From contig NZ_AP028672.1 in NCBI RefSeq assembly GCF_041154505.1, forward strand, positions 2,644,501 through 2,708,500: DNA of 64,000 nucleotides. Direction: 5' to 3'. The translations under genes were made by a program, and so were the position numbers. Source of the DNA: Acidovorax sp. A79 (GTDB lineage Bacteria; Pseudomonadota; Gammaproteobacteria; Burkholderiales; Burkholderiaceae_C). The notes below the pieces were generated by a model. That model saw nothing but the letters and a program-made list of their open reading frames with translations, was not told the origin of the DNA and searched no databases. Below are positions 1 through 64,000 of this stretch, piece after piece; the stretch's first letter is position 1, and every line of letters begins with the position of its first letter.

Positions 1-630
1 TCCCGCCGGCACCGCAAGGAACTGGATCAGGTCGGGGCGGTGCACGCCCAGCTGGTACAGGGAGGTCTTCATGAAGCGTGCCGGATCCTCAAGGCGTGCC
101 TCGTCGTCCAGGTCCGAGAGCCACCAGCCGGAATCCGCCGCGTCGACGGGGTCGTTTCGGGTCAGCAGGATTCGACGGGCTTCCTGGTAGTTCACGTGCA
201 CGACGGCGCTTTGGCGAAGCGACGGAAAGTCCGGCGCGATGGACGGGGAGAGGCTCTCCACAACGTCTTTCTGGTTGCGCAGCTGCATGAGCGTGTTGTC
301 GACCGAATCGACGAACTTCACGGGCACCACCTGCATGTCGGGCTCCACCACCCGCAGGAATCCTGCGGGCCCCTCTTCCAGCATCGTGAACATCCAGCCG
401 ACCTGCAGGCTCTCGCCACCGCGGAACTTATCGCCCCGGGCGACCCGTTGCTCGAAGAACTGCAGCAGGAAGGAGATGTCCTCCACCGGCACCGCGCTGT
501 TCGACACCCGGATCTGGAACTCGGGATGGCCGTACAGCTTGCACCGGGAAGTGGCGTGCACGGATGGCGTGTCCGGCCGCGCCGGTGCAGGCTTGCGGCC
601 GAATGTCGAGAGGATGGAGCGCAGGGACAT
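1..630 (-). CDS. DUF2185/Imm33-like protein, 3' end cut by the window
   Basis: An open frame of 210 codons starts at the ATG at 630 and runs off the window edge with no stop. The N-terminus is short and basic with no signal peptide, so the protein is probably cytoplasmic. Near residues 166-178 it reads DSGWWLSDLDDEA, which matches the DSGW...DE signature of the DUF2185 (Imm33) family; many members are predicted immunity proteins of polymorphic toxin systems. The first 150 residues are not recognised. A toxin partner, if any, would lie beyond the left edge. The family call rests on that motif only. Confidence 0.6.
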   Translation of the reverse strand, partial: MSLRSILSTFGRKPAPARPDTPSVHATSRCKLYGHPEFQIRVSNSAVPVEDISFLLQFFEQRVARGDKFRGGESLQVGWMFTMLEEGPAGFLRVVEPDMQVVPVKFVDSVDNTLMQLRNQKDVVESLSPSIAPDFPSLRQSAVVHVNYQEARRILLTRNDPVDAADSGWWLSDLDDEARLEDPARFMKTSLYQLGVHRPDLIQFLAVPAG

Positions 631-693
631 TTTTTTCAGGTGCGGCTGGGCGGCCCAGGGCGGCCGCCAGGCGGTCCGGGGCCGCAGGCCGAC

Positions 694-1713
694 TTACACC
701 GCGTGGCTTTCGAACGTCTCGGTGTCCACCTCGCTCGCGCTCTGCGCGCTGTAGCGCGGGCCCACCACGGTGCGCTCGTTGATCAGTGCATCCAGCCGCG
801 CGAGCACCGTGGCATCGAGCCGCACACCGGCCGCGCCCACATCGTCCCGCAGGTGCTCCACGCTGGTCGTCCCGGGGATGGGAATGATGTGCCCGCCCTG
901 GTGCAGCAGCCAGGCCAGCGCCAGCTGCGCCGGCGTGCAGCCCACTTCGCGCGCGATGGCCTGGTAGCCGTCCAGCAGCTGCAGGTTGGCGGCGTAGGCA
1001 TCGGGGGCGAAGCGGGGCATGGCGCGGCGGATGTCCTTGGGGTCGAGGGCGGAGACGTCCCTGAGTTCGCCGCACAGAAAGCCCCGCGCCACGGGGCTGA
1101 AGGCCACGAAGGCCGCGCCCAGGTCGCGGCAGGCGTCGAGCACGGCGATCTCGGGGTTGCGTGTCCACAGCGAATACTCGGTCTGCACCGCCGCGACGGG
1201 GTGCACCGCGTGCGCGCGGCGCAGGGTGGCGGCCGACACTTCGGACAGGCCGATGCTGCGGATCTTGCCCGCGCGCACCAGGTCGGCCAATGCGCCCACG
1301 CTGTCCTCGATGGGCACCTTCTTGTCCCAGCGGTGCAGGTAGTACAGGTCGATCACGTCGGTCTGCAGGCGGCGCAGGCTGTCCTCGCAGGTCTGGCGCA
1401 GCGTGGCGGGGCGGCCGTCGATCACGCGCACCAGCTTGCCGTCGCCGTTCACGTCCACGCCCTGCATGCCGCATTTGCTGGCCAGGGTGAAGCGGCTGCG
1501 TTGGCTTTTCATCACGCGGCCCACCAGCGTTTCGTTGGCGCCGAAGCCGTACAGCGTGGCGGTGTCGAACAGCGTCACGCCCGCATCGAGCGCGGCCAGC
1601 AGCACGCGCTCGCCCTGCTCGGCCGACACGGGCGCGCCGTAGGCGTGCGAAAGGTTCATGCAGCCCAGGCCGATGGCCGAGACGGAGAAAGGTCCAAGGT
1701 TTCTTTGTTGCAT
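694..1713 (-). CDS. aldo/keto reductase
   Basis: A 339-residue NADPH-dependent oxidoreductase of the aldo/keto reductase superfamily, predicted to reduce aldehydes or ketones in the cytoplasm. The full catalytic tetrad is visible: Asp50 and Tyr55 in LFDTATLYG, Lys80 in LASKCG and His127 in YYLHRWD. The C-terminal IPIPGTTSVEHLRDD segment is the usual nucleotide-phosphate binding loop. Length is typical of the family. It is transcribed in the same direction as the DUF1801 gene 56 bp upstream, with no clear shared job. Substrate unknown. Confidence 0.92.
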   Translation of the reverse strand: MQQRNLGPFSVSAIGLGCMNLSHAYGAPVSAEQGERVLLAALDAGVTLFDTATLYGFGANETLVGRVMKSQRSRFTLASKCGMQGVDVNGDGKLVRVIDGRPATLRQTCEDSLRRLQTDVIDLYYLHRWDKKVPIEDSVGALADLVRAGKIRSIGLSEVSAATLRRAHAVHPVAAVQTEYSLWTRNPEIAVLDACRDLGAAFVAFSPVARGFLCGELRDVSALDPKDIRRAMPRFAPDAYAANLQLLDGYQAIAREVGCTPAQLALAWLLHQGGHIIPIPGTTSVEHLRDDVGAAGVRLDATVLARLDALINERTVVGPRYSAQSASEVDTETFESHAV

Positions 1714-1769
1714 GGCGCAAGCTTACGGCATGCATGCACCCCGCGCCGCACGGCCGCTACGCGGCGTGC

Positions 1770-2156
1770 TCACTCCCAGAAGCTGCCCGTGGTGCGCGCG
1801 CGCACGCGCTGCACGCTGTACCGCGCGATCTGTTCGATCAGCTCTGCCGGCAGCGGCTGGTCGTAGGGCAGCACGATGGTGCCCTTGGTCGTCCTGACGG
1901 CCTGCAGCGCCTGCCCGAAATGCGCGAGCGCCGCAGCGGGCGGCGCAAAGCTCGCATGCGCCTTGTGCGCCGAAAAGGCGTACACGAAGCGCGGCTCGAT
2001 GAAGAACGGCGTGTTCCACTTGATGGCTTCCTCGGCCTGCGGCGCGGCGCGCTTCAGGATGGCGTACAGCGCATGCAGCAGCGGCTGGCCCGCCTTGGGG
2101 GCGGCCGCGATGTAGTCCGCGATGGTGGTGGGTTGGGAGGGCGCGGGCGGGGCCAT
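1770..2156 (-). CDS. DUF1801 (YdhG-like) protein
   Basis: A 128-residue protein of the DUF1801 family; function unknown. The start at 2156 gives MAPPAPSQPTTIADYIAA, which begins right before the family domain; the longer open frame upstream overlaps the YdeI gene and is unlikely to be used. The core EEAIKWNTPFFIEPRFVYAFSAH and the ...IEQIARYSVQRVRAR C-terminus are typical. It lies 16 bp downstream of a YdeI-type gene, and the two families often occur together, so they are probably co-transcribed. Confidence 0.82.
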   Translation of the reverse strand: MAPPAPSQPTTIADYIAAAPKAGQPLLHALYAILKRAAPQAEEAIKWNTPFFIEPRFVYAFSAHKAHASFAPPAAALAHFGQALQAVRTTKGTIVLPYDQPLPAELIEQIARYSVQRVRARTTGSFWE

Positions 2157-2172
2157 GGTGGGCGAGGTCCTT

Positions 2173-2784
2173 TCAGGCCGAAGGTGCAGCAGCATCGCCC
2201 GCGCGGGGGCGCCGGGTCCACAGGTCGATCCGCTCGCCGGCCACCGAGGCCGCCAGCAGCTGCGCAAACCGCGCCGCGCGGGTTTCAGGCCGCTTGGCCG
2301 ACGTCACCCAGTGCAGCATGGACTTGCGGTAGCCCGCGGGGGCGGCCTCGAAGAACTGCCATGCCTTCTTGTGGCGTTTGAACTCGCGCAATTGCGCGGC
2401 GGGCAGCTCGGCCACTGCGGCCTGTTCGTGCGAGTAGATCGCGGACTTGTCGGCCTTGCGGTGGCTAAAGGCCGCCAGGCCCGCGGGCGTCATGCGGCCG
2501 GCGGCCTGCAGCTGCTCCATCTTGGCGATGTTCACCGCGCTCCAGACGGACGATGGCTTGCGCGGCGTGAAGCGGATGGAATAGGTGTGCTCGTCGATGC
2601 GCCGGCGCACGCCGTCGATCCAGCCAAAACACAGCGCCTCGTTCACCGACTCGGACCAGGTCATGCACGGGCGGCCCGAGCCGACCTTGTGGAAGCCCAG
2701 GAGCAGTTCGGGCGCGTGTGCCGCATGGGCTTGCAGCCACTGGCGGAAGGCAGCGGAGGTGGCAAAGAAGGCAGGCGGGGTCAT
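2173..2784 (-). CDS. YdeI/OmpD-associated family protein
   Basis: A 203-residue protein with the family hallmarks: a Phe-Trp rich N-terminus, GFHKVGSG, SVNEALCFGWIDG around residues 54-66, RRIDEHTYSIRFTPRK, and a C-terminal segment with paired Lys/Arg (FKRHKKAWQFFEAAPAGYRK). Members are called bacteriocin-protection or OmpD-associated proteins, but no activity is established. The start at 2784 was chosen because it begins at MTPPAFFATSAAFRQWL; the frame upstream of it is not protein-like. It is followed after 16 bp by the DUF1801 gene. Confidence 0.85.
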   Translation of the reverse strand: MTPPAFFATSAAFRQWLQAHAAHAPELLLGFHKVGSGRPCMTWSESVNEALCFGWIDGVRRRIDEHTYSIRFTPRKPSSVWSAVNIAKMEQLQAAGRMTPAGLAAFSHRKADKSAIYSHEQAAVAELPAAQLREFKRHKKAWQFFEAAPAGYRKSMLHWVTSAKRPETRAARFAQLLAASVAGERIDLWTRRPRAGDAAAPSA

Positions 2785-2937
2785 GGGGTGCCATTGTTGC
2801 CAACATCCGCGCGCACGGATAGCCGGCCATGGCGCGCCGGCCACGGGGGCCGCGATGGTTTGCTGCGCCGGGTCGGCGCGATACATTACGCGAAGCCGCG
2901 CGCACCGCAGCGGCCCATCCCGCCCAGGAGAAGCGCC

Positions 2938-3366
2938 ATGCCTTCCGCCATCTACGCAGCCTTCTTCTTCACTGTCGCCATGCTCGTCACCACCGCCTAC
3001 TTCCTGCTGGGCGGCCTGCCGCTGCTGATCCTCCAGCACGACGAGCCGCTCGACGCCCGGTTCGTGCGCGGTTTCTTCAATGTCTACTACAAGGCTGCAT
3101 TTTGGGTGGCCCTGTGTGCGTCGGCCAGCTACGCGCTGTGGGGACAGTGGGCCTATGCCGCTGGCGCGGCGGCCATGGCAGCGGTTTCCACGGCCTTGCG
3201 CAAGCGCCTGGTGCCCGCCATGGAGCAACTGGGCAGCCAGATAGAAGCCAGGAACGGCGGGGCGGTGCAGCGGTTCCGCCGGGTGCATGCCACCGCGCTG
3301 CTCGTCAATCTTGCCCAGCTGGTGGTGCTTGTCTGGGGGCTCATCGCGCTGTCCCGGTCCCTGTGA
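2938..3366 (+). CDS. small inner-membrane protein, four predicted helices
   Basis: A 142-residue hydrophobic protein with likely membrane segments near residues 9-31, 45-65, 68-86 and 119-138. Between helices three and four is a polar loop with RKRLVPAMEQLGSQIEAR. A good ribosome site (CAGGAG) precedes the ATG at 2938. It stands alone between the minus-strand YdeI gene and a convergent GNAT gene. The family was not recognised and no function can be assigned. Confidence 0.75.
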   Translation: MPSAIYAAFFFTVAMLVTTAYFLLGGLPLLILQHDEPLDARFVRGFFNVYYKAAFWVALCASASYALWGQWAYAAGAAAMAAVSTALRKRLVPAMEQLGSQIEARNGGAVQRFRRVHATALLVNLAQLVVLVWGLIALSRSL

Positions 3367-3403
3367 CAGCCCGCGCCTGCCGGCCGCGTGGTGCCGGTGG
3401 CGT

Positions 3404-4408
3404 TCAGGCCCCGCGGCTGGCGGTGCCCAGTTCCAGCGGCTTGCGGAACACGCAGTTGCGCTGTTCCACAACGAAGCCGCAGTCCGTATAGACGCGCAGC
3501 GCGCCGCTCGCATTCTCACTGTCCACCCCCAGCCCGGACTCCTGCATGCCTGCATCGGCCTGGGCGCGCAGGCTGCGCGCAATCAGGGCCCGCGCCAGGC
3601 CGCGGCGCCGCCAGCGCTCGCCCACGCTGATGAATTCCGTCCATCCGCGCTGGCGGCCATTGCCCGCGTTCCATGTGGTGTCGATGTAGGTGCGCACCTG
3701 GCCCGCCACCTCGTTCATCCGCACGTCCCAGGCCACCTGCCACAGGTGCGGCTGGAAGACCGGGCTGGCCAGCCAGCGCTGGTAGTCCGCCTCGTCGGGC
3801 GGTGCATAGCCCCAGTGCGCATGGAAAGCGCGGGCATGCGCATCCCAGATGGCGCGGTAGTGGCCGGGCTGCACCGCACGCACTTCCAGGTCGGCAGGCA
3901 GCGCAAAGTCGGCAATGGCCTGCAGCGTGGGGCGGCCCATGGTGAAGAAATAGCGCTCGGGCCGGTAGCCCGCTTTTTCCAGCAGCGCCGCACGCGCGGT
4001 TTCGCCCTCTGTGACGAAGGCGTGGTGCGCATGCGGGCCGGCCTGGCCCAGGGCCGCCGCCATCTCGCGCTGGCGCGCCTCCAGCCACGCGTGCAGCCGT
4101 GCGCCGATGCCCTGCCGGCGCCACTGCGGCGCAACGACCGCAAACTGCCCGTAGAGCTGCAGCCCATCGGCCTGTGCCCAATGCCAGGCACGCACATAGC
4201 CAGCGATCTCATCGCCCGCCTGCGCGATCCACACGTCCTGCTGCGGCACGCACTGGGTGAACGCGGCGTAGTCCCGCGCCACGTCCTCCACGGTGCGAAA
4301 GAACCGGGTCTGGTCGGCGGCAAAGCTGGCGTTCGCACAGGCGACCATGGCCGGAAAATCCGAGGCCCCGGCAAAAGCGCGGAATGTCACGTGCTGCGGT
4401 GGTTGCAT
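3404..4408 (-). CDS. GNAT acetyltransferase with two tandem domains
   Basis: A 334-residue protein built from two GNAT folds, as in mycothiol-synthase-like acyltransferases. The N-terminal domain has a V-x-P-x-W-R-R-Q-G-I-G acetyl-CoA loop (QWRRQGIGARLHAWL, about residues 105-119); the C-terminal domain has ERWRRRGLARALIARSL (about 270-286) followed by GVDSENASGALRVYTDCGF, a typical end motif. The start at 4408 (MQPPQHVTFRAF) fits better than the upstream in-frame ATG at 4465. The substrate is unknown and mycothiol is not expected in this group. Confidence 0.85.
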   Translation of the reverse strand: MQPPQHVTFRAFAGASDFPAMVACANASFAADQTRFFRTVEDVARDYAAFTQCVPQQDVWIAQAGDEIAGYVRAWHWAQADGLQLYGQFAVVAPQWRRQGIGARLHAWLEARQREMAAALGQAGPHAHHAFVTEGETARAALLEKAGYRPERYFFTMGRPTLQAIADFALPADLEVRAVQPGHYRAIWDAHARAFHAHWGYAPPDEADYQRWLASPVFQPHLWQVAWDVRMNEVAGQVRTYIDTTWNAGNGRQRGWTEFISVGERWRRRGLARALIARSLRAQADAGMQESGLGVDSENASGALRVYTDCGFVVEQRNCVFRKPLELGTASRGA

Positions 4409-4507
4409 CGGGATGGGCTCCTGGGGCGGTGTGTCCGGGGTGTGAGGGCATGGCAAGCCTGGCATTGTGGCCAGCGCACCCTGTGTGCCACCTTAAGACG
4501 CAGCCAA

Positions 4508-4540
4508 ACGTTTTATATATAATTCGTATACGTTTTGTAT
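4508..4540 (+). promoter_or_regulatory. putative operator/promoter of the ParD-like/map operon
   Basis: Two direct copies, ACGTTTTATAT (4508-4518) and ACGTTTTGTAT (4530-4540), lie 22 bp apart, with the palindrome CGTATACG at 4525-4532 between and overlapping them. The stretch is AT-rich against the local GC background and ends 11 bp before the first start codon, so it may hold both the promoter and binding sites for the ribbon-helix-helix protein made by the operon. The regulatory role is inferred. Confidence 0.5.
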
Positions 4541-4551
4541 AGAGATCATCC

Positions 4552-4806
4552 ATGGGTATCGTCAAGATTTCAGACCAGATGCACGAAAACCTGCGTGTCG
4601 CAGGCACCGCGCTGAGCCGCTCCATCAACGCGCAGGCCGAGCACTGGATGCGGGTGGGCATGCTGACCGAGATGCACCCGGAGCTCGACCACCGCGAGAT
4701 CTGCCAGTTGCTGGTGCGGGCCGAACTGGCGGGTGGCTTCGATATCGGCATGGCGGTGAACGGCCTGCCGGCCAAGCCCCGCGCCGTGGCCAACGGGAAG
4801 CACTGA
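4552..4806 (+). CDS. ParD-like ribbon-helix-helix protein
   Basis: An 84-residue protein resembling the ParD-like antitoxin family (PF11903): MGIVKISDQMHENLRVAGT, then ALSRSINAQAEHWMRVGML and ...HREICQLLVRAELAG. Members usually sit directly upstream of a type I methionine aminopeptidase, as here, rather than beside a ParE toxin. The stop overlaps the map start by one base (TGATG), so translation is coupled. Direct repeats just upstream suggest autoregulation. No toxin gene is nearby, so calling it an antitoxin would rest on the family name only. Confidence 0.82.
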   Translation: MGIVKISDQMHENLRVAGTALSRSINAQAEHWMRVGMLTEMHPELDHREICQLLVRAELAGGFDIGMAVNGLPAKPRAVANGKH

Positions 4807-5597
4807 TGGCACGCGACGTTCCCATCCGGTCTGCGGACGAGCTGGCACAGTCCCGGCGCGCCGCGCAGCTGGCCGCCGAGGTGCTGCACATGATCGAGCC
4901 CCACGTGGTGCCCGGCGTGAGCACCGAAGAACTGGACCGCATCTGCCACGACCACATCGTGAACGTGCAGGGCGCGGTGCCGGCCAACGTGGGCTACCTG
5001 GGGTATCCCAAGACCATCCTCACTTCCGTCAACCAGGTGGTCTGCCACGGCATTCCGTCGCACGACAAGATCCTGAAGAAGGGCGACATCGTGAACATCG
5101 ACGTGGCGGTGATCAAGGACGGCTGGTACGGCGACACCAGCCGCATGTACTTCGTCGGGCCGCCCAGCCTGCTCGCCCGGCGCCTGGTGGAGACGACGTA
5201 CGAAGCCCTGTGCGCGGGCATCCGGCAGGTGCGTCCCGGCGCCACGCTGGGCGACGTCGGCCACGCGATCCAGACGGTGGCGCAGCGCGAGCGCTTCAGC
5301 GTGGTGCGCGAGTACTGCGGGCACGGCATCGGGCAGGTCTACCACGACGTGCCCAACGTGCTGCACTACGGCCAGCGCGGCACCGGGCTCACGCTGGAGG
5401 CCGGCATGGTCTTCACCATCGAGCCCATGCTCAACGCGGGCGGCCGCGAGACCAGGGAGCTGGCGGACGGATGGACCGTGGTGACCAAGGACCGCTCGCT
5501 GTCCGCGCAGTGGGAGCACATGGTGGCGGTGACGCCCGACGGATACGAGGTGCTCACGGCCTGGCCGGGCGGCACGGGCAGCTACGCGCCGATCTGA
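4806..5597 (+). CDS. map: methionine aminopeptidase, type I
   Basis: A 263-residue cytoplasmic metalloprotease that removes the initiator methionine from new proteins. All five metal ligands are visible: Asp99, Asp110, His173, Glu206 and Glu237, with substrate-site His81 in CHGIPSHD. There is no N-terminal zinc-finger extension, so it is type Ia. It is the second gene of a two-gene operon with the ParD-like protein. A housekeeping map copy probably exists elsewhere, linked to rpsB; this would then be a second, regulated copy, which cannot be checked here. Confidence 0.95.
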   Translation: MARDVPIRSADELAQSRRAAQLAAEVLHMIEPHVVPGVSTEELDRICHDHIVNVQGAVPANVGYLGYPKTILTSVNQVVCHGIPSHDKILKKGDIVNIDVAVIKDGWYGDTSRMYFVGPPSLLARRLVETTYEALCAGIRQVRPGATLGDVGHAIQTVAQRERFSVVREYCGHGIGQVYHDVPNVLHYGQRGTGLTLEAGMVFTIEPMLNAGGRETRELADGWTVVTKDRSLSAQWEHMVAVTPDGYEVLTAWPGGTGSYAPI

Positions 5598-5642
5598 CCG
5601 CCGGCTTCAGCCAGGGGCACTGCGTGTGCAGGACGCCCGGGT

Positions 5643-5675
5643 AAGAAAAAAAGCAGCTATCGATTCGATAGCTGC
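5643..5675 (-). terminator. intrinsic terminator of the lig operon (repeat copy 1)
   Basis: The stem GCAGCTATCGA / TCGATAGCTGC (5653-5675) is followed, read on the minus strand, by a T-rich run (5643-5652). It lies about 50 bp past the ligC stop, exactly where the minus-strand operon should end. A second small hairpin, GCGCTC-CTGAT-GAGCGC, lies beside it at about 5680-5697. Together they form one copy of the two-hairpin element found elsewhere in the window. Confidence 0.7.
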
Positions 5676-5727
5676 CTGCGCGCTCCTGATGAGCGCAGGG
5701 GGCCTATCCAGCCCCATAAACCCAACT

Positions 5728-6687
5728 TCAGCCCGCGTTGAGCTGCTGCTCCAGGTCGTGCAGCACCTCGTAGCAGGCGAGCACGCGGCCCACGCTGGAG
5801 TTGGGCTCGCGGCCTTCGCGGATGGCGGCGAAGAACTCGCGGTCCTGCAGCTCGATGCCGTTCATCGACACGTCGACATGGCTCACGTCGATCTTCTCGT
5901 CCTTGCCGTTGTACAGGTCGTCGTAGCGCGCCAGGTACGTTGCCGTGTCGCCGATGTAGCGGAAGTACGTGCCCAGCGGGCCGTCGTTGTTGAAGCTCAA
6001 GCTCAGCGTGCAGATGGCGCCATTGGCGGCCTTGAGCTGGATGCTCATGTCCATCGCGATGCCCAGCACCGGGTGGATGGGGCCCTGGATGGCGTTGGCC
6101 TTCACGATGGGGCTGCCCGCCTGGTAGGCGAACAGGTCCACGGTGTGGGCGGCGTGGTGCCACAGCAGGTGGTCCGTCCAGCTGCGCGCCTGGCCCAGCG
6201 CGTTGGTGTTGGTGCGGCGAAAGAAGTAGGTCTGCACATCCATCTGCTGGATGTTGAACTCGCCGGCCTGGATCTTCCGGTGCACGTACTGGTGGCTGGG
6301 GTTGAAGCGGCGCGTGTGGCCGCACATGGCCACCAGGCCTTTTTCCTTTTGCGCGGCGACGACCTGCTGCGCGCCCTTCAGGCTGTCGGCCAGCGGGATC
6401 TCCACCTGCACGTGCTTGCCGGCCTTCAGGCATGCGATGCTCTGCTCGGCGTGCATCTGCGTGGGCGTGCACAGGATCACCGCGTCCACCTCGGGCAGGG
6501 CCAGGCTGTCGGCCAGGTCGGTGGTGACATGGCCGATGCCGTATTTGGCGGCGACTTCCTTCGTTTTGTCGAGGTCGCGGCTGATCAGCGAAACGACTTC
6601 CACGCCGTCGATGTTCTGGATGCCGTCCAGGTGCTTGATGCCGAAGGCACCCGCGCCCGCAAGCGCTACTTTGATGGTCTTGGTCAT
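5728..6687 (-). CDS. ligC: 4-carboxy-2-hydroxymuconate-6-semialdehyde dehydrogenase
   Basis: A 319-residue Gfo/Idh/MocA-fold dehydrogenase. It oxidises the hemiacetal form of 4-carboxy-2-hydroxymuconate semialdehyde to 2-pyrone-4,6-dicarboxylate with NAD(P), the step after protocatechuate ring cleavage. The Rossmann loop VALAGAGAFGIKH is at residues 7-19. The usual MocA-family EKP motif reads EIP here (HVQVEIPLADS). It is the last gene of the lig operon, one base after ligB, which makes the substrate assignment firm. Known as PmdC in Comamonas. Confidence 0.93.
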   Translation of the reverse strand: MTKTIKVALAGAGAFGIKHLDGIQNIDGVEVVSLISRDLDKTKEVAAKYGIGHVTTDLADSLALPEVDAVILCTPTQMHAEQSIACLKAGKHVQVEIPLADSLKGAQQVVAAQKEKGLVAMCGHTRRFNPSHQYVHRKIQAGEFNIQQMDVQTYFFRRTNTNALGQARSWTDHLLWHHAAHTVDLFAYQAGSPIVKANAIQGPIHPVLGIAMDMSIQLKAANGAICTLSLSFNNDGPLGTYFRYIGDTATYLARYDDLYNGKDEKIDVSHVDVSMNGIELQDREFFAAIREGREPNSSVGRVLACYEVLHDLEQQLNAG

Positions 6688-6688
6688 G

Positions 6689-8002
<1,314 letters not shown>

Positions 8003-8926
8003 TCAGCCCTTTTCTTCTTCCGGCCAGTACAGCCGCATGGGATTGTCCACCAGCAGTTTTTGCTGCAGCCCGGCCGTGGTGGCGATGTGCGGGATGAAGT
8101 CCACCAGCAGGCCGTCGTCGGGCATGTGGTCCTTGAGGTTGGGGTGCGGCCAGTCGGTGCCCCAGAGCACGCGGTCCGGGAACTCCTCGACCACGCGGCG
8201 CGCGAATGGCACCACGTCGCGGTAGGCGGCATGCTCGCCATCGAGCGCCTTGGGCCCGGCCACGCTCAGGCGCTCGGGGCAGCTGACCTTGCTCCACACA
8301 TTGGGGTGCTGGCGCATGAATTTCAGGAACAGCTCGAACTCGGGCCCGTCCACGGGCTTGGTCACGTCAGGGCGGCCCATGTGGTCCACCACCACCGTGG
8401 TGGGCAGTGCGGTGAAGAAATCCCACAGCTCGGGCAGGTCCACCGCCTCGAAGTAGATCACCACGTGCCAGCCGAGCTTGGCGATGCGCGCCGCGATCTC
8501 CATGAGCTCGTCCTTGGGCGTGAAGTCCACCAGGCGCTTGACGAAATTGAAGCGCACGCCGCGCACGCCGGCGTCGTGCATGGCCTGCAGCTCCTCGTCG
8601 CTCACCGAGCGGCGCACCGTGGCCACGCCGCGCGCCTTGCCGCCCGAGTGCACGAGCGCATCGACCATGGCGCGGTTGTCCGCGCCATGGCAGGTGGCCT
8701 GCACCACCACGTTGCGCGCGAAGCCCAGGTGGTCGCGCAGCGCATAGAGCTGCTGCTTGCTGGCGTCGCAGGGCGTGTACTTGCGCTCGGGCGCGTAGGG
8801 AAATTCGGCGCCGGGGCCGAACACGTGGCAGTGCGCGTCCACGGCGCCCGCGGGCACCTGAAAACGCGGCTTGCTCGGGCCGGCGTACCAGTCGAGCCAG
8901 CCAGGGGTCTTGGTGAATTCACTCAT
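8003..8926 (-). CDS. ligI: 2-pyrone-4,6-dicarboxylate lactonase (hydrolase)
   Basis: A 307-residue amidohydrolase-superfamily enzyme that hydrolyses 2-pyrone-4,6-dicarboxylate to 4-oxalomesaconate. The first-strand metal/substrate motif DAHCHVFGP lies at about residues 30-38, and WGTDWPHPNLKDH near the C-terminus carries the catalytic Asp. LigI is unusual in the superfamily because it works without a bound metal. It sits immediately upstream of ligA, in the same order as pmdD in Comamonas. Confidence 0.94.
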   Translation of the reverse strand: MSEFTKTPGWLDWYAGPSKPRFQVPAGAVDAHCHVFGPGAEFPYAPERKYTPCDASKQQLYALRDHLGFARNVVVQATCHGADNRAMVDALVHSGGKARGVATVRRSVSDEELQAMHDAGVRGVRFNFVKRLVDFTPKDELMEIAARIAKLGWHVVIYFEAVDLPELWDFFTALPTTVVVDHMGRPDVTKPVDGPEFELFLKFMRQHPNVWSKVSCPERLSVAGPKALDGEHAAYRDVVPFARRVVEEFPDRVLWGTDWPHPNLKDHMPDDGLLVDFIPHIATTAGLQQKLLVDNPMRLYWPEEEKG

Positions 8927-8953
8927 GTGCGTGCTCCTTGCGTTTCGCTCCGA

Positions 8954-9955
8954 TCAATCCAGCGACACATTGGCCTTCCTGATCACATCGCCAAAGCGCT
9001 GGCTCTCGTCCTTCACGAACTGGGCGAACTGCGCACGCGTGGTGGGGAACTGCTCGTAGCCGAAGGTCTTGAACTTCTCGGCCACATCGGGGCCGGTCAG
9101 GGCCTGCTCGATGTCGCGCTTGATCTTGTCGGTGACGGCCGCGGGCAGGCCGGGCGGCACGGCGATGGCGTTCCAGCCGGTCACGGCGAAGTCCTTGGGG
9201 CCACCGGCTTCGGCCACGGTGGGCACGTCGGGGAACTCGGCCGACCGCTGGGGGCCGGCGAACGCCAGCAGGCGCAGCTTGCCCGCGCGGTACAGCGGCC
9301 CGGCGGTGGCGGCGCTGCCCAAGGCGAAGTCGATGTCGCCGGTGGCGACCGAGGTGTACAGCTGCGTGGTCTCCTTGAAGATCACGTGCTCCATCTGCGT
9401 GCCGGTGGCGCTCTCGAACAGCTCGGAGCCCAGGTGCACGGGGTTGCCCACCGACCAGGAGCCGTAGTTGAGCTTGCCCGGGCGGGCCTTGGCATCGGCC
9501 ACGATGTCGCCCACGGTCTTGTACTTGCTGCCCGTGCCCACGGTGAAGAAGAAGTGGGTCTTGAACAGTGGCAGCAGCGTGTCGAAGTCCTTGGCCACGT
9601 CATAGGGCAGCTTCTTGAACAGGCTGGGGTAGGCGGCCAGGTGCACGTTGTCCAGCACGATCAGGTCGTGGCCGTCCTTGGCGCCGCGCTTGAAGGCGTC
9701 GATGGCGATGAAGCCGTTGCCGCCGGGGCGGTTCTCGACCACCACGGGCTGGCTCCAGATGCGGCCCAGCTTCTCGGCCACGATGCGCGCCACGCCGTCG
9801 GGACCACCGCCCACGGGGAAGGGCGTGATGATGCGCACGGGCTTGGTGGGGAAGGCCTGGGCGTGTGCGCCGTGGGACGCGAGGCCCAGGGTGGCGGCCA
9901 GGCCCAGGGCCAAGGCAAGACTGCGACGCAGGGGGGACAAGGTGCGAAAGGTCAT
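8954..9955 (-). CDS. Bug-family (tripartite tricarboxylate type) periplasmic binding protein
   Basis: A 333-residue secreted solute-binding protein. It has a clear signal peptide (MTFRTLSPLRRSLALALGL... ending ASHGAHAQ at about residue 33) followed by FPTKPVRIITPFPVGGGPDG, the classic Bug N-terminal ligand loop. No TctA/TctB membrane genes are present in the window, which is usual for the greatly expanded Bug families of betaproteobacteria. Its place between ligI and ligK suggests a ligand of the pathway (an aromatic acid or dicarboxylate); this is inference. Confidence 0.9.
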   Translation of the reverse strand: MTFRTLSPLRRSLALALGLAATLGLASHGAHAQAFPTKPVRIITPFPVGGGPDGVARIVAEKLGRIWSQPVVVENRPGGNGFIAIDAFKRGAKDGHDLIVLDNVHLAAYPSLFKKLPYDVAKDFDTLLPLFKTHFFFTVGTGSKYKTVGDIVADAKARPGKLNYGSWSVGNPVHLGSELFESATGTQMEHVIFKETTQLYTSVATGDIDFALGSAATAGPLYRAGKLRLLAFAGPQRSAEFPDVPTVAEAGGPKDFAVTGWNAIAVPPGLPAAVTDKIKRDIEQALTGPDVAEKFKTFGYEQFPTTRAQFAQFVKDESQRFGDVIRKANVSLD

Positions 9956-9963
9956 GGGATGCA

Positions 9964-10020
9964 GAAAAAAAGAATGCTATAAATTCAATAGCTTCCAGCG
10001 CTTTCCAGTAAAGCGCCAGA
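9964..10020. repeat. two-hairpin dispersed element, copy 2
   Basis: Hairpin one is GCTAT...ATAGC (9976-9992), preceded on the plus strand by a run of A residues, so on the minus strand it is followed by T7 and could act as a partial terminator. Hairpin two is GCGCTTT-CCAGT-AAAGCGC (9998-10016). It sits between ligK and the Bug gene, inside an operon, so it may lower expression of the downstream lig genes or protect the upstream mRNA. Confidence 0.7.
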
Positions 10021-10046
10021 GGCCTGAAAGATTCAAAACTGGCGTG

Positions 10047-10730
10047 TCAGTCGATGTACCTGAGGCCCGCCTTCTCCAGGCCGGGGCGCATGTTGTACAT
10101 ATCCAGGCCCAGCACGCCCGAAGCGAGCTTGGCGCGCTTTTCGCCTTCGAAGCTCTCGCGCTTTTGCGCGGCTTCCAGCGTGGCGGCGGCACGTGCGGCG
10201 GGCACGCAGACCACGCCGTCGTCATCGGCCACGATCACGTCGCCCGGCGTGACGAGCGCACCGGCGCACACCACGGGGATGTTCACCGAGCCCAGCGTGG
10301 CCTTGATCGTGCCCTTGCTGCTGATGGCGCGGCTCCACACGGGGAAGTTCATCTCCTGCAGCGTCTTCACGTCGCGCACGCCGGCGTCGATGATGAGCGC
10401 GCGGGCGCCACGGGCCTGGAAGGACGTGGCCAGCAGGTCGCCGAAGTAGCCATCGGTGCATTCGGAGGTGACGGCCGCCACCACGATGTCGCCGGGCTGG
10501 ATCTGCTCGGCCGCCACATGCATCATCCAGTTGTCGCCGGGCTGCAGCAGCACGGTCACGGCCGTGCCGCTGACCTGCTGGCCGCCGTAGATGGGCCGCA
10601 TGTACGGCTTGAGCAGGCCCACGCGGCCCATGGCCTCGTGCACGGTGGCCGAGCCCAGGGCGGCCAGGCCGTCGGCGGCCGCGCGGTCGGCGCGGGTGAT
10701 GTTGCGGTAGACAACGCCTAGTTCGTACAT
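10047..10730 (-). CDS. ligK: 4-carboxy-4-hydroxy-2-oxoadipate aldolase / oxaloacetate decarboxylase
   Basis: A 227-residue class II (divalent-metal) aldolase of the RraA-like fold. It splits 4-carboxy-4-hydroxy-2-oxoadipate to pyruvate and oxaloacetate, the last step of the 4,5-cleavage pathway. Visible landmarks are [58 protein letters not shown] (substrate Arg and metal Asp) and [14 protein letters not shown]. It follows ligJ by one base. Equivalent to PmdF. Confidence 0.94.
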
Positions 10731-10731
10731 G

Positions 10732-11766
10732 TCAGAGCCCCTTTGCCTTCAGGCGTGCATCGAGTCGGGAGAACACGCGGCGCGTGTTGGCTTCGTAGAT
10801 CTGGTGCTTGTCTTCGGCACTGAGGATCGTGGACGCCTCGATGTAGCGCTTGGTGTCGTCGTAGTAGTTGCCGGTGGTCGGGTCGATGCCGCGCACCGCG
10901 CCGATCATTTCGCTGGCGAACAGCACGTTCTTCACCGGGATCACCGTGTTCAGCAGGTCGATGCCGGGCTGGTGGTACACGCAGGTGTCGAAGTACACGT
11001 TGTTCATCAGGTGCTCGTCGAGCAGCGGCTTCTTCATCTCCTGCGCCAGCCCCCGGAAACGGCCCCAGTGGTAGGGCACCGCGCCGCCGCCGTGCGGGAT
11101 CAGGAACTTGAGCGTGGGGAAGTCCTTGAACAAATCGCCCTGGATCAGCTGCATGAAGGCCGTGGTGTCGGCGTTCAGGTAGTGCGCGCCCGTGGTGTGG
11201 AAGCACGCGTTGCAGCTGGTGCTCACGTGGATCATGGCGGGCAGGTCGTACTCCACCATCTTTTCGTAGATGGGGTACCAGTGCTTGTCGGTCAGCGGCG
11301 GGCTGGTCCAGTGGCCGCCCGAGGGGTCGGGGTTCAGGTTGATGCCGACGGCGCCGTATTCCTTGACGCACTTTTCCAGCTCGGGGATGCAGGTGGCGGG
11401 ATCGACACCAGGGCTTTGCGGCAGCATGGCCACGGGCACGAAGTGGTCGGGGAACAGCGTGGAGACGCGGTAGCACAGCTGGTTGCAGATGGCGGCCCAG
11501 GTGCTCGACACCTCGAAGTCGCCGATGTGGTGGGCCATGAAGCTGGCGCGCGGGCTGAACAGCGTGATGTCGCTGCCGCGCTCCTTCATCAGCCTGAGCT
11601 GGTTGGTCTCGATGGACTCGCGCAGCTCGTCGTCGCTGATCTTCAGGTCCGCCACCTTGGGCATCTGGGCGGGGTCCTTGATGCCGGCGATCTGCGCATT
11701 GCGCCAGTTCTCCAGCGCCTTGGGGGCCGTGGTGTAGTGGCCGTGGCAGTCGATGATGAGGCTCAT
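10732..11766 (-). CDS. ligJ: 4-oxalomesaconate hydratase (amidohydrolase family)
   Basis: A 344-residue Zn-dependent amidohydrolase-fold hydratase that adds water to the 4-oxalomesaconate isomer to give 4-carboxy-4-hydroxy-2-oxoadipate. The metal motif [10 protein letters not shown] is at residues 6-15. Further landmarks are [53 protein letters not shown] and [16 protein letters not shown]. LigJ is thought to act on the tautomer made by LigU/GalD, and no such PrpF-fold gene is encoded in this window. Confidence 0.93.
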
Positions 11767-11892
11767 GTCTCGGTTCTCCTTATGTCTATGTCAGTTCTTC
11801 GCACCGGCCCGCAAAGCCCGCAAGCCTTGCCGCTGGCACGACGTCATCGCGAGGGATGCCAAGCAAGGGCCGCCCCGCAGCGAGGGCGTCGT

Positions 11893-11956
11893 CCCCCTTC
11901 CCGCAGCGCGCAGCGGTGCGAGAGAAGGGGGAAGGCGCGAAGCGCCTCAGGGGGTT
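11893..11956. repeat. G-run dispersed repeat, copy A
   Basis: CCCCCTTC (11893-11900) pairs with GAAGGGGG (11924-11931), followed by GGGGGAAGGCGCGAAGCG and CTCAGGGGGTT up to 11956. The core is repeated at 19346-19377. It lies between the first-gene stop of the lig operon (11962) and ligJ, so it separates the binding-protein gene from the pathway genes. Confidence 0.65.
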
Positions 11957-11961
11957 GTTCC

Positions 11962-12651
11962 TCATACAGGCTCCATGCCCTGCTTGCGCTTGGCATCTGC
12001 AGCCTGTGGCGACGCCATGTAGACCAGCAGTTCGCGGGCCGCGTCGGCCTGCTGCGACAACGCGCCGATCCCGGCGGAAAACGTGGTCGTGACCTGGATG
12101 GCGGGCGGCAGCGGCCCGACGATGGTGATGCCCTGCACGTGCAGCAGCTCGCTCAATTGCTGAAAACCGAGTTCCACCTCGCCCTTGGCCACCAGCGAGC
12201 CCACGGGCACGCCGGGCGGGGCCTGCACCATGCGGCCGGCGATCTCATCAGCGATGCCCCAGCGCTCGAACAGTTTTGCCAGCGCCACGCCGCTCGGGCC
12301 GGTGGAGTAGCTGATGCTGCGCGCCGCCAGCACGGCCTGGCGCACGGCGTCTTCGGAGCCGATGTCCGGCAGCGGCGCACCGGTGGGCACGGCCACCGCC
12401 ACGCCCGACTGCACCAGGTCCACCACGCTGCCGGGCACGATGCAGCCGGCCGCCAGCAGCCTGGCGATGGCGTCGGAGGCGAGCACCACCACATCGAAGG
12501 CCTCGCCGGCCAGCACGCGCTGGGCGGCGTCCACGCCGCCCACGGCCTCGATGCTGGCGCGGTGACCGGTCGCCTGCTCATAGCCGGAGGTCAGCTCGGC
12601 CAGCACCTGGCGGGTGGCCATGGACGAGATTCCGCGAAGGTGTTGGGGCAT
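11962..12651 (-). CDS. ModA-like substrate-binding-domain protein without visible signal peptide
   Basis: A 229-residue protein with the type 2 periplasmic-binding fold of the molybdate-binding (ModA) group: SSMATRQVLAELTSGYEQATGH, then VVVLASDAIARLLAAG, SYSTGPSGVALAKLFERWG and GSLVAKGEVELGFQQLSELLHVQGITIVGPLP. The best start (12651, MPQHLRG) gives no signal peptide, so it may act in the cytoplasm as a ligand sensor or enzyme-like protein, not in transport. It is the first gene of the lig operon, opposite the LysR gene. Function not known. Confidence 0.75.
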   Translation of the reverse strand: MPQHLRGISSMATRQVLAELTSGYEQATGHRASIEAVGGVDAAQRVLAGEAFDVVVLASDAIARLLAAGCIVPGSVVDLVQSGVAVAVPTGAPLPDIGSEDAVRQAVLAARSISYSTGPSGVALAKLFERWGIADEIAGRMVQAPPGVPVGSLVAKGEVELGFQQLSELLHVQGITIVGPLPPAIQVTTTFSAGIGALSQQADAARELLVYMASPQAADAKRKQGMEPV

Positions 12652-12761
12652 GGCGGGCGTCGATTGGAAAGGGGACAACAAGGCTGCGGCACAGGCGGCG
12701 GTGCCGCTGTGTAGGCCGATTCTGGGTGAAGGCAAGCTATACAAAAAGTAGGCACACCATC

Positions 12762-12785
12762 TATCAGGTATATCATTTACCGATA
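12762..12785. promoter_or_regulatory. LysR-type operator between lysR and the lig operon
   Basis: TATCAGGTA (12762-12770) and TACCGATA (12778-12785) form an imperfect inverted repeat (TATC-GGTA / TACC-GATA) in the 160-bp gap between the two divergent transcripts. Position and shape fit a LysR-type box shared by both promoters. The ligand would be expected to be protocatechuate or a pathway intermediate; this is inferred from location. Confidence 0.5.
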
Positions 12786-12811
12786 GGAAACACTCCCCTC
12801 TGTCGACCCCC

Positions 12812-13732
12812 ATGGACCTCAAGCAGCTGGAATACTTTGTGCGCGTGGCCGAGCTGGGCAGCTTCACCCGCGCGGCCGCCGCGCTGGACGTGGCGCAGTC
12901 GGCGCTGAGCCGCCAGATCCGCCTGCTGGAGGTGGAGCTGCGCCAGAATCTGCTGGTGCGCAACGGCCGGGGCGCCACGCCCACCGAGGCGGGCAAGCTG
13001 CTGGTGGAGCACGGGCGCGGCATCCTGCACCAGATGGCGCGGGCGCGCGAAGACATGGACCGCATGCGCGGCGGGCTGTCGGGCCGCGTGGCCATCGGCC
13101 TGCCCAACAGCGTGGCGCGGGTGATGACGGTGCCGCTGACCCGCGCGTTCCGCCAGGAGCTGCCCGAGGCGCGCCTGTCCATCAGCGAGGGGCTCTCGGG
13201 CGCCATCCTGGAGGGGCTGGTCAGCGGGCGCCTGGACATCGTGGTGCTCTACAACGCCCAGCCCTCGCGCGACATCGACGTGTCGCACCTCATCGACGAA
13301 GACCTGGTGCTGGTGCGCGTGCGCCCGCCCGGCCTGGCCGAAGACCCGCCGCCCGGCCCCATCCCGCTGGCCGAGGTGGCGCGGCTGCCGCTGATCATCC
13401 CATCGCGCCCGAACGCCATCCGCATGCATGTGGAATCGGAAATGGCCAGCATCGGCTGCCGCCCCGAGGTGGCGCTGGAGATCGACGGCGTCTCCGCCAT
13501 CCTGGACCTGGTGGCCGACGGCGCGGGCTGCGCGGTGCTGTCGCGCAATGCGCTGCTCAACTCGCCCCGGCCTTCGGCCTACACCGCCCAGGTCATCGGC
13601 ACGCCCGGCAAGCCACCACTGCGCATCGCGCTGTCGCTGGCCACCAGCCTGCAGCGGCCGGCCACGCAGGTGCAAAAGGCGGCGCTGGACCTGATCCAGC
13701 GCACCGTGCCGCTCGTTTTCGAGCCTACCTAG
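12812..13732 (+). CDS. LysR-family regulator, probable activator of the lig operon
   Basis: A 306-residue LysR protein. The helix-turn-helix spans residues 1-60 (MDLKQLEYFVRVAELGSFTRAAAALDVAQSALSRQIRLLEVELRQNLLVRNG) and is followed by an effector domain with GRVAIGLPNS. The DLKQLEYFV start and the LxLF effector features place it near nitrogen-assimilation-control/CatR-like members. It is divergent from the lig operon. Its stop overlaps the end of the convergent DUF1932 gene by 8 bp. Confidence 0.88.
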   Translation: MDLKQLEYFVRVAELGSFTRAAAALDVAQSALSRQIRLLEVELRQNLLVRNGRGATPTEAGKLLVEHGRGILHQMARAREDMDRMRGGLSGRVAIGLPNSVARVMTVPLTRAFRQELPEARLSISEGLSGAILEGLVSGRLDIVVLYNAQPSRDIDVSHLIDEDLVLVRVRPPGLAEDPPPGPIPLAEVARLPLIIPSRPNAIRMHVESEMASIGCRPEVALEIDGVSAILDLVADGAGCAVLSRNALLNSPRPSAYTAQVIGTPGKPPLRIALSLATSLQRPATQVQKAALDLIQRTVPLVFEPT

Positions 13733-14648
13733 AACGGTCCCCCGAGGGGGTTCGGGCCGCAAGCAAGGCATCCGCGTAGTCCTGCCAGCGCGCGCCTTGG
13801 GCCACGTCCGCAAACGCGCCCGTGGCGGCCAGGTCGGCCACCCACTGCTGCTTGGCGGCAATGGCCGATGCCATCACGGGCTCCATGCCTGCTTCGCGCA
13901 CGGTGTGGGCGGACTCGCGCATTTCCTCCGCGCGGCGTTGGCCGTGCTGCGCCACGCGGCTCAGGAAGTACGCGCCCTGCGCGCTCCAGTCGATGCCGGG
14001 AAAGGTCTCCTGCAGCGTGGGCAGCACCTGGTCTTCCACACCGTAGTGGCGGGCCGTGGCGTAGCTCTCGGCCACCAGCGCCTCCAGGCCCTTGATCATG
14101 ATGCTGCGGCACATCTTGATGGCGCTGGCGATGCCCAGTTGCGCGCTCACCGGCTTGGCATCCATGCCCCAGCGGCCCAGCACCTCCGCCAGCGCGGCGG
14201 CCTGTGCGCCGCCCAGCAGCATGGGAACGCGGATGCCATGGGGCGGCACCGAGGTCATCACGCCCGCCTCCACGTAGTGCGCGCCGCGCGCATCCACCAG
14301 CGCGGCCGCCTGCTGCTTGGTGCCGGGCGATGCGGAATTCAGGTCGAGGAACGCCGTGCCCGCGCGCAGGTGCGGTGCGGCCGCTGCGGCCACGGCCAGC
14401 GTGCTGGAGGCAGTGACGGCCGAGATGACAAGGTCCGAGCGCCCGCACAGCTCGCGCACCGAGGCCGTGGCCACGGCGCCCGCCCGGTCTGCGTGCGCGC
14501 GCTCTGCGGACGCTGTGCGATCGTCCCCGAACTTCAGGTCCCAGGCAGCGATGCTCGCCACGCCCGGCTGGCCCTTGAGGCCCGTGCCGAAAATCTTGCC
14601 CACCTCGCCGTAGCCAATGAGGCCGATGTGTTCAATCTGCAGGTTCAT
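13725..14648 (-). CDS. NAD(P)-binding dehydrogenase with DUF1932 C-terminal domain
   Basis: A 307-residue beta-hydroxyacid-dehydrogenase-like protein. The N-terminal Rossmann loop IGLIGYGEVGKIFGTGL is at residues 8-24; a 6-phosphogluconate-dehydrogenase-like middle (FLDLNSASPGTKQQ, YVEAGVMTSVPPHG) follows; the C-terminal helical DUF1932 domain contains KMCRSIMIKGLEALVAES. The usual catalytic Lys may be that of IKMCRS. The start at 14648 (MNLQIEHIG) was chosen because the frame upstream belongs to the overlapping Bug gene region. It closes the transporter operon; the substrate is probably an aromatic-derived acid, but not known. Confidence 0.83.
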   Translation of the reverse strand: MNLQIEHIGLIGYGEVGKIFGTGLKGQPGVASIAAWDLKFGDDRTASAERAHADRAGAVATASVRELCGRSDLVISAVTASSTLAVAAAAAPHLRAGTAFLDLNSASPGTKQQAAALVDARGAHYVEAGVMTSVPPHGIRVPMLLGGAQAAALAEVLGRWGMDAKPVSAQLGIASAIKMCRSIMIKGLEALVAESYATARHYGVEDQVLPTLQETFPGIDWSAQGAYFLSRVAQHGQRRAEEMRESAHTVREAGMEPVMASAIAAKQQWVADLAATGAFADVAQGARWQDYADALLAARTPSGDRSR

Positions 14649-14704
14649 CTTTTGCCTCCGTGTCGACGCAGCCCCCGGGCGCACCATGCGCCTTGCGGAG
14701 CGCC

Positions 14705-15685
14705 CTACTGCCGCGCGATCTTGGCCCGGGCGATCACATCGGCCCAGCGCCGCGCGTCGGCCGCCAGGTGTTCGCTGGCCTGCGCGGGCGTGCTGCCCTG
14801 GGCCTGCAGGTTCAGCTCCAGCAGGCGTTTTTTCACGTCGGGCTGGGCCAGGGCCGCCTGCACTTCGCGCGAGAGCCGCTCCACCACGGCGGGCGGTGTG
14901 CGCGCGGGCACGGCCAGGCCGTTCCAGGACGTGACGTTGAAGCCCTCCAGCGGGCCGCCGCTTTCGCGCACCGTGGGCACACCGGGCAGCTGCGGCGCGC
15001 GCCGGGCGCCCAGCACGGCCAGCGGGCGCAGGGCCTTGGCGGCGACCTGCGGCATCAGAGCGCCGAGGATGTCCACCATGGCGTCCACCTCGCCGCCGCG
15101 CACGGCCGTGATGACCGGCGGCGTGCCGTTGAAGGGCACCACCTGGGCGTCGATGCCGGCGGTCACCTTGAAGAGCTCGGCCGCCAGGTTCTGCGTGGTG
15201 CCGATCTGCGGCGTGCCGATGTTGAGCTTGCCCGGGTGGGCGCGGCCATAGGCCAGCAGGTCCGCCAGGGTGGAAAAGCGCCCGCCTTCGCGCACGACGA
15301 TCGCGAGGTCGAAGGTGGCCAGCAGGGACACCGGCGCGAAGTCCTTGAGGGTGTCGAAAGGCAGCGAATGGAACAGCGCGGCGCTCACCGCCGTGCCGCT
15401 GCTGATGAGCAGCAGCGTGTGGCCGTCGGGCTCGGCACGCGCCACCAGTTCGCCCGCCACCACGCCGCCGGCGCTGGGCTTGTTCTCGATCACCACGCTC
15501 TGCCCCAGGGGGCCCGCGATTTTCTGGCCCACCGTGCGCGCCGTGATGTCGGCCGCGCCGCCCGCGGCGTTGGGCACCACGATGCGGAGGGGGCGCGAGG
15601 GGAACGCCGGCTGCTGCGCCTGGCTCCCGGCCGCGAAAGGCACGGCGCACAACGCCAGCAGGGTTCTGCGGTGCAGGAAGGCCAT
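14705..15685 (-). CDS. Bug-family periplasmic binding protein, second copy
   Basis: A 326-residue secreted binding protein. Signal peptide MAFLHRRTLLALCAVPFAAGSQAQ is cut at about residue 24, followed by FPSRPLRIVVPNAAGGAADI, the Bug ligand loop, and KLNIGTPQIGTTQNL. It starts 7 bp after livF, so it is part of the ABC-transporter operon although Bug proteins do not work with ABC permeases. No tripartite membrane partner is encoded here. It may serve as an alternative high-affinity receptor or sensor for the same aromatic ligands. Confidence 0.9.
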   Translation of the reverse strand: MAFLHRRTLLALCAVPFAAGSQAQQPAFPSRPLRIVVPNAAGGAADITARTVGQKIAGPLGQSVVIENKPSAGGVVAGELVARAEPDGHTLLLISSGTAVSAALFHSLPFDTLKDFAPVSLLATFDLAIVVREGGRFSTLADLLAYGRAHPGKLNIGTPQIGTTQNLAAELFKVTAGIDAQVVPFNGTPPVITAVRGGEVDAMVDILGALMPQVAAKALRPLAVLGARRAPQLPGVPTVRESGGPLEGFNVTSWNGLAVPARTPPAVVERLSREVQAALAQPDVKKRLLELNLQAQGSTPAQASEHLAADARRWADVIARAKIARQ

Positions 15686-15692
15686 GGCGGAT

Positions 15693-16433
15693 CTACCGCG
15701 CCACGCCCAGCAGGCGGCCGAGCAGCTCGGGCTGCGCCTGCAGCTCGGCGGCCGTGCCGGTGTGCACCACGGTCCCCCGGTCCAGCACGGCGGCCTGGTC
15801 GGAGATCGCCAGGATGGCCTGCGGGTGTTGCTCCACGATGATGGCCGACAGGCCTTCTTCGCGCGTGATGCGGCGGATGGCGCGCAACAGCTCTTCCACG
15901 ATGATGGGCGCCAGGCCTTCGAGCGGCTCGTCGAGCAGCAGCAGGCGCGGGTTGAGCACCAGCGCGCGGCCCACGGCCAGCATCTGCTGCTCGCCGCCCG
16001 ACAGTTGCGTGCCCAGGTTGGTCTTGCGTTCGGCCAGGCGCGGAAACATTTCGTACACGCGCTCTGGGGTCCAGGGCCGGGCACTGGAACCCTTGCGGCC
16101 GGGGCGCGCCACGGCCGTGAGGTTCTCGTGCACCGTGAGCGACTTGAAGATGTTGCGCTCTTGCGGCACCCAGCCGATGCCCGCCGCCGCGCGCTCGTGC
16201 GAGGGCAGCCTGTGCAGCACGGCACCGCCCAGCGACACGCTGCCGCCATGCTGGCGCGTGGCCCCCGCCAGGGTGTTGATGAGCGTGGTCTTGCCGGTGC
16301 CGTTGCGGCCCAGCAGCGCCAGGGTGTCGCCCTCGGCCAGCGAGAGGGAGATGCCTTGCAGCACCACGGCCTCGCCGTAGCCCGCGCTGAGGCCTTCGAT
16401 CTTCAACAGCTCAGGCATGCGCATCCTCCCCAT
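15693..16433 (-). CDS. livF: branched-chain-type ABC transporter ATPase LivF
   Basis: A 246-residue cytoplasmic ATPase of the LIV/urea ABC family. Walker A is GRNGTGKTTLI (about residues 39-49), the signature LSGGEQQMLAVGRAL (about 144-158) and Walker B LLLLDEPLEGLAP. It overlaps the livG gene by 23 bp, which is common in LIV operons. With aromatic genes on both sides, the transporter probably imports an aromatic acid such as vanillate or protocatechuate; this is inference. Confidence 0.94.
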   Translation of the reverse strand: MGRMRMPELLKIEGLSAGYGEAVVLQGISLSLAEGDTLALLGRNGTGKTTLINTLAGATRQHGGSVSLGGAVLHRLPSHERAAAGIGWVPQERNIFKSLTVHENLTAVARPGRKGSSARPWTPERVYEMFPRLAERKTNLGTQLSGGEQQMLAVGRALVLNPRLLLLDEPLEGLAPIIVEELLRAIRRITREEGLSAIIVEQHPQAILAISDQAAVLDRGTVVHTGTAAELQAQPELLGRLLGVAR

Positions 16434-17184
16434 GCCCCAGGTACACGGCCTTCACCTGCGGGTCGTTGGCAATCGTGTCCGGGTCACCCTCGGTGAGCAC
16501 CGTGCCGTTGACCAGCACCGTCATGCGGTTGGCAAAGCTGAAAACCAGGTCCATGTCGTGTTCGATCAACAGCACCGAGACATCGGCGGGCAGTGCCGCC
16601 ACGGTTTGCAAAAGTTCTTCGCGCTCGCCCGCGGGCACGCCCGCCACGGGCTCGTCGAGCAGCAGCACGCGCGGCTCGCAGGCCAGGGCGATGGCGATCT
16701 CCAGCAGGCGGCGCTTGCCGTAGGCCAGCACGCGCGTTTCCTCGGCCATCACGGAGGTCAGGTGGAACTGCTCGAGCAGTTGCTCGCAGCGCTCGGTGAC
16801 CGCACGGCGCGCGCCCAGCGGCTGCCACCATTTGCCGCCCAGGCCCTGGTGCTGCGACACGGTGAGCGCCAGGGTTTCCAGCGGCGTGAGGCTGTCGAAC
16901 AGCTGGTTGATCTGGAAGGTGCGCACCATGCCGCGCGCCACGCGCTGGTGCGGCGCCAGGCGCGTGATGTCCTGCCCTTCGAGCACGATGGAGCCTTCGG
17001 TGGGCTCCAGCACGCCGGTCAGCAGGTTGATCAGCGTGGTCTTGCCCGCGCCGTTGGGGCCGATGAGCGCATGGCGTGCACCCTTTTTCAGATCGAGCGT
17101 GACGTTGTTCGTGGCCGTGATGCCGCCGAAGCGCTTGACCAGTCCCTGCGCCGACAGCACGGTGGTGGAGGTTGTCGTGTTCAT
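16411..17184 (-). CDS. livG: branched-chain-type ABC transporter ATPase LivG
   Basis: A 257-residue ATPase, partner of LivF. Walker A GPNGAGKTTLINLLTG (about residues 38-53), the LIV-type insert GMVRTFQINQLFDSLTPLE, signature-like LAYGKRRLLEIAIAL (about 161-175; the canonical LSGG is replaced by AYGK, as is normal in LivG), and Walker B VLLLDEPVAGV. The start follows the livM stop by one base. Confidence 0.94.
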   Translation of the reverse strand: MNTTTSTTVLSAQGLVKRFGGITATNNVTLDLKKGARHALIGPNGAGKTTLINLLTGVLEPTEGSIVLEGQDITRLAPHQRVARGMVRTFQINQLFDSLTPLETLALTVSQHQGLGGKWWQPLGARRAVTERCEQLLEQFHLTSVMAEETRVLAYGKRRLLEIAIALACEPRVLLLDEPVAGVPAGEREELLQTVAALPADVSVLLIEHDMDLVFSFANRMTVLVNGTVLTEGDPDTIANDPQVKAVYLGHGEDAHA

Positions 17185-17185
17185 A

Positions 17186-18181
17186 TCAATGGCCTCCCGC
17201 GCTGGAGCTGGCGCCGGGCTTGCGCCCGGCGCGGAACCAGGTCCAGGGGCGGAACAGGCGGTCGCGCCCGACCAGCACCAGCACCACGAGGAACAGGCCG
17301 ATCCAGAACGTCCAGTACTGCGGCGTGACGGAGGAGATCACGTCCTGCAGCAGCTTGAAGCCCACGGCGCCCAGGATGCCGCCGTAGAGCCAGCCCACGC
17401 CGCCGATCACGAGGATCAGCATCACGTCTGCCGAGCGGTGGAACTCGAACAGGTCGAGCGACGCAAAGCCCGTGGTCTGCGTGAGCAGCGCGCCCGCGGC
17501 GCCCGCCAGTGCGGCGGCCAGCGTGTACACCTGCGCCAGCTTGGCCGTGACGGGGATGCCGATGGCCATGGCGCGCAGCCGGTTGTCGCGGATGGCCTTG
17601 AGCGTGGCGCCGAACGGCGACTGCACGATGCGCCGCGCGATGAGGAAGAACACCAGCAGCACGGTGAGCGAATACCACGCCGCCGTGCGCCCGTACAGGT
17701 CGAACTCGAACTGGCCGAGCACCGGGCCCATCACCACGCCCTGCAGGCCGTCGGCACCGCCGGTCAGCCAGTCGAGCTTGTTGGCCAGCTCCAGCATGAT
17801 GAGGCCCACGCCCAGCGTGACCATGAGCCGCGTGAGGTCGGTGCCGCGCATGATGGTGAGCGAGGCCATCGCCCCCAGCACCGTGGCCGCCGCGATGCCC
17901 ACCGCTAGGCCCACCAGCGGGTCGGGCATCACGTGCTTGGCGAACAGCGCCGCCGCATAGCCGCCCAGGCCGAAAAAGGCCGCATGGCCCAACGACACGA
18001 TGCCGGTGTAGCCCAGGATCAGGTCCAGCGACAGGGCGAACAGCGCCACGATGGCGATCTCGTTGATGATGAGCGCATGGCTGGGCAGCGCCAGCGGCGC
18101 CACGAAGGCCAGGATCCAGAAGATGGGTTCCCACCAGCGAAAGCGCCGGGCCTTCAAGAGGATGGAGGTCTGAGCGTTCAT
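17186..18181 (-). CDS. livM: branched-chain-type ABC transporter permease LivM
   Basis: A 331-residue inner-membrane permease with about nine hydrophobic segments. The LIV permease motif GYTGIVSLGHAAFFGLGGYAAA lies around residues 58-79 and the ATPase-contact loop ALKAIRDNRLRAMAIGI around 205-221. The start at 18181 (MNAQTSILLKARRF) directly follows the livH stop and its AAGGGAGGG ribosome site; the ATG at 18205 lies inside livH and is less likely. Confidence 0.93.
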   Translation of the reverse strand: MNAQTSILLKARRFRWWEPIFWILAFVAPLALPSHALIINEIAIVALFALSLDLILGYTGIVSLGHAAFFGLGGYAAALFAKHVMPDPLVGLAVGIAAATVLGAMASLTIMRGTDLTRLMVTLGVGLIMLELANKLDWLTGGADGLQGVVMGPVLGQFEFDLYGRTAAWYSLTVLLVFFLIARRIVQSPFGATLKAIRDNRLRAMAIGIPVTAKLAQVYTLAAALAGAAGALLTQTTGFASLDLFEFHRSADVMLILVIGGVGWLYGGILGAVGFKLLQDVISSVTPQYWTFWIGLFLVVLVLVGRDRLFRPWTWFRAGRKPGASSSAGGH

Positions 18182-18182
18182 C

Positions 18183-19055
18183 TCATTTCCCTCCCTTGCG
18201 GACAAACAGGCCCTGGGGCCGCCAGATCAAAATCACGATCATGAGGCTGTACACGATGAAGGCACCCAGCTTGGGGATGTAGTACTTGCCCGCCACGTCG
18301 GCGATGCCCAGCAGCAGCGCGGCCAGCAGCGGGCCGGTGATGGACGAGGTGCCGCCCACCGCCACCACGATCAAAAAGTAGATCATGAACTTGAGCGGAA
18401 AGCTCGGATCGAGCCCCAGCACCTCGGCGCCCAGCGCTCCGCCCAGCCCCGCCAGGCCCGAGCCGAACGCGAAGGTGGACAAAAACACGATGTTCACGTT
18501 GATGCCCATGCCGGCGGCCACGCGCTGGTCGTCCACGCTGGCGCGCAGGCGGCTGCCGAAGCGGGTCCTGGCCAGCACGTACTGCAGCCCTACCGTGAGC
18601 GCCGCGCACACCGCGATGATGAACAGCCGGTAGTGCCCCATGCCCAGCATGAAGGCGCCGCTGCCGATCTCGGTGCGGCCCTTGAGCCATTCGGGCAGCT
18701 GCATGATCTGCTGCGTGGAGCCCACGAAGTAGTCCACGCTGGCCACGGCCATGAAGACCAGCCCGATGGAGAACAGCACCTGGTCCAGGTGTGCCTTGTT
18801 GTAGAGCGGCCGGTACAGCGTGCGCTCCAGGACCGCCCCCAGCAACGCCGTGCCGACAAAGGCCAGAGGCAGGCACACCAGAAACGGCACGCCCAGCCGC
18901 TGCATCAGCAGCACCGTGATGTACCCGCCCGCCATGGCAAAGGCACCGTGCGCCAGGTTGATGAAGTTCATCAACCCCATGGTCACGGCCAGGCCCACCG
19001 CCAGGATGAACAGCAGCATGCCGTAGGCAACGCCGTCGAAAAGAATGGTCAGCAT
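18183..19055 (-). CDS. livH: branched-chain-type ABC transporter permease LivH
   Basis: A 290-residue inner-membrane permease with about eight hydrophobic segments. MGLMNFINLAHGAFAMAGGY near residues 26-45 is the LivH signature, and the ATPase-contact loop is FGSRLRASVDDQRVAAGMGI. It forms the channel with LivM. A 335-bp repeat-filled gap separates it from the binding-protein gene upstream, which may allow separate levels of expression for the binding protein and the membrane part. Confidence 0.93.
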   Translation of the reverse strand: MLTILFDGVAYGMLLFILAVGLAVTMGLMNFINLAHGAFAMAGGYITVLLMQRLGVPFLVCLPLAFVGTALLGAVLERTLYRPLYNKAHLDQVLFSIGLVFMAVASVDYFVGSTQQIMQLPEWLKGRTEIGSGAFMLGMGHYRLFIIAVCAALTVGLQYVLARTRFGSRLRASVDDQRVAAGMGINVNIVFLSTFAFGSGLAGLGGALGAEVLGLDPSFPLKFMIYFLIVVAVGGTSSITGPLLAALLLGIADVAGKYYIPKLGAFIVYSLMIVILIWRPQGLFVRKGGK

Positions 19056-19103
19056 GAAATCACTTCAATGAAGACGAACAAGAGTCATGGGCTCGTGCAC
19101 GGC

Positions 19104-19205
19104 GCCCTGGCTTCGGCAGGCTCAGCCTGAACGGGTGGTGCCACTCCACAAGCTCAGCCTGAACGGTGACGCCCTGGCTTCGACATGCTCAGCCCGAACG
19201 GGTGG
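19104..19205. repeat. tandem CTTCG-CTCAGCC-GAACGG repeats
   Basis: Two near-identical 35-bp units (19104-19138 and 19171-19205) read GCCCTGGCTTCG, a short variable part, GCTCAGCC(T/C)GAACGGGTGG. A more diverged unit with AAGCTCAGCCTGAACGG lies between them. The units match a short repeat very common in betaproteobacterial intergenic DNA. They are the only tandem occurrence in the window. Confidence 0.75.
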
Positions 19206-19337
19206 AGGAAAGAGGGCCACCGACCCCAAAAACTGGCACGCCCCACACCGGATGGAAAACCGCCCCCGCCCGCAACAACCGGCGCGCCCCAGGCCAGTGC
19301 CACCGTGGAACTGGCTTCGCCAGGCCACGGGTGGCGT

Positions 19338-19377
19338 CCCCCTCCGGGGGAAGGCGCGAAGCGACTCAGGGGGGCTT
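19338..19377. repeat. G-run dispersed repeat, copy B
   Basis: CCCCCTCCGGGGG (19338-19350) is a tight hairpin; it is followed by AAGGCGCGAAGCG and ACTCAGGGGGG to 19377. The core agrees with copy A at 11927-11956 at nearly every base. It begins about 12 bp past the stop of the binding-protein gene (19390), so it may stabilise or end that transcript. Confidence 0.7.
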
Positions 19378-19389
19378 CCTATCCCGGGG

Positions 19390-20577
19390 TTACTTGGTTT
19401 TTCCGGGGTCCTTCACATCCTTGATCACATCGAACTCCACGTTGTACAGCTGCCCATTCACGCGCTCCACCTTGCGCAGGTACACGTTCTGCACGATGTC
19501 GCGGGTCTGCGCGTCGATGAACACCGGGCCGCGCGGGCTTTCAAAAACCTGGCCCTTCATGGCGGCCAGCAGCGCGTCGCCACCACCCGCGCCCTTGGTG
19601 GTGCGCAGCGCTTCGTAGATCACGCGCATGCCGTCGTAGCCGCCCACGGCCATGAAGTTGGGGCGCAGGCCCTTGTTGGCCTTCTCGAAGGCATCCACGA
19701 ACTTCTTGTTCAGCGGCGAGGGGTGCGCGGCCGAGTAGTGGTGCGAGGTGACCACGCCCAGGGCGCCGTCGCCCATGTCGTTGAGCTGGTCGTCATCGGT
19801 CACGTCGCCAGTGGCGATGAGCTTGATGCCGGCCTTGTCCATGCCGCGTTCCAGGAACTGCTTCATCACCGCGGCGCCCGCGCCCGAGGGCACGAACACG
19901 AACAGCGCGTCGGGCTTGGCGTCGCGCACCTTCTGCAGGAAGGGCGCGAAGTCGGGGTTGCGCAGCGGCACGCGCAGGGCCTCGGTCACCTGGCCGCCGT
20001 TGAACGTGAGGCGCTGGTTGAAGTACTTCTCGGCGTCGATGCCGGGGCCATAGTCGCTCACCAGCGTCACCACCTTCTTGATGCCGTTCTTGGGCGCCCA
20101 GTCGGCCAGGGCGACCGACACCTGGGGCAGCGTGAAGCTGCTGCGCACCACGTAGGGCGATGCCTCGGTGATGCTCGACGTGGCGGCCGCCATCACCACC
20201 AGCGGGGTCTTGGACTGCGTGGCCAGCGGCGCCGTGGCCATGGCCGACGGCGTGATGCCCATGCCGGCGAGCACGTTCACCTTCTCGTTCACCACCAGTT
20301 CCTGGGCCAGGCGGCGCGTCACGTCGGGCAGGCTGGTGTCGTCCTTGATGATGAGCTGCACCTTCTTGCCGGCCACGGTGTCGCCGTTCTGCGCCATGTA
20401 GAGCTTGGCGGCGGCCTCGATCTGGCGCCCCGTGGTGGCCTGCTGGCCTGTCATGGGCAGGATGAGGCCGATCTTGAAGACGTTGTCCTGCGCCGACGCG
20501 GGCACGGCGGCCAGGAGGCCTGCGGACAAAGCCAGGGCGGCAGCGGCCGAGGCGCGAAGAAGGTGGCGTTTTTGCAT
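19390..20577 (-). CDS. LIV-type ABC transporter periplasmic substrate-binding protein
   Basis: A 395-residue secreted protein with a signal peptide (MQKRHLLRASAAAALALSAGLLAAVPASAQ) and the Leu/Ile/Val-binding type 1 fold: FKIGLILPMTGQQATTGRQIEAA, PLVVMAAATSSITEASPYVVRSSF, VGGYDGMRVIYEAL and GPVFIDAQTRDIVQNVYLRKVE. It feeds the LivHMGF genes downstream. Similar proteins bind aromatic acids. An AGGAGA ribosome site and a TGTATACA palindrome lie just upstream, suggesting control by the GntR regulator next door. Confidence 0.92.
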   Translation of the reverse strand: MQKRHLLRASAAAALALSAGLLAAVPASAQDNVFKIGLILPMTGQQATTGRQIEAAAKLYMAQNGDTVAGKKVQLIIKDDTSLPDVTRRLAQELVVNEKVNVLAGMGITPSAMATAPLATQSKTPLVVMAAATSSITEASPYVVRSSFTLPQVSVALADWAPKNGIKKVVTLVSDYGPGIDAEKYFNQRLTFNGGQVTEALRVPLRNPDFAPFLQKVRDAKPDALFVFVPSGAGAAVMKQFLERGMDKAGIKLIATGDVTDDDQLNDMGDGALGVVTSHHYSAAHPSPLNKKFVDAFEKANKGLRPNFMAVGGYDGMRVIYEALRTTKGAGGGDALLAAMKGQVFESPRGPVFIDAQTRDIVQNVYLRKVERVNGQLYNVEFDVIKDVKDPGKTK

Positions 20578-20908
20578 CGTTGTCTCCTGTGGAATGTCGT
20601 TGTATACAGCAACTGCTGGCCGGAGTTTGGAGCGTGGGGCGTCATTTCACAAGTGGGATTTCCGACTTTTAGATATCGCCAAATGGGATAACTAAGCCTT
20701 CCGCTGGGTGCCCTGGGGCGGCACCCTGTCCTTCGGGCGCAGAGGGCAGCCACGGGCTGGGGCCAACCCGGACTCGCCGGGGCCGCGCCCGCCTGCTTCA
20801 TGCGCGGCACCCTGGAGGGCCGACAAAAGTCCACATCGCCGCAGTATCAAAAAGATAGCTGCTGGCGCTTTCCACATATGCCCCGAACCCCATTTTTCCG
20901 CCCAAGAA
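20578..20908. other. 331-bp intergenic region with operator and hairpins
   Basis: No gene is visible. From the binding-protein start outward it holds the TGTATACA operator (20601-20608), an AT-rich stretch (about 20640-20700) that probably includes the promoter, a hairpin GGGTGCC-CTGGGGC-GGCACCC (20706-20726), and a degenerate copy of the two-hairpin element (GTATC-AAAAA-GATAGC, about 20844-20862) just past the GntR stop. Confidence 0.6.
20601..20608. promoter_or_regulatory. TGTATACA operator, binding-protein/liv promoter
   Basis: A perfect 8-bp palindrome inside the larger GTTGTATACAGCAAC, 23 bp before the binding-protein start. The same octamer occurs upstream of the GntR gene and upstream of vanA, and was not noticed in other intergenic regions of the window. 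The position near the expected transcription start fits repression by the GntR/FCD protein. Confidence 0.6.
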
Positions 20909-21688
20909 TCACCCGCGCTCGCGGATGAGCCCCACCCCCGGCAGCCCCTGCACCTGCGCCGCCTGCACGGCCGCCAGCAGGTTGCGCCGGGTGATGCGCG
21001 AGTGTTCGCGCATGATGGCCTCCGCCCGCGCGCCCTCGCGACGTTCGATGGCATCCAGGGCCTGGCGGTGCTGGTCCTGCGCCACCACCAGCATGTCGCG
21101 CGCCGCGTGCGAATGCGTCTGGACCACCACGAAGGCCGAGGGCGACGCGAAGGGCAGGCCCTTGACGCGGTCCAGCTCGCGTGCAATGACATCGCTGCCC
21201 ACCATGCGGCTGAGCAGCAGGTGAAAACGCGCGTTGAGCTCCACGTAGCGCGCGAAGCCCTCGTCGTCCAGCGTGCGCGGAACCAGGGCGGCATCGATGT
21301 CGTCCAGGCAGGCGTGGGCCTGGGCCAGCACGGCGGCCTCCACGCCGCGCTCGGCGGCCAGGCGCGCGGCCAGCCCTTCCATGGTGCCGCGCAATTCGAT
21401 GGCATCGGCGACATCCGTCTCGGAGAAGGTGCGCACCGCATACCCGCCCCCGGGCAGCCGGTGCAAAAGCCCTTCCTGCTCCAGCCGCATCAGCGCCGCG
21501 CGGATGGGCGTGCGCGACACCCCCAGTTTTTCCACGAGCGTCAGTTCGGCGATGCGCGCACCGCCCGGCAGCTCGCCCGCCAGGATCATCTCGCGCAGCC
21601 GCAACTGCGCCTTCACGGCCTGGGAGGCGCCCGCGTCAGCCACGGGGGAAGGACCGGAAGCGGTCACGGGGTCGTCGTTCAGATTCAT
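20909..21688 (-). CDS. vanR: GntR-family (FCD) regulator, probable vanillate-responsive repressor
   Basis: A 259-residue regulator. The winged helix is at about residues 25-90 (LRLREMILAGELPGGARIAELTLVEKLGVSRTPIRAALMRLEQEGLL); the C-terminal FCD ligand domain has DVADAIELRGTMEGLAARLA and metal-type His/Asp residues (ARFHLLLSRMVG). The start at 21688 (MNLNDDPV) has GGAG nine bases upstream. It is divergent from vanAB and upstream of the transporter operon, with a shared palindrome at all three promoters. The symbol is based on this context; the effector is not proven. Confidence 0.82.
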   Translation of the reverse strand: MNLNDDPVTASGPSPVADAGASQAVKAQLRLREMILAGELPGGARIAELTLVEKLGVSRTPIRAALMRLEQEGLLHRLPGGGYAVRTFSETDVADAIELRGTMEGLAARLAAERGVEAAVLAQAHACLDDIDAALVPRTLDDEGFARYVELNARFHLLLSRMVGSDVIARELDRVKGLPFASPSAFVVVQTHSHAARDMLVVAQDQHRQALDAIERREGARAEAIMREHSRITRRNLLAAVQAAQVQGLPGVGLIRERG

Positions 21689-21765
21689 GGGGGGAGCTCC
21701 ACGCCCGGCCTTGCGCAGGCCAGCGAAGAAATACACAGACAGAGGCGCCATGTTGCGCCCCTCAA

Positions 21766-21773
21766 TGTATACA
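21766..21773. promoter_or_regulatory. TGTATACA operator, GntR gene promoter
   Basis: A perfect palindrome (AATGTATACAGAAAT context) 78 bp upstream of the chosen GntR start and 107 bp from the vanA-proximal copy. The spacing of two sites across the divergent region would allow autoregulation and control of vanA by one protein. Confidence 0.6.
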
Positions 21774-21872
21774 GAAATTTCCCCCTGGATTCACAACACG
21801 CCCAGCAAAATCAATCAAAACAACAACTTATAGGCCATGCCAATGTGCGATAGCTGATTTCGCTGATTTTTA

Positions 21873-21880
21873 TGTATACA
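21873..21880. promoter_or_regulatory. TGTATACA operator, vanA promoter
   Basis: A perfect palindrome in the context TTTATGTATACAGCGCC, 97 bp before the vanA start. The AT-rich flank (about 21840-21880) is the likely vanA promoter region. Confidence 0.6.
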
Positions 21881-21976
21881 GCGCCGCCGGCATTTCGCAC
21901 AATTCGGACCAACGCCCAGGCTTTGCGGCCGTGCCGCCCCGGGCCCCACGACCCCCACAGAAAGAGACAAACCGCC

Positions 21977-23023
21977 ATGTATCCCAAGAACGCCTGGTAC
22001 GTCGCCTGCACACCCGACGAAATCGCGGACAAGCCCCTGGGCCGCACCATCTGCGGCGAGAAGATCGTGTTCTACCGCCCCGCGCCCGACCAGGTCGCCG
22101 CGCTCGACGACTTCTGCCCCCACCGGGGCGCACCGCTGTCGCTGGGCACCGTGTGCGACGGCCACCTGCAATGCGGCTACCACGGCCTGCGGGTGGAATG
22201 CACGGGCAAGTCGGTGTCCATGCCCGGCCAGCGCGTGCAGGGGTTTCCCAAGGCGCGCAGCTTTCCGGTGGTGGAGCGCTACGGCTTCATCTGGGTGTGG
22301 CCCGGCGACGCGGCCCAGGCGGACCCGGCCACCATCCACCACCTGCCCTGGGCCGACAACCCCGAATGGGCCTATGGCGGCGGGCTGTACCACATCGCCT
22401 GCGACTACCGCCTGATGATCGACAACCTGATGGACCTCACGCACGAGACCTACGTGCATGCCACCAGCATCGGGCAAAAGGAAATCGACGAGGTGCCCTG
22501 CAAGACCCGCGTGGAGGGCGACGAGGTCATCACCAGCCGCTTCATGGAAGGCATCGAAGCCCCGCCGTTCTGGAAGATGGCGCTGCGCATGAACGGCCTG
22601 CCCGACGACCAGCCCGTGGACCGCTGGCAGATCTGCCACTTCACGCCACCGAGCCACGTGCTGATCGAAGTGGGCGTGGCGCTGGCCGGCCACGGTGGCT
22701 ACGACGCGCCGGCCGACAAGAAGGCGTCGAGCATCGTGGTGGACTTCATCACGCCCGAGACCGAGACCTCCATCCACTACTTCTGGGGCATGGCGCGCAA
22801 CTTCAAGCCGCAGGACCCGTCGCTCACCACGCAGATCCGCGAGGGCCAGGGCAAGATCTTTGCCGAAGACCAGCAAATGCTGGAGCTGCAGCAGCAGAAC
22901 CTGCTGCGCTACCCCGAGCGCAAGCTGCTCATGCTCAACATCGACGCGGGCGGCGTGCAATCGCGCAAGGTGCTGGACCGCGCCCTGGCGGCCGAACGCG
23001 CGCCCGCGGAGCAGCCGGCATGA
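21977..23023 (+). CDS. vanA: vanillate O-demethylase, oxygenase subunit
   Basis: A 348-residue Rieske non-haem iron oxygenase that converts vanillate to protocatechuate and formaldehyde. The Rieske cluster ligands are Cys47, His49, Cys66 and His69 (CPHRGAP...CGYHG). The mononuclear iron ligands are His156 and His161 with bridging Asp153 (DLTHETYVH). The start at 21977 (MYPKNAWYVAC) is the conserved VanA N-terminus. It overlaps vanB by 4 bp (ATGA). Confidence 0.95.
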   Translation: MYPKNAWYVACTPDEIADKPLGRTICGEKIVFYRPAPDQVAALDDFCPHRGAPLSLGTVCDGHLQCGYHGLRVECTGKSVSMPGQRVQGFPKARSFPVVERYGFIWVWPGDAAQADPATIHHLPWADNPEWAYGGGLYHIACDYRLMIDNLMDLTHETYVHATSIGQKEIDEVPCKTRVEGDEVITSRFMEGIEAPPFWKMALRMNGLPDDQPVDRWQICHFTPPSHVLIEVGVALAGHGGYDAPADKKASSIVVDFITPETETSIHYFWGMARNFKPQDPSLTTQIREGQGKIFAEDQQMLELQQQNLLRYPERKLLMLNIDAGGVQSRKVLDRALAAERAPAEQPA

Positions 23024-23985
23024 CCGCGCAGGAGACCCTGCAGGTCCGCGTGGCCAGCAAGCGGGCCGAGGCCGAAGGCATCGCCAGCTTCGAGCTGGCG
23101 CGCGTGGACGGCGCGGCGCTGCCCCCTTTCAGCGCGGGCTCGCACATCGACGTGCACCTGCCCGGGGGGCTGACCCGGCAGTACTCGCTGTGCAACGCCT
23201 CGCACGAATCGCACCGCTACCGCATCGCGGTGCTGCGCGACCCCGCTTCGCGTGGCGGCTCGGTTGCCATGCACGACAGCGTGCACGAGGGCGACGTGAT
23301 CACCATCAGCACGCCGCGCAACCACTTCGCGCTGCACCCGGCGCAGCGCACGCTGCTCCTGGCGGGCGGCATCGGCGTGACGCCGCTGCTGTGCATGGCC
23401 GACCGGCTGGCGCACACGGGCGCCGACTTCACGCTGCACTACTGCACCCGCTCGGCCGAACGCACGGCGTTCGCCGGCGAGATCGCGGCCTCGGCCATGG
23501 CGCCGCACACGCAGTTCCACTTCGATGCGGGCGCTCCCGGCCAGAAGCTCGACCTGCCCGCGGCGCTGGCCGGCCCCGGGCCCGACAAGCGCCTGTATGT
23601 GTGCGGCCCCCCGGGCTTCATCGACCACGTGGTGACCACCGCCAAGGCCCTGGGCTGGCCGCAGGACCATATCCACCTCGAATACTTTGGCACCCCCGCG
23701 CAGGACACCTCGGGCGATCAGGACTTTGACGTGCGCATTGCCAGCACCGGCAAGGTCTACCGCATTGCCTGCGATGTGTCGGTGGTGGAGGCCCTGCGCA
23801 GCGAAGGCATCGACATCCTGACCTCGTGCGAGCAGGGCGTGTGCGGCACCTGCCTCACGCGCGTGCTGGAGGGCGAGGTGGACCACCGGGACATGTACCT
23901 CACCGACGAAGAAAAAGCGGGCAACGAGCAGTTCATGCCCTGTTGCTCGCGCGCGCGCAGCAAGCTGCTGGTGCTGGATCTGTGA
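23020..23985 (+). CDS. vanB: vanillate O-demethylase, ferredoxin reductase subunit
   Basis: A 321-residue electron-transfer partner of VanA. A flavin domain comes first (HLPGGLTRQYSLCNA, the RxYS flavin motif), then an NAD domain (LLLAGGIGVTPLLCMA; LYVCGPPGFID), and last a plant-type 2Fe-2S ferredoxin domain with CEQGVCGTC from about residue 270 and a final Cys in FMPCCSRA. It passes electrons from NADH to VanA. Translation is coupled to vanA. Confidence 0.95.
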   Translation: MTAQETLQVRVASKRAEAEGIASFELARVDGAALPPFSAGSHIDVHLPGGLTRQYSLCNASHESHRYRIAVLRDPASRGGSVAMHDSVHEGDVITISTPRNHFALHPAQRTLLLAGGIGVTPLLCMADRLAHTGADFTLHYCTRSAERTAFAGEIAASAMAPHTQFHFDAGAPGQKLDLPAALAGPGPDKRLYVCGPPGFIDHVVTTAKALGWPQDHIHLEYFGTPAQDTSGDQDFDVRIASTGKVYRIACDVSVVEALRSEGIDILTSCEQGVCGTCLTRVLEGEVDHRDMYLTDEEKAGNEQFMPCCSRARSKLLVLDL

Positions 23986-23991
23986 AATTGA

Positions 23992-24055
23992 CCTCCCCCT
24001 GAGTCGCCCGTGGCTCCGTCCTCCTGAAGGGGGACGGAGCCCCCGAAGCGGGGCG
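23992..24055. repeat. G-run dispersed repeat, copy C (inverted)
   Basis: Starts CTCCCCCTGAGTCGC, the reverse complement of the CTCAGGGGG end of copies A and B, then forms a hairpin GGCTCCGTC (24012-24020) / GACGGAGCC (24033-24041). It follows the vanB stop by a few bases and could serve as the 3' end of the vanAB transcript. Confidence 0.6.
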
Positions 24056-24146
24056 GTTGTTGCTTGGGCGGGCCTCGCGGGGGGCACGCCCAGCTCATGC
24101 ACCCGCTCCAGGACAAACACCAGGCTCCTGGAAAAGCTCCTGAATT

Positions 24147-24180
24147 TATAGCTGCCAGCGCTTATCCATCAAGCGCTGGC
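24147..24180. repeat. two-hairpin dispersed element, copy 4
   Basis: The perfect 10-bp stem GCCAGCGCTT (24154-24163) / AAGCGCTGGC (24171-24180) with loop ATCCATC is the best-preserved second hairpin in the window. The first hairpin is reduced to TTATAGC at 24146. It sits between the convergent vanB and HPF-like genes, 19 bp past the HPF stop. Confidence 0.75.
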
Positions 24181-24198
24181 GGCCAATTTCATTCAAAA

Positions 24199-24549
24199 CT
24201 ACTCTTCCACCGCCGTCCGGATGGTGTCGCGGCCGTGGCGGTCCTTGGCCCGGCCCAGGTCGGTATCGAGGGCGCGGCCCAGCTTGTCGGCGGCACCGAT
24301 GAAGGCGTTGGCCATCTTGTCGGCTTCGTCGGTCACGGTGATGGGCTGGCGACCCGTCACGCGCGCTTCGATGCGGCAGCGCTTGTCGTTGGCGCCGGAC
24401 TTGCCCGCATCCAGGTCCGACAGAAACACCTCCAGCCGCGTGACGTGATCCTGAAAGCGCGACAGGCGGCTTCTGGATTCATCCGTGATCCACTGCGCGA
24501 GCGACTCGCCGCCGTGGATGTGGTCGTCTGTGTTGACGTGTACTTGCAT
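24199..24549 (-). CDS. ribosome-hibernation (HPF/RaiA-type) domain protein
   Basis: A 116-residue protein of the sigma-54-modulation/HPF fold: a first strand MQVHVNTDDHIHG, a helix ALAQWITDESRSRLSRFQDHVTRLEVFLSDLDAG, then RCRIEARVTGRQPITVTDEADKMANAFIGAADKLGRALDTDLGR. The protein has no long C-terminal dimerisation tail, so it is the short type. HPF-fold proteins bind the ribosome under stress; some solitary paralogues have not been tested. A clean AAAGGAACC site precedes the ATG at 24549. Confidence 0.82.
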   Translation of the reverse strand: MQVHVNTDDHIHGGESLAQWITDESRSRLSRFQDHVTRLEVFLSDLDAGKSGANDKRCRIEARVTGRQPITVTDEADKMANAFIGAADKLGRALDTDLGRAKDRHGRDTIRTAVEE

Positions 24550-24793
24550 CGGGGTTCCTTTCAGATGACGTTGCTTGAGAAACCTGTCTGACTGGGAGTC
24601 GTCGGCTGCGGATTGGCCGCAGCGGTCCATTTTTTTACCGTCTTTGGCCCCATGGCTCGGCCATGGGGCTGCAAATCCAGCAAAACCATCCTCGCTGGGC
24701 CAATCTTCGCTTCGACGCTCCAGGTCAGACAGGCTCCTGACCCCATGATGGCACCGCGGGCCATGTCCCCGGTGAATACATGTCAAAACATCC
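24550..24793. other. 244-bp leader region with a perfect 10-bp hairpin
   Basis: Between the HPF-like gene and the cyclase stop. It contains the perfect inverted repeat GCCCCATGGC (24647-24656) / GCCATGGGGC (24660-24669) with a 3-base loop, and no long T run on either side. A 67-codon open frame on the minus strand (24561-24764) has no recognisable similarity and is not called as a gene. The hairpin may act in the HPF leader RNA or as a binding site. Confidence 0.45.
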
Positions 24794-26803
24794 TCACAAC
24801 TTGTCCAGCGCCACGGCGGGCGACCAGTCGCCGCCAGCGGGCAAGGCGCGCGCCAGGGCCACGCGCTCCTGCAGGCGCAGCGCCGCCGCATCGCCGGGCA
24901 CGCGCGCCAGCACCTGCGCCAGATGGCCATTGGCGCGCTCCCAGTCGCGCGCATGGAAGGCGCCCAGCGCCGCCAGGCTGGCATCGCGCACCACGGCATC
25001 GTCGCAGGGCGTGAACACGCGCACCGGCTCGGTCTTGCCCTTGACGATCACATCGTCCAGCGCGCGCAGCGCCACCGAGGCGGGCAACTGCGCGGCCGTG
25101 GCGGCCGACAGCAGGATGCCCGTGCCAAACGCCTTGTTGGCCCCCTCCAGCCGGGCCGCGAGGTTCACCGCGTCGCCGATCGCGGTGTACGAGAAGCGCT
25201 GTTCCGACCCGACGTTGCCCACCACCACCCGCCCCGTGTGCAGGCCGATGCGCATGTGGATGGGCGGCAGCCCCCGCGCCACGAGGTCGGCCACCAGCGC
25301 CTGCATCGCCTGCTGCATGGCGATGGCCGCCTGCACCGCATGCGCGGCATGCTGCGGGTCGTCCAGCGGCGCGCCCCAGAACGCCATCACGGCATCGCCG
25401 ATGAACTTGTCCACCGTGCCGCCGCTGGCATGCACGATGGGCGTCATCGCGTTGAAATAGCCGGTGAGGACCTCCACGGTCTGCTCCGCGCTCAGCTGCT
25501 CGGACAAGGTGGTGAAGTTGGCCAGGTCGGTGAACATCAGCGTCACCTCGCGCGCCTCGCCGCCCAGGCGCATCAGCCCGGGCTGCGCGATGAGGCGCGA
25601 GACCACGGCGGGGGGCACGTACTGCGCGAACATCGCCCGCGTCTGGCGGGCCCGCTGGCGCACGATGGCAAAGCCCACGAGCGCGGCCGCGCCATAGACG
25701 GCCACCGCGGCCGCGGCGGGCAGCAGCGGCGGCCACCAGAGGCGAAAACCGGCGAACAGCCACCACGACACCGCCCCCATCGCCACCACCAGCGCCCCCG
25801 TGAGCGCCGCCGCGCCCGCCGGGTGCAGGCGGCGGCTGCCCCACAGCAGCACGGGCACCAGCAAGGCGGTGAGCGCGAGCGTCCAGCCCTCCGAAACGCT
25901 GCGCAGCCCGCCGCCGGACAGGAAGTTGTCCACCAGCGTGGCCTGCAGCTCCACCCCCGGGAACAGCCGCTCGCCCCCCGCCGTGCCAAACGGCGAATTG
26001 AAGAGATCGGCCTGCGAGCGCGTGAGCTCGGTGGCCGTGCGCGCCGAGCGCCCCACCAGCACGATCTTGCCTTTGAAGAAGCCCGCGGGCAGCAGGCCCG
26101 GCTCCAGCGCCTGGTAGTACGAGCGCGTGTCAAAGGTGCCACGCGGGCCCCGGTAGCCAATCCAGTCGAAGTGGCGCAGCACCGGCATCTGGCCGCGCGC
26201 CTCGGCCGCGCGCTGCGCCAGGCGCAACGCAAAACTCTCGCGCGCCACCGGGGCGCGGCGCACCACGAAGTCGTCGTCCGGCTCCACGCCGGCATCGCCC
26301 GCATCGGCACCGGCGTCCAGAAAACGCTGCAGCGGCAGAACGTCCATCCACAGCGCGGCGTTGGCACTGTCGATCTTCTCGCGGGTGGCGGCCAGGACCA
26401 CGGGGCCGGTCTCGGCGATGCTGCGCGCCAGGGCGGCGTCTTGCGCCTCGGTGGACGGGTCGGCGAACACGATGTCCAGGCCCACGGCGGCGGCGCCCTC
26501 CGCGTGCAGGCGCCGCAGCAGGGCCGCATGCATGCCGCGCGGGAACGGCCAGGTCTGCTGCAGTTCCTGGAAGGTGGGTTCGTCGATCGCCAGGATCACC
26601 ACGGGCAGGCCCGGACGCTGCGGCGCGGCCAGGGCCGTGAGCACGTCGAAGGTCTTGAACTCCAGCGCGTGCCACGGGCGGCTGAGCGTGGCGGCGCCCA
26701 CCAGCAGCAGCGCCAGCGCGCAGGCCCCCAGCGACAGCAGCCGCTGCCGGCGCCGCGCGGTGGGCGCGGCAGGCTCAGAAGCGGTAGCGCGCGTCCAGGA
26801 CAT
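24794..26803 (-). CDS. CHASE2-domain class III adenylate cyclase, membrane-bound
   Basis: A 669-residue inner-membrane signalling enzyme predicted to make cAMP. One N-terminal helix (about 22-40) leads into a periplasmic CHASE2 sensor domain (about 50-300; IDEPTFQELQQTWPFPRGMHAALLRRL). Three helices (about 306-322, 333-352, 358-382) follow, then the cyclase domain (about 415-600). All catalytic residues are present: metal Asp426 (FTDLANF) and Asp470, base-selecting Lys466 (VDKFIGD) and Thr540, and transition-state Asn547 and Arg551 (VNLAARLE). The start lies 29 bp inside the 3' end of the FecR-TPR gene, so the two are translationally coupled. Confidence 0.92.
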   Translation of the reverse strand: MSWTRATASEPAAPTARRRQRLLSLGACALALLLVGAATLSRPWHALEFKTFDVLTALAAPQRPGLPVVILAIDEPTFQELQQTWPFPRGMHAALLRRLHAEGAAAVGLDIVFADPSTEAQDAALARSIAETGPVVLAATREKIDSANAALWMDVLPLQRFLDAGADAGDAGVEPDDDFVVRRAPVARESFALRLAQRAAEARGQMPVLRHFDWIGYRGPRGTFDTRSYYQALEPGLLPAGFFKGKIVLVGRSARTATELTRSQADLFNSPFGTAGGERLFPGVELQATLVDNFLSGGGLRSVSEGWTLALTALLVPVLLWGSRRLHPAGAAALTGALVVAMGAVSWWLFAGFRLWWPPLLPAAAAVAVYGAAALVGFAIVRQRARQTRAMFAQYVPPAVVSRLIAQPGLMRLGGEAREVTLMFTDLANFTTLSEQLSAEQTVEVLTGYFNAMTPIVHASGGTVDKFIGDAVMAFWGAPLDDPQHAAHAVQAAIAMQQAMQALVADLVARGLPPIHMRIGLHTGRVVVGNVGSEQRFSYTAIGDAVNLAARLEGANKAFGTGILLSAATAAQLPASVALRALDDVIVKGKTEPVRVFTPCDDAVVRDASLAALGAFHARDWERANGHLAQVLARVPGDAAALRLQERVALARALPAGGDWSPAVALDKL

Positions 26804-29800
26804 AGCGGGTCTTCCTGCGGTCCGACTTCGGCGCCCACAGGTTCATGGCGGCCACACCCACGACCCAGTGCTTGTCCTGCGATTCCCAGAATCCCATGAG
26901 GTCCACGCCCCAGCCCGGCGCGATGCGCGTGAGGTTCTCCTTGTCCTCGAAGCGCTCCGACCGGTACACCGCGCGGCCGCTCAGGTACAGCCGCTGCGGG
27001 CTGGCCCAGGTGGCGCCCACCGCCAGCGTGTGGCGCGGGATGTAGGGGATGCGGCCCACGGGCACGTCCGCGTCGTGGCTGCGGCTTTCGCTGCCCTGGT
27101 AGAGGTACTTGGCATAGCCCGACCAGCGCCGGCTGAACATGTGGTTGAGGCCCGCGCCCAGGGTCTTGAGCGTGCCGGAGTCGAAGCTGGGCGTGTCTTC
27201 CAGCAGGTCGGTGGTCGAGAGGTTGACGAGCTGCGCGTTGCGCATTTCTTCGAGGAACGGCAGGCTGGGCGTGCGCAGGTCCACGCCCACGGTGCCGGGG
27301 TTGCGCACGCGCAGGTGGTCCGCGCGCAGGTTCAGGAAGGTGCTAGCACCCAGCTCCAGGCCCACCTGCGCCACGGTGCGCTTGTGGCGGCCGCCGGCCT
27401 CGACCAGACGGTCCTCGACGGGAATCCCCGCCGTTTCCATGCTGGTGAGCGTCGATACGCTGAGCGGGCGCAGCCAATCCTGATAAGCCATGCGCACCGT
27501 GGTGCCCTGCGCTGGCTGCCAGACGAGGCCGACGCGCGGCGTGACCACGCGTTCCATCTCGGCGCGGCGCGCCTCCTCCTCGCTGAAGTGGTCCAGATTC
27601 ACCAGGTAGCTCTGCGTCAGGCCATCGACGCGGTGGCGTATCTGCTGCAGGCCCAGCGCCGCATCCAGGTTCAGCGCGGGGTCCAGGCGCTGGGTCGTGG
27701 CCAGGGTCAGGGCGGTGTAGCGCCGGTCCACGCGGTTGTACCCGCCCACCAGCAGGTAGTCGCGGTACTCGCCCACGCCCGGGATGTTGGCGCCCACGGC
27801 CGCCTCGCCCCCGATCAGGTTGTTCTGGCGTTCGCGCACATGCTCCAGCGCCACGCTCCAGCGGCTGCCGGGCGCGGTGTCCACCGTATGGCGCAGTTGC
27901 AGGTCGGTGAACTGTTTCTTGGGTTCGCTGCTCACGCCCATCAGGCTCACGAAGGGCGGCTGCAGATACAGCGTGGGGTAGCGCAGCAGCAGGATGTCCT
28001 CCACGCTGCGCCCCAGCTTGATCCAGGTCTGCTCGGTCGGCCCCCAGCGGTAGGACATGCCCAGGGCGCCCTGGGTGCTCTTGTTGTCCATGGAGGTCTC
28101 GAACAGGTTCTGGCTGCGCAGGCGCATGTCGAACTGGTTCACATAGGCAAACAGGTTGATGCGCTCGGTGGGCTGCATGCCTGCGCCCACCGTGACCGCG
28201 CGTGCGCGCACGTCGCCATAGCCGCCCCGCACGGCCGGGGCATCGTTGACCTGCAGATCGAACGGAAACTCGCTGGCATTGGCCGACTGCGCCTTGAAGA
28301 ACCACGACACGGGCACGTGGGTGTTGTCCATGCCGTTGAGGGTGACCGCGGGCGCCCGCATGCGGTACAGGTCCTTGTCCAGCGTCACCCCCACGGCCCC
28401 GTGCGCGCCCGGCTGCTGCAGCAGCGACGAATACCGCTGGCTCGCGCCAAACGCCATCGGGTCCGTGAGGAAGCCCTGGAACAGCGCCGAGTTCTTGTTG
28501 AACTCGCCCGGGTAGCGGTCCGCCAGGAACAGGTGGCTGCCGCCCCAGTACGGGTAGAAGCTCTGCTGCGCCAGCTCCAGCGCCCAGTCCTCCATGCCGA
28601 AGAACGCGAGCGAGGCGCCCAGGTTGGCGCTGCCCTTCTGGTCATTGGCCACCTGGTTGAGGGACTTGAGATAGGGCATGCGTTCGACGGCGGCGCGGGC
28701 CGCCTCCACGGCCTCGCCAGGCTGGAACAGGTCGGTGTGGATCTGCGCGAGCAGCATGTACGGGACGGGGTCCTTGTCGTCCAGGGCGCTGGCCTGGTGC
28801 AGCGTGGCCAGGGCATCCTGGTGGCGGCCGAGCTGGTAGTACGCCACGGCCGTCCAGGTCTTGGCGCGCGCGTAGCGGGGCTCCATCACCCCGGCGCGCA
28901 GGAACACGTCGAGCGCGGCCTGCGGCTGGCCCTGCTTGAGGTGCAGCAGCCCCTGCCCCGTGAGCGCCACATAGTCCGCCGGGTTCTCGCCGAGCGCCGT
29001 GTTGAATGCCTGGCCCGCCTCCGTGAACTGGTTGGCGAAGGTCTCCAGCGTGCCCAGTTCGCCCCAGGCGCCCGGGCTCTGCGGCGCGAGCGCCAGGGCC
29101 TGCTTCAGGCTGGCGCGGGCCGGACCGGAGTCCTCGCGCTCCGTGTGCGCGCTGCCCAGGCCCTGCCAGCCGCGCGCGTCGCCCCCGGCCAGCCGCGTGG
29201 CCTCGGTGTAGGCCGCCAGCGTGGCGGGAGCATCGCCCCGGCGGCGGGCCAGCTCGGCGCGCACCAGGGCGATCTCCGCGTGCGCGGTGCCCTGCGCCGG
29301 GGCCAGCGTGGCCGTGGCGTCCTCCACGCGGTCGCTCAGCATCTGCACCCGGGCCAGCTGGGCCACCAGTGCGGGGTGCGCGGGCCAGTGCTGCAACGCC
29401 GTGCGCAGGGTCTGCGCGGCGGCGGCACCATCGCCGTCCATGAGCTGCAGGTCCGACTGCATCAGCCACGCGGGCAGCGGGGCGGCGGCCGGCGCGGCGG
29501 CGGCGAGCTGGCGCGCCAGCAGTTCGCGGGCGGCCAGCACCTCGCCGGACTGCAGCGCGATGGCGGCGTCCATCACCGCCGCCCACGGTGCGGGCGCCTG
29601 GCCCCGCGCCTGCGCCAGCGCGGCGCGGGCGGTGGCCAGATCGCGGGCGGCCAGCGCGGCGCGCACCGGCGCGAGCGGCGGCGGCACGGGCTCGGCGGCG
29701 AGGTGCGGCACGGGGTCGGCGCGCAGGGCGTTCACCCACTGGATGCGGTCGCGCGGCTGGCTCAGCACGAGCTTGACCGGGGCCTTGCCCACCTCGGCGA

Positions 29801-30347
29801 TGGCGGCCTCGTTGGCGCCCACCGAGACCTGGCCCTGCGCATTGGAGAACTCCACCGTGCCCGACAGCACCGTGAGCAGCGTGCGGCCATCGTCCTCCAC
29901 GGCGAGGTCCCAGTCCGTGCCGCGGATCGCGGCGGTGGCGGCCGGCGTCTCCAGGTTCAGCCGGCTGCCATCGGCCCGGCGCGTCTGCGTCCACGCGCGC
30001 CCGGCGTTGAGCAGCAGGGTGGTCACGGGCTGGGCCGGCGTGGCCACGCCCTTGACCTGCAGCACGGTGTTCTGGTGCAGGCGCAGCTGCGTGTCGTCGG
30101 CGAACAGCAGGGCCATCTTGGCGGCCTGGCGCGTGCGCACGAAGTCGCCCGTGGCCAGGGCCTGGGCGGGGCGGGCGGGCTGCCAGTCGGCGGCGGCCGC
30201 GGCGCGCTGGTCGCCCGTACCCTGCAGGCTGACGATCTCCGCGGCCGCGCCCGCGGGCACGGCCGCGTGGCCGGAGAGCGGCCAGGCCAGGGCGGTCAAC
30301 GCGGCCAGCGCCGTGAGGGCGGGCAGGCAATTCTTCTTGTGGGGCAT
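26775..30347 (-). CDS. FecR-domain / TPR / outer-membrane beta-barrel protein
   Basis: A 1190-residue exported protein. A signal peptide (MPHKKNCLPALTALAALTALAWPLSGHAA) is followed by a FecR domain (about 60-180; LNLETPAATAAIRGTDWDL) and then by many TPR-like helix pairs (about 230-640; for example GWQGLGSAHTEREDSGPARASLKQALALAPQSPGAWGELG). The last 500 residues are rich in alternating aromatic and polar strands (for example YAKYLYQGSESRSH) and the protein ends ...YVLDARYRF with a terminal Phe, the signal for outer-membrane barrel insertion. The start at 30347 is the one giving a signal peptide. It overlaps the CHASE2 cyclase gene and is most likely its partner. Function not established. Confidence 0.85.
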   Translation of the reverse strand: MPHKKNCLPALTALAALTALAWPLSGHAAVPAGAAAEIVSLQGTGDQRAAAAADWQPARPAQALATGDFVRTRQAAKMALLFADDTQLRLHQNTVLQVKGVATPAQPVTTLLLNAGRAWTQTRRADGSRLNLETPAATAAIRGTDWDLAVEDDGRTLLTVLSGTVEFSNAQGQVSVGANEAAIAEVGKAPVKLVLSQPRDRIQWVNALRADPVPHLAAEPVPPPLAPVRAALAARDLATARAALAQARGQAPAPWAAVMDAAIALQSGEVLAARELLARQLAAAAPAAAPLPAWLMQSDLQLMDGDGAAAAQTLRTALQHWPAHPALVAQLARVQMLSDRVEDATATLAPAQGTAHAEIALVRAELARRRGDAPATLAAYTEATRLAGGDARGWQGLGSAHTEREDSGPARASLKQALALAPQSPGAWGELGTLETFANQFTEAGQAFNTALGENPADYVALTGQGLLHLKQGQPQAALDVFLRAGVMEPRYARAKTWTAVAYYQLGRHQDALATLHQASALDDKDPVPYMLLAQIHTDLFQPGEAVEAARAAVERMPYLKSLNQVANDQKGSANLGASLAFFGMEDWALELAQQSFYPYWGGSHLFLADRYPGEFNKNSALFQGFLTDPMAFGASQRYSSLLQQPGAHGAVGVTLDKDLYRMRAPAVTLNGMDNTHVPVSWFFKAQSANASEFPFDLQVNDAPAVRGGYGDVRARAVTVGAGMQPTERINLFAYVNQFDMRLRSQNLFETSMDNKSTQGALGMSYRWGPTEQTWIKLGRSVEDILLLRYPTLYLQPPFVSLMGVSSEPKKQFTDLQLRHTVDTAPGSRWSVALEHVRERQNNLIGGEAAVGANIPGVGEYRDYLLVGGYNRVDRRYTALTLATTQRLDPALNLDAALGLQQIRHRVDGLTQSYLVNLDHFSEEEARRAEMERVVTPRVGLVWQPAQGTTVRMAYQDWLRPLSVSTLTSMETAGIPVEDRLVEAGGRHKRTVAQVGLELGASTFLNLRADHLRVRNPGTVGVDLRTPSLPFLEEMRNAQLVNLSTTDLLEDTPSFDSGTLKTLGAGLNHMFSRRWSGYAKYLYQGSESRSHDADVPVGRIPYIPRHTLAVGATWASPQRLYLSGRAVYRSERFEDKENLTRIAPGWGVDLMGFWESQDKHWVVGVAAMNLWAPKSDRRKTRYVLDARYRF

Positions 30348-30532
30348 GTCGTGGACTTTCGGGGAAGGCTGGAATGGCACCCGCCGGGCGCAACCTCCCT
30401 GGCGCCCGGCGTGCAGAAATTATCACGAGCCCCGGCCCCGCAGCCCCCCGCCTTCACGCTGCATGCGCTTGCATTTTCATGAAGAAAGCCACATTTCGCA
30501 GCATCAAGTCAGGGCCCGGGGATCGCGCACCA

Positions 30533-30568
30533 CCCCGCACGGCCCCTTCCTACAGACGCCGTGCGGGG
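30533..30568. promoter_or_regulatory. long inverted repeat upstream of the sigma-54 promoter
   Basis: CCCCGCACGG (30533-30542) and CCGTGCGGGG (30559-30568) are perfect 10-bp arms with a 16-base spacer; GCACC and GGTGC flanks extend the symmetry. It ends 14 bp before the -24/-12 promoter, so it may be an activator or repressor binding site. It could also fold in RNA read from the left. Confidence 0.5.
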
Positions 30569-30581
30569 TCGGTGCTACAAA

Positions 30582-30599
30582 TTGGCATACCCCTTGCAT
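30582..30599 (+). promoter_or_regulatory. sigma-54-type -24/-12 promoter
   Basis: TTGGCATACCCCTTGCAT has GG at 30584-30585 and GC at 30596-30597 with exactly ten bases between, and matches TTGGCA-N6-TTGCA closely. The expected start site is near 30609, inside a GCACCGGGTGC palindrome (30601-30611), leaving a leader of about 36 bases before the ATG at 30645. Confidence 0.65.
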
Positions 30600-30644
30600 C
30601 GCACCGGGTGCACACCATTTGCGTACTGCCCGGAGCCCTCCACC

Positions 30645-31517
30645 ATGCCCGCTTCCCGCCGCCTCAAGATTGGTCTGTCCGCCTGTTTCCAGCATGCCGA
30701 CCCCACCCGCCCGCTTTTCACCGGCAAGACGCTGCAGTATGTCGAGCAGTCCATCGCGCACTGGCTCATGTCCGCCGGCGCGATGGTCGTGATGGTGCCC
30801 TGTCCCACGGGCGAGACGGCGCGCGGCGACGTGACGCTCGCGCACTACGCCGACTGGCTCGACGGCGTGGTCATGCACGGCGGCGCCGACGTCTGGCCGG
30901 GCAACTACGGCGAGGAGCCGCTGCGCGAGGAGTGGCTGGGCGACCGGGTGCGCGACCTGTACGACCTGGCCGTGGTGAAAGCGTTCGCCGAGGTGCGCAA
31001 GCCCATCTTCGGCGTCTGCCGGGGCCTGCAGCTGATCAACGTGGCGTTTGGCGGTGCGCTCTACCAGGACCTGCAGACCCAGCACCCCGGGGCGCTGGAG
31101 CACCGCAACGCGACCACGTACGACCAGCATTTCCACGACATCCATATCGTGCCGGACTCGCACCTGGCCAAGCTGTATCCCGACACGCCCCGCGCCCGCG
31201 TCAACAGCATCCACCACCAGGGCATCAAGCGGGTGGCGCCGGATTTTGTCGTCGAGGCCCTGAGCGAACCCGACGGCGTGCCCGAAGCGATCCGCCTGAA
31301 GCCCGCGCCAGGGCGCGGCTACATCGCCGCCACGCAGTGGCATCCGGAATTTCACAAGGTGGGCGCGGACACCTTGGACGACACCGCCATCCTCGACGAC
31401 TTCCTGTCCGCCTGTGCGCTGGCCAAGGCCAACCCCCCGCCGCACCGCGGCCCCCTGCGCATCCGCGACCGGGCGACACGGATGCTGCGGCAGGCGCTGC
31501 ACAGGACCCGGGAGTGA
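30645..31517 (+). CDS. class I glutamine-amidotransferase-fold hydrolase (PuuD-like)
   Basis: A 290-residue cytoplasmic enzyme of the gamma-glutamyl-GABA hydrolase family (peptidase C26), which frees glutamate from gamma-glutamyl amides in putrescine or amine use. The catalytic triad is visible: Cys125 in FGVCRGLQLINV, His233 and Glu235 in TQWHPEFH. The C-terminus (residues 245-290) is longer and basic (RGPLRIRDRATRMLRQ). The sigma-54-type promoter just upstream fits nitrogen control. No other Puu-pathway genes are nearby, so the substrate is uncertain. Confidence 0.88.
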   Translation: MPASRRLKIGLSACFQHADPTRPLFTGKTLQYVEQSIAHWLMSAGAMVVMVPCPTGETARGDVTLAHYADWLDGVVMHGGADVWPGNYGEEPLREEWLGDRVRDLYDLAVVKAFAEVRKPIFGVCRGLQLINVAFGGALYQDLQTQHPGALEHRNATTYDQHFHDIHIVPDSHLAKLYPDTPRARVNSIHHQGIKRVAPDFVVEALSEPDGVPEAIRLKPAPGRGYIAATQWHPEFHKVGADTLDDTAILDDFLSACALAKANPPPHRGPLRIRDRATRMLRQALHRTRE

Positions 31518-31544
31518 GCGCACGCCGCGCCCAGGCGCGGCGCC

Positions 31545-32504
31545 TCAGGCGGGCTGCGCCCGCACGGCTTGCCCGGCCTTGACCTCGGCGCCCGGGCCGC
31601 CGGCCAGGGCCGTCCCCACCACATCCTCCATCTGCGCCCGCAGCCAGCGGTGCGCCGCATCCTGCTGGTAGCGCGCGTGCCAGACCAGGTACATCGGCAG
31701 GCGCGGGCAAGGCACCGGCACGGGCGCGCTGGCCAGCGCCGAGAGCGCCGTGCGGCCCAGCAGCGAGGGGGCGGTGGTGAGCAGCGGCGTGCCGCGCACG
31801 AAGGCGGGCAGCGCCCCGAAGCCCGGCACGCGCACCGCGAAGCGGCGGTGCAGGCCGCGGGCCGCCAGCTGGCGGTCCAGCGCCAGGCCGCGGTGCGCCT
31901 CATAGGCCACCGTCACATGCGCCGCCGCGAGATAGTCCTGCGCGTCGCGCGGCGCCTCGCGCACGGCAGGGTCGTAAAACACCCGGTACTGGTCCTCGAA
32001 CAGGCGCTTTTGCAGGATGTCGGTGCCGTCCGGCGGGCGCGGGGTGATGGCCAGCTGGCATGCATCCGAGCGCAGCAGGTCCGCGCCGGGCGCGCCGCTG
32101 GGCACGATGCGCAGCGTGACATCGGGCGCGGCCTCGCGCAGGCGGGCGGCCAGGGGCGGCAGCAGCAGGTCGCGCTGGAAATCGTTGGCGGCCAGGGTCA
32201 GGTCGGCCCGCCAGCGGGCGGGGTCGAACGCGCAGCCCTGCGCGAACTGCTGCATCTGGCGCAGCAGCTCGCGCGCCGGCGCCGCCAGGCTTTCGGCCCG
32301 CGCGGTGGGCACGATACCCCGCCCCCGCTTGACGAACAGCGGGTCTCCCGTGATGGCGCGCAGCTTGCCCAGCAGGTGGCTCACCGCCGACTGCGTGACG
32401 CCCAGGCGGGCGGCGGCGGCGGTGATGCTGCCGGTTTCCAGGACCGCCACCAGCAGTTGCAGCAGGTGGGCGTCCAGGCCGGACCAATCATCGATTCTGC
32501 TCAT
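31545..32504 (-). CDS. LysR-family regulator of the second ligAB operon
   Basis: A 319-residue LysR protein with the helix-turn-helix at about residues 7-65 (GLDAHLLQLLVAVLETGSITAAAARLGVTQSAVSHLLGKLRAITGDPLFVKRGRG), the NodD/LeuO-like TQSAVSH...DPLFVR subtype. The start at 32504 (MSRIDDWSG) was preferred to the ATG at 32540. It is divergent from the LigA-type gene with only 84 bp between starts, so both promoters overlap and it is the likely regulator. Confidence 0.86.
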   Translation of the reverse strand: MSRIDDWSGLDAHLLQLLVAVLETGSITAAAARLGVTQSAVSHLLGKLRAITGDPLFVKRGRGIVPTARAESLAAPARELLRQMQQFAQGCAFDPARWRADLTLAANDFQRDLLLPPLAARLREAAPDVTLRIVPSGAPGADLLRSDACQLAITPRPPDGTDILQKRLFEDQYRVFYDPAVREAPRDAQDYLAAAHVTVAYEAHRGLALDRQLAARGLHRRFAVRVPGFGALPAFVRGTPLLTTAPSLLGRTALSALASAPVPVPCPRLPMYLVWHARYQQDAAHRWLRAQMEDVVGTALAGGPGAEVKAGQAVRAQPA

Positions 32505-32588
32505 GCGTTCGATGATCTTTGCCCCCTTCATCTTTGGCAATGCACGCCCGACACTGCGGCCTGACCTACATCAAGCCACGGAGACATC

Positions 32589-32945
32589 GTGACCACGAAA
32601 CCCACCCCGCCGCGCCCCATCCCGGGCACCACGCCGTTCGACGGCGCCCAGGCCCGCAAGGGCTATGCGCTCAACAAGATGTGCTTCTCGTTCAACGACG
32701 AGGCCAACCGCAAGGCCTTCGCCGAGGACGAGGAGGCCTACATGCAGCAGTACGGCCTGAACGCGCAGCAGGCCGCCGCCATCCGCGCCAGGAACGTGCT
32801 GCAGCTCATCGCGGCGGGCGGCAACGCCTACTACCTGGCCAAGTTCGCGGGCATCTTCAAGCTCGACATGCAGGACATCGGCGCGCAGCAGACGGGCATG
32901 ACCAAGGACGAATTCAAGGCCATGCTCGTGGCCGCAGGCCAATAA
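32589..32945 (+). CDS. LigA-type extradiol dioxygenase small subunit, second copy
   Basis: A 118-residue protein with a GTG start and a GGAG site six bases upstream. It shares TPFDGAQARKGYALNKMCFSF, VLQLIAAGGNAYYLAKFAGI and QTGMTKDEFKAMLVAAGQ with the first LigA, but lacks its longer C-terminal tail. It is followed after 11 bp by the LigB-type gene. As the two subunits stay separate, it differs from gallate dioxygenase (DesB), where they are fused. The aromatic substrate is not known; protocatechuate or a methoxylated/hydroxylated relative is likely. Confidence 0.87.
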   Translation: MTTKPTPPRPIPGTTPFDGAQARKGYALNKMCFSFNDEANRKAFAEDEEAYMQQYGLNAQQAAAIRARNVLQLIAAGGNAYYLAKFAGIFKLDMQDIGAQQTGMTKDEFKAMLVAAGQ

Positions 32946-32956
32946 GGAGACATCAC

Positions 32957-33802
32957 ATGGCACAACTCATCGGTGGCCTCGGCACCTCGCACATCCCCGC
33001 CATTGGCGGCGCCATCCACAAGGGCCTGCAGAACGAGCCCTACTGGAAACCCTTCTTCGACGGCTTTCCGCCCATCCGCCAGTGGCTGCAGGCCCGCAAG
33101 CCCGATGTGGTCGTGACGTTCTACAACGACCACGGCCTGAACTTCTTCCTCGACAAGATGCCCACCTTCGCCGTGGGCGCCGCCGCCGAGTACCACAACG
33201 CCGACGAGGGCTGGGGCATTCCCACGCTGCCGCCATTCGCGGGCGAGGTGGACCTGTCGTGGCATCTCATCAACACGCTGATCGACCAGGAGTTCGACGT
33301 GACCACCTGCCAGGAGATGCTGGTGGACCACGCCTGCACGCTGCCGCTCAAGCTCTTCTGGCCCGAGGGCGACTGCCCCGTGACGGTGGTGCCGGTGTGC
33401 ATCAACACCGTGCAGTTCCCGCTGCCGTCGGCCAAGCGCTGCTATGCGCTGGGCAAGGCCGTGGGCCAGGCCATCCAGAGCTGGGACAGCGACAAGAAGG
33501 TGGCGGTGATGGCCTCCGGCGGCCTGAGCCACCAGCTCGACGGCGAGCGCGCGGGCTTCATCAACAAGGCGTTCGACCTGCAGTTCATCGAGAGCCTGAC
33601 CACCAACCCTGAATGGGCCACGCAGTTCAGCGTGCACGAGCTGGTGGAGAAGACGGGCACCCAGGGCGTGGAGCTGCTGATGTGGCTGGCGATGCGCGGC
33701 GCGCTCAGCGCCGCCGCGCCGGGCGTGCGCCGCGTGCACAGCAACTACCACATCCCGATCTCGAACACCGCCACCGCTGTCATGGCGCTGGAGGCGGTGT
33801 AG
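32957..33802 (+). CDS. LigB-type extradiol dioxygenase catalytic subunit, second copy
   Basis: A 281-residue class III extradiol dioxygenase subunit with an AAGGAG site before the ATG. His12 (TSHIPAIG), His59 (YNDHGLNFF) and the acid-base His in GGLSHQLDG are present. The metal-ligand region reads TQGVELLMW where the first copy has SEGIELVMW, so one of two nearby Glu residues is Gln here. It is clearly diverged from the copy at 6689-7555 and may cleave a different catechol. No downstream pathway genes follow it. Confidence 0.88.
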   Translation: MAQLIGGLGTSHIPAIGGAIHKGLQNEPYWKPFFDGFPPIRQWLQARKPDVVVTFYNDHGLNFFLDKMPTFAVGAAAEYHNADEGWGIPTLPPFAGEVDLSWHLINTLIDQEFDVTTCQEMLVDHACTLPLKLFWPEGDCPVTVVPVCINTVQFPLPSAKRCYALGKAVGQAIQSWDSDKKVAVMASGGLSHQLDGERAGFINKAFDLQFIESLTTNPEWATQFSVHELVEKTGTQGVELLMWLAMRGALSAAAPGVRRVHSNYHIPISNTATAVMALEAV

Positions 33803-33826
33803 CACGGTGGACGGCAGCCCAGGCGC

Positions 33827-33850
33827 CCAGAACCTGCCCAGGGGTTCTGG
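33827..33850 (+). terminator. hairpin after the second ligAB operon
   Basis: CCAGAACC (33827-33834) and GGTTCTGG (33843-33850) pair perfectly with an 8-base loop, 25 bp past the LigB stop. No T run follows, so it may be a 3'-end stabiliser and not a true intrinsic terminator. Confidence 0.5.
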
Positions 33851-33959
33851 ATGCGCGGGCTAGCAGCCGCGCACCGCGACTGGCATCCCATCCAGGCAAG
33901 GAAGGCGCGCGGCGCCACCAAGGCCTCGAACGGGTTCCAAGGAACGCTGGCCGCCGCCT

Positions 33960-34304
33960 TCAACGCCCTGCCGGCTGGTGCAGGCCAAAGCGGACCCCAC
34001 CGGGGTCCGTGCACATGAGAAACACGCCAAAGCCGGGCTCCTGCGGCCCCGGAGGCTGCACGGTCCCTCCCAGCGCCAGCACACGCTGGGCCGCCTGCGT
34101 CGCATCGGCCACTTCAAAGAAGGGGGTGATGGCCCGCGCAGGGTCCGCGCCATGCAGGCCGACGTTCATGTTCCCATTGCGAAACCAGCCCTCGCCCTCC
34201 TTCTCCGTGGGCTCGAAGGCCCATTGAAAGAGGTGGCTGAAAAACTGCTGCGAAACCAGGGCGTTTTCGGCTCCAATTTCAAGGAATGAGACGTTGGCGT
34301 GCAT
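33960..34304 (-). CDS. VOC-family (glyoxalase-like) protein
   Basis: A 114-residue vicinal-oxygen-chelate protein: MHANVSFLEIGAENALVSQQFFSHLFQWAF, then FRNGNMNVGLHG, TPFFEVADATQAAQRVLALGGTV and FLMCTDPGGVRFGLHQP. Two beta-alpha-beta-beta-beta units are complete. A GGAG site lies six bases before the ATG at 34304, which argues against the upstream in-frame ATG at 34316. Substrate unknown; many such proteins of this size are resistance or lyase-type. Confidence 0.83.
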   Translation of the reverse strand: MHANVSFLEIGAENALVSQQFFSHLFQWAFEPTEKEGEGWFRNGNMNVGLHGADPARAITPFFEVADATQAAQRVLALGGTVQPPGPQEPGFGVFLMCTDPGGVRFGLHQPAGR

Positions 34305-34430
34305 CGGAAGCTCCATCTGAAAAAAACAGGTCAGGTTCGCCAGTCTGGGCTGCTTGCGCCTGTCCGTCTTGAAGAAAAATGACCTGGGGGTTCCGGTGCC
34401 TCGGACCGCGGCCCCCTCCTCTCCCCCCGG

Positions 34431-35288
34431 CTACGCCGTCTCCACCAGGCTGGCAGGCTTGCCCGGGACATCGGCCCAGCCTGCGCGCTGATAGGCCGCT
34501 GGCGAGCAACCGGCAAAGTGCCGGAACTCCCGGCTCAGGTGGCTCTGGTCGGCATATCCGCAGCGGGCGGCCAGATCCGCCAGGTCCGCCATCCCCGCGG
34601 GCCCGGTGACCTCTCCCAGGGCCTGCTGGGCCGCGCCAAAACGCAGCCGCCGCGCCAGGCGCTTGGGTGTATCCCCCAGCTGGTTGCGGGACTGCAGCGC
34701 CAGATGCCGCTCGCTCCAGCCCACGGCGCGGCACAGGGCAGACATGGACAGGTTGCCGCGCTGCGCGCTGAGCAATGCCCAGGCCTGCCGCACCGGGGCC
34801 TGCGCCGTGTGGCGCGACCGGCCCAGCACCCCCTGCAGGCACCGCTGCACCAGGGCAAACCGCGCGGGCCAATCCGGCGCGTGGTGCAACTGCTCGGACA
34901 GCCGCGTGGCCGTGCCGCCCCACACATCGGCCAGCGCGGCCACCGGGCACGAGAGCACATCCGGACTGCCATGGAACAGCTGAAAGCCCAGCCAGGGTGC
35001 CAGCGTCACTTCCACGCAGGACTGCGCTCCCAGGTGCTCGGTCACCATCGGCCCGCCACCGAGCCCCGCCACCAGGGATTGGTACCGCTGCATGGCGCCG
35101 CCGGGCTGCCCGACGCCGTAAGCCGCGTGCCAGCCGATGATCAGCTTGATGCCCGCGTGCGCGACCTCCAGGCGGCGCACCGTGTGCGGCAGGTATTCCT
35201 CGAACCCCCACATCGCACAGGCGGCGGCGGGCAGCCCCGGCAAGCCGGGGCCGGGGATGGCCCGGCTTGAGGCGATGAGCGATGGCAT
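34431..35288 (-). CDS. AraC-family regulator
   Basis: A 285-residue regulator. The N-terminal half is a ligand domain with no clear subfamily; the C-terminal AraC domain begins at about residue 180 (LSMSALCRAVGWSERHLALQSRNQLGDTPKRLARRLRF) and ends with MADLADLAARCGYADQSHLSREFRHFAGCSPAAYQR. The start at 35288 has AGGAGG six bases upstream, so the ATG at 35327 was rejected. Target unknown; the VOC gene 127 bp downstream on the same strand is a candidate. Confidence 0.86.
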   Translation of the reverse strand: MPSLIASSRAIPGPGLPGLPAAACAMWGFEEYLPHTVRRLEVAHAGIKLIIGWHAAYGVGQPGGAMQRYQSLVAGLGGGPMVTEHLGAQSCVEVTLAPWLGFQLFHGSPDVLSCPVAALADVWGGTATRLSEQLHHAPDWPARFALVQRCLQGVLGRSRHTAQAPVRQAWALLSAQRGNLSMSALCRAVGWSERHLALQSRNQLGDTPKRLARRLRFGAAQQALGEVTGPAGMADLADLAARCGYADQSHLSREFRHFAGCSPAAYQRAGWADVPGKPASLVETA

Positions 35289-35428
35289 GGGTTCCTCCTG
35301 CCGGGCCGAAGTGCGCCGGTGGGCCACCTTACACCGCCCAGCGGCTCCCCAGGTCGCCGGGGTTCGCGGACCCCGCGCGGCCCGCGAACCCCGGCGGCGC
35401 TGGCACGGGAGGCCGCGCAGCCACAGGC

Positions 35429-35490
35429 TTCAAGCCTTTTTGGCGCCCAGCGCTTTATCCATCTGCGCGAAAAGCTATTTTTTTGATAGC
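35429..35490. repeat. two-hairpin dispersed element, copy 5
   Basis: CAAGCCTTTTTGGCGCCCAG, then CGCTTTATCCATC and GCTAT-TTTTTTG-ATAGC (35474-35490). The second hairpin is degraded (GCGC on both sides of TTTATCCATCT). This copy lies upstream of a gene, in the gap between divergent AraC and radical-SAM genes, unlike most others. Confidence 0.7.
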
Positions 35491-35526
35491 AAATACACCC
35501 TGCAAGCTGGTCGGACACCGGAAAAT

Positions 35527-35555
35527 ACTGTAAATTCATCCAGTGAATTTACAGT
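35527..35555 (+). promoter_or_regulatory. 12-bp-arm palindrome covering the radical-SAM start codon
   Basis: ACTGTAAATTCA (35527-35538) and TGAATTTACAGT (35544-35555) are perfect inverted arms around TCCAG. The GTG start (35543-35545) lies within it. The left part CTGT-N8-CCAG also fits the LexA pattern CTG-N10-CAG. A bound repressor here would block initiation, and the same arms in mRNA would hide the start codon. Confidence 0.6.
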
Positions 35556-36829
35556 CCAAACTCGCCATCCTGGCCGACGCCGCCAAGTACGACGCCTCGT
35601 GCGCATCCAGCGGCGCGGCGCCGCGCGATTCGGTGGGCGGGCGCGGCATGGGCTCCACCGAGGGCATGGGCATCTGCCACAGCTACGCGCCGGACGGCCG
35701 CTGCATCTCGCTGCTCAAGATCCTGCTCACCAACTTCTGCCAGTACGACTGCCTGTACTGCGTGAACCGGGTCAGCAGCAACGTGCAGCGCGCCCGCTTC
35801 ACGGTGCAGGAGGTGGTGCAGCTCACGCTGGACTTCTACCGGCGCAACTGCATCGAGGGGCTGTTCCTCTCCAGCGGCATCATCCAGAGCCCCGACTACA
35901 CCATGGAGCAGGTGGTGGAGGTGGCGCGCGTGCTGCGCGAGGAGCACGACTTTCGCGGCTACATCCACCTCAAGACCATCCCCGATGCCTCGCCCGAGCT
36001 GATGGAGCGCGCGGGCCGCCATGCCGACCGGCTGAGCATCAACGTGGAGCTGCCCACGCCCGAAGGGCTCACGGCCCTGGCGCCGCAGAAGGACGGCGCG
36101 GCCATCGCGCGCTCCATGGCGCGCATGGCGGTGCACATCGAGGACGCGCGGCAGGCGCGCAAGGAACAGCAGGCCGCCGCCCAGGTGGTGTCGATGCCCG
36201 CCACCCGGCGCACGCTCACGCGGCGCGCGGCGGCACCACACTTCGCGCCCGGCGGCCAGAGCACGCAGATGATCGTCGGCGCCGACGCCACCGACGACCG
36301 CACCATCCTGGCCACCAGCGCCGGGCTGTACGGCGTGCACCGGCTGCGGCGCGTGTACTACTCGGCCTTCAGCCCCATCCCCGACGCGGCGCGCGCGCTG
36401 CCGCTCGTCGCGCCACCCACCGTGCGCGAGCACCGCCTGTACCAGGCCGACTGGCTGATGCGCTTTTATGGCTTCGCGCACGGCGAGATCGTGCCCGCCG
36501 GCCAGGGCGGCATGCTGGCGCTGGACATGGACCCCAAGCTCGCCTGGGCCATCGCGCACCGCGAGCGTTTTCCCGTGAACCTGAACACCGCCCCGCGCGA
36601 GCTGCTGCTGCGCGTGCCCGGCTTCGGCGTGTTGACGGTGGACCGCCTGCTGGCCGCGCGCCGCGTGCGCCGCCTGCGCCACGCCGACCTGGCGCGGCTG
36701 CACGTGCCGCTCCAGAAGGTGCTGCCTTTCGTGGAGGCCGCCGACTACCGGCCGGGCCGCGCGCTGGATGCGACCGACCTGGCCGCGCGCATGGCCCCGC
36801 CGCCGGCGCAGCGCAAGCTTTTCGATTGA
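35543..36829 (+). CDS. putative DNA modification/repair radical SAM protein
   Basis: A 428-residue radical SAM enzyme of the TIGR03916 type. The iron-sulfur motif CQYDCLYC gives Cys66, Cys70 and Cys73. Conserved N-terminal text (LAILADAAKYDASCASSG, with Cys20, Cys45 and Cys54) shows that the GTG at 35543 is the right start. The C-terminus has a helix-hairpin-helix DNA-binding segment (LNTAPRELLLRVPGFGVLTVDRLLAARR, about 350-377). It is coupled to a DUF4130 gene by a TGATG overlap. The reaction is unknown; a role on damaged or modified DNA is inferred from the family. Confidence 0.9.
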   Translation: MNLQSKLAILADAAKYDASCASSGAAPRDSVGGRGMGSTEGMGICHSYAPDGRCISLLKILLTNFCQYDCLYCVNRVSSNVQRARFTVQEVVQLTLDFYRRNCIEGLFLSSGIIQSPDYTMEQVVEVARVLREEHDFRGYIHLKTIPDASPELMERAGRHADRLSINVELPTPEGLTALAPQKDGAAIARSMARMAVHIEDARQARKEQQAAAQVVSMPATRRTLTRRAAAPHFAPGGQSTQMIVGADATDDRTILATSAGLYGVHRLRRVYYSAFSPIPDAARALPLVAPPTVREHRLYQADWLMRFYGFAHGEIVPAGQGGMLALDMDPKLAWAIAHRERFPVNLNTAPRELLLRVPGFGVLTVDRLLAARRVRRLRHADLARLHVPLQKVLPFVEAADYRPGRALDATDLAARMAPPPAQRKLFD

Positions 36830-37710
36830 TGCAAGCCACCATGGACCGGCACACCATCACCCTCGCACATGCCACCGACTGGCCGGGCTTTCGCCGGGCC
36901 GCGCGCGCGCTGGTGCAGGCCGGCGTGCCGCCGCAGGAGGTGCAGTGGTTCACCGCGCAAGGGGCCGCGCAGGACCTGTTCGCCAGCCCCGCGCCACCGG
37001 GCTCCTCCGTGGATCCGCTGCCGTCCCCGGCGGGCGGCGCGGCGCCCCGGGTGCCCGAGGATTTCCTGCGCCTGTGCGAGCGCCTGGTGCTGCACCGCAA
37101 CCCGGTGCGCTTCGCGCTCATGTACCGCCTGCTGTGGCGCCTGGTGCGCGAGCGCGGACTGCGCCACGACCCCTTGGATGCCGACCGCCTGCAGGCCCAC
37201 CACATGGTGCGTGCCGTGGCGCGCGACATGCACAAGATGCACGCCTTCGTGCGCTTTCGCCCCGTGACCGACACCGAGGGCCATACCGTGCAGGTGGCCT
37301 GGTTCGAGCCCGACCACTTCATCACCGAGGCCAATGCCGGCTTCTTCGTGCGGCGCTTCACGCAGATGCGCTGGGCCATCCTCACGCCCGATGCCAGCGT
37401 GCGCTGGGACGGCACGGCGCTGCACACCGGCCCGGGCGGCCAGCGCAGCGATGCGCCGCCGCCCGACGCCGGCGAGGCGCTGTGGCTCACCTACTACCGC
37501 CACATCTTCAACCCCGCGCGCCTGAAGACCGACATGATGCGCAAGGAGATGCCGCAGCGCTACTGGCACAACCTGCCCGAGGCCTCCCTGATCACCGAGC
37601 TGGCGCGCGGCGCCCACGAACGCAGCGCGCGCATGGTGCAGGCCGAGGCCACCACGCCGCGCAAGGCCATCGCGCCGCTCATTCCGTCGCACGCGCACGC
37701 ATCGCGCTGA
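36829..37710 (+). CDS. TIGR03915/DUF4130 DNA-metabolism protein, without UdgX domain
   Basis: A 293-residue protein matching the DUF4130 family that accompanies the radical SAM gene: FRRAARALVQAGVPPQEVQWF, LCERLVLHRNPVRFALMYRLLWRLV, ARDMHKMHAFVRFRPV, WFEPDHFITEANAGFFVRRFTQMRWAILTPDASV and YWHNLPEASLITEL. In many proteobacteria the same protein continues into a UdgX-type uracil-DNA glycosylase domain; here it stops with a short basic tail. Start ATG 36829 overlaps the previous stop; ATG 36841 is an alternative. Its 3' end overlaps the convergent PPOX gene by 32 bp. Confidence 0.87.
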   Translation: MQATMDRHTITLAHATDWPGFRRAARALVQAGVPPQEVQWFTAQGAAQDLFASPAPPGSSVDPLPSPAGGAAPRVPEDFLRLCERLVLHRNPVRFALMYRLLWRLVRERGLRHDPLDADRLQAHHMVRAVARDMHKMHAFVRFRPVTDTEGHTVQVAWFEPDHFITEANAGFFVRRFTQMRWAILTPDASVRWDGTALHTGPGGQRSDAPPPDAGEALWLTYYRHIFNPARLKTDMMRKEMPQRYWHNLPEASLITELARGAHERSARMVQAEATTPRKAIAPLIPSHAHASR

Positions 37711-38650
37711 ACTGCGGCGCGGGCTCGGCGGCCGTCCAGCGCCAGGGCAGCGCATGTGCGCGCCACACGCCGCCCAGCACCTGCAGCCGCAGCACACGCT
37801 GCGCGCCGGGCCAGCGCGCACGCGGGGCCTCGTCCCAGAGCAGCTCGGCGCGGGCGGCCACGTGCAGCAGGCCGCCACCGTCATAGTCCACCCACAGCAG
37901 CCCGGCCTGCGGGTGCAGCGCGAGATTGCCCAGGGTGTTGAAGAACAGGTTGCCAGGGTAGTCGGGAAGGCTGAGCACCAGGCCCTCGGCCGTTTGCTCG
38001 GCATGCACGAAGCCCGGCTCGCCGCCACGGTGCGACACGTCCACGCCTTCATTGCGCCCTGCGCCCGGGTGCGCCGCCGAGGCACTCGCGATGAACATCG
38101 TGTCGCTGCGCGCGATCAGGCCCCGCGCGGCGGCGTCGAGCCCCGCACCCAGCACCTGGGCCGGTGCCGGCGGCGTGACCACCGCGCGCAGGCCGGGCGC
38201 ACGCGCCTGGATGTACTTGGGGCAGTTGCCGAAGCTCTGCACCACGTCCACCTCCAGCCCGCGGGCGCCGAACGACGCCACCCGCCCGTTCATGCGGTTG
38301 CGCCGGCGCGTGTGCGGCTCCAGGCCCAGCACGCCCACCGGCGCACCGGGTACCAGCCGGGCCAGCACCGGGTCGGCCGCATCGGGCGCCACCGCCATGT
38401 GCATGGCATGGGCATCGGGCGTGTGCACGAAGCCCGGCGGCCCGGCCACCATGGTGGCCCAGGGCTGGCCCTGGTCGTCGAGCGCACCCAGCAGCAGCGT
38501 GGGCAGCTTCTCGAACAGCTCGCGGTGCTGGTCGGGCATGTGGTCGCGCAGCACCAGGGGCCCCACGGCGGCCATGCGCTCGCGCACGCCCACGCGCTCC
38601 TGCAGGGCCTGCTCGCCCGCGTGGAAAGCGGCTGCGGGCGTGGCGTTCAT
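37679..38650 (-). CDS. pyridoxamine-5'-phosphate-oxidase-fold flavin protein
   Basis: A 323-residue protein with two split-barrel FMN-binding halves. Residues 30-130 contain HRELFEKLPTLLLGALDDQGQPWATMVAGPPGFV and the second half GGEPGFVHAEQTAEGLVLSLPDYPGNLFFNTLGNLALHPQAGLLWVDY. QSFGNCPKYIQAR (about 140-152) is a conserved motif of this group. Such proteins are often found with glutathione S-transferases, as here: the start overlaps the GST stop by 4 bp. Reaction unknown. Confidence 0.87.
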   Translation of the reverse strand: MNATPAAAFHAGEQALQERVGVRERMAAVGPLVLRDHMPDQHRELFEKLPTLLLGALDDQGQPWATMVAGPPGFVHTPDAHAMHMAVAPDAADPVLARLVPGAPVGVLGLEPHTRRRNRMNGRVASFGARGLEVDVVQSFGNCPKYIQARAPGLRAVVTPPAPAQVLGAGLDAAARGLIARSDTMFIASASAAHPGAGRNEGVDVSHRGGEPGFVHAEQTAEGLVLSLPDYPGNLFFNTLGNLALHPQAGLLWVDYDGGGLLHVAARAELLWDEAPRARWPGAQRVLRLQVLGGVWRAHALPWRWTAAEPAPQFSAMRARATE

Positions 38651-39291
38651 GCCGGCACCAAGGCGCCAGGGGCGGGCAGGCGGTCCGCCAGCGGCACATA
38701 GCCCGGCAGGGCTTCCATGCGCGCCACCCAGGCCGCGATGCGTGGATAGGTGGCGAGCGACAAACCGCCGATCGGCGCCTGCGAGGTGTAGCTCACCATG
38801 GCGATGTCGGCCAGCGTGGGGGCGGCACCGCCCAGCAGCCAGTCGCGGCCGTCAAGCGCGGGCTCCATGAAGTCGAAGAGCCTGCGGCCGATGGCGAGCG
38901 CCGCCTCGCTGGGCTCGCGGCCCGTGAGGGCGGCAAAACGCGCGCTCGATGCCCCGGGGGCCAGCATGCCGGCCGCCAGGCTGAACCAGCGCTGCAGGCC
39001 GGCCTGGCCCACGGGGTCCTGCGGCAGCCAGTGGCTGCCGGGCGCGTAACGCTGCACCAGGTACACGAGGATGGCGTTGCTGTCGGACAGCACCACGTCG
39101 CCATCCACCAGCACGGGCACCTGGCCCAGCGGGTTGCGCGCCAGGTGGGCGGCCTGCCGGTGTTCACCGGCGAGCAGGTTCACGTCGATCAGCGCGTGGG
39201 GCAGGCCCAGCATCGAGAGCATCAGCTCGGCACGGTGGCAGTGGCCCGAGATGGACATGCGGTACAGCGTCAAAGGGGAGGTGGGTGCCAT
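38647..39291 (-). CDS. glutathione S-transferase
   Basis: A 214-residue GST. The thioredoxin-like N-terminus has TLYRMSISGHCHRAELMLSMLGLPHALIDVNLLAGEH, the cis-Pro loop GQVPVLVDGDVVLSDSNAILVYL (about 56-78), and the helical C-terminal domain follows with GGAAPTLADIAMVSYTSQAP. Ser8 in RMSISGHCHR is the probable glutathione-activating residue. First gene of a two-gene operon with the flavin protein, divergent from a LysR gene. Confidence 0.92.
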   Translation of the reverse strand: MAPTSPLTLYRMSISGHCHRAELMLSMLGLPHALIDVNLLAGEHRQAAHLARNPLGQVPVLVDGDVVLSDSNAILVYLVQRYAPGSHWLPQDPVGQAGLQRWFSLAAGMLAPGASSARFAALTGREPSEAALAIGRRLFDFMEPALDGRDWLLGGAAPTLADIAMVSYTSQAPIGGLSLATYPRIAAWVARMEALPGYVPLADRLPAPGALVPA

Positions 39292-39335
39292 GGCGGTGGG
39301 TCCTGGAGAGGGTCAACAAACAAGCCTCCACGTTA

Positions 39336-39362
39336 GCTATTGCGCATCTCGCCGTGAATAGC
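39336..39362. promoter_or_regulatory. LysR-type box between GST and lysR
   Basis: GCTATT (39336-39341) and AATAGC (39357-39362) are perfect 6-bp arms in the 107-bp gap between divergent starts, about 45 bp from the GST start and 37 bp from the LysR start. The arms resemble the first hairpin of the dispersed element, so an element remnant is an alternative reading. Confidence 0.45.
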
Positions 39363-39398
39363 CATATTTCGTCTTTTAAAATTGCATTTTCCGCAACA

Positions 39399-40328
39399 AT
39401 GGACCATCTCGACACCCTGCGCTGCTTCGTGGCCGTGGCCGATGCGGGCGGCTTCGCCGTGGCGGCGCGGCGCCTGGGCTGCTCGGCCACGGCCGTGACC
39501 CGCGCCATCGCGGCGCTGGAGGCCCGCCTGTCGGTGCTGCTGTTCCAGCGCAGCACGCGCATGGTGCGGCTGACCGAGGCGGGCGAACGCTTCCTGGCCG
39601 ACTGCCGCCCGATCCTGAACGACCTGCAGGAGGCCGAGCAGGCCGCCAGCGGCGCGCAGGCCGAGGCGCAGGGTCTGCTGTCCATCACCGCGCCGCAGAT
39701 GTTCGGCATCCAGCACGTGGCGCCCATCGTGCTGGACTTCCTGCAGGCCCAGCCCCGCGTACAGGCGCGCACGCTGTTCGTGAACCGGCTGGTGCACCTG
39801 CTGGAGGAGGACATGGACGTGGCCGTGCGCATCGCCCACCTGCCGGACTCGGGCCTGACCGCGCTGCGGGTGGGCGCGCTGCGGCGCATGGTGGTGGCGT
39901 CGCCCGGCTACCTCGCGCGGCATGGGGAGCCGCGCCACCCGCAGGAACTGGGGCAGCACCGGGCGATTGCCTTTTCGTTCGATGCGCGCGCGCCCGCGCC
40001 CTGGAAGTTCCGGGGCGGCGCCACGGGCATGCCGCAGCAGGCCTGGATCAGCAACAGCAACGAGGTGGACATCGCCGCCGCCGAGGCGGGCCTCGGGCTC
40101 ACCCGGTGCCTGGCCTACCAGGCCGCCGCCAGCCTGCGCGCCGGGCGCCTGCGCGTGGTGCTGGCCGAGCACGAGCCCGACCCGGTGCCCGTGCACATCG
40201 TCTACCCCGCGGGACGGCGCGCGCCCGCCAAGGTGCGGGCCTTTGTCGAATTCGCGCGCGGGCGGCTCGCGGCCGAGCCGGTGCTGCAGGGGCGGGGCCT
40301 GGCGCGGCGCAGCGGCGGGCGGGGGTGA
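39399..40328 (+). CDS. LysR-family regulator of the GST/flavin-protein operon
   Basis: A 309-residue LysR protein of the CrgA/DsdC-like group. Helix-turn-helix at residues 1-60: MDHLDTLRCFVAVADAGGFAVAARRLGCSATAVTRAIAALEARLSVLLFQRSTRMVRLTEAGERF. The start at 39399 was chosen because the domain begins there; an ATG at 39285 would overlap the GST gene. Divergent placement makes the GST operon its probable target. Confidence 0.88.
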   Translation: MDHLDTLRCFVAVADAGGFAVAARRLGCSATAVTRAIAALEARLSVLLFQRSTRMVRLTEAGERFLADCRPILNDLQEAEQAASGAQAEAQGLLSITAPQMFGIQHVAPIVLDFLQAQPRVQARTLFVNRLVHLLEEDMDVAVRIAHLPDSGLTALRVGALRRMVVASPGYLARHGEPRHPQELGQHRAIAFSFDARAPAPWKFRGGATGMPQQAWISNSNEVDIAAAEAGLGLTRCLAYQAAASLRAGRLRVVLAEHEPDPVPVHIVYPAGRRAPAKVRAFVEFARGRLAAEPVLQGRGLARRSGGRG

Positions 40329-40389
40329 CGGGCCACCATCGCAACCTCGATGATTTTGGCCGCCAACGCCCGTCCATCCGGCGGAAATA

Positions 40390-40406
40390 GCTATTAAATA
40401 AATAGC
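40390..40406. repeat. two-hairpin dispersed element, copy 6
   Basis: GCTATT (40390-40395), loop AAATA, AATAGC (40401-40406), preceded by TTTTGGCCGCCAACGCCCGTCCATCCGGCG as a degenerate second hairpin. It separates the convergent LysR and TetR genes. Confidence 0.65.
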
Positions 40407-40417
40407 ATTCCGATCCC

Positions 40418-41011
40418 TCAGTCCGCAGCATGCCCCGGCAGCCGCAGCGCCGCCGCCGTGGCCTGCAGGATCTCGTCGGAGAACTGCGGGTCGTCCGCAG
40501 CCCGCGCCAGCACCAGGGCGCCCACGAGGCTGGCGTAGTCGGCCAGCGCGCGCTGGCGCCTGGCGGCCTTGCTGCGCCCGGGCACCAGCGTGGCCAGGCC
40601 CGCCACCTGGGCCTGCATGCCTTCGGTCACGGCCCGGCGCACGGCCGGCCCCTGGCGCGACGCATCGCCGCCCAGCGCGGCGAGCAGGCAGCCCTGGCCC
40701 GGCGCATCGCGGTGGCCCGGCGACAGGTAGGCCGACTCGATCGCGGCAAGCGGATCCCGCCCCTGCGCCGCGGCGCCGCGCGCGAGCGCGGCCCACGCCG
40801 ACTGCAGCCCGTCCAGCGCGCGTGCCGTGGCCTGCGCCATCAGCTCGTCCTTGGACGCGAAGTGCCCGTAGAAGCCGCCGTGCGTGAGCCCCGCGCTCTT
40901 CATGAGGTCCGCCACGCCGATGCCGTCAAACCCGCGTTCGCGGAACAACCGCGCCGCCGCATCGAGGATGCGCTCGCGGTTTTCCGCCATCTGTTCCTTG
41001 CTCACCTTCAT
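40418..41011 (-). CDS. TetR-family regulator
   Basis: A 197-residue regulator. The helix-turn-helix spans residues 9-56 (NRERILDAAARLFRERGFDGIGVADLMKSAGLTHGGFYGHFASKDELMAQA), the AcrR/NemR-like subtype. The ligand domain has a GCLLAALGGDASRQGP segment. It is divergent from the thiolase gene and shares a promoter region with two strong operators, so it probably represses itself and the thiolase. Confidence 0.88.
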   Translation of the reverse strand: MKVSKEQMAENRERILDAAARLFRERGFDGIGVADLMKSAGLTHGGFYGHFASKDELMAQATARALDGLQSAWAALARGAAAQGRDPLAAIESAYLSPGHRDAPGQGCLLAALGGDASRQGPAVRRAVTEGMQAQVAGLATLVPGRSKAARRQRALADYASLVGALVLARAADDPQFSDEILQATAAALRLPGHAAD

Positions 41012-41051
41012 CGCCGATCCCCTTTGTGCCGGATGCCCCGAAAACGCCAGC

Positions 41052-41103
41052 TTGACATTTTAAATGATGGTCGTCATATAATTTAAACGTGATGACCGTC
41101 ATC
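41052..41103 (+). promoter_or_regulatory. promoter with two TetR operators upstream of the thiolase
   Basis: TTGACA (41052-41057) and TATAAT (41077-41082), both perfect, are 19 bp apart. Two copies of a palindromic 12-mer, GATGGTCGTCAT (41066-41077) and GATGACCGTCAT (41091-41102), agree at ten of twelve bases; one lies in the promoter spacer and the other at the expected start site. The arrangement fits direct repression. Confidence 0.7.
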
Positions 41104-41127
41104 TAAAACACGCTTCCAGGAGCCCCC

Positions 41128-41259
41128 ATGACCACCCCCACGTCCCCTTCCCCGCGCCCTTTGCCGGGCGCGGCGCCACGCCGCCGCCGCCACGGCCTGA
41201 TTCCGCCCACAGCCACGCCATCCGCAGGAATAGGGAAGGCACCGCCATGCAAGCACTGA
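41128..41259 (+). CDS. possible 43-codon leader ORF overlapping the thiolase start
   Basis: ATG at 41128 has a CAGGAG site seven bases upstream. The frame reads MTTPTSPSPRPLPGAAP, four Arg codons in a row, and ends at TGA 41257-41259, 13 bp inside the thiolase gene. The composition is proline- and arginine-rich and no similarity is recognised. It may be a translated leader coupled to the thiolase, or chance. Confidence 0.3.
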   Translation: MTTPTSPSPRPLPGAAPRRRRHGLIPPTATPSAGIGKAPPCKH

Positions 41260-42380
41260 TTTCCGCCTATGCCCGTTCCCCCTTTCACTTCGCGCGCAAG
41301 GGCGCGCTGGCGGGGGTGCGGCCCGACACCCTGGCCGCGCAGGTCGTCACGGGCCTGCTGCAGCGCACCGGCATAGACCCGGCCACGCTCGAGGATGTGA
41401 TCGCCGGCTGCGCCTACCCCGAGGCCGCGCAGGGCAACAACATCGCGCGCATCGTGTCGCTGCTGGCGGGGCTGCCGCACGCGCTGGGCGGCATGACGGT
41501 GAACCGTTTCTGCGGCTCGTCCATGTCGGCCATCCACATCGCCGCCGCGCAGATCGAGGCGGGCCTGGGCGAGGCGTACCTGTGCATCGGCGTGGAGTCG
41601 ATGAGCATGGTGCCGCAGGGCGGCTTCAACTTCTCGGCCCACCCCACGCTGTATGAGCACAGCGACGCCTACATCAGCATGGGCGAGACGGCCGAGAACG
41701 TGGCGCGCCGGTACGCGGTGTCCCGCGCCGACCAGGAGGCGATGGCCGTGTCATCGCACCGCAAGGCCGCCGCCGCGCGCGAGGCCGGCCGGCTGCAGGC
41801 GGAGATCGTGCCCATCGCGCTGGACGCGGGCGAGGTGGTGGCGCAGGACGGCTGCATCCGCCCCGGCACCACGCCCGAGGCGCTGGCCGCGCTGCGCCCC
41901 GCGTTCCGCGAGGACGGCGTGGTGACGGCGGGCACCTCGTCGCCGCTGACCGACGGCGCCGTGGCCGTGCTCGTGGCCACCGAGGCCTACGCCGCCCGGC
42001 ACGGACTGTCACCCCTGGCGCGCATCCGCGCCCTGGCCACGGCGGGCGTGGACCCGGCCTACATGGGCATGGGCCCCGTGCCCGCCACGCGCAAGGCGCT
42101 GGCGCGCGCGGGGCTCTCGGCCAGCGACATGGATGTGGTGGAGATCAACGAAGCCTTCGGCTCGCAGGCGCTGGCCTGCATCCGCGAACTCGGGCTGCGC
42201 GAGGACACGATCAACCTCGACGGCGGCGGCCTGGCCATCGGCCACCCGCTGGGCGCCACGGGCGCGCGCATCACCGGCAAGGCGGCCGCGCTGCTGCAGC
42301 GCGAGAAGGGCCGCTACGCACTGGCCACGCAGTGCATTGGCGGCGGACAGGGGATTGCGACGGTGCTGGAGGCGCTGTAG
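41247..42380 (+). CDS. thiolase (acetyl-CoA acyltransferase)
   Basis: A 377-residue thiolase. It joins or cleaves acyl-CoA units, as in beta-oxidation. Catalytic residues are Cys89 (NRFCGSSM), His333 (GLAIGHPLGATG) and Cys363 (TQCIGGGQG). The IGVESMSMVPQGG segment and NEAFGSQ are normal for the 3-ketoacyl-CoA (FadA-like) branch. No hydratase/dehydrogenase partner is adjacent, so its pathway is unknown. Probably repressed by the divergent TetR protein. Confidence 0.92.
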   Translation: MQALISAYARSPFHFARKGALAGVRPDTLAAQVVTGLLQRTGIDPATLEDVIAGCAYPEAAQGNNIARIVSLLAGLPHALGGMTVNRFCGSSMSAIHIAAAQIEAGLGEAYLCIGVESMSMVPQGGFNFSAHPTLYEHSDAYISMGETAENVARRYAVSRADQEAMAVSSHRKAAAAREAGRLQAEIVPIALDAGEVVAQDGCIRPGTTPEALAALRPAFREDGVVTAGTSSPLTDGAVAVLVATEAYAARHGLSPLARIRALATAGVDPAYMGMGPVPATRKALARAGLSASDMDVVEINEAFGSQALACIRELGLREDTINLDGGGLAIGHPLGATGARITGKAAALLQREKGRYALATQCIGGGQGIATVLEAL

Positions 42381-42461
42381 CCCTCTCCACGCCGGGCCTC
42401 GGCCTGCCCGGGGGCCGGCCCACGAGGCCGCAGCCAGCGTGGGCGGCCGCCACCCTCCATG

Positions 42462-42938
42462 TCAGTGCTGGTGCCCGTGCGCGCCATGCACATGGCGGTG
42501 CGCAATTTCTTCGGCGCTGGCGGCGCGCACATCGGTCACCTTGCAGCTGAACTTCAGGGCCTGGCCCGCCAGCGGGTGGTTGCCGTCCAGGTGCACTTCG
42601 GGGCCCTTGATCTTGACCACGTTGAACACGGCGGGCTGGCCGTCGCTGCCCACGCCCTGCAGCTGGCCGCCGACCTTCACGCCGGGCGGAAACTCGGTCT
42701 TGGGGATGGTGCGCACCAGGCTTTCGTCGCGCGCGCCGAAGGCGTCTTCCACGGCGAGGTCCAGCGTGGTGGCAAAGCCCACGGACTGGCCTTCGAGGGC
42801 GGACTCGACCTTGGGGAAGATGTTTTCGTAGCCGCCGTGCAGGTACGACAGGTTGCCGGCATCCAGCGGCTTGCCCTGGGGCGTGGTGACCTTGTAGGTG
42901 AGGGTGACGGCGGAGTCTTTGGTGATGGGGGTGCTCAT
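42462..42938 (-). CDS. slyD: FKBP-type peptidyl-prolyl isomerase, SlyD-like
   Basis: A 158-residue cytoplasmic proline isomerase and chaperone. The split FKBP domain (DSAVTLTYKVTTPQGKPLDAG, then LSYLHGGYENIFPKVESALEGQSVG) surrounds an inserted flap (residues 70-125) with DGNHPLAGQALKF near its end. The C-terminus is short but histidine-rich (AHRHVHGAHGHQH), consistent with nickel or other metal binding. SlyD takes part in hydrogenase metallation in other species. Single gene. Confidence 0.92.
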   Translation of the reverse strand: MSTPITKDSAVTLTYKVTTPQGKPLDAGNLSYLHGGYENIFPKVESALEGQSVGFATTLDLAVEDAFGARDESLVRTIPKTEFPPGVKVGGQLQGVGSDGQPAVFNVVKIKGPEVHLDGNHPLAGQALKFSCKVTDVRAASAEEIAHRHVHGAHGHQH

Positions 42939-43099
42939 GGCTGGGCTTGCGCTTTCATCTTTGGGTCAGGGGGTGCGGCGTGGCGCCTTGCCCGCCGGCT
43001 GGCGCCCGGGCCGCGCTGCGCGCATCGAAAACCTGGATTGTCCACGAGCGGCCAGGCACCCCGCCCGGCCGCGCCCGCGACCCCACCGGGCGAAGGTGT

Positions 43100-44182
43100 T
43101 CAGGCCTGCGCCGCCGCGGCGTCCTCGCCGGGGCGCTCTTCCTCGGCCTGGCCGGGGTAGCGCGCAAACCGCCGCGCCTCGGTGCCGTGCACCGGGTCCT
43201 GCTCGGCCCAGGGCCAGCCGCCGAACTGGGTGCGGCGGTAGTCGTTCATGGCCTGCATGATCTCGGCCTGCGTGTTCATCACGAAGGGGCCGTACTGCGC
43301 CACGGGTTCGCCAATCGGCCGGCCCTGCAGCACCAGGCATTCCACGGTGGTGGCGCCGGTGTTGGCCAGCAGCCAGTCCTCTTGCGGGCGCACCTGCAGC
43401 GCGGCGTGGCGGTCCACGTCCTGCGGGCCCACGCGCAGGCTGTCGCCCACGAAGAAGTACAGCATGCGCTGCGTGCCTTCGCCCTGGGCGGCAGGCAGGG
43501 TCCACTCGGCCCCCGGCTCCAGGCGCAGCGTCCAGATGGCCACGTCGCCCTCGGGCTGCGAGGCCCAGGATTCCGGGGGCGGCGGCAGGGGCGCGGGCGC
43601 GCCGGGCAGGGCACCCGCCACCACCGTCACCGTGGTGGCGCGGCCGGCGGCGTCGTGGTGCACCAGGCGCGGGATGCGCTCGTTCCACAGCATGGTGAAG
43701 TGCGGCTCCACCATCTTGTTGCGCGCCGGCAGGTTCAGCCAGATCTGGAACAGCTCCAGCGGGTTGGGCTCGGTGGCATTGAGCAGCGGGAACATCTCGG
43801 AATGCACGATGCCCTTGCCGGCCGTGACCCACTGCACGTCGCCGCCGCCAAACCGCGCGGCCGCGCCCAGCGAGTCGGAATGGTCGATCAGGCCCTTGCG
43901 CACCAGCGTCACGGTCTCGAAGCCCCGGTGCGGGTGGCCCGGAAAGCCGGGCACGGTGTCGCCGTGGTACATGCTCCAGCCGTCCTTGCGGCTGAAGTCG
44001 CTGCCGATCTGGCGGTCTTCGATGGGCACGGCCGGGCCGAACGCGGCGTTGCCCGCGGGGTATGCATCGTCGTGGTGGGCGCAGAAAAGAAACGGGTCGA
44101 GCGTGGGCCACTGCGGTCCCAGCAACTGGGCGCGCACGATGGGCACCAGGGCGGTGGTTGCAGCAGGTGTGGACGACGACAT
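43100..44182 (-). CDS. pirin-family cupin protein
   Basis: A 360-residue bicupin. The first cupin has GHPHRGFETVTLVRKGLIDHSDS with metal-type His residues at about 88-90 and GGGDVQWVTAGKGIVHSEMF; the second includes WTLRLEPGAEWTLPA. Length is longer than most pirins (about 300) because of loops and the C-terminal tail. The start at 44182 has AGGAG upstream. Pirins may act as quercetinase-like dioxygenases or redox regulators; which applies is unknown. Confidence 0.9.
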   Translation of the reverse strand: MSSSTPAATTALVPIVRAQLLGPQWPTLDPFLFCAHHDDAYPAGNAAFGPAVPIEDRQIGSDFSRKDGWSMYHGDTVPGFPGHPHRGFETVTLVRKGLIDHSDSLGAAARFGGGDVQWVTAGKGIVHSEMFPLLNATEPNPLELFQIWLNLPARNKMVEPHFTMLWNERIPRLVHHDAAGRATTVTVVAGALPGAPAPLPPPPESWASQPEGDVAIWTLRLEPGAEWTLPAAQGEGTQRMLYFFVGDSLRVGPQDVDRHAALQVRPQEDWLLANTGATTVECLVLQGRPIGEPVAQYGPFVMNTQAEIMQAMNDYRRTQFGGWPWAEQDPVHGTEARRFARYPGQAEEERPGEDAAAAQA

Positions 44183-44354
44183 ACGAAGGCTCCTCGTGTT
44201 GTGCACCACCACGATCGGGCGGCATGCCAGTGGAATATGGCGCCAATGGTGCCTGAGCAGAAGTGCGCCCGGTGGAACAGTGCGGTGCGCCAGGCAGGAC
44301 AGTGGGGGCGATCCCGGCGGGCCCACCTTGCTCGCAATTTGAAAGAAATGGGCG

Positions 44355-44398
44355 CCAGCGCCTATGGATATTGCGCCAACAGCTATCTATTCAATAGC
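44355..44398. repeat. two-hairpin dispersed element, copy 7
   Basis: GGCGCCAGCGCCTATGGAT, ATTGCGCC, then GCTAT (44382-44386) and ATAGC (44394-44398). It lies just past the MFS stop (44416) on the minus strand, upstream of the pirin gene, and is followed on the plus strand by a T-rich run (TTCGTTTTTT). Confidence 0.7.
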
Positions 44399-44415
44399 AG
44401 TTCGTTTTTTATCCC

Positions 44416-45855
44416 CTAGTGAGCCGCCACCTGCGCGCCCACGGCCGGGGGCCGCGCGGGCCGCAGCACCAGGCCACCCAGCAGCGCCGCCGCCAGCGAG
44501 CCCGCGGCCGCCACCCAGAACGCCAGCTGGTAGCCGCCGTTCAGGGCCATCGGGGCCGATGCCCCTGCTTCGCGCAGCGCGCCGGTGCGCGCATCGGCCA
44601 GGCTGGCCAGCACCGCCAGGCCCAGCGCGCCGCCCATCATGAACGCGGTGTTGACCACACCCGAGGCCAGGCCCGAATCCTCGGGCTTCACGTCGCCCAT
44701 GGCGGCCAGCAGCAGCGGATTGAGCGCGATGCCCGCCCCCACGCCCAGCAGCAGCATGCCGGGCAGCACATGCGGCACGAAGCGGCCGTCCACGGGTGCC
44801 AGCGCGAACAGCACCAGGCCCACGGCGGCCAGCAGCAGGCCCCAGCCCAGCGTGCCGCGGATGCCGTAGCGCATCACCACCCAGGCCGACAGCCCCAGCG
44901 AACAGCCCGCCATGATGAGATTGGACGGCAGGAAGGCCAGGCCCACCTGCATGGCGTCGTAGCCCAGCACCAGCTGCATGTACAGCGCCGACAAGAAGAA
45001 CCACGCGAACATCCCGGCGGCCCACAGCACGCCCACCACGTTGGAGATGGCCAGGTTGCGCTGGCGCAGCAAGGGCAGCGGCACCAGGGGCGCGGCCACG
45101 TGCGATTCGATGTACAGGAACAACGCCAGCAGCGCGGCCGAGGTGCCCAGCAGCCCCACCGACTGCAGCGAGGCCCAGCCCGCCTCGTTGCCGTTGACGA
45201 TGGCATACACCGCCAGCATCAGCGACGCGGTGATGGTGACGGCGCCCGCCACGTCCAGCCGCTGGCCGTGGGCATGCCCCTTGCCGCCCGGCAGCAGCAC
45301 CAGGCAGGCCGCGTAGATGGCCGCGCCCACGGGGATGTTGACCAGAAAGATCCAGTGCCAGCTCAACGCACTGGTGAGCACGCCGCCCAGCAGCACGCCA
45401 ATGCTGCCGCCTCCGGCGCAGACAAAACCATAGACCCCCATGGCCCGCGCGCGCTCGCCGGGCTGGGTGAACAGGTTCATGATGAGCGACAGCGCCACGG
45501 CCGACACCACGGCCCCGCCCACGCCCTGCACCGCGCGCGCCGCCACCAGCAGCCCCTGCGTATGGGCCAGCCCGCAGGCCAGCGACGCGAGGGTGAACAG
45601 CGTGATGCCCGCCAGGAACAGCCGCCGGTGGCCATACAAGTCCCCGAGCCGCCCGCCCAGCAGCAGGCAGCCGCCAAAGGTGAGCATGTAGGCGTTGACC
45701 ACCCACACCAGGGACGTTTCGGTGAAGCCCAGGTCGGCCTTGATGCTGGGCAGCGCGACGTTCACGATGGTGGTGTCGAGCACGATCATGAGCTCGCCCA
45801 GGCACAGCAGGATGAGGGCGGGCCAGCGTGCGCGGCCTTCGATGCGGAGGGTCAT
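44416..45855 (-). CDS. MFS drug-resistance transporter, DHA2 (14-helix) family
   Basis: A 479-residue inner-membrane exporter with about fourteen hydrophobic helices. Motif D1 LDTTIVNVALP (about 26-36), motif A GGRLGDLYGHRR (about 67-78) and motif C GSIGVLLGGVLTSALSWHWIFLVNIPVG (about 149-176) define the EmrB/QacA family. It is predicted to expel toxic compounds by proton antiport. No adaptor (EmrA) or regulator is adjacent. Confidence 0.93.
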   Translation of the reverse strand: MTLRIEGRARWPALILLCLGELMIVLDTTIVNVALPSIKADLGFTETSLVWVVNAYMLTFGGCLLLGGRLGDLYGHRRLFLAGITLFTLASLACGLAHTQGLLVAARAVQGVGGAVVSAVALSLIMNLFTQPGERARAMGVYGFVCAGGGSIGVLLGGVLTSALSWHWIFLVNIPVGAAIYAACLVLLPGGKGHAHGQRLDVAGAVTITASLMLAVYAIVNGNEAGWASLQSVGLLGTSAALLALFLYIESHVAAPLVPLPLLRQRNLAISNVVGVLWAAGMFAWFFLSALYMQLVLGYDAMQVGLAFLPSNLIMAGCSLGLSAWVVMRYGIRGTLGWGLLLAAVGLVLFALAPVDGRFVPHVLPGMLLLGVGAGIALNPLLLAAMGDVKPEDSGLASGVVNTAFMMGGALGLAVLASLADARTGALREAGASAPMALNGGYQLAFWVAAAGSLAAALLGGLVLRPARPPAVGAQVAAH

Positions 45856-45895
45856 GGAGCGGCGGGAGTGAAAAAAAGGATTCGCAGTGCGGCGC

Positions 45896-45935
45896 GCGCC
45901 CCTCCAGGGGGGCGCACCGCGGCGGCTCAGGGGGT
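45896..45935. repeat. G-run dispersed repeat, copy D
   Basis: GCGCCCC (45896-45902) and GGGGCGC (45909-45915) form a hairpin followed by GGCTCAGGGGGTTC, the shared end of copies A and B. It sits between the DUF1579 gene stop and the MFS start, overlapping the last codons of the DUF1579 gene. Confidence 0.55.
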
Positions 45936-46412
45936 TCTCGTGTATTTTGCTTGCATGATCTGGTTCCAGCTGCCGTCCGGCTGCTGGCTGAACGACGTCA
46001 GCGTGCGCTCGTTGGCGCTCACCAGCGTGATCACGTCACGGTAGCGGGCGGTCTTGCCGTCGCCCTTGAAGCTGGGGCCTTCGGTCTCCAGCGTGAGCAC
46101 CTTCTGGTCGGCATCGAGCGTGCCGCGATAGACCCACATGTGGGTCATCATCGAGCCCACCCAGGTGCCCAGGAACACGTTCTTCTCGGGGTCGTAGCCC
46201 AGCGTCATCTGCATGCGCGCCTCGCCGCCACCGGGCATGGTGCCGGTGCCTTCGAGGATCACCCACAGGTCGCCCAGGGCGCGGCCATGTTCGGCGCCCA
46301 CGGACTGCTGCGCCGGTTCGCCCGGCGGCGGGTCGCAGTCGGAGGTGCTGGTCCAGTGGCCCAGCAATTGCTGCAGCCAGCGGTGCATGGCATGGGGTTC
46401 GGGATTCATCAT
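45927..46412 (-). CDS. DUF1579 family protein
   Basis: A 161-residue protein of the DUF1579 group: HRWLQQLLGHWTSTSDCDPPPGE, then LGDLWVILEGTGTMPGGGEARMQMTLGYDPEKNVFLGTWVGSMMTHMWVYRGTLD, a lipocalin-like barrel. AAGGAG precedes ATG 46412 (MMNPEPHAMHRW). It is the last gene of a likely operon with GFA- and VOC-family genes. Function unknown; the set resembles small stress or resistance clusters. Confidence 0.85.
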   Translation of the reverse strand: MMNPEPHAMHRWLQQLLGHWTSTSDCDPPPGEPAQQSVGAEHGRALGDLWVILEGTGTMPGGGEARMQMTLGYDPEKNVFLGTWVGSMMTHMWVYRGTLDADQKVLTLETEGPSFKGDGKTARYRDVITLVSANERTLTSFSQQPDGSWNQIMQAKYTRTP

Positions 46413-46459
46413 GGAAGTCTCCTTGCAGGGGAATGTGAGGGGGTGTGAGGGTTGGGGGG

Positions 46460-46822
46460 TCAAGCCGCCCGGCCGTCGTAGTGGTGGACGGGCACGCTGC
46501 CCAGGTCGAGGCCCTCCACGAAGCGCAGATTGACCGCCGCCACGGGCTGGCCCTTGGGGTCCACGCCTTCGCCAAAAGGATGGATGCCGCAGGCCGGGCA
46601 GAAACGGTGCCGGATCACGTGCCTGTGGAAGGTGTAGGTGGCCGCGTCGGCCTCGGGCGTGGTCAGCCGCAGCGCGCCGCGCGGCACGAACCACAGCAGC
46701 GATCCGCGCCGGTGGCACATGCTGCAATTGCAGGCCAGGCCGCTGTCGACGGTGCCTTCCACTTCAAAGGCGACCTTGCCGCAGTGGCAGCTTCCCTGGT
46801 ACTTCATGGCCGCCGCGCTCAT
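46460..46822 (-). CDS. GFA-family (CENP-V type) zinc protein
   Basis: A 120-residue protein of the glutathione-dependent-formaldehyde-activating family. Zinc-binding cysteines are visible at 12 and 14 (SCHCG), 31, 33 and 36 (CNCSMC) and 75 and 78 (FCPAC). The start at 46822 overlaps the stop of the VOC gene as ATGA; a later ATG at 46807 would also leave the domain whole. The formaldehyde activity is proven for few members, so it should not be read as an enzyme of the vanillate pathway. Confidence 0.85.
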   Translation of the reverse strand: MSAAAMKYQGSCHCGKVAFEVEGTVDSGLACNCSMCHRRGSLLWFVPRGALRLTTPEADAATYTFHRHVIRHRFCPACGIHPFGEGVDPKGQPVAAVNLRFVEGLDLGSVPVHHYDGRAA

Positions 46823-47247
46823 TCCGGCGCCACCACCATCCACGACACGCCAAAGCGGTCGGCCACCATGCCGAAGGCTTTCGAGAAGAAGGTCTTGGCC
46901 AGCGGCATCTGCACCTGCCCGCCCTCGGCCAGCGCGTCGAAGTAGCGCTTGGCCTCCGCCTCGTTCGCGGGGCTCAGCGCCAGCGAGATGCCCTGGAAGT
47001 TCAGCTGGCCCGAACCCATGCCGTCCGACGCCATGAGCTGGGTCTCGCCCACGTTGAAGGCGGCGTGCATGACCATCTCGGGCGTGGGGCCGGGGCCGGC
47101 GCCCTCGGCGCAGCCCTGGCCGGCGGCGGGCTCGGGGTTGTCCTTGTAGCGCATGAGCATGGTGACCTGCGCGCCCAGGGCGCGGCGGTAGAAATCCAGG
47201 GCCTCTTCGCAGCGGCCTTCAAACATCAGATACGGCTCGACTTTCAT
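46819..47247 (-). CDS. VOC-family (PhnB-like) protein
   Basis: A 142-residue protein of the PhnB/VOC group: MKVEPYLMFEGRCEEALDFYRRALGAQVTMLMRYKDNPEP, HAAFNVGETQLMASDG, and GKTFFSKAFGMVADRFGVSWMVV near the C-terminus. An AAGGAG site lies before the ATG. First gene of the VOC-GFA-DUF1579 group, divergent from a TetR gene with shared operators. Substrate unknown. Confidence 0.88.
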   Translation of the reverse strand: MKVEPYLMFEGRCEEALDFYRRALGAQVTMLMRYKDNPEPAAGQGCAEGAGPGPTPEMVMHAAFNVGETQLMASDGMGSGQLNFQGISLALSPANEAEAKRYFDALAEGGQVQMPLAKTFFSKAFGMVADRFGVSWMVVAPE

Positions 47248-47295
47248 GGGGGTCTCCTTGGGAAGGTCTCGGAACATGGATTTCGGCGCACAATT

Positions 47296-47341
47296 GTGAA
47301 CACCGTCCACAAACAATACCAAAGATAATGGACAGTGTCCA
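47296..47341. promoter_or_regulatory. paired operators between VOC and TetR genes
   Basis: GTGAACACCGTCCAC (47296-47310) and TGGACAGTGTCCA (47329-47341) are both palindromes built on GTGGAC/GTCCAC half-sites. The second covers the ATG at 47328. Both starts are near, so the TetR protein probably represses itself and the VOC operon. Confidence 0.6.
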
Positions 47342-48002
47342 CATCTCACCGCCCATGACCGTAACCACTCGCAACACCCCCGCCGCACGCAGCACCTACC
47401 GCCATGGCGACCTGCGCCGCGCCCTGCTGGACGCGGGCATCGAGCTGGCGCGCCAGGGCGGCCCCGACGCCGTGGTGCTGCGCGAGGCCACGCGCCGCGC
47501 GGGGGTCGCGCCCAATGCGGCCTACCGCCATTTCGCCAACCGCGACGACCTGCTGGACGCGGTGCGTGCCGCCGCCGTGGCGGCCGTGGCCCAGGCCATG
47601 GAGGCCGAACTGGCCCAGGTGCCCGCCACGGGCACGGCCACCGAGCAGGCCCACGCCAAGGTGCGCGCCGTGGGCGCGGGCTACCTGCGCTTCGCGCATG
47701 CCGAGACAGGCCTGTTCCGCACCGCCTTCGGCGGGCGCTTCACCGTGCAGCACGACCCCGACCCGGCCATGGGCGGCGCCACGGGGCTCAACCCGTTCCA
47801 GCACCTGAGCGCGGCACTCGATGACCTGGTGACGGCAGGCGCCCTGCCGCCCGAGCGCCGCCCGGGCGCCGAATACCTGGCCTGGTCCACCGTGCACGGC
47901 ATGGCGCTGCTCTCCATCGACGGGCCGCTGCGCGGCACGCCGCAGCAGATGCTGGACCTGCTGGGCCTGCGCCTGCTGGACATGGTGCGGCGCGGCCTCT
48001 AG
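47328..48002 (+). CDS. TetR-family regulator
   Basis: A 224-residue regulator with helix-turn-helix at about residues 24-70 (YRHGDLRRALLDAGIELARQGGPDAVVLREATRRAGVAPNAAYRHFANRDDLLDAV) and a WHG-type C-terminal domain (LAWSTVHGMALLSIDGPL). ATG 47328 lies inside an operator palindrome; ATG 47355 (MTVTTRNTP) would keep the whole domain and may be the real start. Probably controls the divergent VOC-GFA-DUF1579 genes. Confidence 0.87.
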   Translation: MDSVHISPPMTVTTRNTPAARSTYRHGDLRRALLDAGIELARQGGPDAVVLREATRRAGVAPNAAYRHFANRDDLLDAVRAAAVAAVAQAMEAELAQVPATGTATEQAHAKVRAVGAGYLRFAHAETGLFRTAFGGRFTVQHDPDPAMGGATGLNPFQHLSAALDDLVTAGALPPERRPGAEYLAWSTVHGMALLSIDGPLRGTPQQMLDLLGLRLLDMVRRGL

Positions 48003-48056
48003 GCGCCCGTTCCCGGCGCGCGCAGCGCCGCATGTCCGAAGCCATTCCACGCGCTG

Positions 48057-48097
48057 GCGCTTGAAGAACAAGCGCTTTAAGCTATATATTTGATAGC
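48057..48097. repeat. two-hairpin dispersed element, copy 8
   Basis: GCGCTT (48057-48062), loop GAAGAAC, AAGCGC (48070-48075); then GCTATATATTTGATAGC (48081-48097). It lies between the convergent TetR and WYL genes and matches copy 10 in order of parts. Confidence 0.75.
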
Positions 48098-48115
48098 AAA
48101 TTCACATTCTGCTGC

Positions 48116-49147
48116 TCAGCCACCGTCCAGCCCGTACATCCGCGCCGTGGCCCGCACCCGGGCCACCAGCGCGCGGCGCAGGGCGGCGGGCCGCAACACC
48201 TCCACCTGCGGCGACAGGCGCAGGAGCTGGCCGCAGGCGTGCTCCACCGACTCGATGGGAATGGTCACCGCCACGCGCCCGTCCGCCCGGCGCGGGGGGG
48301 TGGCCGTGGGCGCGGCCGCCACGGCCCGGGCCACCGCGCTGCTGAGCGCGCGCAGCCCCTTGAGCCCGGCGGGCGTGGCCAGCAGCGCCGCCTCGCCGGT
48401 GTAGAGCCCGGCTTCAAAGCGCCGGATCGAGCGCGCCCAGTAGCCCGGCAGGTCGAACCGCGCGGGGCGGCGCACCGGCGTGGCGAGCGCCTGCGCCGCC
48501 AGGATGTTCGAGACGCGGTAGGTGCGTGGCCCGCTGTCGCCACCATCGCCACCATCACCGCCGCCCGTGCCCGTGGCCTTGTCCGCCGGCAGCGCCACCA
48601 GGTACCAGGCACCCGCCTTGAGCACCAGGCCCAGCGGGCTCACGGTGCGCTCCACGGTGTCGGACCAGCTTTCATAGCGCATCGCGATCTGGTGCCCGCT
48701 CCACACGGCGGCGGCCACCGTGGACAGGTGCGGCGTGGGGTCGCTCTCGCGGTACCAGTCCACCGGGTCCAGGTGCAGGCGGGCGCTCACGCGCTGCGCG
48801 TCCTCGCGCCATGCGGCGGGCAGGGCGGCCAGCAGCTTCAGGCGTGCGCCCTGCACGTCGCTGCCCAGGCCCAGGTCCTGCGCGGGGCCGGGCAGGCCGC
48901 TGAGGAACACGGCCTGCGCCTCCGACGGCGTGAGGCCCGTGAGCGTGGTCTTCCAGCCCGGCAGCAGCGCAAACCCGCCATGGCGCCCGCGCTCGGCATA
49001 GATGGGCACGCCCGCGGCGCTGAGCTGGTCCACGTCGCGGTACAGCGTGCGCACCGACACCTCCAGCGCCCCGGCCAGCGCCGGCGCGCTCATGCGGCCC
49101 TGGGTTTCGAGCAGCATCTGGAGCGAGAGCAGGCGGCTGGCGCGCAT
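48116..49147 (-). CDS. WYL-domain (YafY-type) transcription regulator
   Basis: A 343-residue regulator. An HTH_11 winged helix is at residues 1-57 (MRASRLLSLQMLLETQGRMSAPALAGALEVSVRTLYRDVDQLSAAGVPIYAERGRHGGFALLPGW). The WYL domain is at about 140-230, and its WYL core reads GAWYLVALPAD. A run of Gly-Gly-Asp repeats (GTGGGDGGDGGDSG) interrupts it at about 200-213. The start at 49147 begins exactly at the domain. It is divergent from the NIPSNAP gene and probably controls it. Confidence 0.88.
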   Translation of the reverse strand: MRASRLLSLQMLLETQGRMSAPALAGALEVSVRTLYRDVDQLSAAGVPIYAERGRHGGFALLPGWKTTLTGLTPSEAQAVFLSGLPGPAQDLGLGSDVQGARLKLLAALPAAWREDAQRVSARLHLDPVDWYRESDPTPHLSTVAAAVWSGHQIAMRYESWSDTVERTVSPLGLVLKAGAWYLVALPADKATGTGGGDGGDGGDSGPRTYRVSNILAAQALATPVRRPARFDLPGYWARSIRRFEAGLYTGEAALLATPAGLKGLRALSSAVARAVAAAPTATPPRRADGRVAVTIPIESVEHACGQLLRLSPQVEVLRPAALRRALVARVRATARMYGLDGG

Positions 49148-49317
49148 GGCGGGAAGGAAGTGGTCCGGTAGGGTGCGGCGCGGGCCCGGGGCCCCTGGCC
49201 AGAAAAAAAGAAGGCAGCTGCGGCGAAGATACCTGAAATACCTGCCATGCGGTGTCATGTATGGGGGCGCAGACTGCGGGCATGACTTTCATCGACCCCC
49301 ACCCTGCAGGAGCCCGC

Positions 49318-50085
49318 ATGCACGACACCGCCATGGCCACGCGCCACCCCTGCGCCCCGCCCACCGCCGACGAATGCGCCATCGTCGAGCTGCGCCAGTA
49401 CACGCTGCACCCGGGGCAGCGCGACGTGCTGATCGAGCTGTTCGACCGCGAGTTCGTGGAGACCCAGGAGGCGCAGGGCCTGCGCGTGCTGGGCCAGTTC
49501 CGCGACCTGGACCGGCCCGACCTGTTCGTGTGGCTGCGCGGCTTCGGCAGCATGCAGGCGCGCCGCCAGGCGCTCGAAGCCTTCTACGGCGGGCCCACCT
49601 GGGCCGCGCACCGCGACGCCGCCAACGCCACCATGATCGACTCCGACAACGTGCTGCTGCTGCGCCCCGCCTGGCCCGGCGCGGCCGCCGCGTTGCCCCA
49701 GCACGCGCGCGCGGCGCCGGGCGCCAGCGGCGCGGCCCCCGGCGTGGTGGCGGCCACGGTGTTTCACCTGCGCGAGGCCGCCACGCCCGCGCTGCTGGAC
49801 TTCTGCCGCCACCGCATGGCGCCCACGCTGCAACGCGGGGGCGCGCGCCAGGTGGCCTGGTACTGCACCGAGACCAGCCCCAACACCTTTCCCCGCCTGC
49901 CCGTGCGCGAGGGAGAACATGTGCTGCTGGGGCTGGCGCTGTTCGGCCGCGAGGCCGCGCTGGAGGCGTTCACCGGCAGCACCCCCTGGGCGCGGGGGGT
50001 GGCGCCGGGCCTTGCCCCCTGGCTGGCCCGCGAGCCCGAGACCCTGCGCCTGCAGCCCACCGCCCGCTCCGCGCTGCACGCCTGA
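49318..50085 (+). CDS. NIPSNAP-family protein
   Basis: A 255-residue protein with two ferredoxin-like NIPSNAP repeats: IVELRQYTLHPGQRDVLIELFDREFVETQEAQGLRVLGQFRDLDRPDLFVWLRGF (about 21-75) and a second with VVAATVFHLREAATPALLDFCRHRMAP (about 142-168). GCAGGAG precedes ATG 49318. Followed after 17 bp by a small unknown gene. Some bacterial members are dioxygenase- or monooxygenase-like, but no activity is assigned. Confidence 0.88.
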   Translation: MHDTAMATRHPCAPPTADECAIVELRQYTLHPGQRDVLIELFDREFVETQEAQGLRVLGQFRDLDRPDLFVWLRGFGSMQARRQALEAFYGGPTWAAHRDAANATMIDSDNVLLLRPAWPGAAAALPQHARAAPGASGAAPGVVAATVFHLREAATPALLDFCRHRMAPTLQRGGARQVAWYCTETSPNTFPRLPVREGEHVLLGLALFGREAALEAFTGSTPWARGVAPGLAPWLAREPETLRLQPTARSALHA

Positions 50086-50102
50086 CGCCCCCCGCTTCAC
50101 CG

Positions 50103-50651
50103 ATGAAAGACCCCACCATGGCCACCCCGAACCTCATCACCATCCCCTCGCCCGCCGTGGCGCCCAGCGCCGCGCGCGACTTCGACTTCCTCATGGGCCC
50201 CTGGCGCATCCGCAACACGCGCCTGGTGCGGCGCCTGGCCGGCTGCAGCGACTGGGAGGTGTTCGACGCCACCGGCACCGCCCGCCCCCTGCCCGCCGGC
50301 ATCGGCAACTGCGACGACTTCACGCCCCTGGCCTGGAAGCCGGGCTTCGTGGGCATGACCCTGCGCGTGTTCAGCCCCGCCACGCAGCGCTGGAGCATCT
50401 ACTGGCTCGACAACGCCACCGGCGGCCTGGACCCGGCCACGGGAATGCTGCAGCCCCCGGTGGTCGGCGGCTTCCAGGACGGTGTCGGCATCTTTGACGG
50501 CCAGGAGCTGTTCGAGGGCCGCCCGGTGCGGGTGCGCTTCGAGTGGTCACGGATGCACACCGGCGCGCCACGCTGGCAGCAGGCGTTTTCCGAGGACGGC
50601 GGCGCCACCTGGGAGGTGAACTGGGTGATGGAGTTCACGCGCCCGGTGTAG
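50103..50651 (+). CDS. conserved DUF1579-like protein of unknown function
   Basis: A 182-residue protein with a lipocalin-like barrel text: ARDFDFLMGPWRIRNTRLVRRLAGCSDWEVFDATGTARPLPAGIGNCDDF, LRVFSPATQRWSIYWLDNATGGL, DGQELFEGRPVRVRFEWSRMHTGAPRWQQAFSEDGGATWEVNWVMEFTR. The FDFxxGxWxxxN motif is typical of the group. It is co-transcribed with the NIPSNAP gene (17 bp apart). ATG 50118 is an alternative start. Function unknown. Confidence 0.8.
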   Translation: MKDPTMATPNLITIPSPAVAPSAARDFDFLMGPWRIRNTRLVRRLAGCSDWEVFDATGTARPLPAGIGNCDDFTPLAWKPGFVGMTLRVFSPATQRWSIYWLDNATGGLDPATGMLQPPVVGGFQDGVGIFDGQELFEGRPVRVRFEWSRMHTGAPRWQQAFSEDGGATWEVNWVMEFTRPV

Positions 50652-50668
50652 GCGCGCTCCGGCCGTTC

Positions 50669-51565
50669 TCAGCGCGCGGCCGACATCACCCCGGCCAGCC
50701 AGTCCACGAAGACCCGCACGCGCGGCGACAGCTGGCGGCTGTGCGGGTACAGCACCGACACCGGCATGGGCGCGGGGCGAAACGGCGCCAGCACCTCGCA
50801 CAGGCTGCCATCGGCCAGCCGGGGCGCGATGTGGTAGCGCGGCACCTGGATCAGCCCCAGGCCCGCGGCGCAGCAGGCGTGGTACGCATCGGCATCGCTC
50901 ACGGCCACAGGGCCCTTGAGCTGCACGCTTGTGGCCACGCCGTCCACGATGAAGCCAAAAGGCAGGGGCTTGCCCGTGCGCTGCGAGAGGAAGTTGACGG
51001 CCCGGTGCCCGCGCAGCGCCTCCACGGTGGCGGGCGTGCCGTGGCGCGCCAGGTACCCGCGGCTCGCGCAGGTCACCTGCTGCAGCAGTGCCACGCGCCG
51101 CGCCACCATGGTGGAGTCGCGCAGCTCGCCGCCGCGCAGCACGCAGTCCACGCCCTCGCGCACCAGGTCCACCAGCCGGTCGCCCATGCCGATCTCCAGT
51201 TCCACCTCGGGGTAGCGCGTGCAGAACTCGCCGATGCGCGGCAGCACGAAATGCCGGGCCAGCGTGCCCTGCAGGTCCACGCGCAGCTTGCCGCGCGGCG
51301 CGCTCGCGGCGTGGCCGAATGCCGCCTCTGTTTCCTCCAGGTCGGCCAGCAGGCGCTGGCAGCGCTCGTAGTACGCCTGCCCGTCGGGCGTGGTGCTCAC
51401 GTGGCGCGTGGTGCGCTGCAGGAGCCGCGTGCCCAGGCGCTTTTCCAGCGCCTGCACCGCCAGGGTCACGCTCGCGCGCGGCAGCTGCCGGTCTTCGGCC
51501 GCGCGGGTGAAGCTGCCCAGCTCGACGATGCGCGTGAAAAGCTGCATGGATTGAAAGCGGTCCAT
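50669..51565 (-). CDS. LysR-family regulator, divergent from an SDR gene
   Basis: A 298-residue LysR protein of the CrgA-like group. Residues 1-60: MDRFQSMQLFTRIVELGSFTRAAEDRQLPRASVTLAVQALEKRLGTRLLQRTTRHVSTTPDGQAYYERC. The typical second helix (Q-S/T-x-V-S) reads LPRASVTLAV. The intergenic region to the SDR gene holds inverted TTGTTCTGT/ACAGAACAA arms. Probable local regulator of that gene. Confidence 0.88.
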   Translation of the reverse strand: MDRFQSMQLFTRIVELGSFTRAAEDRQLPRASVTLAVQALEKRLGTRLLQRTTRHVSTTPDGQAYYERCQRLLADLEETEAAFGHAASAPRGKLRVDLQGTLARHFVLPRIGEFCTRYPEVELEIGMGDRLVDLVREGVDCVLRGGELRDSTMVARRVALLQQVTCASRGYLARHGTPATVEALRGHRAVNFLSQRTGKPLPFGFIVDGVATSVQLKGPVAVSDADAYHACCAAGLGLIQVPRYHIAPRLADGSLCEVLAPFRPAPMPVSVLYPHSRQLSPRVRVFVDWLAGVMSAAR

Positions 51566-51594
51566 CGCGACGGGCTCCCGGTGGGTCTTGATTG

Positions 51595-51658
51595 TTGTTC
51601 TGTATTGAACAGTGAAGTCAATTCTAGGTATTTATCAATTTTCGCAACAACAGAACAA
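51595..51658. promoter_or_regulatory. inverted TTGTTCTGT arms in a divergent promoter
   Basis: TTGTTCTGT (51595-51603) and ACAGAACAA (51650-51658) are perfect 9-base inverted arms 46 bp apart in an AT-rich stretch. A smaller CTGT-ATTGA-ACAG repeat overlaps the left arm. The layout suits two LysR tetramer half-sites joined by a loop; the role is inferred. Confidence 0.45.
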
Positions 51659-51719
51659 TACCGCTGCCACACGCCGCCACCGGGTGGCGTCCCTTCCCCA
51701 CCGCACCAGGAACCTTGCC

Positions 51720-52514
51720 ATGCAGCCGCTGTCCACCACCCCTTCCTCCTACTCCTCTTCCCGGGAGTCCGCCCCCACGGGCCCGCGCACCGCGATCGTC
51801 ACGGGCGCATCGCGCGGCATCGGAGCCGCCATTGCCCACCGGCTCGCGCGCGACGGTTTCCGCGTGGTGGTCAACTACGCCGGCCGCACCGAAGACGCCC
51901 AGGCCGTGGTGCAGGCGATCACCGCAGCGGGCGGAGCGACCGTGGCGGTGCAGGCCGACGTGGCCGACAGCAGCGCCGCGCGCCAGCTGTTCGACGCCGC
52001 CGAGCAGGCCTTCGGCCGCGTGGACGTGCTGGTCAACAACGCGGGCGTGATGCCATCCACCCTGCCGCACCTGGCGCAGACGGACGACGCCACCTTCGAC
52101 CGCGTGGTCGCCATCAACCTCAAGGGCACGTTCAACACCCTGCGCGAGGCCACGCACCGGCTGCAGCCCGGGGGGCGCATCGTCAACTTCTCGACCAGCC
52201 TGGTCGGCACGGCCCTGCCGGGCTATGCCGTGTACGCCGCCACCAAGAGCGCGGTGGAGACCCTGACCAGCGTGCTCGCCAAGGAACTGCGCGGCCGGAA
52301 CATCACGGTGAACGCCATCGCGCCAGGCCCCACGGCCACCGCGCTGTTCCTGGACGGCAAGACGCCCGAGCTGATCGGGCGCCTGGCCCAGGCCAACCCC
52401 ATGGAGCGCCTGGGCACGCCCGAGGACATCGCCAGCGCCGTGGCCTTCCTGGCCGGGCCGGACGGCGGGTGGATCAACGGGCAGACCCTGCGCGCCAACG
52501 GCGGCATGGTGTGA
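51720..52514 (+). CDS. short-chain dehydrogenase/reductase (FabG-like)
   Basis: A 264-residue classical SDR. Cofactor motif TGASRGIG at about 26-33 and NNAGV at about 104-108; catalytic Ser in NFSTSLVG, and YAVYAATKSA gives the Tyr-x3-Lys pair. The C-terminal GGWINGQTLRANGGM is the usual end. Arg after the first motif suggests NADPH. The start at 51720 was preferred; 51612 lies in the operator region. Substrate unknown. Confidence 0.9.
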   Translation: MQPLSTTPSSYSSSRESAPTGPRTAIVTGASRGIGAAIAHRLARDGFRVVVNYAGRTEDAQAVVQAITAAGGATVAVQADVADSSAARQLFDAAEQAFGRVDVLVNNAGVMPSTLPHLAQTDDATFDRVVAINLKGTFNTLREATHRLQPGGRIVNFSTSLVGTALPGYAVYAATKSAVETLTSVLAKELRGRNITVNAIAPGPTATALFLDGKTPELIGRLAQANPMERLGTPEDIASAVAFLAGPDGGWINGQTLRANGGMV

Positions 52515-52541
52515 CGGCGCGCTCCGCGCGGGCCCCGGCAC

Positions 52542-52931
52542 CTACGCCGGCGCGTGGATCACCGGCGCGCCCCGCCCCAGCGGATCGAGCGCCACCGCCA
52601 GCCGCGGGGCGTCCGCCAGATCGGGCCGGCCCGTGCCGCCCAGGTCTTCCAGCGCGGTGAACTGGCCGTCCAGGAAGAGGAAGCTCGTCGTGCGCGCGAT
52701 GTGCGCCAGCGCCTCCCGCGCACCGGCGAACCCGCTGCCCGTGGCCTGGTCGCCGTCGAGCAGGTAGGCGTAGGTGCCGCCGTCTCCCTCCTGCGACAGG
52801 CGCCCCAGGTCCACGAGCTTGTGCCTGACGTTGCTGGCGTACACGCGGCCCTGCAGCGCATACAGCACGAAGCGCGCGCCCGCGGGCGCCGGGGAGGGCG
52901 AGGCGGTGGTGGTGTTGGTGGAAACAGGCAT
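52542..52931 (-). CDS. small protein of unknown function
   Basis: A 129-residue protein starting MPVSTNTTTASPSPAPAGARFVLYALQGRVYASNVRHKLVDLGRLSQEGDGG with GAGGAG upstream. The N-terminal 18 residues are Thr/Ser/Pro-rich and there is no membrane segment. The rest (TYAYLLDGDQATGSGFAGAREALAHIARTTSFLFLDGQFTALEDLG) has a mixed alpha/beta look, not recognised. It starts 10 bp after the SDR gene upstream, so the two are probably co-transcribed. Confidence 0.6.
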   Translation of the reverse strand: MPVSTNTTTASPSPAPAGARFVLYALQGRVYASNVRHKLVDLGRLSQEGDGGTYAYLLDGDQATGSGFAGAREALAHIARTTSFLFLDGQFTALEDLGGTGRPDLADAPRLAVALDPLGRGAPVIHAPA

Positions 52932-52941
52932 GCCGGGCTCC

Positions 52942-54018
52942 TCACGATGAACGGCGGCGGGCGGCCCACACGCCAAGGCCCAGGCCGACCACGCCCAGCA
53001 CGGCCACCAGGCCCATGCCGTGGCGCCGCGCATCGCGCTGGCCGCCATCGATGGCGGTGCCGCGCGACGGTGCGAACAGGTTGCCGTCGCTGCGGGGCGC
53101 GGGCCGGGCGCCGCGCAGCGCACGCTCGGTTACCCAGCGCATCGCGGCGCCCAGGCGCTGCGGCGCCAGGGCATGGATCACGCGGCCCGGCGCGGCACCG
53201 GCGCCCAGCCAGGTCACGGCCCTGGGCCGGTCGGCCAGCGCGGCCACCGCCTGGGCGACCCGGCGCGGGTCCAGCAGCGGAATGCGGGGCTGGATGCTGC
53301 GGCCCGTGTAGTTAGCGCCGTGCGAGAGGCCCGGCGAATCGACGAAGGTGGGCGCCACGTCGCACACATGGACCCCCGGCAGGTCCGACACCTCGGCGCG
53401 CAGCGCCTCGGAGAGCCCTCGCAGCCCGAACTTGCTGGCCGTGTACGCGGCCGCATATGGCGACGGCAGCCAGCCGCCCACCGAGATCATGTTGATGAGC
53501 GTGCCCTGCCCGCGTTCGCGAAAGTGCCGCAGCGCCGCATGCGCGCCATGCAGGTGCCCGAGCAGGTTGGCCTCCAGCACGCGGCGGTGCGCGGCCAGGG
53601 GCGTCTGGTCGAACCGCCCCACCGCGCCCACGCCCACGCCGTTGACCCAGACGTCGATGTGGCCATGGTGGCGCAGCGCCGTATCGGCCAGCCGGGCCAC
53701 GGCATCGGCGTCGGTCACATCGGTGGGCACGCCCAGCGCCGCCGCCGCGCCCGCGTTGCGGCAGGCCATGGCCACCGGGGCCAGCGTGTCGGGGTTGCGC
53801 GCGGCGAGCACCAGGCACGCGCCCCGCCGCGCGAACGCGAGGGCGGTGGCGTGGCCGATGCCGCTGGACGCGCCGGTGATGACCACCACCTGCGCCGGGG
53901 GCGGCGGCAGCGGCACGGTGGCGGCATCGGCCGGGGAAACGGGATCGGCCGGCGCGGCCGAAGGAGCGCCCGGGAGCGCGGCGGGGTAAGCGGGGGAAGT
54001 GGGGGAGGAAGACACCAT
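52942..54018 (-). CDS. short-chain dehydrogenase with C-terminal membrane anchor
   Basis: A 358-residue SDR. Residues 1-40 are Pro/Ala/Ser-rich. Cofactor motif TGASSGIG is at about 48-55, then NGVGVGAVG replaces the usual NNAG, and the catalytic motif is ISVGGWLPSPYAAAYTASKFG (Ser, Tyr-x3-Lys). After about residue 290 a basic linker leads to a hydrophobic helix (HGMGLVAVLGVVGLGLGVWAARRRSS) at the very end, so the enzyme is probably tail-anchored in the inner membrane. Start 54018 chosen over longer frames. Substrate unknown. Confidence 0.87.
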   Translation of the reverse strand: MVSSSPTSPAYPAALPGAPSAAPADPVSPADAATVPLPPPPAQVVVITGASSGIGHATALAFARRGACLVLAARNPDTLAPVAMACRNAGAAAALGVPTDVTDADAVARLADTALRHHGHIDVWVNGVGVGAVGRFDQTPLAAHRRVLEANLLGHLHGAHAALRHFRERGQGTLINMISVGGWLPSPYAAAYTASKFGLRGLSEALRAEVSDLPGVHVCDVAPTFVDSPGLSHGANYTGRSIQPRIPLLDPRRVAQAVAALADRPRAVTWLGAGAAPGRVIHALAPQRLGAAMRWVTERALRGARPAPRSDGNLFAPSRGTAIDGGQRDARRHGMGLVAVLGVVGLGLGVWAARRRSS

Positions 54019-54234
54019 GGCAGAAGAAAAGCGCTTGCTGGAGGACTGGGGAATGGCTGGCCCACGGGCTGGCGGCAATGCGGCAAGCCTGTGCCTGTTG
54101 TAGATCGTCCGCCGGCCCGGCGCTGTAGGACGGCTGCCAGAAAGCCTTGCGGACAGGACAGCACCGGCCGCGGCGGGCGGGCCGGCGGATCCGAGCCCCC
54201 ATGGCATCCAGCGCTGTCTTCGCAACGCCCCAAT

Positions 54235-54251
54235 GCTATTCATTCAATAGC
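54235..54251. repeat. two-hairpin dispersed element, copy 9
   Basis: GCTATT (54235-54240), loop CATTC, AATAGC (54246-54251). The second hairpin is reduced to ATCCAGCGCTGTCTTCGC (about 54207-54224). It lies past the stop of the SDR gene at 54275. Confidence 0.7.
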
Positions 54252-54274
54252 GAACGCAGCCAGTGGCCGCCCCT

Positions 54275-55171
54275 TCACGCCACGGCCGTCCCGGCAGCCT
54301 GGGGAAAGTCCGTCGACGCGGCCACGGCGCTCCACTGCGCGGTCTCGGCGGCCACCCGCGCATGCTGCTCGGCGATGGTGCGCAGCGTGTCGGAGCCCAG
54401 GGGCAGGCGCACCGGCGGCGTGGGGCTGGCCACCAGCTGCAGCAGGGCGCGGGCCAGCCGCGCCGGGTCGCCGGGCTGCTGCAGGTTGATGCCGGGCACC
54501 GCCTGGCGCACCACGCCCGCGCTGGCCGCATAGTCCTCCAGCACGCGGGGCGAGACCGCCAGCGACGCGCCATCCAGGAACTCGGTGCGGAAGTACCCCG
54601 GCTGCACCGCCGTGGCATGGATGCCCAGCGGCGCGAGCTCGGCGTGCAGCGCCTCGGTGATGCCCTCCACCGCGAACTTGGTGGAGCAGTACAGGCCAAA
54701 GCCGGCACTCGAGCGCACGCCCCCCAGGGAGGAAATGTTGATCACGTGCCCCGCGCGGCGCGCCCGCATGGCCGGCAGCACCGCGCGCGTGACGTTCAGC
54801 AGGCCGAACACGTTGGTGTCGTACAGGCGGCGCACCTCGTCGGCGGTGGCCTCCTCCACCGCCCCCATCAGGCCGTAGCCCGCGTTGTTGACCAGCACGT
54901 CGATGCGGCCGAAACGCGCGAGCGCGGCCTGGACGGCGTGCTGCGCCTGGGCCTCGTCGGTCACGTCCAGCGCCAGGGGCAGCAGCGCGCCCCCGCCGCC
55001 CAGGCGCTGGCCGACGGCGGCGGCATCGCGCGCGGTGGCGACCACGGCATCGCCCTGGGCGAGGGCCGCTTCGGCGATGCGCGCGCCCAGGCCGCGCGAG
55101 GCGCCGGTGATCAGCCAGACGCGGGAGGGTGAAACGGTGGTGGTGGTGGTGGTCGTGTCGGCAAAAGCCAT
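54275..55171 (-). CDS. short-chain dehydrogenase/reductase
   Basis: A 298-residue SDR. The N-terminus is MAFADTTTTTTTVSPSRVW, coded by repeated ACC triplets. Cofactor motif TGASRGLG is at about 22-29, NNAGYG at about 95-100, and the catalytic part is NISSLGG ... YCSTKFA. The long C-terminal region (about 190-298) is typical of the extended classical type that acts on carbonyl compounds. Divergent from a LysR gene. Substrate unknown. Confidence 0.9.
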   Translation of the reverse strand: MAFADTTTTTTTVSPSRVWLITGASRGLGARIAEAALAQGDAVVATARDAAAVGQRLGGGGALLPLALDVTDEAQAQHAVQAALARFGRIDVLVNNAGYGLMGAVEEATADEVRRLYDTNVFGLLNVTRAVLPAMRARRAGHVINISSLGGVRSSAGFGLYCSTKFAVEGITEALHAELAPLGIHATAVQPGYFRTEFLDGASLAVSPRVLEDYAASAGVVRQAVPGINLQQPGDPARLARALLQLVASPTPPVRLPLGSDTLRTIAEQHARVAAETAQWSAVAASTDFPQAAGTAVA

Positions 55172-55330
55172 GGCGAATCCTTCGGGGGTTCAGGGGTGGT
55201 GGATGGGCTGGGTGGGCGCCTTGGCGGGCCCACGGGGGTGAACTGTAGGGAGCCCATTGACAACGGACTAGCCCATAATTCATGGATACATTCACAACCA
55301 GCGCTTGCCAATCCACTCCCCAACCCCACC

Positions 55331-56305
55331 ATGGCCATCAACGAACTGCGCGCCATCGCCAACTTCGTGAAGGCGGCCGAACTGGGCAGCCTGCGCCAGG
55401 CCGCCGCCACGCAGGGCATCACGCCCCAGGCCTCCAGCCAGCTGCTGGTGCAGCTCGAGGCGCACCTGGGCGTGCGGCTGTTTCACCGCACCACCCGCAG
55501 CCTGAGCCTCACCGAAGAGGGGCGCCAGTTCCTCGCGTCGGCGCAGCCCGGCCTGGCCACGCTGCAGCACGCCGTGCAGGGAGCACGGCGCGGCCGGGAA
55601 GAGATGGCGGGGCCGCTGCGCATCGTGGCGCCGCGCTCCATCCTGCTGGAGGTGATCTGGCCAGTGCTCGACGCGTTCTGCCGCCGCCACCCCCGGGTGG
55701 AGCCGGACGTGCAGCTCGACGACCGCATCGGCAACTGGGTGGAAGACCGCGTGGACGTGGGCTTTCGCTCGGGCTATCCGCCCCAGGGCGGCGTGGTGGC
55801 GCGGCGGCTGCTGGCGCTGCAGCTCATCGTGTGCGCCGCGCCGTCCTACATCGCACGACACGGCGCGCCCGCCAGCATCGACGCGCTGGCAGCCCACACC
55901 TGCAGCGGCTTTCGGCACCCGTCCACGGGCAAGCCGATGCCGTGGGAATTCAAGGTGGGGGACGACATCGTCTCGCACGCCATCCCCGCCGCGTTCTGCA
56001 CCAACGACATCGAGGTGGAAACCCGCGCCGTGCTGGGCGGGCACGCCATCGGCCAGCTGGTGGGCCCCACGGCCGCGCCGCTGGTGCGCAGCGGGCAGCT
56101 GGTGCCCCTGCTCACGCAGCACGTGGCCGAGCACCTGGGCCTGTACGTGTACTACGGCAGCCGCACCGCGCTGCCCGCCCGCGCGCGCGCCTTCATCGAC
56201 CTGGCGGTGGAGATGGTGGCGAACAACCCCGCCCATGCGCTGACGCCGCAGGAGCTGGCGGCATCCCCCGGCCGCAAGGCCCGGCCGCGCAGGGCCAAGG
56301 GCTGA
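55331..56305 (+). CDS. LysR-family regulator, divergent from an SDR gene
   Basis: A 324-residue LysR protein: MAINELRAIANFVKAAELGSLRQAAATQGITPQASSQLLVQLEAHLGVRLFHRTTRSLSLTEEGRQF. The C-terminus carries a Lys/Arg-rich tail (ASPGRKARPRRAKG). The palindrome CCAT-AATTC-ATGG (55273-55285) in the 159-bp gap to the SDR start is a possible site. Likely local regulator. Confidence 0.88.
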   Translation: MAINELRAIANFVKAAELGSLRQAAATQGITPQASSQLLVQLEAHLGVRLFHRTTRSLSLTEEGRQFLASAQPGLATLQHAVQGARRGREEMAGPLRIVAPRSILLEVIWPVLDAFCRRHPRVEPDVQLDDRIGNWVEDRVDVGFRSGYPPQGGVVARRLLALQLIVCAAPSYIARHGAPASIDALAAHTCSGFRHPSTGKPMPWEFKVGDDIVSHAIPAAFCTNDIEVETRAVLGGHAIGQLVGPTAAPLVRSGQLVPLLTQHVAEHLGLYVYYGSRTALPARARAFIDLAVEMVANNPAHALTPQELAASPGRKARPRRAKG

Positions 56306-56342
56306 GAAAGAGAAACCGCCCCGGGCTCGCCCGCGCCGCGGC

Positions 56343-57143
56343 TCAGGCCGCGAAGCCGCCGTCGATGAGCAGGCTGGCCCCGGTCACCATGCCCGACTCG
56401 GGCCCGGCCAGGTAGGCCACCATGCCGGCGATTTCGTCGGGGTGCGCGTGGCGGCCGAGCGCCATCAGGCCGTGCATGCTGCCGGCCAGAGGGCCGTCGG
56501 CGGGGTTCATGTCGGTGTTGACGGGACCGGGCTGCACGTTGTTCACGGTGATGCCGCGCGGCCCCAGGTCGCGCGCCAGCCCTTTCGTGAGGCCCACGAT
56601 GGCGGCCTTGCTCATCGCATAGACGCTGAACCCGGCCCATGGCACGCGGTCGGAATTGGTGCTGCCGATGGTGATGACGCGGCCGTAGGCACCGCCCTGG
56701 CCCATGTGGCGCGCGGCGGCCTGCGTGGCCACGAACACGGCGCGCACGTTCACGTCGAGGGTGTGGTCGAAGTCCGCCAGCGCGAAGCTGTCCAGCTCGC
56801 CCGCCACCGCCACGCCGGCGTTGTTGACGAGGATGTCCAGGCGGCCCAGCGTGCGCGCCGCGCCGTCGATGGCCTGCGCGAGCGCCTGCGCATCCGCGCT
56901 GTCGGCCCGCAACGCCAGGGCCTTGCCGCCGTCCGCCTCGATGGCGGCCACCAGCGCCTGGGCGGGGGCTTCGGAGCTGCTGTACGTGAAGGCCACGGCC
57001 GCGCCATCGCGTGCCAGGCGCCGCACGATGGCCGCGCCAATGCCGCGCGCGCCGCCGGTGACGAAGGCGGCCTTGCCGGCCAGCACGCGTGAAGCAGCGG
57101 CGGGCCCGGGGGCGGGGGGTGTGGTGTGGGGCACGGAAGACAT
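56343..57143 (-). CDS. short-chain dehydrogenase/reductase (FabG-like)
   Basis: A 266-residue classical SDR. TGGARGIG at about 30-37, NNAGVAVAG at about 108-116, ITIGSTNSDRVPWAGFSVYAMSKAA gives the Ser and the Tyr-x3-Lys pair, and the C-terminus is GMVTGASLLIDGGFAA. The start at 57143 has GGAG upstream; the longer frame to 57242 was rejected. Divergent from a LysR gene. Third SDR-LysR neighbour set within 7 kb. Confidence 0.9.
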   Translation of the reverse strand: MSSVPHTTPPAPGPAAASRVLAGKAAFVTGGARGIGAAIVRRLARDGAAVAFTYSSSEAPAQALVAAIEADGGKALALRADSADAQALAQAIDGAARTLGRLDILVNNAGVAVAGELDSFALADFDHTLDVNVRAVFVATQAAARHMGQGGAYGRVITIGSTNSDRVPWAGFSVYAMSKAAIVGLTKGLARDLGPRGITVNNVQPGPVNTDMNPADGPLAGSMHGLMALGRHAHPDEIAGMVAYLAGPESGMVTGASLLIDGGFAA

Positions 57144-57259
57144 GGTGTTTCTCCAGAAAAAGTGATGGTGAAGAGGAGGCGGTTCGTGGCAGAACCGGGA
57201 ACACCTGCAGTGTCGGAAAACCATTGCACGGGCGGTAGCCATGAATGGGCTGGATCTAT

Positions 57260-57276
57260 TTCAACCAGCAGTTGAA
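57260..57276. promoter_or_regulatory. LysR-type box upstream of lysR
   Basis: TTCAAC-CAGCA-GTTGAA is a perfect 6-bp-arm palindrome with the T-N11-A form of LysR boxes. It lies 10 bp before the start chosen at 57287 and inside the longer open frame from 57245, which argues that the longer frame is not translated. Confidence 0.6.
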
Positions 57277-57286
57277 AATGTGGGCC

Positions 57287-58210
57287 ATGCAGCCCCTGAG
57301 CCATCTCGAGTCCTTCGTCCAGTCCGCCGAGTGCGGCAGCTTCTCGGCCGCCGCGCGGCAGATGGGCCTCACGCCCGCCGCCGTGAGCAAGAACGTGGCG
57401 CGCCTGGAGGCCAGCCTGGGCGTGCGGCTGTTCCAGCGCAGCACGCGGCGCCTCACGCTCACCGAGGGCGGGCAGCGCCTGCTCGCGCAGATCGGCCCGC
57501 CGCTGACGGCGCTGGCCGATGCGGTGGACCACGCGGCCGAGGCCGAGCAGCAGCCCGCGGGCACGCTCAAGGTGAGCATGGGCCAGGCCTTTGGCCGGGC
57601 CTACCTGGTGCCGCTGCTCACCGAGTTCTTGCAGCGCTACCCCGCCATCCAGCCCGACTGGCGCTTCGAGAACCGCCAGGTCGACCTGATCGGCGAGGGC
57701 TTTGACGCGGGCATCGGCGGCGGCCTGAACCTGAACCCCGACATGGTGGCGCGCACGCTGGGCCCGATCCACCTGGTGGTGGTGGGCTCGCCCGCGCTGC
57801 TCAAGGGCTGCAAGGCACCGCGCCACCCGGCGGACCTGGCGCGGTGGGACGGCATCGCGCGCCGCGCCATCCGCACGGGGCGCATCCCGGTCATCACGCT
57901 GCGCAACAGGGCGGGCGAGGCCGCCGCGGCCGAGTTCCGCCCGCGTGCCGTGTTCGACGACCCCGAAGCCATGTGCCAGGCCGCGCTGATGGGCCTGGGC
58001 CTGGCCGTGCTGCCCATGCCGTTCGCGCAGCCCTGGCTGGCCAACGGCGGCCTGGTGCGCGTGCTGCCCGGCTGGTGGGCAGACGCAGGCCCCACCTCGC
58101 TCTACTACCCCAGCAAGAAGCTGCTGCCCGCGCGCACCCGGGTGTTCGTGGATTTCGTGGTGGAGCAGTTCGCGCAGCGCGGCTTCGCGCAGCGGGTGCG
58201 CGGAGACTGA
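57287..58210 (+). CDS. LysR-family regulator, divergent from an SDR gene
   Basis: A 307-residue LysR protein: MQPLSHLESFVQSAECGSFSAAARQMGLTPAAVSKNVARLEASLGVRLFQRSTRRLTLTEGGQRLL, a CrgA/DmlR-like subtype with AVSKNVARLE. ATG 57278 (MWAMQPLSH) is an alternative. A perfect LysR box lies just upstream. Likely controls the divergent SDR. Confidence 0.88.
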   Translation: MQPLSHLESFVQSAECGSFSAAARQMGLTPAAVSKNVARLEASLGVRLFQRSTRRLTLTEGGQRLLAQIGPPLTALADAVDHAAEAEQQPAGTLKVSMGQAFGRAYLVPLLTEFLQRYPAIQPDWRFENRQVDLIGEGFDAGIGGGLNLNPDMVARTLGPIHLVVVGSPALLKGCKAPRHPADLARWDGIARRAIRTGRIPVITLRNRAGEAAAAEFRPRAVFDDPEAMCQAALMGLGLAVLPMPFAQPWLANGGLVRVLPGWWADAGPTSLYYPSKKLLPARTRVFVDFVVEQFAQRGFAQRVRGD

Positions 58211-58328
58211 CCCGCAGCGCCCGCGCACAGGAGTCCGTGGCCCACCGGGCATGGCCGCGTGGGAAGCGCTGCTGGCATCATGGCGCCTGTCCGCCGACAC
58301 GGCGCCCTCCGGCCACCCGCCCAACCGC

Positions 58329-59084
58329 ATGACCGCTTCCATGACCCCCGCCCCTTCCATGCCTTCCGGCGCCGCGCCGCTGCACATCGGCATCGTGGGC
58401 TGCTCCGCCGAGGGCGCGGCGCTGTGCTACCGCACCATCTGCACCGAAGGTGCCGCGATCCTGGGCCAGGCCCATGCGCACCCCGAGGTGTCGATGCATA
58501 CCCCCTCGCTGGCCGCCTATGTCGACTGCCTGGAGCGGGGCGACCTGCAGGGCGTGGCCGACCTCATGCTGGCATCGGCCCGCACGCTGGCACGCGCGGG
58601 CGCGGACTTCCTGGTCTGCCCGGACAACACCATCCACCAGGCCTTCGACCGCGTGGCCCCCCACTCGCCGCTGCCCTGGCTGCACATCGCCGAGGTGGTG
58701 GCCGCCGAGGCGGCGGCGCGGGGCCACCGGCGGCTGGCGCTGACGGGCACGCGCTGGCTGGTGGACAGCAGCGTCTACCCCGACAAGCTGGCCGCCCAGG
58801 GCCTGGCCTGCGTGCGCCCCACCGAGGCCGAGCGCACCGAGATCGGCCGCATCATCATGGACGAGCTGGTGCCCGGCGTGGTGCGGCCCGAGGCGGTGGC
58901 CACGTTCCAGCGCGTGATCGCGCGCATGCAGCGCGAAGAGGGCTGCGATGCCGTGGTGCTGGGCTGCACCGAGATTCCGCTCATCATCAGCGACGCGAAT
59001 TCCGCGCTGCCCACGCTCGACTCCACGCGGCTGCTCGCACGCGCGGCGCTGCGCAGGGCCGTGGGCAGCGGCGGCAGGGCCTGA
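58329..59084 (+). CDS. aspartate/glutamate racemase family protein
   Basis: A 251-residue cofactor-independent racemase-fold enzyme. Both catalytic cysteines are visible: Cys97 in LVCPDNTIHQ and Cys213 in LGCTEIPLI. Thr/Asn around each (PDNT, GCTE) is standard for the aspartate racemase branch. The start at 58329 is one of three close ATGs (58329, 58341, 58362); the fold begins at LHIGIVGCS. Substrate may be aspartate or another acidic compound. Single gene. Confidence 0.88.
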   Translation: MTASMTPAPSMPSGAAPLHIGIVGCSAEGAALCYRTICTEGAAILGQAHAHPEVSMHTPSLAAYVDCLERGDLQGVADLMLASARTLARAGADFLVCPDNTIHQAFDRVAPHSPLPWLHIAEVVAAEAAARGHRRLALTGTRWLVDSSVYPDKLAAQGLACVRPTEAERTEIGRIIMDELVPGVVRPEAVATFQRVIARMQREEGCDAVVLGCTEIPLIISDANSALPTLDSTRLLARAALRRAVGSGGRA

Positions 59085-59196
59085 GCGCAGGCGCGCGGCA
59101 CTGTCCCCCGCCGCGCCGCCTTTGTTCTTTGGCCGGCGCAAAGGTTGCGGCGCCTACACTGCGCGCACCGTCCGTTCTTCGCCCGAAGGAGCCCGC

Positions 59197-60243
59197 ATGC
59201 GCCCCCGCTGGACCCGCCGTTCGACCTGCATCGCCCTGGCCCTGCCCGCCTGCCTGGCCGCTGGCGCCGCGCTGGCCCAGCCGGCACCCGCCGGCGCCTG
59301 GCGCGAAGCCCCGGCCCCCGGCGAGCAGGCACTGGATGCCGCCGCCTTCCAGGGGCCCGATGCCGCGCTGGCCCGCGAGTTCACCGACGTGCAGAGCGCC
59401 GTGGTGGTGCTGGACGGGCGCGTGGTGTACTCGTTCTACCGCGATGGCGACGCCGAGAAGCTGCGCGACACGCAGTCCGCGTCCAAAAGCGCGCTGTCGG
59501 TGCTGCTGGGCACGGCCCTCGCGCAGGGCCGCATCGCCAGCGTGGACCAGCGCGTGGTGGACCTGGTGCCCGAGTGGGCCGGGGCCCACAGCGACCCGCG
59601 CGCGGCCGCCATCACGCTGCGGCACCTGCTCACGCTGACGGCGGGCTTCGCGGTCCGCGACGCCATCGGCACCGCCGCGCCGCTGCGCCCGCGCGATGCC
59701 TGGGCACGCCCGCTGGCCAGCGACCCGGGCCAGGCCTTCGCCTACGACAACTCGGTCGTGCCGCTGCTCGTCGCCGTGCTGGAGAAAGCCACGGGCATGC
59801 CCCTGGCCGACTACGCGCGCCAGCAGCTGGTGGGCCCCCTGGGCTTCGCCGAGCCGTCCTACCGGCAGGGCCTGCACCTGCGCACGCTCGACATGGCCAA
59901 GCTGGGCCAGCTCTACCTGCGGCATGGGCGGTGGAACGGCCAGCCGCTGGTGCCCGAGGCATTCGCCGATGCGTCGGTGAAGGCGCAGAACGCGGGCGGC
60001 CCGCCGGTGGGCCTGTCGTACGGCTACCTGTGGTGGGTGGTGCCGTCGCCAGCGCCGCGCCCGACCTTCCTGGCCAGCGGCTACGGCGGCCAGTTCATCT
60101 GGGTGTATCCGCCCCTGGACCTGGTCGTGGCCACCACCTCCACGGTGTCGCCGGACAGCCACCGGCGCGGCCATGCGCTGCAGTGGATCCGCACGCAGGC
60201 GTTCGCGGCGGCCCAGCAGCGCGCGCAGGGCGCGCCGCGCTGA
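59197..60243 (+). CDS. serine hydrolase of the beta-lactamase (class C-like) family
   Basis: A 348-residue exported protein. Signal peptide MRPRWTRRSTCIALALPACLAAGAALAQ with AAGGAG before the ATG. Catalytic Ser94-x-x-Lys97 (SASK), Tyr183-x-Asn185 (YDN) and a third motif SGYGG near residue 290 define the family. Acting in the periplasm, it could be an esterase, peptidase or transpeptidase-like enzyme; a true beta-lactamase function is unlikely from the third motif, which lacks KTG. Confidence 0.88.
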   Translation: MRPRWTRRSTCIALALPACLAAGAALAQPAPAGAWREAPAPGEQALDAAAFQGPDAALAREFTDVQSAVVVLDGRVVYSFYRDGDAEKLRDTQSASKSALSVLLGTALAQGRIASVDQRVVDLVPEWAGAHSDPRAAAITLRHLLTLTAGFAVRDAIGTAAPLRPRDAWARPLASDPGQAFAYDNSVVPLLVAVLEKATGMPLADYARQQLVGPLGFAEPSYRQGLHLRTLDMAKLGQLYLRHGRWNGQPLVPEAFADASVKAQNAGGPPVGLSYGYLWWVVPSPAPRPTFLASGYGGQFIWVYPPLDLVVATTSTVSPDSHRRGHALQWIRTQAFAAAQQRAQGAPR

Positions 60244-60275
60244 CCCGCGAAAGCCGCCCAGGGAATTTCAGGCAA

Positions 60276-60330
60276 AAAGGCCTTCAGCGCTTGTCCATTC
60301 AGCGCTGATAGCTATATTTTTAACAGCAAA
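60276..60330. repeat. two-hairpin dispersed element, copy 10
   Basis: AAAAAGGCCTT, then CAGCGCT (60285-60291), loop TGTCCATTC, AGCGCTG (60301-60307), then ATAGCTATATTTTTAACAGC. This is the most complete copy and shows the order A-run, GGCC, hairpin two, hairpin one. It separates the convergent serine hydrolase and DUF1439 genes. Confidence 0.75.
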
Positions 60331-60355
60331 TGTAGACAAATGCGGACGACGGCGC

Positions 60356-60931
60356 TCAAGGCTGCGGCTTGTTCACGAAGGCCACCACCAGTCCCCGGGC
60401 CGTCACGGTGATGGGCCCCGGCTGCAGGCCCAGGCCGTCGAACACGGCCGTGTCCTGCGGGCGCAACTGGTGCAGCACCACCTCGCGCAGCGACTGCTCG
60501 GCGAGCACCGGGCCGTAGGCGTTGAGCATCTCGTTCACGGCCGGCTTGAGGCTCGGGAAATCCAGGCGCCCCAGCCGGATCTGGTGGGCACGCACCGTGC
60601 GGTCGCCGGCCTCGTAGCGCAGCGCGAATTCCACATCGAACGTGCCCGCATGGCTGCGGCGCAGCGCCGGGCCCGCGACCTCAACGGCCATGGTGGCTCC
60701 CAGCCGGTTGGCCTCGGGCAGCAGGCGCAGGCGCGGCGCCTGCACGGCCAGGTCCACCAGCCCCTGCACCGGCACGCTGCGCGGAAACTTCTGCGCCACG
60801 GCCTCCTGCAGCTGCCCGAGCGGCACGGTGTAGCTGGGCTGGGCCCGGGCGGCGCGCAGCCCGGCCAGGGCGGTGGCCCCCCCGGCCAGGCCCCGCAGCG
60901 CGGTGCCCAGGAATCTTCTGCGGTGCACCAT
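60356..60931 (-). CDS. DUF1439 protein with Tat-type signal
   Basis: A 191-residue exported protein. The N-terminus MVHRRRFLGTALRGLAGGATALAGLRAARAQ has a twin-arginine RRRFLG motif, so export in folded form by the Tat system is likely. The mature part (YTVPLGQLQEAVAQKFPRSVPVQGLVDLAVQAPRLRLLPEANRL...) matches DUF1439 (YceB-like), a lipid-binding-type barrel, here without a lipoprotein Cys. Function unknown. Confidence 0.82.
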   Translation of the reverse strand: MVHRRRFLGTALRGLAGGATALAGLRAARAQPSYTVPLGQLQEAVAQKFPRSVPVQGLVDLAVQAPRLRLLPEANRLGATMAVEVAGPALRRSHAGTFDVEFALRYEAGDRTVRAHQIRLGRLDFPSLKPAVNEMLNAYGPVLAEQSLREVVLHQLRPQDTAVFDGLGLQPGPITVTARGLVVAFVNKPQP

Positions 60932-61007
60932 GCGTGCGCTCCTTTGCTGCGGTGATGGTGGTGGTGGGATCGGCCCCGGGCGGCGCGGGCCCGCAATAAT
61001 CGGCGCC

Positions 61008-61901
61008 ATGACGCCCCCGCCCGTGCACCATTGCCAGGTTTTTGCCTCGCCCTGGCAAGGTGTGTACTGCACACGCGCCGAAAGTTCCCGCCGCTACGGC
61101 AAGCACTGGCACGCAGTCTACGGGCTGGGCCTGCTGGACGACGGCGCGCAAAGCTCGGCCAGCGGGCGCGGGCCGGTGGATGCCTATGCGGGCGACCTCA
61201 TCACCACCAACCCGGGCGAGGTGCACGACGGGCAGCCGCTGGGCAGCGCATCGCGCCGCTGGCGCATGGTGTACATCGAACCGGCGGTGCTGCAGGCCCT
61301 GGCCGACGACGAGGGCGCCGTGGCAGGGCAGGCCGGCATCGCGCTCACGCGCCCCGTGATCCAGGACGCCGCCCTGGCCCGCGCGCTCCACACCCTGGTC
61401 GCGCGCATCGCCCTGTGGAATGTGGTGCAGCCGCCAGCGCCGCCCACCGCAGCGATGGCCGGCGCCGTGGACCGCCTGGCCTGCGAGGAGTCGCTGGCCC
61501 AGACCTGCGCCCTGCTGCTGCAGCGCCACGCCAGCACGCCCCCGGCAACTGCCCCGCGCACCGCCCACGCCGCGCCCGCGCTCGGGCAGGTGCGCGACTG
61601 GCTGGCCGACGCGCCCCTGGCGCCCCCCACGCTCGCGCAGATGGCCGCCTTCGCCGGGCTCAGCCGCTACCAGCTGCTGCGGCGTTTCGCCGGCACCTAC
61701 GGGCTGCCGCCGCACGCCTGGCTGCTGCAGCAGCGCGCCGAGCGCAGCCGCCACCTGATCGGCCAGGGCGTGGGCCTGGCCGATGCGGCGGCGGCCAGCG
61801 GCTTCGCCGACCAGAGCCACATGACGCGCATGTTCACGCGGCAGTTCGGCTTCACGCCGGGCGCGTGGCAGAAGGCCCGGCGCGGCCCGGCGGCGCAATA
61901 A
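61008..61901 (+). CDS. AraC-family regulator
   Basis: A 297-residue regulator with an N-terminal cupin-type ligand domain (residues 10-100; YGLGLLDDGAQSS, AYAGDLITTNPGEVHDGQPL) and a C-terminal AraC domain (about 195-290; PPTLAQMAAFAGLSRYQLLRRFAGTYGLPPHAWLLQQR and AAAASGFADQSHMTRMFTRQFGFTPGAWQ). The EamA gene 70 bp downstream, same strand, is its probable target, the usual arrangement for this subfamily. Confidence 0.9.
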   Translation: MTPPPVHHCQVFASPWQGVYCTRAESSRRYGKHWHAVYGLGLLDDGAQSSASGRGPVDAYAGDLITTNPGEVHDGQPLGSASRRWRMVYIEPAVLQALADDEGAVAGQAGIALTRPVIQDAALARALHTLVARIALWNVVQPPAPPTAAMAGAVDRLACEESLAQTCALLLQRHASTPPATAPRTAHAAPALGQVRDWLADAPLAPPTLAQMAAFAGLSRYQLLRRFAGTYGLPPHAWLLQQRAERSRHLIGQGVGLADAAAASGFADQSHMTRMFTRQFGFTPGAWQKARRGPAAQ

Positions 61902-61971
61902 CGTTCAAGACGCGCCGCGCCAGACGCCGCAGACTGGCCGCTGATTCACCACTTCGGCAGGGTTTCCGGTC

Positions 61972-62901
61972 ATGTCAGATTCACTCAAGGGCCAGCTGCT
62001 GTGCAGCCTGGCGATGGTGCTCGTGGGCAGCACGGTGGTGGCCAGCAAGGTCATCGGCCAGGACATCGAACCTTTTCTCGCCACCGTGCTGCGGCACGCG
62101 CTGGCGCTGCCCGTGTTCTTTGCGCTGATGCGCTGGCGCGGCCAGCGGCTGCCGCGCGTGGGCCGGCGCGACGCGGTGCTGCTCACGGTGCAGGCGGCCG
62201 CGGGGAGCGTGGGGTACTCGGTGCTGCTCATCCTGGGCGTCACGCTGTCGAGCGCATCGGACGCGGGCATCGTGGCGGGCACGCTGCCTGCCGCGGCCGC
62301 GCTGCTCTCGGCCGTGGTGCTGGGCGAGCGGCCCGCGCTGCGCCTGGTGCTGGCCATCGGGCTGGCCACGCTGGGCGTGATGGCCGTGGCTTTCTCGCCC
62401 GGCGGCGGCGGGGCCAGCCCCGCGCGGCTGGCAGGCATCGCGCTGGTGCTGGCCGCCGTGGCCTGCGAGGCGGTCTTCATCCTGGCCCACAAGCGCCTGG
62501 CGCGGCCGGTGCCCGCGCTGGCGCTGTCCACCCTCATGTCGGCGGGCGGCCTGCTGCTGTCGGCCCTGCCCGCCGCCTGGCTGGCGTGGCGCGCCGCCAC
62601 CCCCTTGGCCTTCGGCGCGCCCGCGCTGGCGGGCGTGCTGTACTACGCGTGGGTGCCCACGGTGGGCGGCTTTCTGCTGTGGTACGCCGGCAGCGCGCGC
62701 ACCAGCGGCGTGCGCGCCTCGCTGGCCACGGTGTGGCTACCCGTGTCGGCCCTGGTGCTGTCGGTGCTGCTGCTCGGCGAGTCCGTGCGCCCTTGGCAAT
62801 GGGCGGGCCTGGCCTGCGTGCTGCTGGCCATGGTGCTGGCGGCCAGGGGCGCCCCGGAGCGGGCGACGGCGCGCGGGGAACGGGCCACCCTGCGCGCCTA
62901 G
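61972..62901 (+). CDS. EamA/DMT-family transporter
   Basis: A 309-residue inner-membrane protein with ten predicted helices in two EamA repeats (MVLVGSTVVASKVIGQDIEPFLATVLRHALALPVFFAL for the first). Members export amino acids or other metabolites. The second repeat includes GVLYYAWVPTVGGFLLWYAGSARTSGVRASLATVWLPVSALVLSVLLLGE. Its stop overlaps the convergent zinc-ribbon gene by 4 bp. Substrate unknown. Confidence 0.9.
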   Translation: MSDSLKGQLLCSLAMVLVGSTVVASKVIGQDIEPFLATVLRHALALPVFFALMRWRGQRLPRVGRRDAVLLTVQAAAGSVGYSVLLILGVTLSSASDAGIVAGTLPAAAALLSAVVLGERPALRLVLAIGLATLGVMAVAFSPGGGGASPARLAGIALVLAAVACEAVFILAHKRLARPVPALALSTLMSAGGLLLSALPAAWLAWRAATPLAFGAPALAGVLYYAWVPTVGGFLLWYAGSARTSGVRASLATVWLPVSALVLSVLLLGESVRPWQWAGLACVLLAMVLAARGAPERATARGERATLRA

Positions 62902-63149
62902 CGCCCCACCACCGACCAGCCGGCCTGCTGGTTGGTCTTGTCGTTCTCGTACTCCCACGCGGTTCCGCAGCGGTCGCACACGTAGCGGGTGATGGTGACG
63001 GAGCCGTGGTCGCGGTCTTCCTTGCGATTGCCCCGCTGCACCAGTTCGGCATGGCCCGGCGCCTTGCGCCAGTTGCGCTGGATGCCCTGGCAGGGCTCGC
63101 ACAGCGCCATGGGTTTGAGTTCGTTCTGTCGCGCCAGGTCTTTGGTCAT
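62898..63149 (-). CDS. small protein with two CxxC pairs (zinc-ribbon-like)
   Basis: An 83-residue protein with Cys17-x2-Cys20 (LCEPCQG) and Cys58-x2-Cys61 (VCDRCGTAWEYEND), which probably bind one zinc ion. The part between is charged (APGHAELVQRGNRKEDRDHG). It starts MTKDLARQNELKPMAL at 63149. The family is not recognised; it may bind nucleic acid. It overlaps the end of the convergent EamA gene. Confidence 0.75.
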   Translation of the reverse strand: MTKDLARQNELKPMALCEPCQGIQRNWRKAPGHAELVQRGNRKEDRDHGSVTITRYVCDRCGTAWEYENDKTNQQAGWSVVGR

Positions 63150-63306
63150 GGGGGGGCAGCCTTGGGGGCCGTGGTGTCGGGGTGGGATTGCATGCTGCGG
63201 GGCGGCTACTGTAAGCCACCCGCGCACGCCCGGGCGAAACACGGCGCCCGAACCACTCCCCGCCACAGGCTCGGCAGCGCGCCGGCGCCGGATGGACCGG
63301 CACAGC

Positions 63307-63322
63307 AAGCTATCAAAACAAG
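63307..63322. repeat. two-hairpin dispersed element, copy 11 (degenerate)
   Basis: AAGCTATCAAAACAAG followed by AGCTT: AAGCT and AGCTT pair weakly, in place of GCTAT/ATAGC. It lies directly past the stop of the GNAT gene at 63326, the usual place for the element. Confidence 0.45.
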
Positions 63323-63325
63323 AGC

Positions 63326-63817
63326 TTAATGCGGCCCCAGCAGCTTGGCCATGCGCGCATTGCGCAGCACCACGCCCTGCCGCTCGGCGTGCTGGCGTGC
63401 CAGGACCTCGAAGCCACTGGCGGCGAAGAAGGACTCGGCGGCCAGGCTCACATCGGCATGCAGCCGCGCGATGCCGCGCCGCGCCGCCTGCGCGTGGATG
63501 TGCGCCATGAGCGCGCGGGCCACGCCCTGGCCGGCCCAGTCGGGCGCGACGAAGAACTGGTCGATGTACCCCGTGGGCTGCAGGTCGGCAAACCCCGCGA
63601 TGGCGTTGCCGTCCGCGGCCTGGGCGACGAAGGGCTGGTTGGCCCGCATGCGGGCGGCCCACTGCGCGGCGTCGTGCTGCGGAGGTGCCCAGGCCGCGAG
63701 CTGCCCGGGGGTGTAGTGCCTCGCGGCCAGGCCGTGCACCGACGCGTGGAAGACGGCGTGCAGCAGGGCTTCATCGCCGGGGCGAAAGTCGCGGATGAGG
63801 ATCTCGGGCAGGGGCAT
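63326..63817 (-). CDS. GNAT-family N-acetyltransferase
   Basis: A 163-residue acetyltransferase of the YafP/ElaA-like group. MPLPEILIRDFRPGDEALLHAVFHASVHGLAARHYTPGQLAAWAP opens the fold, and DQFFVAPDWAGQGVARALMAHIHAQAARRGIARLHADVSLAAESFFAASGFEVLARQ holds the acetyl-CoA loop and final motif. The start at 63817 was chosen over the ATG at 63994, whose extra 59 residues are Pro/Arg-rich and unlike the family. Substrate unknown. From 63818 to the window end nothing else was recognised. Confidence 0.87.
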   Translation of the reverse strand: MPLPEILIRDFRPGDEALLHAVFHASVHGLAARHYTPGQLAAWAPPQHDAAQWAARMRANQPFVAQAADGNAIAGFADLQPTGYIDQFFVAPDWAGQGVARALMAHIHAQAARRGIARLHADVSLAAESFFAASGFEVLARQHAERQGVVLRNARMAKLLGPH

Positions 63818-64000
63818 GGGCGTGAAGGCGGACAGGACGGCGGGCGGCACGCGGGGTGGCCGCGCACGGGGGGCAGAGGCAGGAAAAGCGCGCGATTGTG
63901 CCGCACGCCGGGGGCGCTGCGGCCCGACGGGACGCACCGGCGCTGCCTCGGGCTGCGGGGACGTAGGCCGTGGCGCACGGAAGACCGGGATCACCCACCG

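What the first reader, a model, noticed from the sequence alone, without database searches (positions are those of the whole stretch)
24794..30347. FecR-TPR-outer-membrane-barrel protein overlapping a CHASE2 adenylate cyclase: a possible trans-envelope cAMP circuit
The first gene encodes one chain with a signal peptide, a FecR domain, a long TPR array and a beta-barrel-like C-terminal half ending in Phe. The next gene begins inside its last codons and encodes an inner-membrane cyclase with a large periplasmic CHASE2 domain and all catalytic residues. Seen: domain order, overlap, terminal Phe, intact active site. Known: FecR and CHASE2 proteins are often neighbours. Inferred: the barrel protein spans or docks at the outer membrane and its periplasmic FecR/TPR part touches CHASE2 to set cAMP output. 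The fusion of FecR and TPR to a barrel, coupled to a nucleotide cyclase, is the least described system in the window.
Basis: partly seen in the sequence, partly recalled or inferred. Interest (0 to 1): 0.72.

Follow-up and report, generated by a model that had tools for sequence, protein, structure and literature searches.

The report
Likely outer-membrane receptor and cyclase pair
A bacterial gene pair probably encodes a large outer-membrane receptor and an inner-membrane enzyme that makes the signal cAMP; it is related to the NsrA-CyaK pair that Sinorhizobium uses to sense its plant host, and here, in a relative of Acidovorax, what it senses is unknown.

Summary
Gene A (26775-30347, minus strand, 1190 aa) is one chain: export signal, FecR-like domain, ten TPR-type helix pairs, an 80-residue helical linker and a predicted 22-strand barrel ending in Phe (pLDDT 88.6). 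The barrel matches TonB-dependent receptors and the FecR part matches PupR; no plug domain was found. Gene B (24794-26803) overlaps A by 29 nt and is a CHASE2 class III cyclase with six expected active-site residues. The proposed circuit is plausible but not undescribed: A is homologous over its length to Sinorhizobium meliloti NsrA and B to CyaK, encoded in the same order; that pair is a published outer-to-inner-membrane cAMP relay. Of 66 related loci with room downstream, 60 have a CHASE2 cyclase near A. Beyond the known case: the window's barrel is not acidic as NsrA's is, so the uL2 recognition proposed for NsrA may not carry over; the linker is the most conserved part within the window's group, though not towards NsrA; and in one clade the receptor genes sit beside large RCC1-repeat proteins. 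Direct FecR/TPR-CHASE2 contact, outer-membrane location and cAMP output were not tested. Verdict: new member of a known kind.

The parts
26775..30347 (-). Gene A: NsrA-like FecR-TPR-barrel protein, 1190 aa
   Evidence: ORF; Pfam; BLASTP to NsrA 26% identity over residues 10-1178, E 2e-59 for the single comparison; structure
30261..30347 (-). Export signal of A, residues about 1-29
   Evidence: by eye from the sequence; helix 10-21 in the model, low confidence there
29766..30242 (-). FecR-like beta domain of A, residues about 36-194
28683..29681 (-). TPR region of A, residues 223-555, ten helix pairs
   Evidence: Pfam; helices in model, paired by hand
28428..28667 (-). Helical linker between TPR and barrel, residues 561-640; most conserved region within the window's group
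   Evidence: mean column conservation 0.78 against 0.66 FecR and 0.45 barrel in 49 sequences; only 17 of 80 identical to NsrA; four short helices; no PDB sequence relative (best E 0.23)
26778..28409 (-). Predicted 22-strand barrel of A, residues 647-1190, C-terminal Phe
26775..26803 (-). 29-nt overlap of the end of A with the start of B
24794..26803 (-). Gene B: CHASE2 class III nucleotide cyclase, 669 aa
   Evidence: Pfam; 38% identity to CyaK over 603 alignment positions
25859..26710 (-). CHASE2 domain of B, residues 32-315
   Evidence: Pfam E 3e-44
25025..25552 (-). Cyclase domain of B, residues 418-593, with D426 K466 D470 T540 N547 R551
   Evidence: Pfam; residues; conservation in 67 pairs

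Best explanation
A and B form an NsrA-CyaK-type trans-envelope receptor-cyclase pair. A sits in the outer membrane as a 22-strand barrel of the TonB-dependent-receptor type without the usual plug; its outside loops bind an unknown extracellular signal. The change passes through the helical linker to the TPR arm and the FecR-like domain in the periplasm, which act on the CHASE2 domain of B and switch the cytoplasmic cyclase, so that cAMP (predicted product) changes and a cAMP-binding regulator responds. Shown here by computation: homology, architecture, predicted fold, gene pairing, intact cyclase residues. Inferred from the NsrA-CyaK precedent: outer-membrane receptor role, direction of signal, cAMP output. 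Not shown in any of my calls: direct contact of FecR/TPR with CHASE2, the ligand, the cAMP target.
For: A aligns with NsrA nearly end to end (26%, residues 10-1178, E 2e-59 for the single comparison), and the barrel halves match as profiles on their own (hhalign local probability 99.85, E 9e-31, 468 columns; reversed-profile control probability 0.2, E 0.29). B is 38% identical to CyaK. In S. meliloti nsrA and cyaK overlap by one base in the same order. 60 of 66 loci with room have a CHASE2 cyclase near A: 55 downstream on the same strand, 4 upstream divergent, 1 upstream same strand. Divergence of A and B is correlated over 28 non-redundant pairs (Mantel r 0.82, 0 of 5000 permutations as high). 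Published passages: the signal response needs NsrA and CyaK; cAMP synthesis rises through NsrA. In 67 pairs, D426, D470, N547 and R551 are kept in 67, T or S at 540 in 67, K466 in 60.
Against: 5 of 66 loci have no CHASE2 match in the stretch held, and in 1 (L062) a divergent CHASE2 gene is cut by the contig end so its output is unknown. The loci are skewed to close kin: 34 of 66 are Comamonadaceae, 21 titled Acidovorax. In a sample of 60 genomes of the family only 5 hold a full-length relative (6 copies, 5 with a CHASE2 cyclase in the stretch fetched), so it is an accessory trait. Correlated divergence can come from shared descent alone. The NsrA clade is separated from the window's by a branch of 2.21 changes per column in a quick tree with flagged long branches, and only the FecR part is well conserved to NsrA (62 of 127 identical; linker 17 of 80, barrel 101 of 448), so function may have shifted. 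No contact, location or activity was measured.
Confidence: 0.8

Rival explanations
1. A is an export channel, not a receptor: a TPR-barrel protein that moves proteins to the surface, with the cyclase reporting secretion state.
For: TPR plus barrel is the layout of known exporters (Slam, PgaA, BcsC; recalled). In one clade, six loci (L054, L055, L069, L070, L073, L081) have large RCC1-repeat proteins beside the gene, with export signals by eye in several; L056 has a TPS-domain protein followed by its ShlB-type pore; L059 has a subtilase next to the gene and L042 one beyond the cyclase.
Against: 22 predicted strands, and the barrel rows listed are TonB-dependent receptors (exporters not being listed is not evidence against them); NsrA is reported as a signal receptor; no such protein was found among the two neighbours of the pair that I scanned in the window.
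Confidence: 0.1
2. A is a TonB-dependent importer whose nutrient uptake is coupled to cAMP.
For: Barrel of that class; several sources name relatives TonB-dependent receptor.
Against: No Plug domain (PF07715) in A at E 0.001, in NsrA at E 0.1, or among the 25 commonest families of 32 family members (two rarer families not shown). The TonB box was not tested.
Confidence: 0.07
3. The two genes are co-transcribed but act apart: B senses the periplasm by itself and A does another envelope job.
For: CHASE2 proteins exist without an NsrA-like neighbour: this genome has three others, a Ser/Thr kinase and a second cyclase (L100) and a histidine kinase beside a LysM-FecR protein (L101). Seven A relatives had no CHASE2 gene in the stretch held (L031, L045, L047, L054, L059, L060, L104).
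Against: Gene pairing in 60 of 66 loci with three gene arrangements; the genomes of all seven relatives without an adjacent CHASE2 gene still encode a CHASE2 cyclase, in L054's case on the same contig just beyond the stretch; NsrA-CyaK genetics.
Confidence: 0.08

Closest known systems
NsrA-CyaK of Sinorhizobium meliloti
   Same: Same architecture (FecR, TPR, about 550-residue barrel part), same gene order with overlap, homology of both proteins, barrel profiles align.
   Different: 26% and 38% identity; separate clade; linker only 17 of 80 identical, with extra residues in NsrA there. Net charge of the barrel part +6 in the window against -27 to -49 in 16 of 16 rhizobial relatives examined; predicted outside parts carry 44 acidic and 39 basic residues, against 57 acidic loop residues reported for NsrA. 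The window's genome is close to Acidovorax (100% over residues 1-238 of A to Acidovorax sp. sif1233); its lifestyle is unknown to me.
FecA-FecR and PupB-PupR cell-surface signalling
   Different: Here the FecR-like domain is fused to the barrel through TPRs with no plug found, no inner-membrane helix was seen in A, and the neighbouring inner-membrane protein is a cyclase, not an anti-sigma factor.
LysM-FecR with CHASE2 histidine kinase (BiofilmReg operon, PMC5192318, passages seen)
   Same: A FecR protein paired with a CHASE2 transducer; this genome has such a pair too (L101).
   Different: LysM instead of TPR and barrel; kinase output.
Campylobacterota cluster: CHASE2 cyclase, phosphodiesterase, FecR outer-membrane protein, TPR protein (PMC9239204, passages seen)
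   Same: CHASE2 adenylate cyclase with FecR and TPR partners.
   Different: As the passage words it, FecR and TPR are on separate proteins and a phosphodiesterase is included; not compared by sequence here.

Membership tests
NsrA-CyaK type receptor-cyclase pair | One chain of about 1200 aa with FecR, TPR and C-terminal barrel | tested here: met
   FecR and TPR_2 in 32 of 32 members of alignment A3, the window included
NsrA-CyaK type receptor-cyclase pair | Homology to NsrA over the length, barrel included | tested here: met
NsrA-CyaK type receptor-cyclase pair | Adjacent CHASE2 class III cyclase homologous to CyaK, active-site residues intact | tested here: met
NsrA-CyaK type receptor-cyclase pair | Receptor in the outer membrane and needed for cAMP synthesis | not testable with these tools
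   needs bench work
uL2-sensing NsrA of rhizobia (ligand type only, not the family) | Strongly acidic outside loops, suggested in PMC7529298 for binding the basic ligand | tested here: not met
   net charge +6 against -27 to -49; 44 acidic and 39 basic residues in predicted outside parts
TonB-dependent transporter | 22-strand barrel | tested here: met
   (a prediction)
TonB-dependent transporter | N-terminal Plug domain | tested here: not met
   no PF07715 in A at E 0.001; not among the 25 commonest families in 32 members
FecR/PupR anti-sigma regulator | FecR domain on an inner-membrane anchored anti-sigma protein | tested here: not met
   chain ends in a barrel and the model shows no membrane-length helix beyond the signal; hydropathy scan found none either, though it also missed the signal
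Slam-type TPR-barrel exporter | 14-strand barrel after the TPR domain (recalled) | tested here: not met
   22 strands predicted; TPR_Slam matched weakly in 2 of 32 members (best E 6e-4)
LysM-FecR/CHASE2 kinase pair | LysM domain and histidine kinase output | tested here: not met

The most novel reading that the evidence does not exclude
This is one branch of a wide class of trans-envelope cyclase receptors built like cell-surface signalling turned inside out: the FecR-like domain rides on a plugless TonB-receptor-type barrel, and the 80-residue helical linker, highly conserved within the window's group, takes the plug's place as the moving gate that carries ligand binding to the TPR arm and on to CHASE2. 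The natural signals are proteins: a host ribosomal protein for NsrA, and in the Gallionella-type clade the large RCC1-repeat proteins encoded next door.
Probability: 0.2. Interest if true: 0.68.

Novelty: new member of a known kind. Interest (0 to 1): 0.42.

Why it matters
It places a pair of the NsrA-CyaK kind, published for a legume symbiont, close to Acidovorax and, by the survey, in records from several groups of Pseudomonadota and a few metagenome-assembled genomes labelled Acidobacteriota, Myxococcota and Nitrospirota (binning not checked). So outer-membrane control of a nucleotide cyclase looks like a wider device than a symbiosis trait. The predicted structure gives concrete parts, the FecR domain and the 80-residue linker, on which signal transfer across the envelope can be tested.

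Tried and rejected
Tried and not informative: the PDB sequence search with A returned TPR proteins in the 60 of 62 rows shown, no barrel; NCBIfam matched A only below its cut-offs. The linker alone had no convincing PDB relative (best E 0.23, photosystem I) and, searched in the protein set, the 120 hits listed of 749 all carry TPR domains; one (P0115) also bears an unrelated transporter domain, perhaps a contig artefact; no clear new architecture was seen. A regular expression for RCC1 repeats missed known cases and was dropped; the RCC1 statement rests on Pfam for L054, L055, L069, L070, L081 and on the genome search for L073. Foldseek 'pdb' and a second structure (NsrA, alignment A3) could not be run: the machine was busy each time.

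Results against my reading: the linker is the most conserved part only within the 49 sequences of the window's group; to NsrA it is 17 of 80 identical, no better than the barrel (101 of 448), while FecR is 62 of 127. The tree tool's label test for RCC1 (6 rows against 3 rows of the other group only) gave 2 changes, with 133 of 500 shuffles as low, so it does not by itself show clustering; the six do lie in one nine-row fork (support 99), which also holds L083, for which no RCC1 gene was seen, and L056 and L060. 7 of 67 paired cyclases lack K466 (Q 3, S 2, T 1, G 1), and 7 of 67 A relatives do not end in Phe.

Considered and rejected: A as an ordinary TonB-dependent transporter (no plug found), as a Slam-type exporter (22 strands, receptor precedent), and the idea that the FecR-TPR-barrel fusion is new (NsrA has FecR and TPR by Pfam and a homologous C-terminal half).

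Limits of the survey: patterns came from the FecR end (AAIRGTDW and a neighbour) and only the best 80 hits of 366 were kept. Of 79 loci, 13 had under 2200 bases downstream and were left out of the 66. Kinases were not searched for as such: the 60 CHASE2 hits counted are those that also match a cyclase profile that I built; the only other CHASE2 match among the 66 is L062. L054 has a CHASE2 cyclase on the same contig about 1.8 kb beyond the stretch held. The 67 pairs include two duplicates (L103 and L038, L106 and L075, same contigs by length), the window and two plasmid loci. The genomes were chosen because of what was seen at the loci, so it shows only that in four (L054, L055, L069, L073) all listed RCC1 matches lie at this locus; the listing leaves out weaker matches. 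In one search, 48 of 60 genomes had some match at E 0.001, mostly TPR or FecR pieces; full-length means both the FecR and the barrel part were matched in one frame.
Full report
What is there. Gene A (26775-30347, minus strand) encodes 1190 residues and gene B (24794-26803, minus) 669 residues; they overlap by 29 nt. Pfam finds FecR, TPR repeats and TonB_dep_Rec_b-barrel in A, CHASE2 and Guanylate_cyc in B. A ends in Phe; B carries D426, K466, D470, T540, N547 and R551 at the positions that I recall as metal-binding, substrate-binding and catalytic in class III cyclases. Threonine at the second substrate position is what I recall for many bacterial adenylate cyclases, so cAMP is the predicted product.

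The precedent. A tblastn of A against plasmids hit a gene annotated nsrA in S. meliloti (31.8% over residues 64-750 in two pieces, E 4e-24). Its locus shows nsrA (1200 aa) followed by cyaK (649 aa), overlapping by one base. A and NsrA align over nearly the whole length (26%, E 2e-59 for the single comparison); B and CyaK are 38% identical; NsrA has FecR and TPR by Pfam, but its barrel does not match the Pfam TonB barrel. Barrel halves compared alone as profiles match with probability 99.85 and E 9e-31 over 468 columns; with the rhizobial profile reversed the probability is 0.2. Methylocystis carries a similar pair on a plasmid. From passages of PMC7529298: NsrA is an outer-membrane receptor, CyaK the cognate inner-membrane cyclase, both needed for signal 1; a uL2 ribosomal protein is the candidate signal; the outside loops of the NsrA barrel carry 57 acidic residues. 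From passages of PMC13001267: cAMP synthesis by CHASE2 cyclases rises on sensing uL2 through NsrA. The primary NsrA paper (Garnerone 2018) is not held; I know it only from those citations and recall. Passages of PMC5498481 were also seen and not used.

Pairing elsewhere. A genome scan returned 79 loci with an A relative (best 80 of 366). 66 have at least 2200 bases downstream (34 Comamonadaceae, 21 of them or others titled Acidovorax; 61 Pseudomonadota, 2 Myxococcota, 1 Acidobacteriota, 1 Nitrospirota, 1 unlabelled). In 60 a CHASE2 cyclase is near A (55 downstream same strand, 4 divergent upstream, 1 upstream same strand), in 5 no CHASE2 match is held (L031, L045, L054, L059, L060), and in L062 a divergent CHASE2 gene is cut by the contig end. 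The genomes of seven relatives without a CHASE2 gene in the stretch held (those five, L047, and L104 from the family survey) all encode a CHASE2 cyclase elsewhere (7 of 7), which fits the published use of CyaD1/D2 besides CyaK by NsrA. In 67 pairs (two duplicates), D426, D470, N547 and R551 are kept in 67, K466 in 60, T or S at 540 in 67. A and B divergence correlate (Mantel r 0.82 on 28 non-redundant pairs, 0 of 5000 permutations), which shared descent alone could give. Within a sample of 60 genomes of the family, 5 have a full-length relative, 6 copies in all; five of the six have a CHASE2 cyclase in the stretch fetched.

What differs from NsrA. The window's clade and the NsrA-Methylocystis clade are joined by a branch of 2.21 changes per column (quick tree; long branches flagged). 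Net charge of the barrel part is +6 in the window and -22 to +15 over 49 rows of its group, against -27 to -49 in 16 of 16 rhizobial rows. So the electrostatic uL2 binding suggested for NsrA may not apply here. Within the 49 sequences the linker 561-640 is the most conserved part (0.78; FecR 0.66; barrel 0.45), but to NsrA it is only 17 of 80 identical, against FecR 62 of 127 and barrel 101 of 448. I read the linker as the signal-transfer element, possibly replacing the plug; this is inference, and the last figures speak against a mechanism fixed in sequence across both clades.

Other CHASE2 proteins of this genome. Four in all: B; a CHASE2 Ser/Thr kinase followed by a PP2C phosphatase and a second CHASE2 cyclase (L100); and a CHASE2-PAS histidine kinase after a LysM-FecR protein (L101), the latter like the BiofilmReg operon of PMC5192318. 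The genome has 20 matches to the cNMP-binding domain and 4 to the class III cyclase domain, so possible receivers for cAMP exist but none is assigned.

RCC1 clade. Six loci (L054, L055, L069, L070, L073, L081) have large RCC1-repeat proteins beside the receptor gene. In the genomes of L054, L055, L069 and L073 all listed RCC1 matches lie there; those of L070 and L081 have others too. The six lie in one nine-row fork of the receptor tree. I take this as a lead for a self-made protein ligand or cargo; the window has nothing of the kind among the two neighbours of the pair that I scanned.

Literature. Searches (20 of 475 papers listed) showed no held paper describing this pair in Acidovorax or relatives; subscription papers are mostly not held, so absence from print is not claimed.

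Verdict. What would raise it is proof of the linker-gate mechanism or of protein ligands encoded next door in the RCC1 clade.

Noticed in passing
L054, L055, L069, L070, L073, L081: Large RCC1-repeat proteins, export signals by eye in several, lie beside the NsrA-like gene in these six loci, all within one nine-row fork of the receptor tree; in four of the genomes all listed RCC1 matches lie there. They could be ligands or cargo.
   Followed up: partly
L042, L059 (subtilase), L056 (TPS-domain protein and ShlB-type pore), L060 and L081 (InlB B-repeat proteins): Other kinds of probably secreted protein near NsrA-like genes.
   Followed up: partly
window 24199-24600, minus strand: A Ribosomal_S30AE (hibernation-factor-like) gene follows B; a similar gene is downstream of the pair in 14 related loci. 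Curious because NsrA's candidate signal is a ribosomal protein.
   Followed up: partly
window 30561-31517, plus strand: Peptidase_C26 gene divergent from A; a similar gene lies divergent upstream in 15 related loci.
   Followed up: no
window about 21872-23985 and 32500-33800: Genes that look like a vanillate O-demethylase pair and an extradiol ring-cleavage dioxygenase, by eye from the translations: the pair sits among likely aromatic-catabolism genes.
   Followed up: no
L100 (own genome C1:2744000-2759500): CHASE2 Ser/Thr kinase, PP2C phosphatase and CHASE2 cyclase in a row; a CHASE2 protein with a Ser/Thr kinase motif and a CHASE2 cyclase also lie within about 5 kb of each other in four other genomes (G008, G045, G071, G072).
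   Followed up: partly
L043 and L059 (same Limnobacter genome): Two NsrA-like genes in one genome: one with a CHASE2 cyclase, the other interrupted by an in-frame stop, without an adjacent CHASE2 gene and followed by a subtilase gene.
   Followed up: no
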